Shown one piece after another: positions 1 to 31,632 of a stretch of DNA of 31,632 bases (positions are counted from its first letter, which is position 1; each line of letters opens with the position of its first letter). The notes under the pieces were generated by a model. It saw only the letters and a list, made by a program, of their open reading frames with translations, was not told the DNA's origin and ran no database searches. The DNA comes from a virus. The DNA lies in the IMG/VR virus record IMGVR_UViG_3300042397_001606, positions 1-31,632 of that record. One strand, 5' to 3'. The position numbers and the translations under genes are program-made.

Positions 1-13
1 GTCCGTTAGTGGC
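1..13. repeat. End of an attC-like site / start of cassette A
   Basis: GTTAGTGGC at 5-13 is the exact reverse complement of GCCACTAAC at 747-755, the other end of this cassette. This is the R'/R'' relation expected of an integron cassette. The four preceding bases (GTCC) resemble the C-ending spacer before GTTA in the other sites here (AGGAC, AAAAC, AAACC), so another attC-like site probably lies just to the left. That the site is truncated by the contig end is an inference. Confidence 0.55.
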
Positions 14-17
14 AAGG

Positions 18-482
18 CTAAAGAACGACACCGCTAAATAAGTCGGGAAGATTTTTAACATTGATTTTCTTTTTGTTTGAAGTATCAATACTATTAATCA
101 GCTTTTTTATTTCATTAATGTATTCTTTTTTGTCCCATCCTTCGATTTCGCAAACCATCAAATCAAACATTATTTCTTTCAATAAATGTGCTTGAAACTT
201 TTTTCTTGCAAGTGTGTTTACCGTATTTGCAGGGTAAACATAATCCTCTTGTATTTCTTTCTTTTCAACTATTTTAGTTTGTTTTATTGGTTCAATAAAT
301 TCAATGCGTGGTGTTCCTTTTCTAATTGTTTTTACCAACGCTCTTTTGCCACCATTTAAAACACTTTTTCCATCAGTGCAAAAATCATATCCACTTAAAG
401 GAGAGCCACAAGAATTATCTACTTTCCAACCTATCGGCAAAACTTCCAAAACTTCCCAATCTTTATATTTATTCATCTCCAT
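18..482 (-). CDS. Cassette A protein 2, unknown function
   Basis: A 154-aa protein (152 aa if the second ATG at 478-476 is used). I do not recognise it. The N-terminal half holds a compact W-E-V-L...GSPLSGYDFCTDGKSVLNGGKRALV stretch (broken here: GSPLSGYDF, then TDGKSVLNGGKRALV) that looks like a folded small domain; the rest is charged and helical, with KEYINEIKKLI. No signal peptide or membrane segment. Its start overlaps the end of the upstream 83-aa gene, so the two are probably co-translated within one cassette. The stop codon lies directly beside the GTTAGTGGC cassette end, typical of tight cassette packing. Confidence 0.7.
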   Translation of the reverse strand: MEMNKYKDWEVLEVLPIGWKVDNSCGSPLSGYDFCTDGKSVLNGGKRALVKTIRKGTPRIEFIEPIKQTKIVEKKEIQEDYVYPANTVNTLARKKFQAHLLKEIMFDLMVCEIEGWDKKEYINEIKKLINSIDTSNKKKINVKNLPDLFSGVVL

Positions 483-720
483 CTTTATTAAATTGTGATA
501 TAAAATTTTCTACTTTATCATTTAGTAGTTTATAATCATTTTTTACTTCTTTTAATTTATTTTGATAATACAATAATGCTTCAATATAAGCTTCTTGCTC
601 TGTTATAGCTCTCATACTTATATTCATTCCAATAACATAATCGTATAAATAATAACCATCAGTACATTCGTGTAATGAAAGAGTATCAATCTTAAAAACT
701 TTTCTAATTATTTTTGACAT
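469..720 (-). CDS. Cassette A protein 1, unknown function
   Basis: An 83-aa protein with an N-terminal part rich in aromatic residues (TDGYYLYDYVIG) and a charged, probably coiled-coil C-terminal half (QNKLKEVKNDYKLLNDKVENF). It is not recognised. It starts about 27 bases inside the cassette end and overlaps the following gene by 14 bases, so cassette A carries a two-gene unit. No promoter of the TAnnTTTG type is visible upstream, so it probably depends on transcription entering from the neighbouring gene. Confidence 0.65.
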   Translation of the reverse strand: MSKIIRKVFKIDTLSLHECTDGYYLYDYVIGMNISMRAITEQEAYIEALLYYQNKLKEVKNDYKLLNDKVENFISQFNKDGDE

Positions 721-746
721 TATCTTTAAGTTTTGTGAAAAGCCCA

Positions 747-883
747 GCCACTAACAGCGTGTATAAAAAATGGCGGGTTTATCGATTAATTTAAAGTTCA
801 GTAATTATATCAAAGTTATGCGTTTGCTGAAAGTTTTGGAGTTATAATCCGCCACTTCTTATACACGCAGGACGTTATAATAC
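747..883. repeat. attC-like recombination site A
   Basis: An imperfect palindrome of about 130 bp. Outer box GCCACTAAC (747-755), one spacer base, left stem GCGTGTATAA (757-766), inner stem TGGCGG (771-776), a variable loop, inner stem CCGCCA (849-854), right stem TTATACACGC (859-868), a 5-base spacer AGGAC, then GTTATAATAC (874-883). The plan R''-stem-loop-stem-R' ending in GTT matches integron attC sites of the long Vibrio-repeat type. R' overlaps the stop codon of the DnaA-like gene. The predicted crossover is between G874 and T875. The call as attC is inference from architecture. Confidence 0.6.
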
Positions 884-999
884 TTTCTTCCCAGTATAAG
901 CAGTTAATCGCAAAATTGCACTTTCAACTTTTCTAAATTTATCTGACCTATCTTTTAACCATAAAATATCTTCAATAGTATCTTTTGAATGAATTACAG
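873..999. repeat. 127-bp exact repeat of the right contig end
   Basis: Bases 873-999 are identical to 31506-31632. The match starts at the attC/phage junction and runs into the 3' part of the DnaA-like gene. The length equals a common maximal assembler k-mer (127), so this is most likely an assembly overlap: the same phage sequence reached from two different left neighbours. It closes the phage into a circle of 30,633 bp. Confidence 0.85.
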
Positions 1000-1258
1000 T
1001 TGAATGGTCATAGAGATGTTCTGTAAGTTGGCCAATTGCTTTATAAGTATAAAGAGTAAACTTGTGACATAAATATTGAAATAATTGCCTTCCAAACATT
1101 ATATCTCTTTGCCTTGTATGTTTATTGATTTGTGGCCAACTAATATTTAAAGTTTCTTTTATAACCTCTTTTATTTTGATAATAATTAAATTATCGTTGG
1201 TTACTTTAGGCTGCTGATATTGCACGGCAGCCTTGTAAATGTTAAATGTTGGTGTCAT
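875..1258 (-). CDS. DnaA domain IV-like DNA-binding protein
   Basis: A 127-aa protein whose residues 40-100 resemble the DnaA C-terminal DNA-binding domain: a basic helix with RQRDIMFGRQL (50-60), then the signature-like DHSTVIHS (84-91), close to the DnaA-box reading motif of DnaA. It lacks the AAA+ ATPase domain, so it should bind DNA without ATP-driven origin melting. It overlaps the exonuclease gene by 17 bases and ends the operon that starts near 2480. Possible roles are phage origin recognition, repression, or competition with host DnaA; the choice between them is inference. Its stop codon is inside the attC-like R' box. Confidence 0.75.
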   Translation of the reverse strand: MTPTFNIYKAAVQYQQPKVTNDNLIIIKIKEVIKETLNISWPQINKHTRQRDIMFGRQLFQYLCHKFTLYTYKAIGQLTEHLYDHSTVIHSKDTIEDILWLKDRSDKFRKVESAILRLTAYTGKKVL

Positions 1259-1916
1259 CTTCTAATTGGTTTAATAAGCTAGTTTTTAAAACCTCAGCAT
1301 CAAATATTTTATCTAAAATTAATTGTACCCTTTCAGCATCGTAGTCAATGTTTATATATTTCACCTGGTTTTCTACCTTTTTTATTCTAGGGTCAAAACT
1401 CATAAATACTGCTTGCTTTTTTTCGCAAAGAAACATATTAAACTGAATTTGGTCGTAGTAAATAGGATACTCTTTTTGAAAATTGTCAGAATTAACAAAC
1501 AAGTAATTATACAAGTGAGTATCTGAATTAGGACATTTAATTTCAACTATTTTATCTTTTAAAATTAAGTCAGGTGTTCCGCCTGCTATTTTATTGTAAG
1601 TAAAAAAAACAAACCCACCCACCGAAGTATAAATAAAGTCATCATCATTTACATTAAGTCCATTATCTTCGGCATATCTTAATACTGCTTGCGGTTCTTG
1701 CTCATTTCCCCACTCCATAGCTGCATTAAATATGTCGGGCTTAGGTTCGCCTTTTTCGTTATTAATTAACTCTAAAATGTAGGTAATTGCACCATCAGAC
1801 AAACCACAAGCATTTTTAGTTTTTGCAGTTAATCGGTTTATTTGTGAAGCAGTAAACAAGTTTTTTCTAAATTGTTTCCAATCTTCCCTAGTCTCATAAA
1901 TAAATCGTTCTATCAT
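1242..1916 (-). CDS. YqaJ-type (lambda exonuclease-like) recombinase nuclease
   Basis: A 224-aa protein with the PD-(D/E)XK nuclease core of the YqaJ/lambda exonuclease family: a helix with E74 (EWGNEQEP), GGTPD with D116, and VEIKCP with E125 and K127, followed by Q-rich helices (YYDQIQFNMFLC). Such enzymes digest one strand of double-stranded DNA ends to expose single strands for an annealing protein, which here is the directly upstream gene (4-base overlap). Together they form a Red-like double-strand-break repair and recombination module. Length is usual for the family. Confidence 0.88.
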   Translation of the reverse strand: MIERFIYETREDWKQFRKNLFTASQINRLTAKTKNACGLSDGAITYILELINNEKGEPKPDIFNAAMEWGNEQEPQAVLRYAEDNGLNVNDDDFIYTSVGGFVFFTYNKIAGGTPDLILKDKIVEIKCPNSDTHLYNYLFVNSDNFQKEYPIYYDQIQFNMFLCEKKQAVFMSFDPRIKKVENQVKYINIDYDAERVQLILDKIFDAEVLKTSLLNQLEDDTNI

Positions 1917-2458
1917 GCTAATTTCTCCTTATTACTTTTAATAAAATTTAATGTTTCAGCATCAGGCTTAAACTCCACTACATCACGTCTATTTAAGTTA
2001 GCGCCAAACAAACTACCAAACATATCACAAGCATCTTTTATAGCGGTTGTTTTTGCTATTGGCAAAGCCATAATAACAGCCCCTTTGTTGATGTTTGATA
2101 AATCAAGATTTAAATTGCCACTGTCTTTTTTAGTTTGCAATTCACAAGCCCCAACACCATCATGATAATTCCATTCATTGGTAACTGGGTGCAAATAATG
2201 AACTCTTACATGAACTTCAATTGCATTAAATAATTGAGCAGTTTTTAAAACTTCAATTCTATACTGCTTGAAAATCTTGCGCAATAAATGCTCAATTTTA
2301 TCAATTGGTAAATAATGATAATCTTTAATAAAAGGGTGCTTTTTAACCCACGTTTGTGGGGGTGCTTGACTTAATAATAAATTCAAAGCATCATTTTTGT
2401 AACTTAATTCTAAATCTTCAGTTAAATCTAAAATTGTTGGCAGTTTTCTGTTTTCCAT
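1913..2458 (-). CDS. Single-strand annealing protein (Rad52/Sak-like)
   Basis: A 181-aa protein. The stretch KKHPFIKDYHYLPIDKIEHL, the beta-rich middle with YHDGVGACELQ, and the helix AKTTAIKDACDMFGSLFGA follow the pattern of Rad52/Sak-type phage annealing proteins, in which an AxTxAxKxAxxxFG helix is characteristic. It would coat single-stranded DNA made by the neighbouring nuclease and anneal it to homologous strands. I choose ATG at 2458; a longer reading starts with TTG inside the -7 promoter element, so it would not be transcribed whole. First gene of its operon. Confidence 0.78.
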   Translation of the reverse strand: MENRKLPTILDLTEDLELSYKNDALNLLLSQAPPQTWVKKHPFIKDYHYLPIDKIEHLLRKIFKQYRIEVLKTAQLFNAIEVHVRVHYLHPVTNEWNYHDGVGACELQTKKDSGNLNLDLSNINKGAVIMALPIAKTTAIKDACDMFGSLFGANLNRRDVVEFKPDAETLNFIKSNKEKLA

Positions 2459-2476
2459 ATTTTTTTTATTGTGTTG

Positions 2477-2504
2477 CAAATATAGTAATACTTTTGGTAA
2501 TACC
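2477..2504 (-). promoter_or_regulatory. Leftward promoter with shared operator block
   Basis: On the minus strand the -7 box TATATTTG (2484-2477) is directly preceded by GGTATTACCAAAAGTATTAC (2504-2485). Near-identical blocks precede the promoters at 4814 and 26753. The block fills the place of the usual 19-bp spacer; the -33 TTG is missing (AGG). It would drive the annealing protein, exonuclease and DnaA-like genes. A degenerate -33 box suggests activator dependence, but repressor binding is equally possible. Confidence 0.65.
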
Positions 2505-2513
2505 TAACATTAT

Positions 2514-2747
2514 TTATTTTTTATCGTAAAGTGCTGCTATAAATCTTTCATTTTCCAATGCTGTATCATGCCATTCAACCTTTGCAACTGCTAGGGCTTT
2601 AAAGTCATCTTCGGTACTATTATCACGATTACAAATAACTTTTAAATTGTCGTAAATTTCTTTTTTGCTTTCAACTTTTGCGCTCATTTCCTCACGTTGT
2701 CGCCTTGTTGCGCTTATTTCTTCGATTGTTGGGTTATATCTGCTCAT
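2514..2747 (-). CDS. Small charged protein, unknown
   Basis: A 77-aa, mostly helical, highly charged protein with a coiled-coil-prone N-terminal half (IEEISATRRQREEMSAKVES). No signal peptide and no membrane segment. It overlaps the start region of the YopX-family gene upstream by 14 bases and is the last gene of the operon driven from 4814. Function not recognised. Confidence 0.7.
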   Translation of the reverse strand: MSRYNPTIEEISATRRQREEMSAKVESKKEIYDNLKVICNRDNSTEDDFKALAVAKVEWHDTALENERFIAALYDKK

Positions 2748-3171
2748 TTAATAATTCGGGGTTTTCGTAAATGTTGCCAATAACACTACATTGATTTAAC
2801 CATTGTGATGTCTGCATATCTGCGCATGCGCTAAAAAACTGTGTTTCTTTTCCAAAATCAGAATTATGTGCATTTATTGCAAGACCACCATCAACACGAA
2901 AAACAGTATATTTTTGATGCCTACCTAGTTCATTTTTAAACTCTAAAATATCTCCCTCGTAAATTTCTTTTCCGTTTTTATCGGTTAATCCTGTAAATTG
3001 CTGTAATACTTGAGTATTAGAATAGAAATACTCCCCCTCTCGATAGTTTTCCCAATCTTTTAACATAATACCAAAAGCGTTAAAATCTGTTTGAACAACT
3101 GCCCATAAATCTATTGGAATAAATACCTTTTTATACAAATCCCAAACTTTAAATTTTATTACTCTATTCAT
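2734..3171 (-). CDS. YopX family protein
   Basis: A 145-aa protein with the hallmarks of the YopX family: an N-terminal IKFKVWDLYKK, the central QFTGLTDKNGKEIYEGDILEF, and a C-terminal SVIGNIYENPELL. Members are common in phages of Firmicutes and Bacteroidetes and form a beta-barrel-like fold; no biochemical role is settled. It lies among small accessory genes, with one-base overlap to the upstream coiled-coil gene. The family call is firm; function remains open. Confidence 0.9.
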   Translation of the reverse strand: MNRVIKFKVWDLYKKVFIPIDLWAVVQTDFNAFGIMLKDWENYREGEYFYSNTQVLQQFTGLTDKNGKEIYEGDILEFKNELGRHQKYTVFRVDGGLAINAHNSDFGKETQFFSACADMQTSQWLNQCSVIGNIYENPELLNEQI

Positions 3172-3410
3172 TATATTTCGTTGTTTAACTGTTTAATTAA
3201 TTGTCTTATTTGCTGTTTTTGTAATTCAATAATCTTTTCCTTTTCGATTATTTTCGAGTATCTTGACTTGTTAGCACAAAATAAATCATTGTTTAAATTT
3301 GAAATTTCAATGTTGTGGTGCAATGCTGCGATGTCTTCTTTACGTTCCTGGATTTCGGCCAAACACCTACGAATATTGTAAGTTAGTTGTAAGATAGTTT
3401 TAATTTCCAT
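3171..3410 (-). CDS. Small coiled-coil protein
   Basis: A 79-aa protein, almost entirely helical. The C-terminal half (IIEKEKIIELQKQQIRQLIK) gives heptad-like hydrophobic spacing. Two cysteines (residues 16 and 45) stand outside it. It overlaps its upstream neighbour by 11 bases and the YopX-family gene by one base, so it is translated as part of the accessory operon. Function not recognised. Confidence 0.65.
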   Translation of the reverse strand: MEIKTILQLTYNIRRCLAEIQERKEDIAALHHNIEISNLNNDLFCANKSRYSKIIEKEKIIELQKQQIRQLIKQLNNEI

Positions 3411-3651
3411 GCTCTAATACTTTAAAACCTATTTCCATACTAATTAACCCTTTTTTTGTTTCAGCTATTTTATCTGCATACCATTCTTCACCAACTAATT
3501 TTGTATTGGCATAAGAAATAGTAGTTTCTTTTCCTTTGCCTTGATTTGTTACAACCATGTATTCGCCTATGTCGTTACGTTGTAGGCTAACTGTAATTGG
3601 GCTTAAATTGTCGCTCTGTGGCGTTATTATTGTCCGTTTTATTAATTCCAT
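3400..3651 (-). CDS. Small beta-rich protein, unknown
   Basis: An 83-aa protein with alternating hydrophobic patterns suggestive of beta strands (PITVSLQRNDIGEYMVVTNQ), a GKGKETTISYANT stretch, and a short helical end. No cysteine, signal or membrane segment. It directly follows the 76-aa gene with one base between them, and overlaps the next gene by 11 bases. Function not recognised. Confidence 0.65.
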   Translation of the reverse strand: MELIKRTIITPQSDNLSPITVSLQRNDIGEYMVVTNQGKGKETTISYANTKLVGEEWYADKIAETKKGLISMEIGFKVLEHGN

Positions 3652-3652
3652 T

Positions 3653-3883
3653 TTATAAATTGTTTAATTCTCTTTTTACTTCAAACCAAAAATTAAGTCT
3701 GTTAAAATTATCTATTGAATTATGCGACTTATACAAATCAGTCATTTCTTTAATCATTTCATCAATTGCTATTAATGCGCATTGTTTCGATTTTGACAAA
3801 TTATCTTTTTCACTATAAAAAGGTAGTTTCGTGCTAAACTTATTTACAAATTCCTTTGCTTTTACTTTTGGTGTTAATTCCAT
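3653..3883 (-). CDS. Small conserved-type phage protein
   Basis: A 76-aa protein of the pattern P-x-x-KAKEFVNKF ... KQCALIAIDEMI ... FWFEVKRELNNL. I have the impression of a widespread small family in Bacteroidetes phages and integrated elements, always near accessory genes, without a known role. All helical, no signal or membrane segment. It overlaps the upstream gene by 10 bases. Confidence 0.72.
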   Translation of the reverse strand: MELTPKVKAKEFVNKFSTKLPFYSEKDNLSKSKQCALIAIDEMIKEMTDLYKSHNSIDNFNRLNFWFEVKRELNNL

Positions 3884-4110
3884 GTTCTTGGTGTTGTTAT
3901 TAAATTTAAAGTAACTGTTAAATTGTTTACAAGCAAATCAGCTTGTTTTTTCTTAAAAATATTGTTTTGCTCAATTGCATAGTTGCGAAGCCGGTTTAAT
4001 CGTTCGTAGCGATTTTTTAACTGGTCCACTCTTGAAACCTTTGGCGTTTCGATTTTCCTTGCATTTCTAAAAAAATTATTTAGTTTTGCAGTTGTAAAGA
4101 TGTTTTCCAT
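3874..4110 (-). CDS. Small basic protein, unknown
   Basis: A 78-aa protein, strongly basic and asparagine-rich, with a central helix (LKNRYERLNRLRNYAIEQNN) that could bind nucleic acid or form a coiled coil. ATG at 4110 is chosen. It follows the 66-aa gene after a 51-bp gap that contains a weak GGC/GCC hairpin. Function not recognised. Confidence 0.6.
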   Translation of the reverse strand: MENIFTTAKLNNFFRNARKIETPKVSRVDQLKNRYERLNRLRNYAIEQNNIFKKKQADLLVNNLTVTLNLITTPRTWN

Positions 4111-4161
4111 ATATTTTTTTATTTCTACTTTAAAGGCTGCTTATTTGCGGCCTTTTTTGTT

Positions 4162-4362
4162 TTAAAATCTTTTTGCTAGTGTTTCGGCTGCTATTACTGA
4201 TATGTTTGACAAAAACTCAAAATCTATGTTATACCAATCACTATCACTATTTGGTTTTTCATGTTTAGCAATTAATGCAGTTAGTATATGCAGTGCCATG
4301 AACTCACGTTTGGTTAATCCATTGTTACTTGGAGTTGGAAATGCTGGGTTGTAAGTATTCAT
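4162..4362 (-). CDS. Small phage protein with GLTKREFMA motif
   Basis: A 66-aa protein starting with NPAFPTPSNNGLTKREFMAL and ending in a helix with AAETLAKRF. The pattern NxGLTKREyfA...AvxxADAL is common in small phage proteins of many hosts, whose role is unknown. It sits one base downstream of the HTH-like 73-aa gene in the accessory operon. Confidence 0.75.
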   Translation of the reverse strand: MNTYNPAFPTPSNNGLTKREFMALHILTALIAKHEKPNSDSDWYNIDFEFLSNISVIAAETLAKRF

Positions 4363-4363
4363 A

Positions 4364-4585
4364 TTATTTTCCTTTCTTTTTTGTTTCTACATAAATTTTA
4401 GCTTTTGGATTTAGCTTTAAACTTTCCTTTATCAATACAGCATAGTTTAACTCACATAGCTTACTGCTATCGGTTCTAATCAACTTAATAATGTTTTGTT
4501 GGGTGCAATTCATTTTGATTGCAATTCTGCATGTAGCTGCATTGTCAGCTAATAATCGCTCTTTTATTTTTTGTTCTAGTTTCAT
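4364..4585 (-). CDS. Small helix-turn-helix-like protein
   Basis: A 73-aa basic protein. Residues 1-40 can form a helix-turn-helix: a first helix ending LLADNAATC, then RIAIKMNCTQQNIIKLIRT, which has the spacing of a recognition helix. This makes it a candidate transcription regulator, perhaps for the operator blocks found at four promoters here; that link is inference. It is the second gene after the operator-containing promoter at 4814. Confidence 0.6.
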   Translation of the reverse strand: MKLEQKIKERLLADNAATCRIAIKMNCTQQNIIKLIRTDSSKLCELNYAVLIKESLKLNPKAKIYVETKKKGK

Positions 4586-4588
4586 GTT

Positions 4589-4780
4589 TTAATCCTCGCT
4601 TATTGATACTATTAATGATGTGTTGTAAGTTTTTTGTAGCCATTCTTTTAATGGTGCAATAGCATTGTTTACTACTTCACGATTTGGAATAAACGGTATT
4701 TCTTTTATTTTTACCGTTGCTAGGTGCTTACCTTTCATTTCAGGGGCTTCTAAGTCTTGGATGTATATTTTTGCTTTCAT
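4589..4780 (-). CDS. Small protein, first gene of accessory operon
   Basis: A 63-aa protein with a beta-strand-like N-terminus (KAKIYIQDLEAPEMKGK), then a helix (VVNNAIAPLKEWLQKTYN) and an acidic end. Not recognised. It is the first gene behind the promoter at 4814-4841, about 35 bases from the -7 box, and is followed after 3 bases by the HTH-like gene. Confidence 0.65.
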   Translation of the reverse strand: MKAKIYIQDLEAPEMKGKHLATVKIKEIPFIPNREVVNNAIAPLKEWLQKTYNTSLIVSISED

Positions 4781-4813
4781 ATTTTTAATTATTTATTGAT
4801 TGTTATCTGAGTT

Positions 4814-4841
4814 CAAATGTAGTATTACTTTTGGTAATACC
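4814..4841 (-). promoter_or_regulatory. Leftward promoter with perfect inverted-repeat operator
   Basis: -7 box TACATTTG (4821-4814) is preceded by GTATTAC-TTTTG-GTAATAC, read here on the plus strand at 4822-4840: a perfect 7-bp inverted repeat with 5-bp spacer. The same block occurs near 2485 and, more diverged, near 26761. The sequence downstream (ACTCAGATAACAA) also resembles that of the promoter at 26753 (CCTCAGATAATAA). It should drive the accessory operon 4780 to 2514. Confidence 0.7.
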
Positions 4842-4897
4842 ATAATAAAAATAAAAATAAATTGTAACTACCTATAAATCAAACAAATATTTTTCAT

Positions 4898-4929
4898 AAA
4901 AAAGCCCTCAAAACTTAATTTAAGGGCTT
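4898..4929 (-). terminator. Intrinsic terminator after the spanin gene
   Basis: Read leftward: AAGCCCT, a 14-base loop, AGGGCTT, then a run of T. It follows the stop codon of the 138-aa gene by a few bases and separates that operon from the next promoter. Confidence 0.75.
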
Positions 4930-4935
4930 AATATG

Positions 4936-5352
4936 TTATAGTTTATTCAACCATTTTCTAATAAAGAAAAATAATAAAATTTGCAGTAAAAACAATGGTA
5001 TAATAAACCAATAATCAGCAGCCAACTGTTTATACCAAACTAGCTTTTTTGTGAGTACTGGTGCATTAATAAACACCTCTTTTGTGTAATATACTGTATC
5101 GCCTTTACATTTGCCCTCAAGATAAATTTTGCCGTACTTTTTTAAGTATCGAATTTCAATTTTATCTTTAACCAAATAAACCGAATCAACACTTTCATTA
5201 AAAACTGTATCAACTTGAACACTATCGATAATAATTGTATCATGAATGGTTGTTGTGACTTGGATTGTATCTTTGTTGCAAAATTTTTCAATAGCTTGGT
5301 TTTTGGTGTAGCAACTTGAAAATAATAGAACTGCAAATAATAGTTTTTTCAT
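4936..5352 (-). CDS. Candidate unimolecular spanin (lipoprotein with C-terminal TM)
   Basis: A 138-aa protein with an N-terminal lipoprotein signal (MKKLLFAVLLFSSC, lipidated Cys14), a beta-prone, threonine- and aspartate-rich middle (VQVTTTIHDTII absent of helices, KIYLEGKCKGDTVYYTKE) and a single C-terminal membrane helix (about 115-133, WFIIPLFLLQILLFFFI). This is the plan of u-spanins such as T1 gp11, which tie outer to inner membrane and fuse them in the last lysis step in Gram-negative hosts. Lysozyme and holin candidates lie nearby but in another transcription unit. It is the last gene before a terminator. The topology is seen; the function is inferred. Confidence 0.72.
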   Translation of the reverse strand: MKKLLFAVLLFSSCYTKNQAIEKFCNKDTIQVTTTIHDTIIIDSVQVDTVFNESVDSVYLVKDKIEIRYLKKYGKIYLEGKCKGDTVYYTKEVFINAPVLTKKLVWYKQLAADYWFIIPLFLLQILLFFFIRKWLNKL

Positions 5353-5364
5353 TTATTTTTTGGT

Positions 5365-5964
5365 TTATGTTTTTATTATGTTAAAACTTATAGGGAAGTC
5401 CCCTTTTAGTCCCCAACTTTTTGAAGGTGATAAAAATTGTTTTATTGTTTTTTCTCTTATTTTAGTTTCATTTCTAAACCTTTGATGAATTGTTGCTTGG
5501 TATAAATCAAGCTTATTAAAACCACAAAGAAGTACTGGCTTTAACTCTTCTAAAATTCTATAATAAAATAATGCAGTTGCATCATTACTATTATATTTTT
5601 CTTGTAGGTAATACTGTTTTGCAGGCAATTTAACATAAGGTGGATTGGTAAAAATTATTAATTTTTTCATTTTACTTGGTGGTAAAATTTCTGTTATATC
5701 ATCTTTCAAAAAATCTAACTGCCAAACTTGTAAGCCTTTATTTCTGCAAATTTCTACATCTTCCCATTCTAAAGTAGTTCCATATTTTTCAACTCCACTA
5801 GGCAAAGCTTCTAATAATGCACCTTCGCCACAGCATACATCCAAAAAAACAAATTCAGTAATATTTGGAACTACTTCTAAAATATATTTTACAGCTAAAT
5901 CAGCCCAAATTTTAGGTGTATAAAATGCCCCAGTTTCCTTTTGTCTTTCTTTTGAAAGTTCCAT
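5365..5964 (-). CDS. DNA adenine/cytosine-N4 methyltransferase (orphan)
   Basis: A 199-aa amino-methyltransferase. The SAM-binding loop LDVCCGEGALLEAL (41-54) and the catalytic NPPY (107-110) are clear, and the N-terminal ETGAFYTPKIWADL resembles the start of N6-adenine enzymes. It is short, with little room for a large target-recognition domain, and no restriction endonuclease lies next to it. It probably protects phage DNA from host restriction or marks it. It overlaps nothing large; the 40-aa gene ends directly at its start codon. Confidence 0.88.
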   Translation of the reverse strand: MELSKERQKETGAFYTPKIWADLAVKYILEVVPNITEFVFLDVCCGEGALLEALPSGVEKYGTTLEWEDVEICRNKGLQVWQLDFLKDDITEILPPSKMKKLIIFTNPPYVKLPAKQYYLQEKYNSNDATALFYYRILEELKPVLLCGFNKLDLYQATIHQRFRNETKIREKTIKQFLSPSKSWGLKGDFPISFNIIKT

Positions 5965-6087
5965 TTAATTGCGCTTTTTTGGTTTATGTTTTTCAGCTAA
6001 TCGTTCCTTTTGCTCACGTTCTTTTTTTGCGTGTTTTTCTTTGATTATAGCCACTATTCTAGCACGTTCTAAATCTACACTATCCAT
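5965..6087 (-). CDS. Small highly charged peptide, 40 aa
   Basis: ATG at 6087 overlaps the end of the 69-aa gene (stop at 6080); the stop codon TAA (5967-5965) directly adjoins the methyltransferase ATG. The peptide is almost all lysine, arginine and glutamate (AIIKEKHAKKEREQKERL) and predicted as one long helix. Tight packing on both sides supports translation. Function unknown. Confidence 0.55.
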   Translation of the reverse strand: MDSVDLERARIVAIIKEKHAKKEREQKERLAEKHKPKKRN

Positions 6088-6289
6088 TCTTTCTTTTTAA
6101 TATTTTAAATGTTGGATAGTTTTTAGGGACATTAAACCCTACTCCAATATAGACTGATGAATAAATCCAACACAAGCCAACACCTATTACTTTAATGTCA
6201 CCCCAATAAAGAACCCCTAATAAATAAGGAGTAATAGCTAAATCTTCATTATTATTTCTTGTATCTTGATAACCTCCAATTATTTTCAT
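6080..6289 (-). CDS. Small hydrophobic protein, unknown
   Basis: A 69-aa protein rich in glycine, valine, isoleucine and tyrosine, with weakly hydrophobic stretches (VLYWGDIKVIGVGLCWIY and VYIGVGFNVP) that look more like beta strands than membrane helices. It is the first gene behind the promoter at 6303 and overlaps the 40-aa gene. Not recognised. Confidence 0.6.
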   Translation of the reverse strand: MKIIGGYQDTRNNNEDLAITPYLLGVLYWGDIKVIGVGLCWIYSSVYIGVGFNVPKNYPTFKILKRKNG

Positions 6290-6302
6290 ATATTTTTTTC
6301 AG

Positions 6303-6317
6303 CAAAGATAGTAATAC
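6303..6317 (-). promoter_or_regulatory. Leftward promoter with half operator
   Basis: -7 box TATCTTTG (6310-6303), directly preceded by GTATTAC (6317-6311), the same half-site that abuts the -7 box at 4814 and 26753. The second half-site is not preserved, because the sequence runs into the terminator at 6327. It would drive 6289 to 4936. Confidence 0.5.
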
Positions 6318-6326
6318 TACTTAAAT

Positions 6327-6360
6327 AAAAAAGCCCACCAAATTAATGATAGGCTTTTTT
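6327..6360. terminator. Bidirectional intrinsic terminator
   Basis: AAAAAAGCC, a 16-base loop, GGCTTTTTT: a stem flanked by A and T runs usable in either direction. It ends the leftward lysis region and forms the 3' end of the small RNA candidate at 6327-6391. Confidence 0.75.
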
Positions 6361-6391
6361 GATTTGTTCAATTTCCCGACTAAAAGAAATA
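6327..6391 (-). ncRNA. Candidate small RNA, about 65 nt
   Basis: A strong promoter (next entry) is followed after about 30 bases of non-coding sequence by the terminator at 6327-6360. No start codon with a useful frame lies between. The product would be a short RNA ending in the GGCTTTTTT hairpin. Alternatively the promoter adds transcription for the downstream operon by leakage through the terminator. Start point estimated from the promoter, not observed. Confidence 0.45.
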
Positions 6392-6396
6392 CACTG

Positions 6397-6426
6397 CAAA
6401 CATAAATAAACTTTTTACAATTGCAA
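6397..6426 (-). promoter_or_regulatory. Consensus Bacteroidetes promoter
   Basis: On the minus strand: TTG (6426-6424), 19-bp spacer, TATGTTTG (6404-6397). This fits the TTG-N19-TAnnTTTG consensus fully. Unlike the other leftward promoters it has no GTAWTAC block. No gene follows before the terminator at 6327-6360. Confidence 0.6.
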
Positions 6427-6476
6427 ATTTATTTTAAATAAACATTTTTGTTGCAAATAAGTAGGTTTGAAACTAT

Positions 6477-6551
6477 CTATTTTTTAAAAAAATATGTGTA
6501 AATCATTTCAGCCAATGCAATTACAATTGCTCCAATTATTAAAACTATCAT
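6477..6551 (-). CDS. 24-aa membrane peptide downstream of lysozyme
   Basis: ATG at 6551, one base after the lysozyme stop region; reads MIVLIIGAIVIALAEMIYTYFFKK up to the KK end (24 residues in two parts: MIVLIIGAIVIALA and EMIYTYFFKK). One hydrophobic helix of about 19 residues with a basic tail, so N-out or N-in single-span. Small single-span peptides beside lysozyme are often pinholins, antiholins or spanin partners; none can be chosen from sequence. The ORF is very short, so chance is possible. Confidence 0.4.
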   Translation of the reverse strand: MIVLIIGAIVIALAEMIYTYFFKK

Positions 6552-6552
6552 T

Positions 6553-7008
6553 TTATTTAAAGTATAAACTAGCTTCAGCTATTCGCCTATTCGTTAATCC
6601 TTTTAGCGGCTTTCCTGCTGCTTTATTCCATCTTAAAAACTCATTGCTGATAGTTGGGTCTTTTGGATTTACATTAACTTTTTTTAGCAAAGTTGAACTC
6701 TTTAAATTACCAACTCCGCAATTATAGGCGAAGGAAACAAGCGCATCAAATTGATTTTGATTTACTGCATCAGTTGTATAGGCATCAACATTTTTTTCAA
6801 AGTAGATTAAGTCATGTGCTAAATAATTTTCAGCTGTTTGTTCTGTTATAGCTGAATCCTTTAAACTAACTTTTATTCCATTTGGATAAATAGTAGTTCC
6901 ATAACCAATAGTTGGAACTTTTGCGCTACATAAATAAGGCTTCAATTTCAACCCCTCAAAGGATTTAATTAAGTCAATACCCTGCTTACTTGTTTTAGTT
7001 ATTTTCAT
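6553..7008 (-). CDS. Phage lysozyme, GH24 (T4/P22 type)
   Basis: A 151-aa endolysin that cleaves the peptidoglycan glycan strand. The catalytic triad E18-(8)-C27-(5)-T33 has the family spacing (T4 lysozyme E11, D20, T26), in KSFEGLKLKPYLCSAKVPT, followed by IGYGTT. Cys in place of Asp is known among the lambdoid relatives. The C-terminal part (FDALVSFAYNCGVGNL, then FLRWNKAAGKPLKGLTNRR) is typical. No N-terminal signal, so it needs a holin; two candidates lie directly upstream. I choose ATG at 7008 over an upstream TTG. Confidence 0.93.
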   Translation of the reverse strand: MKITKTSKQGIDLIKSFEGLKLKPYLCSAKVPTIGYGTTIYPNGIKVSLKDSAITEQTAENYLAHDLIYFEKNVDAYTTDAVNQNQFDALVSFAYNCGVGNLKSSTLLKKVNVNPKDPTISNEFLRWNKAAGKPLKGLTNRRIAEASLYFK

Positions 7009-7195
7009 CTCGTTCAACGTTTATTTTAGTTACATAGCCACCTATTGCAATCATAGCTGGAATGATTAATTTGTGCCAATCAGTTGAAAAAATAAACGTA
7101 CTAAAATCAATTGTACTCCATGCAGTCCCGACCGCAACTAATAAGCCTGCAAAAGTGCTAATTTCAGATTTGTATTTGTATAAAATTGTTTTCAT
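6995..7195 (-). CDS. Candidate holin (two membrane segments)
   Basis: A 66-aa protein with two hydrophobic helices (about 12-28, STFAGLLVAVGTAWSTI, and 42-57, HKLIIPAMIAIGGYVTKI) and a charged C-terminus (NVERDENN). Size, two-span plan, acidic/basic tail and position directly before lysozyme (14-base overlap) suit a class II holin that opens the inner membrane for the endolysin. No sequence family recognised. Confidence 0.65.
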   Translation of the reverse strand: MKTILYKYKSEISTFAGLLVAVGTAWSTIDFSTFIFSTDWHKLIIPAMIAIGGYVTKINVERDENN

Positions 7196-7486
7196 TTAAC
7201 TATCTATTTTTTTTATTAGTGAATTAATTGCAAGTGCTAAGTCGTTGTCGTTATAACTTTTTGTATTTATCTTTAAAGTTAAGTCATTTAATGTACTTTG
7301 CATTTTATCAAACTTGACCTCAATTTCTTTTAAATCTTGCTTCAAATCGTCAATGCCTTGGGTGTGCAAATCTTCAATTTTCTGTATTCTTTTTTCATGG
7401 TCTTGCACCCTTGCAAAAAACCAAAATGCAACCGCTGAAACCCCACCAAATGCCGCATTAATTATAGGTTGAATTTCAATCATCAT
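7196..7486 (-). CDS. Membrane-anchored coiled-coil protein (holin/XhlA-like)
   Basis: A 96-aa protein with one N-terminal membrane helix (about 9-25, INAAFGGVSAVAFWFFA) followed by a long coiled coil (KRIQKIEDLHTQGIDDLKQD and on to about residue 70). It resembles hemolysin XhlA-type or i-spanin-type lysis proteins in plan. It ends one base before the holin candidate start (7195). With the lipoprotein at 4936 already a spanin candidate, a role as holin accessory is more likely; this is inference. Confidence 0.6.
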   Translation of the reverse strand: MMIEIQPIINAAFGGVSAVAFWFFARVQDHEKRIQKIEDLHTQGIDDLKQDLKEIEVKFDKMQSTLNDLTLKINTKSYNDNDLALAINSLIKKIDS

Positions 7487-7487
7487 A

Positions 7488-7727
7488 CTATGGTAATTCT
7501 ACGCTAATTTGGTTTTCAAAAAACGATACAATTTCTTCGATTGAATTTGCGCCTACATTGATAGCAATTTCTTCACCATTTTTAATTTCAACTCGCACTA
7601 CTGGCGATGTAGTTACAATGTTTGTAAATGCAATGTTGTAGCCATACTCCTCGTATTTTTCAATTGCCTTTTTTGCTAATACCGATTTAGCTTTAATTTC
7701 TGTTACTAATAATTCGTTAATTGTCAT
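7488..7727 (-). CDS. Small soluble protein, unknown
   Basis: A 79-aa protein: an N-terminal helix (LLVTEIKAKSVLAKKAIEKY), a beta-like middle with VVRVEIKNGEEIAINVG, and a C-terminal helix (IEEIVSFFENQISVEL). Tightly packed between the 68-aa protein and the lysis genes. Could be a fibre chaperone or lysis accessory; no family recognised. Confidence 0.65.
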   Translation of the reverse strand: MTINELLVTEIKAKSVLAKKAIEKYEEYGYNIAFTNIVTTSPVVRVEIKNGEEIAINVGANSIEEIVSFFENQISVELP

Positions 7728-7729
7728 GT

Positions 7730-7936
7730 TTATATTGTTGTTTTTTTTGGTTCAAAATCAATTAATGGAAGTTCTTTAAGCCATTCGTAAGGAGGTATTG
7801 TTGCAAGCTCAATTTCCTGTAATGAAATTACCCATTTATTATTTAAATCTTGAATAGGATTAAATAAACTATTTGGTGCAAATTCTTTGCCCTCAATTAA
7901 GTTTTTTTGTGCTGTTGTTAATAGTGCTACTTTCAT
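7730..7936 (-). CDS. Small conserved-type protein next to fibre gene
   Basis: A 68-aa protein of the pattern LLTTAQKNLIEGKEF...FNPIQDLNNKWVISLQEIE...WLKELPLIDFEPK. Similar short proteins are, as I recall, regularly found directly after the fibre/adhesin gene in Bacteroidetes phages; they may be part of the fibre or its assembly. One-base overlap with the fibre gene. Confidence 0.65.
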   Translation of the reverse strand: MKVALLTTAQKNLIEGKEFAPNSLFNPIQDLNNKWVISLQEIELATIPPYEWLKELPLIDFEPKKTTI

Positions 7937-8763
7937 TATACTTGGCGTGCTAAATCGGTTTGAAATTGTTGAATAATATTATATTCTAGTAACGAATTTG
8001 CATCGCTTAAACCTGCACCAATTACTCCAAAAGCGTATTGTTTAGATGCTGCAGTAGTTGCTGAACCGCCACTATTTGCAGCCCCTATAAACATATTTAA
8101 ATTAGGTCTGCTTTCAGTTTGTGCCGAATCAATTACTTTACTTCCATTTTTATACCCAGTTGTATTAGTAGCTGAAAGCCTATTTACTATATTTAACCCT
8201 CTGCAATCTGATGTAGCTACTTGTGGATAAGGTAAAACAACACCATAACTAGTATTTAAATTGCCTACAAATCTACTCATTAACGCAAATTCAGCAGGCG
8301 AATTTAAAGTACCCATGTCATAACGTGTTTCGTTTATATTGTTTCTAATATAAAGTCCAAACCTGCCATTACTTGCGCTTAATTGCGTACTTGGATTAAA
8401 AAAAGTATTTGCAAAACTATTAGTACCATTTCCTAGTATTCCATTTGATGAGTGAGTCCAACCTCCGCTAAACGATAACCTAAATGCAGCGTCTAAATCT
8501 CTACTATCTTTTAAATTAAATTTGTTTGTCGATGCAGTACCTCCAACAATTGGATAAATCGCACTTGAACTACTCCATAAATCAACGCTATTATTTAAGT
8601 TACCTTGGCCTTTATAGTTTAAAACAAGTCGGTTAATTGCGTTTACAATTGTAGTGTCAGTTATTCCTGCTGCTGTTAAAAATGATGATGCGCTTGGGTC
8701 AATGCCATTATAATAAGGCAAAACTCCACTCCTTGCGTTTATTTTTGGCTCAAAAAACCACAT
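7936..8763 (-). CDS. Tail fibre/adhesin-like structural protein
   Basis: A 275-aa protein with the pattern SFLTAAGITDTTIVNAINRL, VLNYKGQGNL..., IYPIVGGTASTNKFNLKD, then a beta-rich part full of asparagine, serine and glycine (GGWTHSSNGILGNGTNSFAN, then SARNN-like strand repeats) and the end LLEYNIIQQFQTDLAR. I recall this architecture as common among Bacteroidetes phage virion proteins, where a lectin-like or receptor-binding role is supposed. It lies between connectors and lysis genes, a usual place for fibre genes. Receptor binding is inference. Confidence 0.72.
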   Translation of the reverse strand: MWFFEPKINARSGVLPYYNGIDPSASSFLTAAGITDTTIVNAINRLVLNYKGQGNLNNSVDLWSSSSAIYPIVGGTASTNKFNLKDSRDLDAAFRLSFSGGWTHSSNGILGNGTNSFANTFFNPSTQLSASNGRFGLYIRNNINETRYDMGTLNSPAEFALMSRFVGNLNTSYGVVLPYPQVATSDCRGLNIVNRLSATNTTGYKNGSKVIDSAQTESRPNLNMFIGAANSGGSATTAASKQYAFGVIGAGLSDANSLLEYNIIQQFQTDLARQV

Positions 8764-8764
8764 A

Positions 8765-9001
8765 CTAAATACGATTTATTAAATAGCTAATTGTACCAGT
8801 GCCACTTACAGTTACTTGGTTTGCATTATTAACATCTAATGGCACGCCTTGTCCGCTTAATAAAGTACAAACTGCACCACCATTTACCACAAATGATAAA
8901 TTCGCAGTTGTTGAATTTATTAGTGTTAATCCGTTGGTTACGTCAGCCGCTAACGCAACTTGTGAACCTGTTAATGTTTGATTTCTTGATATGTTTGGCA
9001 T
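8765..9001 (-). CDS. Small beta-rich virion protein candidate
   Basis: A 78-aa protein made of short beta-like segments with threonine, asparagine and glycine (GLTLINSTTANLSFVVNGG, VTVSGTGTISYLI). No charged helices, no signal. This composition is typical of small virion decoration or fibre-associated proteins. It lies one base upstream of the fibre-like gene. No family recognised. Confidence 0.6.
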   Translation of the reverse strand: MPNISRNQTLTGSQVALAADVTNGLTLINSTTANLSFVVNGGAVCTLLSGQGVPLDVNNANQVTVSGTGTISYLINRI

Positions 9002-9002
9002 T

Positions 9003-9497
9003 TTATTTTATTGCACGTATTCCGAACCGATTACGTGGCTTTGTTATTGGTGAAACTTTGGTAAAATTAATATTATCAAACGTGTAATTTTTTGCTTTTA
9101 ATTCGTTTAACATACGATTGATATAAACTTGACTATCTCTTTCAGTATTGCTTATCATTGTAGCTCTTGCCTTGTCGCTTACTTGCTGTGTAGTATCGTC
9201 AATTACTGTACTAATAGCAAATTGAGTAACATTTCTACCATGCCATGTAAGCAATCTAATATAAGCTAAATAACTCCATGCTTGTTTAAAATAGTTATTG
9301 TAAAAACTAATTAATTGCGGCTTGCTATTATCGGTTAAACTTAGGGCTACAAGTGCATTAACTAAGTCATCTGAAATTAAACCCTCAAAACTAATTTCGA
9401 TTGTTTTTTTTATGTGAGGATTAATTAATCTATCCTCTATATTAGTAGTCAATTGCTCAACTACGCTCGCTAATTCTGTTTTAGTTAGTTGTGGCAT
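9003..9497 (-). CDS. Connector-like protein (DUF6712-like)
   Basis: A 164-aa helical protein. The central part (YFKQAWSYLAYIRLLTWHGR, then NVTQFAISTVIDD) and the following SDKARATMISNTERDSQVYI resemble a Bacteroidetes phage family I know as DUF6712, placed near portal and capsid genes and thought to be a head-tail connector. It overlaps the portal gene by 17 bases, supporting a neck role. The family name is from memory. Confidence 0.65.
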   Translation of the reverse strand: MPQLTKTELASVVEQLTTNIEDRLINPHIKKTIEISFEGLISDDLVNALVALSLTDNSKPQLISFYNNYFKQAWSYLAYIRLLTWHGRNVTQFAISTVIDDTTQQVSDKARATMISNTERDSQVYINRMLNELKAKNYTFDNINFTKVSPITKPRNRFGIRAIK

Positions 9498-10797
9498 TTG
9501 GCTGTAATCCTATTAAGTTTAAAATTTGCGCATCACTCATTTTTTCCATGATTTTACTTGCTATTTCAGGCTTCAATGAGTTTAAAGAATTGATTAATAT
9601 TTGTTGCTCTTCGCTTATGTTTGTTTTAGCTTGCTCATACCCTCCTAACAATCTTAACTCGTCAGGTGTTAGAACTGCTAATACTTCACTAGGTAAATAG
9701 TCGTAAATATTTAACTGTTTAATACTCCAATCAACCTGCGGCCAAAGTACTGTAAATGCTTCTATAATTAGTTGTTGTCTACTTTTAATCATAAGCATAA
9801 ACATTTTCAAACTATTATAAATTGCTTGTGCATTACCTAAAATTGTAGCCGCTTCAAGTCCTATCATTACTGGTGGAACTGAAAAATGTCTACATACTGC
9901 ATTTGCAACCCTTAAACGTGCCTTATCAACTCCATCCAACATCTCCGCTAAAGGGAATATTGTTATTTGTGGTATCGCTTCGGGTGTTTGCCCTTCCAAA
10001 AGCATTACACTAGCGGCTTCATCGCCTATAAAAGATTTGATTGTTTCATCAAATGCATCGGCTTCGGTTACTCCGTATTCATCAGGGTTTTGGTCGTCTA
10101 ATTTGCCACCCATAGCGATACTTACATTGGGCTTAAACCCTTTTGTTATATTGCGTTTTTCTAATCGCTGCAAACTAGCATCACTTTGAATATCTTCTAG
10201 CCCACTATTGCAGTCAGGTATAGGATAAATGTCCCCAAAATCAAACTCTTTTGCTTTAAAAGGATAGAAAATAGTACCTACTTGCTCACCTTTTTCAGAT
10301 AATTCAGTTCTTACTGCTTGCGCTCTTTGCTGAGTAGTTAAATAAGGGTCAAACTCTTGTAAAAATCTATCTTCATCTTTCCTGTAATCGCTTTCACCCA
10401 TTCTTGGATTCCAACGAATAAAACCGTTTACATCTTTGCGAACTTCTTTTAAACCTACTTTGTAGATACTTGCAATATTGCCGCTCATATCAACTAAAAT
10501 ACGTAAGACAAAACCCTCAAAAATTGATACTGGTTGCGCTATTTCAGATAAAAACTGATTGCCGTTTTGATATTTATTTACTCTAAAATTTTGAGCTTGT
10601 TCATTTATAAATCCTTCGCCTTGCACAAATGAAGCAATAGCCCTAACGCAATTTGTAGCCGTTCCACTATCATTTATTGAGCGCAATAATACATTTGGCA
10701 ACTTATCAGTTTCACCATAAATATAACGCTTATAACCTGTTCTTTCTTTGGTTATTTCAGCTACTTTATTTTGTATTATGCGAAATCTTTTACTCAT
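9481..10797 (-). CDS. Portal protein
   Basis: A 438-aa protein that would form the dodecameric DNA entry ring of the head. The clearest part is about 310-350: RHFSVPPVMIGLEAATILGN, then a long helix SLKMFMLMIKSRQQLIIEAF, matching the portal pattern 'FxvPPxllG ... gn ... p.q..ie'. The N-terminal part has mixed strands and a charged middle with QTEF-like clip region features. Unusually it lies downstream of protease and capsid genes, not between terminase and protease. Overlaps the connector-like gene by 17 bases. Confidence 0.85.
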   Translation of the reverse strand: MSKRFRIIQNKVAEITKERTGYKRYIYGETDKLPNVLLRSINDSGTATNCVRAIASFVQGEGFINEQAQNFRVNKYQNGNQFLSEIAQPVSIFEGFVLRILVDMSGNIASIYKVGLKEVRKDVNGFIRWNPRMGESDYRKDEDRFLQEFDPYLTTQQRAQAVRTELSEKGEQVGTIFYPFKAKEFDFGDIYPIPDCNSGLEDIQSDASLQRLEKRNITKGFKPNVSIAMGGKLDDQNPDEYGVTEADAFDETIKSFIGDEAASVMLLEGQTPEAIPQITIFPLAEMLDGVDKARLRVANAVCRHFSVPPVMIGLEAATILGNAQAIYNSLKMFMLMIKSRQQLIIEAFTVLWPQVDWSIKQLNIYDYLPSEVLAVLTPDELRLLGGYEQAKTNISEEQQILINSLNSLKPEIASKIMEKMSDAQILNLIGLQPNATTN

Positions 10798-11098
10798 TGA
10801 TTAAAGCCATAAGAGTAGGCTCATTTTTAAAATATTTTTCTACTATTTCATCTGTTAAATTTTCCTTTGTTATAGTAAAATTTACATCTTTAATCTGTAT
10901 TTGGCAGTCTTCAAATTGTGGTTTAAAACTGCAAATATTTGCTTCTTTTTTTGTTTCTTTTTTTGCCATTTCTTTTATGCGAAAATAGTTAAAAACTTTT
11001 ACTTTATCACCCCAACAGCTTAAACATAATTTTATAGAAGTGAGTTGTTCGTATTTCCCGAACAACTCACTCCAATTATTGACATCGTAAATTGTCAT
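10790..11098 (-). CDS. Small protein before portal, unknown
   Basis: A 102-aa protein: NNWSELFGKYEQLTSIKLCL with CLSCWGDK (two cysteines), then a lysine-rich linker (MAKKETKKEAN, residues 44-54) and a helical end (ENLTDEIVEKYFKNEPTLMAL). An in-frame ATG at 10969 with an A-rich leader would give a 59-aa form. The ATG at 11098 overlaps by one base the stop of the +1-frame extension of the upstream gene (TAATG), suggesting coupled translation. The 5' coding part holds a perfect 13-bp hairpin (11039-11071). Confidence 0.6.
   Translation of the reverse strand: MTIYDVNNWSELFGKYEQLTSIKLCLSCWGDKVKVFNYFRIKEMAKKETKKEANICSFKPQFEDCQIQIKDVNFTITKENLTDEIVEKYFKNEPTLMALINE
11039..11071. repeat. Perfect 13-bp inverted repeat inside a gene
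   Basis: AGTGAGTTGTTCG (11039-11051), 7-base loop, CGAACAACTCACT (11059-11071). It begins 27 bases after the start codon at 11098 in the leftward mRNA. There is no T run, so it is not a normal terminator. It could block ribosomes or RNase movement between the tail-like gene and the portal gene. Confidence 0.8.
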
Positions 11099-11310
11099 TA
11101 AAGAATAGTTGTTATTGCACCACTTGAATTAACAATATAACCTGAACCGAACTCACTTGTATAATACGTATCGGCTGGTGCAGTTGTGCTTAAATCACTA
11201 TTCAAATACAATACAGTCCCTAGCTCTATAACGCCCGAATAAAATACAGTAAATAAGTCAGTATAAAATTCGTCTATACTAACTATTATACTGTTCGGGC
11301 TAGAACGAAA
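11098..11310 (-). CDS. +1-frame C-terminal extension of the tail-tube-like protein
   Basis: Directly after the stop of the 199-aa gene (TAG at 11302-11300) the +1 frame is open from about 11316 to a TAA at 11100-11098, about 70 codons. It has no ATG and no convincing GTG start. The product (PNSIIVSIDEFYTDLFTVFY, then YLNSDLSTTAPADTYYTSEF, ending SSGAITTIL) looks like a real beta-rich virion module. A shift at CTT-T (11311-11308), as CTT to TTT, would join it to the main protein. Tail proteins with +1-shift extensions are known in Listeria phage PSA. A sequencing indel is the alternative. Confidence 0.6.
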   Translation of the reverse strand, partial: FRSSPNSIIVSIDEFYTDLFTVFYSGVIELGTVLYLNSDLSTTAPADTYYTSEFGSGYIVNSSGAITTIL

Positions 11311-11899
11311 GGCCGTCTAACTCCGTAATGTTAGTCGCTAAACTTGCGCTAGGTTTGTACAATTTAGGAGCGTTCCAAAATACACCCTCCATAGGTACTT
11401 CGCACCATGTATCAGCTGCATAAGTCACACCCTCTTGATATTTTGCTGTGGTTACTTTTAAACCTCTTTCGCTTACAAAATCCCCTGCATAAATAGGGTC
11501 AATATCAATTCCGATAGCCTTAACTTGACCTGCTAAATTTACATAAATAGCAAACATTCTTTCGCTGCTAATTAAGTATTCTAATTGCTTAACATCGGCT
11601 TGCGAATAAGGATATAAGAAAAAGTTAGCCATGTGTTTATACATTGCTTTACCTTTCATTGGTACGCTTTCCCACGTTACTACGTGTTGCTCTTTGTTTC
11701 CTCCGAACTTGCTTAATTTTTTACCACTTGTTAATGTGAAGGTTGAAATTTCACCATCACTTCCAAGTACTAATGTTGCTATATCAGCTCTAAAGCCAAT
11801 ATAAACAGTTCCATCAATACCACCTACTTTTTTTAAACCATTACAACTAGCTATTTGATTAGCTGTTAGTAATTGGTTACATGAATTTGAACTTGCCAT
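11300..11899 (-). CDS. Tail tube-like major structural protein
   Basis: A 199-aa beta-rich protein with IGFRADIATLVLGSDGEIST, a strand-rich middle (KLSKFGGNKEQHVVTWESVP) and VNLAGQVKAIGIDIDPIYAG. Position after the capsid gene with its own transcription start region, size and composition fit a tail tube or neck protein. The N-terminus has four cysteines/asparagines in SSNSCNQLLTANQIASCNG. It follows the capsid terminator (11918-11951), so it may be expressed separately or by leakage. A +1 frameshift near its stop could add about 70 residues. Confidence 0.55.
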   Translation of the reverse strand: MASSNSCNQLLTANQIASCNGLKKVGGIDGTVYIGFRADIATLVLGSDGEISTFTLTSGKKLSKFGGNKEQHVVTWESVPMKGKAMYKHMANFFLYPYSQADVKQLEYLISSERMFAIYVNLAGQVKAIGIDIDPIYAGDFVSERGLKVTTAKYQEGVTYAADTWCEVPMEGVFWNAPKLYKPSASLATNITELDGLSF

Positions 11900-11917
11900 T
11901 TTTGAATATTATTTTTA

Positions 11918-11951
11918 TAAAAAAAGGGTGATGATTTGTTCACCACCCTTT
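11918..11951 (-). terminator. Intrinsic terminator after capsid gene
   Basis: Read leftward: AAAGGGTG, 13-base loop, CACCCTTT, then TTTT. It lies between the capsid stop codon and the next start codon. Placement after a highly expressed capsid gene suggests partial termination that adjusts expression of the genes behind it. Confidence 0.75.
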
Positions 11952-11976
11952 AAATTTTGGTTATTAAAAATTAAAA

Positions 11977-13176
11977 CTATCCTACGTAAACTACTTTAGC
12001 TGATTGATAGAATACCCAACTTTCTAAAGTGAAAATTAAATCATAATAGAAGTTTTTAGCTGGTGCTGGTAATTTATCTACAACTGTATTTTGTAAGTCA
12101 CTTACTAAATCAGTAGCCCAAACAAAATCCATTGCATTGCCTGCTATCATTGCATTGCTAGGTAGTGGAACAAATTTAATCATTACACCTAAGTAGCTGA
12201 AATTATCACCCTCAATCATAAACGCATCTTTGAACGCTAAAGGATTGCTATTATATTGGCGAATGAACTTTTTACAATTCATAGGCATAAAGATAGTAGC
12301 ATACTGCATTGCTTCAGGATTGTTTAATAATTCATCAGGGAATTGAGCATATACTTTATCAACTTCATCTTTTATATTTGATGCTGTTAATGTAGTTCCT
12401 GCAACTTTAATACGTGTTCCAACTGCGAATGTGCCGGGTGTTACAGCATCACTATAAATTAATTTAGTTAATACACCATCAATATAACTTGAAGGAGCTG
12501 CTGCAACATAAGTTTTTTCGGCTGCGCCTACTGCATTTTGTGCCGTTCCTGCTGTTAATGCTGCTACTGCTGTTTTAGTTGCGCTAGTTGCACCATTCCA
12601 AAAATCAGACTCAACGCTTCTACTAGATTTGCCACCTACTAAGCCCATAATAGCTTCGGTAAATGGATTTTGTATAATGTTTGCTGCGCCTGGAGTTATA
12701 TCATTTGCGCCTGCTGTATTTCTAATAGTTTCGTAATCGAAAGTATCGTAAAACTCACGTTTTACTGGAGTTATTAAACGCTCTTCAACTGCCATTGTTC
12801 CCGTTGCTGTTGGAGTATTGCTATATGCTTGACTTGCTACTGTTGCACTTAAAGCACGAATACGGCCACTTCCTTTTATTTGGTCAAAGAAACGCACATA
12901 ACCTTCGCCTACTGTTTTATTTACAAAAATTAATTCAGTCAAAAATTCCTGATAAACTTCATCAGTAAATGTTGTTGGACCAGTAAATGTAATACCATAA
13001 GCAACGCCATTCATTTTGGCTTGTCTGCGAGCTTCACTATTAATTACAGTGAACAATAAAGATAGAGTAGTACCTAATACAATTGAATTGATATTAGACA
13101 TTCCGATTGAGTTAAAAGCTAATGAAAGGACTAAGCCAAACATTGCAATTGCTAAAAGTGAAATTATTTTTTTCAT
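11977..13176 (-). CDS. Major capsid protein (HK97-fold candidate)
   Basis: A 399-aa protein. Middle and C-terminal parts look like an HK97-type capsid subunit: FTEAIMGLVGGKSSRSVESD, the region NNPEAMQYATIFMPMNCKKF, IEGDNFSYLGVMIKFVPLPS, and a closing strand (ESWVFYQSAKVVYVG). It follows the protease/scaffold gene, as usual. Odd is the N-terminus: two strongly hydrophobic segments (3-22 and 28-46) before SEARRQAK, like a signal anchor. They may be a cleaved delta-domain equivalent or hold assembling heads at the membrane. Terminator directly downstream. Confidence 0.82.
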   Translation of the reverse strand: MKKIISLLAIAMFGLVLSLAFNSIGMSNINSIVLGTTLSLLFTVINSEARRQAKMNGVAYGITFTGPTTFTDEVYQEFLTELIFVNKTVGEGYVRFFDQIKGSGRIRALSATVASQAYSNTPTATGTMAVEERLITPVKREFYDTFDYETIRNTAGANDITPGAANIIQNPFTEAIMGLVGGKSSRSVESDFWNGATSATKTAVAALTAGTAQNAVGAAEKTYVAAAPSSYIDGVLTKLIYSDAVTPGTFAVGTRIKVAGTTLTASNIKDEVDKVYAQFPDELLNNPEAMQYATIFMPMNCKKFIRQYNSNPLAFKDAFMIEGDNFSYLGVMIKFVPLPSNAMIAGNAMDFVWATDLVSDLQNTVVDKLPAPAKNFYYDLIFTLESWVFYQSAKVVYVG

Positions 13177-13179
13177 GGT

Positions 13180-13338
13180 TTATTTTTGTTTTGTTTTTTT
13201 TGTTTCTTCAATTGCTTTGAAGTTTTCTTCGCTGCATTTCCCTGTTTCAATTAACCATTCTTTTGTAGCTTCATCAGCTTGGGTTATTGGTTGGCAATTA
13301 ATACCAAAAGGATTGATTGGTTCTATTAATTCGTACAT
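13180..13338 (-). CDS. 52-aa protein between protease and capsid genes
   Basis: ATG at 13338, TAA at 13182-13180, three bases before the capsid ATG. Reads PINPFGINCQPITQADEAT, then a helix with EWLIETGKCSEENFKAIEE and a lysine-rich tail. It overlaps the end of the protease/scaffold gene by no bases and fills the gap without waste, which supports it. Possibly a capsid accessory or decoration peptide; not recognised. Confidence 0.6.
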   Translation of the reverse strand: MYELIEPINPFGINCQPITQADEATKEWLIETGKCSEENFKAIEETKKTKQK

Positions 13339-13340
13339 AA

Positions 13341-14540
13341 TTATTTACCTAAATTCATTAATTCTTTACGTTTTAAACTTTGTTTTTGTGCCGCTGTTAA
13401 TTCAGGCTTTGGCAAATCTTTTAAATTTTTTACATCATTTGGAATTACTTTTTTCAAGTTTTCAAATTCTGTTTTAAAAGTTTTTAACTCATTAACGATT
13501 GTTTCGTTACTTGCTTTTACTGTTGCATTTTCAGCCTTTAAATTTTCTAACTCAGCTTTTAAAGTTGAATTTTCAGTTTCCAAATTAGCTAACTTAGTTT
13601 TGGTATCTTCGATAGTTTCAATTTGAGCGATTAAACCACCACTTACTGAAACATCACTACCATCAACTACATAAGTGCCATCTGCAATAGGTGTACTCAT
13701 TGCCTCGTCTGAAAATACTGCAACTCCTTCCGCTAAAGTATCTTCGGTGAAATACATCACAGTTCCATCGGCTGCCGTTGCTGTACTGTTTTGTACTGCT
13801 ATTGGCTCACCATTTTCATTTAAGTTATTAACCTTAAATAAATTTTTCAAGCTGCCGGCTATTTTATCTAACTGGCTTTTGATTTCTTTATTATCCATGT
13901 TATTATTGTTGTTTTTTTCTTTTAATAATGCTGCTATTTTACTTGAGTATGCAGTATTTTTAAGTGCTTTTAATTGTGCTTCTCCACCATTGATTATAGC
14001 AGTTGCGAAACCATACTTTAAAGCGTTATCGGCTGTTAAATCAGTATCGGCTGCCATTAAGTTTTTAACCTCAATTTCACTATTTTCGTCTAGTGCTAAA
14101 ACTTCTTTGTAAAGATTGAAAATTTTATCTTCACATTGTTTTATATCGTCTGCTATTGCGTGTAAATCTTCGGCCGTTAATCCATTATAACCTAAGTTCA
14201 TAGGGTCAATAAAAGGATTATGAATAACAAATTGAGCGTTTTTAGTAATTACTCTTTCAGTTCCTGCTAAGAAGATTACAGTAGCTATTGAATTAGCTTT
14301 ATATGCAATTGTTTTTATTACCTTACCACTATTTTTTAATAAGTCGTAAATTTCAAAACCTTGTGTAACTGAACCGCCATCGCTGCGAATTTCAACCTCA
14401 ATATTTGTAGCATCTGAATTGTCATTTAAAAACTCTGACATATCAGAACTGCTGAAAGTGGTAGCAATATCACCAAACATTTGAGCGAAAAAATCCTTTT
14501 CACCTATATTTTTATCAATTACTATTTTTGCAGTTTTCAC
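13341..14540 (-). CDS. ClpP-like prohead protease fused to scaffold
   Basis: A 399-aa protein. Residues 1-190 are a ClpP/S49-type serine protease: IRSDGGSVTQGFEIYDLL, nucleophile Ser84 in YKANSIATV, His107 in FVIHNP. Residues 215-399 form a coiled-coil scaffold (about 305-375, LANLETENSTLKAELENLKA) ending in a basic tail, as needed for capsid binding. An in-frame ATG after a run of asparagines (M215, near 13898) could make free scaffold, like lambda C/Nu3. The start codon is GTG at 14540; TAGTTTTG lies 4 bases before it. Confidence 0.85.
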   Translation of the reverse strand: MKTAKIVIDKNIGEKDFFAQMFGDIATTFSSSDMSEFLNDNSDATNIEVEIRSDGGSVTQGFEIYDLLKNSGKVIKTIAYKANSIATVIFLAGTERVITKNAQFVIHNPFIDPMNLGYNGLTAEDLHAIADDIKQCEDKIFNLYKEVLALDENSEIEVKNLMAADTDLTADNALKYGFATAIINGGEAQLKALKNTAYSSKIAALLKEKNNNNNMDNKEIKSQLDKIAGSLKNLFKVNNLNENGEPIAVQNSTATAADGTVMYFTEDTLAEGVAVFSDEAMSTPIADGTYVVDGSDVSVSGGLIAQIETIEDTKTKLANLETENSTLKAELENLKAENATVKASNETIVNELKTFKTEFENLKKVIPNDVKNLKDLPKPELTAAQKQSLKRKELMNLGK

Positions 14541-14570
14541 AATACAAAACTAATACCGATTATTTTTAAC

Positions 14571-14600
14571 TTGTAAAAATGGTACCATAAATTATATTTG
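14571..14600 (+). promoter_or_regulatory. Promoter of the lipoprotein moron
   Basis: TTG (14571-14573), 19-bp spacer, TATATTTG (14593-14600): full match to the Bacteroidetes consensus. The spacer contains the palindrome ATGGTACCAT (14579-14588), a possible operator. The ATG of the gene begins 4 bases after the -7 box, so the mRNA is probably leaderless. Confidence 0.75.
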
Positions 14601-14604
14601 CAAA

Positions 14605-14913
14605 ATGAAAATTAAAATAATTGCAATTTTACTAATTGGATTTTTAGTAAGTTGCACAAAGGAAACGACAATAGAACCGATTACAATCAATGGTTATTGG
14701 TACGACAAACCCAATAAAGACTCATCATCTTTTACTGAGTATATTTCGCTAAAAGATAGTGTTCATATTTATAAGAACTTAATTACTAAAAAAGAAATTA
14801 AGGGCAAAGTTTACTTATTGCCACTTGACAAAATATTTATAAACAATAGTGTTCAAACTTACAAATTTGATGCTCACAATTTACAATACGGTAAAATAAT
14901 TTTGTATAGATAA
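14605..14913 (+). CDS. Lipoprotein moron
   Basis: A 102-aa protein with signal peptide and lipobox (MKIKIIAILLIGFLVSC, lipidated Cys17), then a beta-rich soluble part (TINGYWYDKP..., EYISLKDSVHIYKN). It is the only plus-strand gene I support, placed between tape measure and protease genes with its own consensus promoter and its own terminator. That is the classic plan of a moron, a cargo gene expressed apart from the lytic programme. Phage lipoproteins of this kind often block entry of other phages; that role is inference. Confidence 0.85.
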   Translation: MKIKIIAILLIGFLVSCTKETTIEPITINGYWYDKPNKDSSSFTEYISLKDSVHIYKNLITKKEIKGKVYLLPLDKIFINNSVQTYKFDAHNLQYGKIILYR

Positions 14914-14916
14914 AAC

Positions 14917-14948
14917 AAAAAAGCCCTCGACGTTTGAGGGCTTTTTTT
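14917..14948. terminator. Bidirectional terminator between moron and tape measure
   Basis: AAAAAAGCCCTC, loop GACGTTT, GAGGGCTTTTTT: a 12-bp stem including A/T flanks. It ends the plus-strand moron and also the leftward tail operon, whose last gene (tape measure) stops at 14947. Confidence 0.9.
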
Positions 14949-17022
14949 ATACACTTAAATTAATTTTTTTATTGACATTATCTAAGTCGTTTTGTTTTTT
15001 ATTCAATTCGCTTAATTGCAATATTGGTGCTGGCTGTTTTGCTATTGCCTTTGCAAGTTGGTTATAGTCAATCATTGTTTTTAAGCCGCTATTTCTTTCA
15101 GCAAATCCACCATAACCGCTAGTTGTTAAACTTCCACCGCCTGCCATTGCTACAAGCCCACTATTAGGATTAATTGTAGTTTGGCCTTTGCCGCTTATCG
15201 GTTCAACTGTTACTCTTTCACGGCCACCTGGATTATCACCAACTAATAACATAGTAGGTCCATTGGTCATAAAATCTCCACCACCTGCGGCTGCTCCACC
15301 TATTATATTTCGTGCGCTTGTTATTGCACCAATAATTTGAGCTAAACCTGCAGCATATTTTACAAAGCCAGCAATACCCCCAGTAGCTAAGTTGTCTGGA
15401 CTTGGTGCGCTTGTTGTTGCTGTTAAATTACCTATTGCAGTTCCTAAGTTTACAGCTACATTAGTTAATGCTAATGCCTTTTGCAAGTCGCTGCCTTGTT
15501 GCGCTGATGCTGCCAATTCGCTTATAACTCCCTTTGCAGCATTTGCAACTGCTATACTAGATTGTATATCTGCTTCATCAAATTTCTTTTTTTGCTTTGA
15601 TTTCCAACTATACACATCAGCTTCGGTTTTTGCATTATCTTGTACTGCCTTTAGCTCGTCTTCAAATAATTTTAATGACTCGGCTAATTGTTTTTCATTT
15701 AATTGTTTGTTTTTTTCTTCGGTTTTTACACGTTCATTATATCTTTCTTCATTATCCTTTGCAAAGTCATCGGCCGCCTTTTTTCTTCTTTCATTTTCCT
15801 TTGCATTTTCGGCATCTCTTTTAGCTTGAAATCTTTGATTAATTGCATCAATTCTATTTTCCCTACGTTCGGTTGCAACTTCAAATTCTTGTTGAATTTT
15901 TTCACGTTGCGCATAAGCATTTACAAACTCTTTGCGCATTTCTTCAGTTATCTTTTGATTTTTAACTGCTGCATTATTTCGCATTGCAAATGCCTTAACT
16001 TCTTGGTCTGCTATTTTTAATTTGCGATCGATTTCTTCTTTGTCTAATGCTGCTATTTTATCACTAATTGCTAATAATTCAGATTGGGTTTTTGTTTTGT
16101 TCCTTAACTCTACATTTAAACTTGCAACTGCTCTTTCGTATTTACTTTGAGCAATTACTCCATCAGTTTGTGACTCTTCTATTTGGTCAAACATTTGCGC
16201 TAGTTTGAAGCCCTCATTATAAGCGATCTTCATTTCGCTTGTAACTCCTTTTAGCTTTAATCCAAAGTTTGTAAAGTCTAAATTAACTATCGCTTTTCCA
16301 ATATCAATAAATCTTGAAATTAAAACATCTGCTGCTTGCGAAATCCCACTAAAAATAAATTCTACCTTTTCAATTATTGGTTCAAATTTGCTAAAAACAG
16401 CTATTAAACCACTTAATGCAACCGTAACCAAACCAAATATATTAGCCTTAAATATACCACTTAGCGACTTCATGTTTATATCAGCCTTGCCGATACCATC
16501 ACTAACTACATTAAAGCCCTCTTTCATGCTTTGAAGCCCTTGAATTGCATTTCCCAAAGGCCCTTTAATTCCACTTAATGCGCTTGTATAGTTCCCGATA
16601 TTTATTTTTTGTTGCTGATATTGGTCTACGTTCTCTTTAATAAACTTATTATGTTGATCAATACTTGCATTTAGTTCTTTTTGTTTTGCCTTTCCTGCAT
16701 CAGTGCTTAAATCTAGTTTATTGCGCTCAATAGTAAGTTGTTTAACTGCACTTCGCGCATCGTCAATGCTTTTAGCTTCTTTCCCAAATGCTTCAACACT
16801 TGCTAAAATAGCTTTATTTGTTTTGCTTCGCTCGTTTGTAGCTGTTTGAATTAAGATATTGTTTTCAGCTATTGCCTTACTGTTATCCCCCTCAGCTTTT
16901 GCAAGTTTATTATTACTTTCTTTTAGCGCATTAATTTCTTTTGTCAATCCTGCAACCTTAGCGATTGCATCTGATTGGTCAATTTGAACGCTAAATATAA
17001 TTTTTTCAGTAGTATCTGCCAT
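14947..17022 (-). CDS. Tail tape measure protein
   Basis: A 691-aa protein, mostly helical. N-terminal coiled coil (KVAGLTKEINALKESNNKLA), a hydrophobic part (about 190-215, KANIFGLVTVALSGLIAVFS), a very charged helix (about 385-430, AKRDAENAKENERRKKAADD) and a glycine-rich C-terminal segment (ARNIIGGAAAGGGDFMTNGP). This is the usual plan of siphovirus tape measures, which set tail length and are ejected into the host envelope. By the usual 1.5 angstrom per residue the tail would be about 100 nm. Last gene of the tail operon. Confidence 0.9.
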   Translation of the reverse strand: MADTTEKIIFSVQIDQSDAIAKVAGLTKEINALKESNNKLAKAEGDNSKAIAENNILIQTATNERSKTNKAILASVEAFGKEAKSIDDARSAVKQLTIERNKLDLSTDAGKAKQKELNASIDQHNKFIKENVDQYQQQKINIGNYTSALSGIKGPLGNAIQGLQSMKEGFNVVSDGIGKADINMKSLSGIFKANIFGLVTVALSGLIAVFSKFEPIIEKVEFIFSGISQAADVLISRFIDIGKAIVNLDFTNFGLKLKGVTSEMKIAYNEGFKLAQMFDQIEESQTDGVIAQSKYERAVASLNVELRNKTKTQSELLAISDKIAALDKEEIDRKLKIADQEVKAFAMRNNAAVKNQKITEEMRKEFVNAYAQREKIQQEFEVATERRENRIDAINQRFQAKRDAENAKENERRKKAADDFAKDNEERYNERVKTEEKNKQLNEKQLAESLKLFEDELKAVQDNAKTEADVYSWKSKQKKKFDEADIQSSIAVANAAKGVISELAASAQQGSDLQKALALTNVAVNLGTAIGNLTATTSAPSPDNLATGGIAGFVKYAAGLAQIIGAITSARNIIGGAAAGGGDFMTNGPTMLLVGDNPGGRERVTVEPISGKGQTTINPNSGLVAMAGGGSLTTSGYGGFAERNSGLKTMIDYNQLAKAIAKQPAPILQLSELNKKQNDLDNVNKKINLSV

Positions 17023-17023
17023 T

Positions 17024-17161
17024 TTATTTTTCTTTTAAATTCTTTTGAATTAATTTATTTATAGCATACGAAACATTGCGATTGCCATATTTTGCTTGCG
17101 CTTTTTCCTTTGTTTCAGGTGAAACATAAACTTTGATTAAAGTTAATTTAGTCTTGCTCAT
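17024..17161 (-). CDS. 45-aa ribbon-helix-helix-like peptide
   Basis: ATG at 17161 overlaps the TGA of the upstream 651-aa gene (ATGA); TAA at 17026-17024 ends one base before the tape measure ATG. Residues: a strand LTLIKVYVSPETKEKAQAKY, then a helix VSYAINKLIQKNL. The strand-helix-turn-helix plan resembles short ribbon-helix-helix DNA-binding proteins, unexpected between two tail genes. It may be a small regulator or a degenerate tail chaperone. Coupling on both sides supports translation. Confidence 0.6.
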   Translation of the reverse strand: MSKTKLTLIKVYVSPETKEKAQAKYGNRNVSYAINKLIQKNLKEK

Positions 17162-19113
17162 ATTTTAATTAATTCAACTTGAGTTGTATCGTATCTATTT
17201 ATTTTAAACTGCTTTATTTCGTTGCAATAAAAGTAGCCTTTAATATTTCCATAACCTTTAATTATACAATCTAAATAAATCGGTTTTGTAAAATCAATTT
17301 CATTGTAATCTTTTACTTTCAAAAAGAAATTAGCAGTTAAAAAATAAGGGCTATTTAACATATTAGCAACTATATTATAATGCTTTGGTATTAACGAGCC
17401 TGCAAACTCTAAATCTTGAAAATAAACGCCTGCACTCGGTCCGCTATTGCTTGCACCTGTACCGCCACCAATTGAACCTGATGTACCTTTAATAGTAAAA
17501 GTTTCGCCCCTATTTATATATGCTATTCTAGGCTTAACGGATTGAGTTCTATAAGTCACTCCTGCATCTTCGCTTTTCCACATTTGTATAAATGATTGTG
17601 TAATTGCATCACGTAAAGCTGGTATTCTAGTTATTGGGGCAAATTTACTTCTAAATACTTCACTTACTTTTTCTAAATTTAAATTATTACAAAACAAAGT
17701 ACCTTGACCATATGTGTTAGCTTTTCTTAGTTCGCTATCATTGTCATCAGTTTCGTACGCTAATAAGTTATTTTGTGAATACCCATCAATTGCATATTGA
17801 ATACTTGGCAAATCGGTTACGTCTAGTTTATCACTCCACTCTATCGCATTTGATTTATTAGCTTCAACAGAATTAAAGTAACTAAAATTAACAGTTTTTA
17901 AACTGCTATCAATAGTTATCATTAAGTTATATTGATTTACGATTGTTGTTAAAAAATCTTTTTGTGAAACATCAGGCAAAGACTCATTAACATAAACTAA
18001 ATTGCCCTCAACTAACGATTGAGTATTATATTTATTTTCCCAGTTTAAACTTACAACCTCCCAACTTATTATACCACCCCACTCAAATTGCAAATAAAAA
18101 TAAGTATCGGCTGCATCTTTGGCAGTTTCAACTGTAAATGAAACTGTATTAGCTCCGTTTGAAATAGTCGCTTGTTGAAATGAAACCGAACCCAAACTAG
18201 GTGTGTTTTTGTACAAAACTAATTTCATAGTAGGGCTTATTCCTGTTGTTATCCAATTTACATTTACATCAATATTAAAATTTATTGAACCGTAATTAAT
18301 AGGAAAATAACAAGTAATAACCTCAGGCGGAAAACTAACTTGTTGAAATTGTAATGAACTATTTTTTATAAACCTATTTAATGTTACTGGGTAAAAATTA
18401 GTTAATGTTACTGGTGTTGTTGTGTTTATTTCGCCCTCTGTTGTATAGCCGTCTAAAACTGATTGAGGGGTGTTTGAAATTTTAACCATTGGCAAAATCT
18501 CATTTTCAAATAATTCATTGCTTAAAAACTCACCACTTACTGAATAACCTATTGAGTGGAATATTCGCAAAAATAAATACTTTGCAAAAACACTAGGGTA
18601 TAAATCATTCCAGTGCGCATGAGTTGTATTTAAGTCCCATTTACCATAATTGATATTAGGATAAATAAAACCATCACTCCAAAGATTATTTCTATTTGCT
18701 ATTACATTTGCATAATTCCAAATATGATTAATTGCGCTGCCGTTTGAGTAGTCTAAATTTAGTTCGTTTAGTTTCGCATCACCTATCAAATCAAAGATAT
18801 TTGAAAGCTCACCAAAAGCCCTTATTTTATAGTTGTTATTTGTTTCTTCAAGTGTTGCGAACCCTTGCATAATATTATAGCCATGCGCTTCAATTTCGCA
18901 TGAATTAACCGAATATGGAAAATTTGTTAAACTATCAGTTGATTGACTATTCTTTGTTAATTGTCTGTTATTGGTGCTTAACCCTGCTTCAATTTCAGTA
19001 CTAAATGCACCGCTGCGACTACTTAAAGACTGCATTTTATTAACCGATTTGGTAAGTGCAATATCATTATCTACTATTGCATCAAGCTCAATATCATTTA
19101 TAGTTATTTTCAT
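17158..19113 (-). CDS. Large tail-tip/baseplate-like structural protein
   Basis: A 651-aa beta-rich protein. The N-terminal SVNKMQSLSSRSGAFSTEIE with STNNRQL follows a pattern common in large Bacteroidetes phage tail proteins (S-x-x-F-S-x-x-x-x-LPxTxxN), and the C-terminus has a glycine/serine linker (GSIGGGTGASNSGPSAG) and NCY-like strands. Position upstream of the tape measure gene in transcription and size suggest the tail tip or baseplate hub. One-base overlap with the upstream gene. No enzymatic motif seen. Confidence 0.65.
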   Translation of the reverse strand: MKITINDIELDAIVDNDIALTKSVNKMQSLSSRSGAFSTEIEAGLSTNNRQLTKNSQSTDSLTNFPYSVNSCEIEAHGYNIMQGFATLEETNNNYKIRAFGELSNIFDLIGDAKLNELNLDYSNGSAINHIWNYANVIANRNNLWSDGFIYPNINYGKWDLNTTHAHWNDLYPSVFAKYLFLRIFHSIGYSVSGEFLSNELFENEILPMVKISNTPQSVLDGYTTEGEINTTTPVTLTNFYPVTLNRFIKNSSLQFQQVSFPPEVITCYFPINYGSINFNIDVNVNWITTGISPTMKLVLYKNTPSLGSVSFQQATISNGANTVSFTVETAKDAADTYFYLQFEWGGIISWEVVSLNWENKYNTQSLVEGNLVYVNESLPDVSQKDFLTTIVNQYNLMITIDSSLKTVNFSYFNSVEANKSNAIEWSDKLDVTDLPSIQYAIDGYSQNNLLAYETDDNDSELRKANTYGQGTLFCNNLNLEKVSEVFRSKFAPITRIPALRDAITQSFIQMWKSEDAGVTYRTQSVKPRIAYINRGETFTIKGTSGSIGGGTGASNSGPSAGVYFQDLEFAGSLIPKHYNIVANMLNSPYFLTANFFLKVKDYNEIDFTKPIYLDCIIKGYGNIKGYFYCNEIKQFKINRYDTTQVELIKI

Positions 19114-20273
19114 TAATAAACTTGGCTTTGAATTGTTTCAGATAACCTAAAATTGAATGATAAATTTATAGCTTCGTTATAGCTGCGATACAATAAGATT
19201 GATTGTTTTTCAATTACAATCGGTTTTAAAACTCCATCGACTTCAATCCATGTAAAAGGGCTAGCAATCATTTGTTCAATCGTTTCAGCGTGCGAAGTTC
19301 TGACATTTTCAGTTGATACCGAATAGCTTTTATAAGATTGGTTTTGAATTGACTTAAAATTTAGATTACTATCTTTAAAGGTTGTATCGTTATCAAATTC
19401 TAAACTTATTCCAATATCATTGTAAACAACATAATTGCGAAGTCCTCCAGCTTGATTAACATAAACAATGTTTAATGCATCTTTAAAACAGCCATCATTT
19501 ACTTCTACTTTTTGCGTTCCTAAAATAACACCTGAGTAAGTACTACCCATTGTAAATACTGATATGTCATTTACAGCACGTTGCACATTTAAAAAAGTAT
19601 CGTCTTTTAGTGTTTTACTTACAAATGTTTTGAAACCTTTAAAAAATACTAAGGTTTCAGCTGTTTCTACTGTCGTTAAATTGGTAGTAAATAAATTGTT
19701 TATTTTGTTTAATGTAAGTGCGCTATTTACTGCGCAACTGCTACCATATAAACTTATATTGCTTTGACCTATTCCATACATTATACTGCGTTTATTGCTA
19801 CCTAAAACACCTCGCAAGTATTCGGATACACTATGAATTATTTTATCATTTTTAGGAGTTCCTTTTAATGTAGCTACTTTTTGAATTACTGTTGCGGTTG
19901 CGCTTAAATTTGTTAATTCGTATAATTCCACATTGAAATCGGTGTAAACATCATATTCTAAATTAGCATCAGAACCCTTGTAAATTGTGTTTACAACACA
20001 TGAAATAGAACTTAAAACCTCAACTATAACATGAGCTCCGTTATATAATCCGCCTGTTGATGTGTTTACATAAATAATGTTACCAACTACTAAAGTAGGT
20101 GGAGTAAAACTAGGGTCACTACTTACACCAAAAATTGTTAATCCATAAGGTGTTTGGCTTGAAACATCTATTTTAGTATCTGCTAAAGCTAAAGGAGTTA
20201 AAGTTAATTCATATTCTATATTATCAGCTACTGTGCTAATTATAGCTGGTGCGCTAGTTCCTGTTATTGGCAT
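19113..20273 (-). CDS. Tail structural protein (distal-tail-like candidate)
   Basis: A 386-aa beta-rich protein. The part YVNQAGGLRNYVVYNDIGIS and the later HAETIEQMIASPFTWIEVDG resemble the 'NxxGGxdxxxF ... SPxvw' pattern of a Bacteroidetes phage tail family that seems to fill the Dit/baseplate position. It shares one base with the 651-aa gene and overlaps the 159-aa gene by 20 bases. The structural role is well supported by context, the exact part is not. Confidence 0.6.
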   Translation of the reverse strand: MPITGTSAPAIISTVADNIEYELTLTPLALADTKIDVSSQTPYGLTIFGVSSDPSFTPPTLVVGNIIYVNTSTGGLYNGAHVIVEVLSSISCVVNTIYKGSDANLEYDVYTDFNVELYELTNLSATATVIQKVATLKGTPKNDKIIHSVSEYLRGVLGSNKRSIMYGIGQSNISLYGSSCAVNSALTLNKINNLFTTNLTTVETAETLVFFKGFKTFVSKTLKDDTFLNVQRAVNDISVFTMGSTYSGVILGTQKVEVNDGCFKDALNIVYVNQAGGLRNYVVYNDIGISLEFDNDTTFKDSNLNFKSIQNQSYKSYSVSTENVRTSHAETIEQMIASPFTWIEVDGVLKPIVIEKQSILLYRSYNEAINLSFNFRLSETIQSQVY

Positions 20274-20733
20274 CGGTTATCTCGGTTATTTTCTTTAAAA
20301 TTAATTGCTCTTTTATTTTGTCAATGTGGCTAGTCAAATCAATGTCTTCTAATAACCCACTATTTGCGCCTTGAAACTTTTGAAAAATTGAATTTCCATA
20401 CTTTTGTAAATTGTTTAAAACTGAAACTGCATTAAATTCCAAACCTTTGTCAATCATCCAATTTTCAATCTCAAATACGCTTGTTTCAACTCGGCTAGGT
20501 GCTTGACCATAAATAAGATTATCTATATAAGCAAGTGCATAAACATTGATTTCATTTTCAGTAATTTCATAACGTAAACTATCAGCTAATCGGCCACTAG
20601 CATTAACAACCGAACTAAACTCACCTTGCGCTTTTGTTTTGCGTGGTATCGGTTTGGTTTTAATTGCCACCTTAGCTTGACTAATAAAGTCCTCCGCTAA
20701 TTGCTCAAATAGCTGTTGTTCAAAAATTGTCAT
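20254..20733 (-). CDS. Neck/tail-completion-like protein
   Basis: A 159-aa protein: helix QQLFEQLAEDFISQAKVAI, then VVNASGRLADSLRYEITENE, strand INVYALAYIDNLIYGQAPSR and a C-terminal helix. The pattern 'atGrladSlr...l.v....Y...v.yG..P' is that of HK97 gp10-like or related minor virion proteins that join head and tail. Placed with tail genes, 4-base overlap to the upstream gene. Confidence 0.62.
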   Translation of the reverse strand: MTIFEQQLFEQLAEDFISQAKVAIKTKPIPRKTKAQGEFSSVVNASGRLADSLRYEITENEINVYALAYIDNLIYGQAPSRVETSVFEIENWMIDKGLEFNAVSVLNNLQKYGNSIFQKFQGANSGLLEDIDLTSHIDKIKEQLILKKITEITDANNRN

Positions 20734-21005
20734 AAATTTACTGCTATATCAACTTTACTTTCGGTTAATTCTTTAACCTCGTTTATGTATTGCCTTACTC
20801 CCTCAATCCCACTATCCTTAAAAACTGTTTTTAGTCTGTTTTTATGGTTTACCTTATGCAGGTTTTCGCCTATTGTAGTACGTTCAATTACATTATCATT
20901 TAAGCGTTTATAGACGTGCTTTTTAACACCGTATGTGGTTAAAGGTAGATGACTAGCTATAACACTTAACTTTTTTTCAATATCCTTTGTAATTTTATTT
21001 GCCAT
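20730..21005 (-). CDS. Small basic protein in tail region
   Basis: A 91-aa basic protein (ITKDIEKKLSVIASHLPLTT, VYKRLNDNVIERTTIGENLH, a short beta-helix end). It overlaps the 58-aa gene by 11 bases at its start and the neck-like gene by 4 at its end. Probably a minor virion or assembly protein; not recognised. Confidence 0.6.
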   Translation of the reverse strand: MANKITKDIEKKLSVIASHLPLTTYGVKKHVYKRLNDNVIERTTIGENLHKVNHKNRLKTVFKDSGIEGVRQYINEVKELTESKVDIAVNL

Positions 21006-21171
21006 ATTGATTTTGAATTGGTGGGGCTTGGTGTGGTTGGTTTTGGTTCAATGTTTTAAACATAGACTCAAATATTTTGTTCAATTGTCTTCTGTTTTCT
21101 GACTCCATTTCATTTAACATATTTTGCAACTCAGGTTCTAGTTTTCTAATTACTAATTTTCTTTTTTTCAT
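20995..21171 (-). CDS. 58-aa helical protein in tail region
   Basis: ATG at 21171, one base after the stop region of the 139-aa gene; TAA at 20997-20995 overlaps the next gene by 11 bases. Reads KKRKLVIRKLEPELQNMLNE, then ESENRRQLNKIFESMF and a proline/glutamine-rich tail (NQNQPHQAPPIQNQ). Fills an otherwise empty 167-bp gap exactly, which supports it. Could be a small assembly factor; not recognised. Confidence 0.6.
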   Translation of the reverse strand: MKKRKLVIRKLEPELQNMLNEMESENRRQLNKIFESMFKTLNQNQPHQAPPIQNQYGK

Positions 21172-21172
21172 A

Positions 21173-21592
21173 TTAACATGGTGTTTTTGATTGCAAAGTA
21201 AATTGAACGCTATATCCGCTTACCGAACCACTTAACTGCATAAATTCAGGCGTTGCAATTTCGTTTAAATATGCTGCAACTTTTGGCAATGTGTTATTCA
21301 AAGCAATCATGTAATCCTCTTTTAATTGCCATGCTTCTTGAATTAAATTTTGCCTATCAGACTCAGTGTAGTTAGTAGTATCTTGATACAAAAAAACTAA
21401 AACAATTGACCTACTTATGTTGCCTTTTAGTCTATCTGTTTGCTCTCTAAAGGGTGCAAGCCAAATTAAAGGAAATGCAGTCGTTTGGCTTACTAAACTT
21501 GCATCAGCTTTTTTGCCAAATACAAAAGTTCCATTAGGTGCGACACTTTCGGCCGTAGTTCTTAATAGTTCGATGGTTTGTTCGTATGTCAT
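21173..21592 (-). CDS. Tail-terminator-like candidate
   Basis: A 139-aa alpha/beta protein: N-terminal helix (YEQTIELLRTTAESVAPNGT), FVFGKKADASLVSQTTAFPL, strand RSIVLVFLYQDTTNY, helix, and a final strand pair (VSGYSVQFTLQSKTP). Size and plan resemble tail terminator or completion proteins, but no family is firmly recognised. Confidence 0.5.
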   Translation of the reverse strand: MTYEQTIELLRTTAESVAPNGTFVFGKKADASLVSQTTAFPLIWLAPFREQTDRLKGNISRSIVLVFLYQDTTNYTESDRQNLIQEAWQLKEDYMIALNNTLPKVAAYLNEIATPEFMQLSGSVSGYSVQFTLQSKTPC

Positions 21593-21775
21593 TTATAGTT
21601 TTATAAAAATGTTATCCTCATTATCGGCTATATAAAAACCAATTTTCATCAAATTTGTTTTTAAAAAAGATAGTTTTGAGGCTTCTTTAAATCTTTCAAT
21701 ATTTGCTCCTATCATTAGTATCATGTCACAGCCTGCAAATTTGTTTTTTGGGTTAAAACAAATAGTCATTGTCAT
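21593..21775 (-). CDS. Small protein, unknown
   Basis: A 60-aa protein (NPKNKFAGCDMILMIGANIE, RFKEASKLSFLKTNLMKIGF) without recognised motifs. It overlaps the 229-aa gene by 4 bases (ATGA-type) and adjoins the following gene without gap. Retained because of tight packing on both sides. Confidence 0.55.
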   Translation of the reverse strand: MTMTICFNPKNKFAGCDMILMIGANIERFKEASKLSFLKTNLMKIGFYIADNEDNIFIKL

Positions 21776-22461
21776 TTATTCGCCTTTAATTTATTTAATC
21801 GTTTGCCAAATTCGCTAGTTTCAAAATCCTTTAATAACTTGGTGTAAACAGTATCTGCATTAGTATTTAAAATACCATCATAGTTAAGTAAATTACCTTG
21901 CGCTAGTGCATCTAAAGTGTTTACATAACCTAAGTAATCTAACTGTTTTACGCCTGCCATTAACTCATCATTATCAGGTTTGTAATCGTTTAGCCTTACA
22001 AATTTAGCAAAAAATTCTTTTATTTCAGTAAAAAAATAATTTACAATAGCTATTGCATCAGGCATTAACATTAATTTTATGTCAATTGGTAGGTAGATAG
22101 ACACTATTTTATCGGCCACATCCATTGGCTCAACGTCTTTTAACAGCATTTTTACTTGCTCAATTTTGTGCCATGTTTCGTTACCTACTTTAATATTGGT
22201 TATTTCTTCGGTCAATGGTTTGCATTTTATTGTTTCAGTATCTTGCAGGAACTCTAAAAAGGGCTTTAACTGTTCAATCTTATGATTATTTAGCTTTTGC
22301 GCTAATTCTACTGGCATGTTCGCCAAAATAGATAATTGACCTATTGTTCTGTTTTCGGTATTGTTTAGCTTTCTCAATTCCAAAAATTCGCCAAAAGTTA
22401 AGTTATCAAAGTCAATCCTTAAATTGTAATTTTCTTTTTTGTTGATTATTATTTTTACCAT
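21772..22461 (-). CDS. Protein after terminase, possible tail assembly chaperone
   Basis: A 229-aa mostly helical protein with FDNLTFGEFLELRKLNN near the start, a middle with QLKPFLEFLQDTETIKCKPL, and the end DALAQGNLLNYDGILNTNAD, VYTKLLKDFETSEF. The 'LTFGEFLEL' opening and helical plan resemble tail chaperones or a conserved Bacteroidetes phage protein next to terminase; undecided. It overlaps the terminase gene by 7 bases. Confidence 0.5.
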   Translation of the reverse strand: MVKIIINKKENYNLRIDFDNLTFGEFLELRKLNNTENRTIGQLSILANMPVELAQKLNNHKIEQLKPFLEFLQDTETIKCKPLTEEITNIKVGNETWHKIEQVKMLLKDVEPMDVADKIVSIYLPIDIKLMLMPDAIAIVNYFFTEIKEFFAKFVRLNDYKPDNDELMAGVKQLDYLGYVNTLDALAQGNLLNYDGILNTNADTVYTKLLKDFETSEFGKRLNKLKANK

Positions 22462-23756
22462 ATACGTGCCTTTCTGCTTAGTGTTGCTGGTTTTAGTTCA
22501 AAGTATAAGCGCATTAATAACATATCTCTATAATCAGGACTGCGGCCTATTAATTGTTTAACTATATCTTTGCCTATAATTCCTTTTTTACCGTCTAAAT
22601 CTATGTTTTTTTGCTTTAATTGTTCTAATTCTTCAATAATTAATTCTTTTTGGTTATCGCGCGCGTCAACTATGTAAATTCCATTTGAGTTAATTAATTC
22701 AGCTAATTTATAAGCACATTGACTTTGTAAGTTAGTATAGTTCTCATCATTTAAAGGTCTGCTATTGTTTACAAAACCTTTACATTTTAGCATATCTACA
22801 AGTCCGCCACCCACTCCATCCTCATCAGCGATTATATTACTTAGCGGTACATTATTTTTGCGCTGTAAGTCTTTTATAAATTCGTAACTTTCAGTTATTC
22901 GCTTTTTTTCAAACTCAAATATTTGAACTCTAAATCCATTCCATAAACCGATAACTATTTTATCCGAACCTAGCCGCGCAACATCGCAAGTAATGTATTT
23001 GTTACCTTTTAAGCTTTCAAAATCATTGCTAAATAAATCAGTAATTTTATCAAAGTTACATAATGCGCTAGGGTCATTATCAAATTCCCAATTACCAAAA
23101 TATAAACGCTCCTTTGAATTGGTGTCTAATTCTAGTAAGGACTGCAAATAACTAGGCGGTAAATGTGGATTGTCAGTTGGTAGTGCTTGAATGAACTTTC
23201 GATAGTCTTTAATTGTTCCATCTCTTTTAGGTTTATAAAATTCAGTATAAACCCAATTTTTTGAAGGATTGCAGGTCCCTAATAGTTTAGGCATTAAATT
23301 ATTTTCGTTTAATTGGTAACGAATACGCGACTTAACTATTTGCCATGCCTTTAAAGTTATTTGATTAACCTCGTCTATAAATGCTCCAGTAATTTCTAAC
23401 GACCCTAAACTGTCAAAATTAGGGTCACTAGGATATAAAAATAAATCTTTTAAAATTATCTCACTACCATTTTTAAAATAAATGATGTTTGATTGAGCGT
23501 TATAATTAAACTGTTTACCTAAATTTAGTTTACTGCTTAAGTCAAAAAAAGTGTTTAAGGTTGTTTCTTTTAGCGTTTTTAGTTTAGCCCTCCCCATTAG
23601 CCACCTAGTATTAGGATATTTTAAACAGTTTTCAATTAACCACAAACAGCCAAAAGCGGACTTACCACCTCCAGCTGCTCCACCATAAATTACCTCGTTT
23701 GTTTCGAAGTCTTTTAGGTAAAAATTTGCGTATTCTTGTTTTTTTAAAAGTATCAA
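22455..23756 (-). CDS. terL: Terminase large subunit
   Basis: A 433-aa packaging motor. ATPase: Walker A GGAAGGGKS (25-33), Walker B GAFIDEV with D128/E129, coupling motif LLGTCNP (158-164). Nuclease: D258 in YITCDVARLGSDK, D311-E312-D313 in IADEDGVGGG, D408/D411 in RSPDYRDML. It pumps DNA through the portal and cuts concatemers. There is no ATG before the Walker A motif; the start is TTG (23756), nine bases after the TAG of the GIY-YIG gene, which is in the same frame. The original start may have been lost when the nuclease gene arrived. Confidence 0.95.
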   Translation of the reverse strand: MILLKKQEYANFYLKDFETNEVIYGGAAGGGKSAFGCLWLIENCLKYPNTRWLMGRAKLKTLKETTLNTFFDLSSKLNLGKQFNYNAQSNIIYFKNGSEIILKDLFLYPSDPNFDSLGSLEITGAFIDEVNQITLKAWQIVKSRIRYQLNENNLMPKLLGTCNPSKNWVYTEFYKPKRDGTIKDYRKFIQALPTDNPHLPPSYLQSLLELDTNSKERLYFGNWEFDNDPSALCNFDKITDLFSNDFESLKGNKYITCDVARLGSDKIVIGLWNGFRVQIFEFEKKRITESYEFIKDLQRKNNVPLSNIIADEDGVGGGLVDMLKCKGFVNNSRPLNDENYTNLQSQCAYKLAELINSNGIYIVDARDNQKELIIEELEQLKQKNIDLDGKKGIIGKDIVKQLIGRSPDYRDMLLMRLYFELKPATLSRKARIW

Positions 23757-23765
23757 AATGCTATT

Positions 23766-24308
23766 CTAAACAACCGATTTTATAAAGTCTTTTACTTTTT
23801 GCTTAATATCTTCAGGGCAGTATAATAAATCAACACTAAAAGGTATGTAAGTATTATATAAAAACATTCCTTTATGAAATATCTTGTGCATTAATTCAGT
23901 TTCTTTAATTAATAAAGTTTCAATTGTAGGATTTTCCAATTCTTCATAAACCTCAAATGATAAACAATCACTTCCATACTTTTCAATATCTTTTTTCATT
24001 TTTAAATAAACTAAAGACATTGAATTATTTGTTTCTTTTGCTAATTGATATTTATGCTGCCTTAGCCTTGAATGTATATTTACAGACTGTCCAACATATG
24101 CAGTATTGCTTTCTTTGCACAATATTAAATAAGTCCCTGCTATTACTTTTTTGTTTTGGTTTTTTATTTTATTCCTTGTTTTCTTTACCAAGTTATTTAT
24201 TTCACACTCTTTATCTATATTTTCTAAAGATGCTTTATACATTGTTGGTTTATTTGGATTTTGTGCAATCCACTCTTTACTTCTAAATAGCCAAACTTCT
24301 TTTTTCAT
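23766..24308 (-). CDS. GIY-YIG homing-type endonuclease
   Basis: A 180-aa protein with the GIY-YIG core: GTYLI (58-62), AYVGQS (70-75), catalytic Arg in RLRQHK (81), Glu in KETELM (136). The N-terminal 55 residues are basic and may bind DNA. It lies between the terminase subunits with its own near-consensus promoter, as expected of a free-standing homing nuclease. Nucleases next to terminase genes also take part in cos cleavage in some phages, so a packaging role is possible. It ends in frame with terL, separated by a single TAG. Confidence 0.88.
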   Translation of the reverse strand: MKKEVWLFRSKEWIAQNPNKPTMYKASLENIDKECEINNLVKKTRNKIKNQNKKVIAGTYLILCKESNTAYVGQSVNIHSRLRQHKYQLAKETNNSMSLVYLKMKKDIEKYGSDCLSFEVYEELENPTIETLLIKETELMHKIFHKGMFLYNTYIPFSVDLLYCPEDIKQKVKDFIKSVV

Positions 24309-24325
24309 TGTGTTAATTATTTAAC

Positions 24326-24355
24326 GCAATATAAGTAATGTTATTTAATTAACAA
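24326..24355 (-). promoter_or_regulatory. Promoter of the GIY-YIG gene
   Basis: On the minus strand TTG (24355-24353), 19-bp spacer, TATATTGC (24333-24326), one position off the TAnnTTTG consensus at its end. It lies in the 54-bp gap after the small terminase gene and should add expression of the nuclease and of terL. Confidence 0.45.
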
Positions 24356-24362
24356 ACTTTTT

Positions 24363-24788
24363 CTATTCTTTTTTGGGGTCAATTCCACTGCCTAAATTTA
24401 TAATGATTGGTTTTTCATTATCACCAACTATCGTATTTTCCACTTTGTCCCCATATTTTTTAGGGTTCATTTTAGCTAATACCCACTTACGCGCATCAAT
24501 TCGAAGCTTTGAACGTTGAACAAACTCGGTATTCATAACTATTCCACTGTCAGTTACTATTGCATCTTCTCTAGGGTCATCGGCTATCTCTAGTATTTCA
24601 TCAAATATTAAATCAGACCTAACCTCGCACGCGCGCGCGTATTGTTTTGATTTTATTTCATCTTCACTAATCCACTTATAAAAAGTTTGTGAGCTTGGAT
24701 AGCCTTTTTGACTTAGTATTTTTCTAAGCGAACTACCTTGTTCAATTTCTTTTATAATTACATCAAACCTATCTTGTATTGATTCCAT
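24363..24788 (-). CDS. terS: Terminase small subunit
   Basis: A 141-aa protein with an N-terminal HTH (LRKILSQKGYPSSQTFYKWI) and the Sf6/P22-like pattern KQYARACEVRSDLIFDEILE, IADDPREDA, RLRIDARKWVLAKMNPKKYG-like C-terminal half (KLRIDARKWVLAKMNPKKYG). It recognises the packaging site and loads the large subunit. A short alternating CG tract (about 24627-24638) lies inside the gene, unusual in this AT-rich genome. One-base overlap with the upstream gene. Confidence 0.93.
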   Translation of the reverse strand: MESIQDRFDVIIKEIEQGSSLRKILSQKGYPSSQTFYKWISEDEIKSKQYARACEVRSDLIFDEILEIADDPREDAIVTDSGIVMNTEFVQRSKLRIDARKWVLAKMNPKKYGDKVENTIVGDNEKPIIINLGSGIDPKKE

Positions 24789-24973
24789 TATCTACTTATT
24801 ATCAATTTACCATTCCTTACCAAATCAATAAAATACGGCCTGCTAAACTGAAGCTGGTCAAATATCACATCTTTTCTAGTTGATACCAATTTTATAAAGT
24901 CGTTGTTTTCTACACTTACAAAATAGTTTAGTTTGTGTTTGGTGCAATAAATTAGTTTTCCTTTGATTTCCAT
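24788..24973 (-). CDS. Small protein before terminase, unknown
   Basis: A 61-aa protein with beta-like N-terminus (GKLIYCTKHKLNYFVSVENN) and a helix-strand end (RPYFIDLVRNGKLII). Not recognised. TAAATTTG lies four bases before its ATG (24985-24978), so a leaderless transcript may begin here; the -33 box is weak. It shares one base with terS. Confidence 0.55.
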   Translation of the reverse strand: MEIKGKLIYCTKHKLNYFVSVENNDFIKLVSTRKDVIFDQLQFSRPYFIDLVRNGKLIISR

Positions 24974-24996
24974 GTTGCAAATTTAGTTAATGTTTT

Positions 24997-25320
24997 TTAA
25001 AATTTTACTTTTATTATCGGTTTTATGTCGAGTTTATCAGTCATTTGCTCCATTATTTCCATTGCATTGTAAACTACTTCGCTTTCTTTCTCAATTGATT
25101 TCATGTCAATTCCAGATGATTGGTAGGCTTTTTGAATTTCAGTTATAAATATCCTAGCTTCTTTTCTAGTGGAAATCATTTGCTTCATAAATGCTTGGTT
25201 AGTGAATATTTTTCGGTCACTAATTGGCAAATCAAGATAGTTGCAAGCTGCAATTAAGTGAAAGTAAGCATTTAAAGTATTCATTGTATGCTTATCGTAT
25301 ATGTCAGGTGTTGCGCTCAT
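24997..25320 (-). CDS. Helical protein, unknown
   Basis: A 107-aa helical protein (AYFHLIAACNYLDLPISDRK, IFTNQAFMKQMISTRKEARI, EVVYNAMEIMEQMTDKLDI). No known motif. It shares one base with the 311-aa gene (stop/start overlap) and comes just before the terminase group. Position would suit a packaging or DNA-binding accessory protein; inference only. Confidence 0.6.
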   Translation of the reverse strand: MSATPDIYDKHTMNTLNAYFHLIAACNYLDLPISDRKIFTNQAFMKQMISTRKEARIFITEIQKAYQSSGIDMKSIEKESEVVYNAMEIMEQMTDKLDIKPIIKVKF

Positions 25321-26255
25321 TATAGTTGTTTTATTTTATTGATTAAATTTAAATAACAATTGTCAATAGCAATTTTACTCATTGCTTGTTTAAAAAAATC
25401 TTTATCTTTTGAAAATGGATTTATTGAATTTAGATTTTGTTTAATTTCCCTTTCAATCAACTCAATTACTTGACTTTTAAAGTCTGGTTCTTTTTTCGCA
25501 ACATAAATTTCTTTGTGATGGTCAAGCATACACCTAACAGTTTCAGTTGCAATTGAATAGTCGTGCATTTCTTCATTTTCTTGTAGCTTATTTCTAATCC
25601 AATTTTCTAAAGATATGCTAGTAGTTTCTTTTGGCTGTTCTGTTGGTAGTGGTTTCATGTGTTGATAAGCGCAACTTTCAAATAATTCATTTTTATTGAA
25701 TTTGTCCTCGTCACCTACACTTACAACTCTATATGGATAACGTTCACCTTTTGAATATGTTAAATAAATTCTTTCTTTAGGCTCGTCCCAATCATCAAAC
25801 ACCAACACTCTATCACCTCTTTTTGGCTGCCATTCGGTTTCAACTATCGGACTTTCTTCGGTTGGATTGTTCCATTGGTTGAATAGGATTTCTGAAATTG
25901 AATCAATGCCTAACTTCTTTGTATAAGTTATCAACTCGCTATACTGTTTAGTAGTACATGTATTATCGTTTTTTATAAACTTTTTCAACTCATCCAAACT
26001 CAAATTCTTAGCCTTGGTTTCCTTTAGCCATTTGTCTAGTTCGGTTTCTTTTTTGTCGAATAGTTCTATGAATTGTTCGGTAGTTAGTTCGCTGTAATCG
26101 CTTTTATCTACAATTTCACCAAATAAATTGTTTGATATTGTGTAAAATTGGAAAAAATTATTAAATGAATATTCTTTAACGTTCATTCCATTCTCATCTG
26201 CTATTCTCTTAACAATAGCTTGGTTGTCTGGTGTTATGCGTATTTTGTAGTTCAT
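25320..26255 (-). CDS. Large early protein, unknown
   Basis: A 311-aa protein. The middle has a beta-barrel-like part with WQPKRGDRVLVFDDWDEPKE, RIYLTYSKGERYPYRVVSVG, similar to short KOW/SH3-like modules I recall in Bacteroidetes phage proteins; the ends are helical (ENWIRNKLQENEEMHDYSIA). No catalytic motif. It overlaps the 78-aa coiled-coil gene by 4 bases. Confidence 0.6.
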   Translation of the reverse strand: MNYKIRITPDNQAIVKRIADENGMNVKEYSFNNFFQFYTISNNLFGEIVDKSDYSELTTEQFIELFDKKETELDKWLKETKAKNLSLDELKKFIKNDNTCTTKQYSELITYTKKLGIDSISEILFNQWNNPTEESPIVETEWQPKRGDRVLVFDDWDEPKERIYLTYSKGERYPYRVVSVGDEDKFNKNELFESCAYQHMKPLPTEQPKETTSISLENWIRNKLQENEEMHDYSIATETVRCMLDHHKEIYVAKKEPDFKSQVIELIEREIKQNLNSINPFSKDKDFFKQAMSKIAIDNCYLNLINKIKQL

Positions 26256-26488
26256 ATTTCTTTGTTTGTTAAAATTCTAATTACTAATTCTAAGCCATTA
26301 ACAGCTCCTTCTAGTTTTATATTTAACTCTTTTAGTCTTTCGGATTTTACCTTTTCATTTTCAAAGTCATAGTTACTTTTAACTATCTTGGTTTCTAACT
26401 CTTCTATTTTTTGATTAAGTTTAAAGTTTTCGGCTACTATTTTAGCGTTTTGCTCTTTTTGATTTTTTAATTGTTGTGTTAAGTTCAT
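26252..26488 (-). CDS. Small coiled-coil protein
   Basis: A 78-aa protein that is almost entirely a coiled coil (QQLKNQKEQNAKIVAENFKL, NQKIEELETKIVKSNYDFEN) ending in a short hydrophobic helix. Similar in kind to the 141-aa coiled-coil protein further upstream. Function unknown; between tightly packed genes. Confidence 0.6.
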   Translation of the reverse strand: MNLTQQLKNQKEQNAKIVAENFKLNQKIEELETKIVKSNYDFENEKVKSERLKELNIKLEGAVNGLELVIRILTNKEI

Positions 26489-26490
26489 TG

Positions 26491-26730
26491 TTATAATGTT
26501 TGGTTAAAAATATCTACAAATTCACTTGCTTCTCTATCGTCAAATCCTAAAATATTGTGTGACTCATAAGTATAATCCTTTAAATGTTGAACTAGGTCTA
26601 TTTGCTCTTGGTAGTGCATTTCTTTGGCGGTTTCGATTGCTGTCATTAATTTAAGTGTAGAATCCATTGTAATTTGAATTTCTAATTTTTGAAGTTCGGC
26701 TATTAGCCAATCAATTGATGTTTGTTTCAT
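26491..26730 (-). CDS. Small conserved-type protein behind operator promoter
   Basis: A 79-aa helical protein: TSIDWLIAELQKL, then MTAIETAKEMHYQEQIDL. The pattern 'TaVeWL...L.......i..AKemEkeQI' is, from memory, very common among small Bacteroidetes phage and mobile-element proteins, with no known role. First gene behind the promoter at 26753-26782, which shares the operator block with two other operons. Confidence 0.7.
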   Translation of the reverse strand: MKQTSIDWLIAELQKLEIQITMDSTLKLMTAIETAKEMHYQEQIDLVQHLKDYTYESHNILGFDDREASEFVDIFNQTL

Positions 26731-26752
26731 ATCTTTTCTTATTATCTGAGGT

Positions 26753-26782
26753 CAAAAATAGTATTACTAATTGTATTGCCAA
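26753..26782 (-). promoter_or_regulatory. Leftward promoter with operator block
   Basis: On the minus strand: TTG (26782-26780), 19-bp spacer, TATTTTTG (26760-26753), a full consensus promoter. The spacer reads GCAATACAATTAGTAATAC, a diverged copy of the inverted-repeat block near 2485 and 4822. The downstream stretch CCTCAGATAATAA resembles that at 4814. It starts the transcript that leads to the terminase and tail genes. Confidence 0.7.
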
Positions 26783-26825
26783 AATAAAAGTTTATTTATT
26801 TTTTAACTTGCTAGTAATTAGCGTT

Positions 26826-27251
26826 TTAAAATTCAGCTATTTTTTTAAGTTTAATATTTTCTGATTGCAATTCAGCTATTTTTTTGCTCATTTTTAATAC
26901 ATCGGATTGTAATTCTTGAACTTTAGTTCTGTAAATTATGCTTTCAAAATAATACTTACCATACTGGCTTTGAATATCGTAAAGCGTTTTAAGGTGGTTT
27001 TCCGCTTGTGTTTTTCTTTCGCCTATACTTTGTATCGTTTTAGCTTCAAAATCTTCTATAAAGCTATTTAAAACCCATAAATTAATGTAACATGGTTCGC
27101 TAGTGGTTTGGATATTTGCGAAGTTGCAATATTTATACATCAATTCTTTTAAATCTTTGTACTCTTGTTTTTGCAAAGTGTTAATGTAATCTACTTTTGC
27201 TTTTAATTCTTTGTTTTGCCGTTTAAGTTCGTTGTATTCTTTTGTGTTCAT
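26826..27251 (-). CDS. Coiled-coil protein after helicase
   Basis: A 141-aa protein: coiled coils at both ends (NELKRQNKELKAKVDYINTL; KVQELQSDVLKMSKKIAELQ) around a short globular part with two cysteines. Located directly downstream of the helicase gene (3-base gap). Could be a helicase partner; nothing more is seen. Confidence 0.6.
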   Translation of the reverse strand: MNTKEYNELKRQNKELKAKVDYINTLQKQEYKDLKELMYKYCNFANIQTTSEPCYINLWVLNSFIEDFEAKTIQSIGERKTQAENHLKTLYDIQSQYGKYYFESIIYRTKVQELQSDVLKMSKKIAELQSENIKLKKIAEF

Positions 27252-27254
27252 GGC

Positions 27255-28238
27255 TTAAAATGGTGCATCTTCAAATGGTTGATTTAAATTTATTGAACTT
27301 TGTATTGCTTGTTCTTTTGGTTTTTCAGGTGCTTTATATTTTTCCTTAAATGGACTTTCAATTTGATGTATTTGTCCGTCATAAGTTTCTGAATAGCACT
27401 TTCGCAACCAATCATAATCAAGTTTACAAGTGCCAGTTTTCCCAACTATTCTAGGTTTTACTTTTTGGATTATTACATCAACTTCATTGCCTAATTGAAC
27501 ACCTCCATTTAACTCTACATACTCACGATTAATACAAATCATGTTATATGCCTTTTGCAACCATGCCGCACCTCCATCAATTTCATAGGGTGTTGGTGCT
27601 TTTGGTAACTCACCATTTTTTAAACCTATTGGGTTTTTAGCGTGGCAAATTAAAAACGAATGTATTTTTTGACTTAATGCAAGTTTATTCCATTTTGGTA
27701 ATTTACGTTTTAAATAATCTGAAACATTAGTATAATTTTCATGCTCAATGTCATTCCAATTGTCAATAGTACTTGTATGTATTCCAAAATCTTTTTTGCA
27801 TTGTTTTACAAGTTTTATGTACTCATCAAAATTCAAACCTTGTTCATCGGTATCTTCAGCAACTATAAAATGTTCTTGTACAAATGGTTGCACTCTATAA
27901 TATTCTTGCTCTGTTATGTAGTTATGGTATCGTTTATCAAAGGTTTTGCCAGTTAAACCATGGATAATAGCTGCGTATATTTCCTCACTACTGCCACTTT
28001 CAGGGCTATAAATCAAATGTTTTTTACCATAATTTAAACTCAAACTAATTAGCAATTGAAATAAAAATTCAGTTTTGCCCATTTTAGGATAACCATAAAT
28101 TATAGTTGTGTTAGTTGGTTTAACCATATAAAGCAAGTCAAGTGTTTTAAATCCAGTACTCAATAACTCATCAGTGCTATTCTCTCGCAGTTTTAAAACC
28201 TTTTCGTTAATGTCGAATAATCTTGTTATAACTGCCAT
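27255..28238 (-). CDS. DnaB-like replicative helicase
   Basis: A 327-aa RecA-fold ATPase. Walker A GYPKMGKT (49-56), followed by IYSPESGSSEEIYAA; Walker B-like aspartate 159 in HTSTIDNWND; later the IVGKTG and GNEVDVIIQKVKP stretches fit the DnaB C-terminal domain. It lacks the N-terminal primase-binding domain. It would unwind the phage fork. The C-terminus ends in FEDAPF after a disordered linker (about 295-327), much like the tail of single-strand-binding proteins. Shares one base with the upstream gene. Confidence 0.85.
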   Translation of the reverse strand: MAVITRLFDINEKVLKLRENSTDELLSTGFKTLDLLYMVKPTNTTIIYGYPKMGKTEFLFQLLISLSLNYGKKHLIYSPESGSSEEIYAAIIHGLTGKTFDKRYHNYITEQEYYRVQPFVQEHFIVAEDTDEQGLNFDEYIKLVKQCKKDFGIHTSTIDNWNDIEHENYTNVSDYLKRKLPKWNKLALSQKIHSFLICHAKNPIGLKNGELPKAPTPYEIDGGAAWLQKAYNMICINREYVELNGGVQLGNEVDVIIQKVKPRIVGKTGTCKLDYDWLRKCYSETYDGQIHQIESPFKEKYKAPEKPKEQAIQSSINLNQPFEDAPF

Positions 28239-28795
28239 TAGTAGATAATTAATTTGTTTTTAGTATCAATACCATTTTTTTCATCAAACTTAAATTTACC
28301 TTGTGCATCATCACGTTTAGCCCAATTATTTATAGCACTTTTCCAATTTGCATATTTATTGCCCTCATTTGAATAAGCTATTGCGGCATCATAGTAGTAG
28401 GATAGTTTTTTAGTATTCCATAAAGGAAACTCATTTTTAAAAGTGTTTTTATGAAATATTTCAGACTCTTCAAAACTCACCTTAATAACTTTCTTACTTA
28501 TTTGTACTTTCTCTTTCTCTTTCTCTTGTTCCGAACCCCCTATTAAACCCCCTACCGAACCCCCTATTAATGGTATTAATTTTTGTTTTGTTTTGTCCTC
28601 ATAACCTTTGACTTGGCTATCTATTGAATGTTTCTGACTAAGGTAAGCAAACTTTGCCATGCCTTTTAAATTAGTTGGTTCTATTCCATTAAATTGTTTT
28701 TGAAGTAACGCCTTTATAAAGTCTATAAATTCACTATCTTTTAATTCCATTGACACTTCAAAATAGCTGCGATAAAAATTAAATCCTTTTCGCAT
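28238..28795 (-). CDS. Phage replication protein (DUF6291-like; loader candidate)
   Basis: A 185-aa protein. N-terminal FNFYRSYFEVSMELKDSEFI, DFIKALLQKQFNG resembles DUF6291, frequent in phage replication modules; the C-terminal YANWKSAINNWAKRD is the short motif at the end of DnaT-like/primosomal proteins. A glycine and EKEKEK linker (about 72-95) joins them; at DNA level it contains repeated CCGAACCCCCTATTAA. Directly upstream of the helicase, it is the best candidate for helicase loader. Confidence 0.7.
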   Translation of the reverse strand: MRKGFNFYRSYFEVSMELKDSEFIDFIKALLQKQFNGIEPTNLKGMAKFAYLSQKHSIDSQVKGYEDKTKQKLIPLIGGSVGGLIGGSEQEKEKEKVQISKKVIKVSFEESEIFHKNTFKNEFPLWNTKKLSYYYDAAIAYSNEGNKYANWKSAINNWAKRDDAQGKFKFDEKNGIDTKNKLIIY

Positions 28796-28797
28796 AA

Positions 28798-29100
28798 TTA
28801 AAATGGAATATCAATGTAATACAAATCACGAAATTCATTTAATACTTTCATTTCAACACCGCTACCCCCTTTATCGGGGTGGTACTTAATAGCTAATTTT
28901 CTAAAAACATCTTTAAAAGTTTTTTCAGATTTATTTGATTGAGGAAATAAATAAAGTCTTTCGCATATTTCATCTTTAAGTTTACCATTTAATTCATCAG
29001 GCAATTCAAATTCTTCTAAAGCGTATGCAATGTAGTTTGTCGGTAAATCTGAAATTAAAGTGCCTTTAAATTTACCAAATGGCATTTTTTCGTAATTCAT
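28798..29100 (-). CDS. DUF3820-like protein with C-terminal J domain
   Basis: A 100-aa protein in two parts. Residues 5-50 (MPFGKFKGTLISDLPTNYIA) resemble DUF3820, small proteins of phages. Residues 60-95 are a J-domain core: DVFRKLAIKYHPDKGGSG with the HPD triad at 74-76, which in known J proteins stimulates Hsp70 ATPase. Lambda replication needs host DnaJ/DnaK to free its helicase, and this gene sits next to the loader and helicase, so recruiting host DnaK is a fair guess. The end is YYIDIPF, again like an SSB tail. It follows the structured RNA region. Confidence 0.78.
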   Translation of the reverse strand: MNYEKMPFGKFKGTLISDLPTNYIAYALEEFELPDELNGKLKDEICERLYLFPQSNKSEKTFKDVFRKLAIKYHPDKGGSGVEMKVLNEFRDLYYIDIPF

Positions 29101-29119
29101 AATTAATAATTAGTTAATG

Positions 29120-29157
29120 AAAAAACCCCCAATTAGGTCGAAGCTAAAAGGGGGTTT
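29120..29157 (-). terminator. Terminator within the structured RNA
   Basis: Leftward AAACCCCC, 19-base loop, GGGGGTTTTTT. The loop holds GCTTCGACCT, complementary to a segment 60 bases upstream in the RNA, so loop pairing may change termination. Confidence 0.7.
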
Positions 29158-29226
29158 AATCTATACTTTTACTTATGTGAAAGTTTGATTTAGATAACAG
29201 TTGGCTTCGACCTCAACTATTTAATA
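29120..29226 (-). ncRNA. Structured leader or small RNA with predicted pseudoknot
   Basis: A consensus promoter at 29233-29261 would start an RNA near 29226. In RNA order it contains AGGTCGAAGC (29213-29204), AAACCCCC (29157-29150), GCTTCGACCT (29144-29135) and GGGGGTTTTTT (29130-29120). The two complementary pairs interleave, so together they form an H-type pseudoknot. The second pair with its T run is also an intrinsic terminator. It is either an independent RNA of about 105 nt or an attenuator for the replication operon beginning at 29100. No ORF of note inside. Confidence 0.65.
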
Positions 29227-29232
29227 CAAGTG

Positions 29233-29261
29233 CAAATATAAGTTATTTTACTTAATTGCAA
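29233..29261 (-). promoter_or_regulatory. Consensus promoter for the structured RNA
   Basis: On the minus strand TTG (29261-29259), 18-bp spacer, TATATTTG (29240-29233). It lacks the GTAWTAC block of the other leftward promoters, so it is probably regulated differently, perhaps constitutive. Confidence 0.65.
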
Positions 29262-29262
29262 A

Positions 29263-29511
29263 CTATTTATTTATTTGTTTGAATAATTTTTTTGCTAGTG
29301 GTTTGTTTTCTTTGCTGATTGAATACTGTTTGTAATAGCTTGAATGCCCAAATTCATTAACATAATTAACTTGCTCCCCTTTGATATCTATTAGCTGCCT
29401 TAATTCGCTTAATCTTGCTCGAAAACCGTTATAGTTAAAATCCCTTTCGCTGATGTGCTTTTGCTTAATTAGGCTATCTAAAATTACTGCTGATTGGTTT
29501 TTAAATTTCAT
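29263..29511 (-). CDS. Winged-helix-like small protein
   Basis: An 82-aa basic protein. Residues 5-40 (NQSAVILDSLIKQKHISERD, FRARLSELRQLIDI) resemble the helix-turn-helix of small phage proteins that also carry a two-strand wing (YVNEFGHSSYYKQYSI). Candidate DNA-binding protein or regulator. ATG at 29511, two bases after the stop of the 55-aa gene upstream. The RNA promoter lies directly behind it. Confidence 0.6.
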   Translation of the reverse strand: MKFKNQSAVILDSLIKQKHISERDFNYNGFRARLSELRQLIDIKGEQVNYVNEFGHSSYYKQYSISKENKPLAKKLFKQINK

Positions 29512-29513
29512 GG

Positions 29514-29681
29514 CTATTCTTTAATAAATGGTGCAAATAAATTATTTACTGCAAAAAAAGACTCACTTATTGATATTTGCTCTTTTCTTGTTAATTGTTC
29601 CCACAATACAATGGTTTTACCTTTTTTAAAAACAACACTTGCAGTAGTGCCATCAATTGTTATTTCTGCTTTAATTTTCAT
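29514..29681 (-). CDS. 55-aa protein, unknown
   Basis: ATG at 29681 overlaps the NinG stop by 11 bases; TAG at 29516-29514, just before the next ATG. Reads KIKAEITIDGTTASVVFKKG (beta hairpins), then KTIVLWEQLTRKEQISISES and a helical end. It fills the 159-bp gap between NinG and the HTH gene exactly. Beta-helix fold likely; function not recognised. Confidence 0.65.
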   Translation of the reverse strand: MKIKAEITIDGTTASVVFKKGKTIVLWEQLTRKEQISISESFFAVNNLFAPFIKE

Positions 29682-30285
29682 AAATTCCTATAATTTTGTT
29701 AATACATGTTCTTACTTTTATTCCACTTCTAAAACTGTAAGCATCAATGTTTTTGATTATGCTGTTTACAATTTTTAGTTTTTCTTTAATTTCGGTTGCT
29801 GTTAAGTTTATTTGTGTTTGGTTATTTTTTAAACTTTCAACATATTTTAAATAAATTTCACCATATCTACTTTCTAATCCGCTTGCATAACCTTTTTTAT
29901 GGTTACTTGAAAATTTGTTACAATCACTCCTAGCACTATGCAAATTATGTAAATTAAACCTTATACTTCTATTGGTTGACATATCATGATAATGCGCTGC
30001 ATCAATTTGTTTTCCAAATGGTTTGCCACAGTCAATACAAGTATCATGTCCACATTTTGCATCAATTAATCTTGAAAGTAAATTTATTTTATTTTGCAAA
30101 TCGGTTCGCCTTTCGTTAATCTTTACATCTAAACTAGCCTTTTTAAATGCTGGAGTACCTTTAATCAATAGCTTTGATTTTTCATATTCAACAGCACATA
30201 AATAAGAACATACTTTTTGAGTTGTACTAATTGTAGGTGTAAATAACTTAGCGCAATGCTTACATTTTTTAGGTTTTATTTTCAT
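29671..30285 (-). CDS. ninG: NinG/Rap-like recombination nuclease
   Basis: A 204-aa protein, the same length as lambda NinG as I recall it. N-terminal zinc-ribbon cysteines C8-x2-C11 (KPKKCKHCAKLFTP) and C26/C30; then a coiled part, a second cysteine group CGHDTCIDCGKPFGKQIDAA, and an HNH-like HYHDMSTNRS, HNLHSARSDCNKFSSNH. NinG (Rap) cuts D-loops and Holliday-type branches in Red recombination, so it completes the exonuclease/annealing system on the other side of the circle junction. 4-base overlap with the upstream gene. Confidence 0.9.
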   Translation of the reverse strand: MKIKPKKCKHCAKLFTPTISTTQKVCSYLCAVEYEKSKLLIKGTPAFKKASLDVKINERRTDLQNKINLLSRLIDAKCGHDTCIDCGKPFGKQIDAAHYHDMSTNRSIRFNLHNLHSARSDCNKFSSNHKKGYASGLESRYGEIYLKYVESLKNNQTQINLTATEIKEKLKIVNSIIKNIDAYSFRSGIKVRTCINKIIGIYEN

Positions 30286-30527
30286 TTGCTCAGTTTAAAA
30301 ATGTATCGTTTTTTAGTTGTTAAATTTTCATAGTACCCTCTTTTAGACTTACGAGTTAAAAAATTATGAATAACCCTGGGTTGAATGTTTAGTAATCTTG
30401 ATACTTTTGGAATACTTGTTTTTGAGTGTATCAACTCCTTTGTTTCAAAATCAATTACATCAATTAGTAATGGTTCAAAATAGGTGTCAAATTGTTTTAG
30501 GTTCACTGTATGTTTTAAGTCAATCAT
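30282..30527 (-). CDS. HTH-like small protein
   Basis: An 81-aa basic protein. Residues 40-60 (IPKVSRLLNIQPRVIHNFLT) have helix-turn-helix spacing, followed by a beta-rich end KRGYYENLTTKKRYIFKL; the whole resembles the short DNA-binding repeats (NUMOD/IENR type) attached to homing nucleases, here standing alone. A candidate regulator. One-base gap... it starts directly at the stop of the 80-aa gene. Confidence 0.6.
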   Translation of the reverse strand: MIDLKHTVNLKQFDTYFEPLLIDVIDFETKELIHSKTSIPKVSRLLNIQPRVIHNFLTRKSKRGYYENLTTKKRYIFKLSK

Positions 30528-30770
30528 TTAAAATGGTAATTTTTCTTTAATTATTAAAATTTTAGTTAGTGGATAATTAGGCAATCTACTCTCAGCTTTA
30601 AATTTTCTATTGATAAAATAACCATAAGACCCACTGTTTAACTGTCGTTTATAAACCTTACCATTGTCACAATTTATTAAGCCAATATCGCTTAATACTA
30701 AGTTAGTATGCTTAACTCCTGCATACACAATTATAATTGTATCAAGATTTATCTTTTGTAAATACTGCAT
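30528..30770 (-). CDS. First phage gene after the cassettes, unknown
   Basis: An 80-aa beta-rich, basic protein (DTIIIVYAGVKHTNLVLSDI, VYKRQLNSGSYGYFINRKFK) ending KEKLPF. Looks like a small DNA-binding or NUMOD4/HNH-accessory type fold, but no family is claimed. Its start is about 30 bases from the cassette insertion point at 30800, so in the cassette-free arrangement it would directly follow the DnaA-like gene. Confidence 0.6.
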   Translation of the reverse strand: MQYLQKINLDTIIIVYAGVKHTNLVLSDIGLINCDNGKVYKRQLNSGSYGYFINRKFKAESRLPNYPLTKILIIKEKLPF

Positions 30771-30789
30771 TCTTATACTTTTTATTCGC

Positions 30790-30808
30790 CAATCTACAAG
30801 TTAGCACC
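30790..30808. other. Cassette insertion site on the phage (attI/attG-like)
   Basis: The phage sequence AATCTACAAG joins TTAGCACC, the start of cassette B1. Only a bare G|TT site is present, without the palindrome of an attC. Removing both cassettes rebuilds CTACAAG|TTATAATAC, which leaves the DnaA-like stop about 37 bases before the next ATG, normal spacing for this genome. Inferred target of attC x genomic-site recombination. Confidence 0.5.
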
Positions 30809-31039
30809 AATACTAAGACCGAAGTGCATCTAAGTCAAATCCCATTTCTTCTAACTTTGACCGAAGTGCAATTTCCCAACCTTCTTTTGGTCGTTCTAAA
30901 AAACGATATTCGCTATCGTAGATTAAGTCTTTCATTTCAGCTTCCTTAAAGCCACTGCTATGAACTGATGTGAAAACACAGTCAAAGCATTCGATTAATT
31001 GTTCTCTTGTTGGTTTCATAATAAAGTACTGGTGCTAAC
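30800..31039. mobile_element. Cassette B1
   Basis: Starts GTTAGCACCAATACT (30800-30814) and ends AGTACTGGTGCTAAC (31025-31039): inverted complementary ends over 15 bases with one mismatch. It carries one small gene on the minus strand and is followed by attC-like site B1. Gene orientation is opposite to the attC order suggested by the insertion site. Confidence 0.55.
30813..31019 (-). CDS. Cassette B1 protein, unknown
   Basis: A 68-aa acidic helical protein (PTREQLIECFDCVFTSVHSS, GFKEAEMKDLIYDSEYRFLE, EEMGFDLDALRS). Not recognised. It fills the cassette nearly completely: the stop codon overlaps the left cassette end and the ATG lies about 6 bases before the right inverted end. No promoter of its own is visible, so it relies on read-through from the DnaA-like gene. 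Small acidic cassette proteins can be inhibitors; no claim is made. Confidence 0.65.
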   Translation of the reverse strand: MKPTREQLIECFDCVFTSVHSSGFKEAEMKDLIYDSEYRFLERPKEGWEIALRSKLEEMGFDLDALRS

Positions 31040-31129
31040 AGCGTATATACAAGATACGCCTACAAGCATTTGTTTATAATTTTAAATTTCGTTAAGGCGT
31101 ACCTCGTATATACGCAAAACGTTATGTGC
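31031..31129. repeat. attC-like recombination site B1
   Basis: GGTGCTAAC (31031-31039), spacer A, stem GCGTATATAC (31041-31050), AAGATACGCC, variable loop, GGCGTA (31096-31101), stem GTATATACGC (31106-31115), spacer AAAAC, GTTATGTGC (31121-31129). Same plan as site A: 1-base left and 5-base right spacers and R' starting GTT. Confidence 0.6.
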
Positions 31130-31418
31130 AAGGCTATCAATCGTCATCACCTACAACCTCGTCTAACATTCCGACATAAACATCGCCACAATCTTTTTTG
31201 AACGGAATATTATTATCAATCAATGCTTGTTCAAAATCACATTGACAAAGGCAATAGTCCATTTCAATCGTATTGTGTCCAAATTCTTTTTCAGGCATAA
31301 ATCCAAAGTGTTCTAAAAACTGTCTTGGTGTTTCTATTTCTTTTTCGCCTCTGTTTATTACTACTATATTGCACATATATTTTAAATTTAATTGTTAATA
31401 AAAAGCCCAGCACATAAC
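31121..31418. mobile_element. Cassette B2
   Basis: Starts GTTATGTGC (31121-31129) and ends with its exact complement GCACATAAC (31410-31418). The start GTTATGTGCAAGGCTA resembles that of cassette A (GTTAGTGGCAAGGCTA), and both end regions share AAAAGCCCAGC before the R'' box, showing a common cassette family. One small gene. Confidence 0.55.
31137..31376 (-). CDS. Cassette B2 protein, unknown
   Basis: A 79-aa acidic protein: CNIVVINRGEKEIETPRQFL, EHFGFMPEKEFGHNTIEMDY, CLCQCDFEQALIDNNIPFKK, DEVVGDDD. Alpha/beta composition with four cysteines, a strongly acidic end. Not recognised. Only gene of its cassette; no own promoter seen. Acidic, DNA-mimic-like ends occur in phage anti-defence proteins, but nothing here proves it. 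Confidence 0.65.
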   Translation of the reverse strand: MCNIVVINRGEKEIETPRQFLEHFGFMPEKEFGHNTIEMDYCLCQCDFEQALIDNNIPFKKDCGDVYVGMLDEVVGDDD

Positions 31419-31516
31419 AGCACCTTAGCGTCAGTTTTTGGCTATTTAGTTTATCGGTAACTTGAAAATTTCGGTAAGCCAAAAACCGAACGCCAAGCTG
31501 CAAACCGTTATAATAC
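31410..31516. repeat. attC-like recombination site B2
   Basis: GCACATAAC (31410-31418), then AGC-ACC-TTAGCGT, TTTTTGGCT (31435-31443), variable loop, AGCCAAAAA (31477-31485), ACGCCAA-GCT, spacer ending AAACC, GTTATAATAC (31507-31516). The arms pair with one mismatch. It ends at the same phage base as site A, in a different arm sequence. Confidence 0.58.
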
Positions 31517-31632
31517 TTTCTTCCCAGTATAAGCAGTTAATCGCAAAATTGCACTTTCAACTTTTCTAAATTTATCTGACCTATCTTTTAACCATAAAAT
31601 ATCTTCAATAGTATCTTTTGAATGAATTACAG
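31506..31632 (-). pseudogene. Partial copy of the DnaA-like gene (contig overlap)
   Basis: Identical to 873-999, holding the last 41 codons or so of the DnaA-like gene. It is cut by the contig end and is best read as the same gene seen a second time on a circular molecule, not a second gene. Confidence 0.8.

Follow-up and report, generated by a model that had tools for sequence, protein, structure and literature searches.

Clusters of attC sites without an integrase (CALINs) have been reported in virulent phages, including Polaribacter phage P12002L, where the cargo often consists of methyltransferases and where several of the attC sites were recombined by IntI1; that study proposed off-target or illegitimate recombination and called same-direction arrays typical (Qi et al. 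2023, PMC9892861). Such clusters are therefore not new, and an earlier note on the DNA studied here, whose author was aware of no described phage of this kind, is to be corrected in this respect. The arrays analyzed here are like those CALINs in having attC sites and cassettes, often with methyltransferases, in virulent phages that lack an integrase, but stand apart through an attI-like site of the phage, turnover of single cassettes between isolates, and open reading frames (ORFs) that are systematically reversed. Phage attI, reversed cassettes and one-cassette turnover appear to be new: the literature searched, which included few subscription journals and is to that extent weak evidence, contains no description of a phage attI belonging to attC clusters, nor of phage isolates that differ by the turnover of one cassette, nor of the systematic reversal or a Bacteroidota platform based on patch-less integrases. 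Sedentary chromosomal integrons share with the phage locus an attI followed by attC-tagged cassettes, R'/R'' complementarity and a break at G|TT, whereas the window phage lacks an integrase in cis and has short arrays whose ORFs run antiparallel to attC. CTX phage and similar XerCD-dependent phages also have no recombinase of their own and rely on a host tyrosine recombinase acting on folded single-stranded DNA; however, the whole CTX phage integrates at dif, while here single genes would enter and leave the phage genome, and attI and attC account for the junctions.

The window, i.e., the whole stretch of DNA that was analyzed, is an entire IMG/VR record of 31,632 bases. We found an identical 127-nt repeat at positions 873..999 and 31506..31632, to the left of which the two arms are unrelated and have nothing in common. 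Copy 1 leads into the phage arm (from TT 875) and copy 2 closes a phage circle of about 30.6 kb; 127 nt is a common de Bruijn k-mer length, and the repeat appears to be a single graph node entered by two edges. The shared sequence starts at CGTTATAATAC, where two attC-like palindromes have their right edge. The earlier note had placed the switch of arms exactly at the integron crossover point, and the switch does fall on the CGTTA core at the attC edge, but the shared stretch starts one base ahead of the R' GTT, since the invariant CGTTA core forms the end of both attC sites. The contig itself starts four bases ahead of cassette A (window 1-4), which hints at a second branch point with variable neighbors upstream of cassette A as well. 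An exact-pattern search of IMG/VR for the phage arm returned no match, nor did an Rfam scan of the window.

Cassette A (6..874, plus strand by attC polarity) extends from the TT of its start GTTAGTGGC to the G of CG|TTATAATAC, with GCCACTAAC as its R'' box. It carries two ORFs on the minus strand, one of 154 aa with no family (18..482) and one of 83 aa assigned to PHROG 19040, of unknown function (469..720), and its attC including both R boxes spans 745..883 on the plus strand. The phage gene to the right of the array encodes a protein with a DnaA C-terminal domain (875..1258, minus strand; PF08299). At the other end of the record, an 80-aa phage gene (30528..30770, minus strand) lies to the left of the phage attI-like site TTCGCCAATCTACAAG (30785..30800, plus strand; crossover after G 30800) and of two further plus-strand cassettes. 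Cassette B1 (30801..31121; start GTTAGCACC, R'' GGTGCTAAC) holds a 68-aa ORF on the minus strand (30813..31019) and a plus-strand attC at 31029..31130, and cassette B2 (31122..31507; start GTTATGTGC, R'' GCACATAAC) holds a 79-aa ORF on the minus strand (31137..31376) and a plus-strand attC at 31408..31516; neither ORF has a family. For all three window palindromes the cassette start is complementary to its own R'', which is what insertion of a cassette as a circle leaves behind, while the R' boxes (GTTAGTG, GTTATGT, GTTAGCA and GTTATAA) keep only GTTA of the strict GTTRRRY. The DNA of cassettes A and B had no meaningful match to named phages. Profile searches gave no match to TIGR02249, PF00589 or PF00239 in the window record, hence no integrase in cis, and no tyrosine or serine recombinase domain in the window, L004, L006, L008, P12002L or mumin6-1. 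The earlier statement that there is no integrase on the phage is thus borne out; the phage, with at least two attC sites and no integrase, carries a CALIN, and a recombinase must act in trans.

We consider it very probable that the phage carries an integrase-less integron, exchanging cassettes at a fixed attI-like site by means of an enzyme supplied in trans. The site at 30785-30800 would receive cassettes made of one or two small ORFs and an attC, through attI x attC and attC x attC recombination with exchange between the G and the TT of the CGTTA core, and population variants would differ in that B2 adjoins the phage arm in one and cassette A in another. The enzyme would most likely be a XerA-like tyrosine integrase of the Bacteroidota host or of a co-resident prophage, and the cassettes would belong to a phage class in which the ORF is reversed relative to attC. 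Their cargo would be accessory, in relatives including several DNA methyltransferases that plausibly shield phage DNA from restriction. The sequence itself shows the site, the cassettes, their variation and reversal and the lack of a detectable recombinase, whereas the enzyme, its action on phage DNA and the benefit are inferred. Counted against this explanation were the non-strict R' boxes and, as described below, the misfit of the docking site in one group of cultured phages, the lack of an IntI patch in the XerA-like protein and the reversal, for which an attC-borne promoter was not supported.

An alignment of 35 long-size-class attC sites from viral contigs and from Bacteroidota and Chlorobiota genomes has TAACA and CGTTA as invariant elements while the remainder varies. 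The stems covary (score of 0.636 versus 0.150 in shuffled alignments, with 0 of 500 shuffles reaching it), and the covariance model and pair counts give the R''-L''-loop-L'-R' fold. The model built from these 35 sites recovered all three window attC sites, with 107 bits for A (itself in the training set) and, outside the training set, 70 bits for B1 and 38 bits for B2 (E 1.5e-4); the model is home-made, with rough E-values and training partly on phage sites of the same search. It found no attC match in three relatives without an array. The short attC pattern yields many chance matches in genomes and viral contigs and needed filtering, and a strict cassette detector, which looks for a palindrome closing a segment whose start is complementary to its R'', gave 139 matches in 2.48 Mb versus 1 in the reversed sequence. 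Along with the R'/R'' matches, these results support the earlier suggestion that the three palindromes are attC-type sites.

One phage site holds different cassettes in the window and in three uncultured relatives (L004, L006 and L008), as had been proposed. In L004, whose DnaA-like protein is 96% identical to that of the window, identical phage flanks (CGCCAATCTACAAG|TT and CG|TTATAATAC) enclose two different cassettes, the first of which encodes a probable DNA methyltransferase as judged by sequence. This array is bounded by phage genes on either side, including a 92% identical version of the 80-aa gene, for which L006 has a similar small gene as the counterpart. Further cassette sets adjoin the DnaA-like gene in L006 (three cassettes) and L008 (at least five cassettes), and L005, L007 and L010 have no array, with the start codon of the neighboring gene overlapping the stop of the DnaA-like gene. 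The whole of cassette A (window 5-878) matches positions 7164-8045 of L224 at 83% identity end to end, on a contig that has genes for terminase, portal, capsid and tape-measure proteins (hallmark genes served to check the IMG/VR labels of some records), and this recurrence of the entire unit in a phage contig speaks against cassette A being simply host DNA. Other viral contigs match cassette A in the attC and leader only. The viral contig L009, a further relative, has no array at its DnaA-like gene and carries one elsewhere, on the minus strand near 12761, behind another attI-like site.

The sequence preceding the first cassette was compared across 23 viral genomes and contigs, and a motif of roughly nCGnnTAnnnnnnAG|TT emerged in unrelated phages. 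With a matrix trained on the other phages (leave-one-out), the window site ranks first among 1401 GTT positions, and in 13 of the 23 cases the attI-like site is the top-ranked position of its contig; the site of the cultured Flavobacterium (Moomin) phages falls outside the motif (rank 228 of 1680), and a few other sites also misfit. Applied to four host attI sites, the phage matrix placed L347, L348 and L358 in the top 0.1% and L354 only in the top 2.5%. By its motif rank and its likeness to host sites, the docking site in the phage can be classed as attI-like. A likeness to attI1 is apparent by eye but is not claimed, because 20% of random GTT sites score equally with the phage matrix.

Cassette polarity, read by a single sequence rule (TAACA ... 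CGTTA), separates host from phage arrays. The ORF is parallel to attC in 34 of 34 clear host cassettes (14+10+12 minus two duplicates) and antiparallel in 98 of 101 clear viral cassettes from 46 contigs. All window cassettes are antiparallel and do not follow the usual CALIN direction; the same holds for 24 of 24 distinct cassettes in isolates, and in mumin6-1 the annotated array genes are on the minus strand and the attC sites on the plus strand. The pattern used to gather viral loci favors one attC subclass, and contigs fetched by protein homology instead of the attC pattern served as a safeguard; their clear cassettes are reversed in 12 of 12 cases. The longest ORF has its first ATG within the attC in 31 of the 98 reversed cassettes, such that the gene must travel with the attC on its 5' side, which backs the polarity independently of the motif rule. 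The reversal in phages suggests a separate phage pool of mobile genes. A promoter within attC serving the reversed ORF is not supported, as the Bacteroidetes TAnnTTTG motif occurs on the ORF strand in 4 of 98 cassettes versus 7.4 expected. On the attC strand of host sites (L088, L095, L096, L127 and L146) this motif is enriched (6 of 14 versus 1.4 expected) and points into the next cassette.

Bacteroidota hosts do carry matching integrons, in line with the host integron invoked in the earlier note. Of 395 Bacteroidia genomes, 233 have attC sites of this class but only 1 has a canonical IntI above the curated cut-off, which suggests that the integrons of Bacteroidota are operated by a patch-less XerA-like integrase, one that standard integron finders would overlook. 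In Flavobacterium palustre (L096), an array follows a 347-aa tyrosine recombinase; Flavobacteriaceae arrays of this kind are like the phage locus in attC class and in a similar attI sequence, but differ from it in having the integrase in cis and ORFs parallel to attC. Of 199 Flavobacteriaceae genomes, 105 encode relatives of this recombinase (E <= 1e-60), in many cases followed soon after the stop codon by a TATAAACAAG|TT-like site. At 15 of the 20 XerA-like integrase loci examined, attC matches, some of them weak, lie downstream of the gene and share its orientation. Its best solved relative is XerA (5hxy), to which it aligns without length change, and its match to IntI4 comes in two pieces. 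With a TIGR02249 score of 200.8 bits versus the cut-off of 265, the middle of the model unmatched and the IntI-specific insertion missing, it falls outside the IntI family and has no IntI patch. The gene neighborhood points to recombination of attC by this XerA-like protein, and a XerA-like integrase without the IntI patch is the best candidate for the enzyme in Flavobacteriaceae. At L286 3074-3442 (CP012155.1), another XerA-like integrase is adjoined by a minimum of four ~87-bp repeats in which CACTAAC and GTTAGCGCG boxes face each other.

The integrase could alternatively come from a co-resident temperate phage and not from a host chromosomal integron, which we regard as possible but rather unlikely. 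In one phage record (G008), a gene for a XerA-like integrase immediately precedes an attI-like site with reversed cassettes, and the phage pool seems to be a separate one, given that every clear host cassette is parallel; on the other hand, this was the only such phage among 15 viral records tested, and phage and host attI look alike. The record (L187 7738 onwards; L293 12885-13685) is a 50-kb contig with terminase and portal genes and nine cassettes, of which the clear ones are reversed, and is possibly a complete phage integron. We give about even chances to a broader proposal, in which Bacteroidota phages own a distinct integron branch consisting of a phage attI and a phage-only reversed pool, moved by patch-less XerA-like integrases that also run host integrons of this class, and in which cassette polarity separates the two pools.

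Searching with the array of L187 led to the Moomin phages of Flavobacterium LMO6 and LMO9 (Nilsson et al. 2020, PMC7077304), a paper that makes no mention of an integron, cassette or integrase. These phages are like the window phage in cassette class, in the use of one phage site, in reversed ORFs and in methyltransferase cargo, but belong to another phage genus and use another phage site. Their arrays of roughly 8-14 cassettes begin at one site, ATATTGTAG|TT, and the first cassettes differ among the genomes compared, which span Muminvirus, Lillamyvirus and Hattifnattvirus. Between mumin6-1 and 6-3, sniff9-1 and 9-2, and snork6-1 and 6-2, the differences of 506, 439 and 342 bp, respectively, each equal a single complete cassette, and both breaks fall in the CGTTA core or, where a first cassette is concerned, at the phage attI. 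The last border also varies, with sniff and mumin joining different attC sites to ACGTTA|AACCAACTCC, as in the window. Because these are deposited complete genomes of isolates, mixing during metagenome assembly cannot explain the differences.

Such gains and losses might instead arise by general phage recombination or by hairpin slippage at the 5-nt CGTTA core, with no site-specific integrase involved. Hairpins favor slippage, the phage encodes a NinG-type junction endonuclease, and the isolate pairs differ by the presence or absence of one cassette; nevertheless, flanking attC sites share little besides the core, unrelated first cassettes enter one phage site, and a conserved attI-like motif that matches host attI reaches 16 nt upstream, which together make this mechanism improbable. 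Even less credence is due to an assembly chimera, in which the assembler would have joined cassette A to the phage by error at the repeat: the window is a metagenome contig with an overlap of a usual k-mer length, but the break coincides with a cassette border, no part of cassette A is missing, and border variation of this kind is also present in phage isolates. Of the two readings offered earlier, that of different cassettes at one phage site stands, whereas the other, with the phage itself forming a 30-kb cassette of a host integron array and cassette A being host DNA, is scarcely credible: both phage borders do lie at G|TT positions, but there is no attC at the right-hand phage end, the L004 array is flanked by phage genes on both sides, cassette A recurs in the phage contig L224, and phage isolates hold arrays internally.

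With cassette exchange at a phage attI-like site and the enzyme in trans, attC clusters in phages would no longer be a mere curiosity but would look like a functioning means of gene exchange that has a docking site, whose turnover is visible in phage isolates and whose likely use is the acquisition of methyltransferases. If host integrases serve phages in trans, an adaptive platform of the host also equips its predators. The reversal raises a testable question, namely what separates the phage and host cassette pools, and an integrase without the patch is relevant to the recognition of folded attC sites. Three cassette proteins of mumin6-1 match N6_N4_Mtase, and the LMO9 phages that plated 1,000-10,000-fold lower on LMO6, with morran9-1 and lillamy9-1 as the two named examples, are reported to lack one methyltransferase (Nilsson et al. 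2020, PMC7077304). One mumin6-1 methyltransferase cassette, at 5425-6320, is present in most LMO6 isolates, and lillamy and morran phages (including lillamy9-1 and morran9-1), hattifnatt, stinky and snusmum are absent among its matches; as snusmum6 was isolated on LMO6, the correlation of this cassette with LMO6 is imperfect at the DNA level. Across the deposited Moomin genomes (MN812206-MN812241), the variable methyltransferase region is the cassette array, e.g., at L305 1648-8232. The lengths of lillamy9-1, 9-6 and 9-7 differ by 261-737 bp, and these genomes may hold further one-cassette differences.
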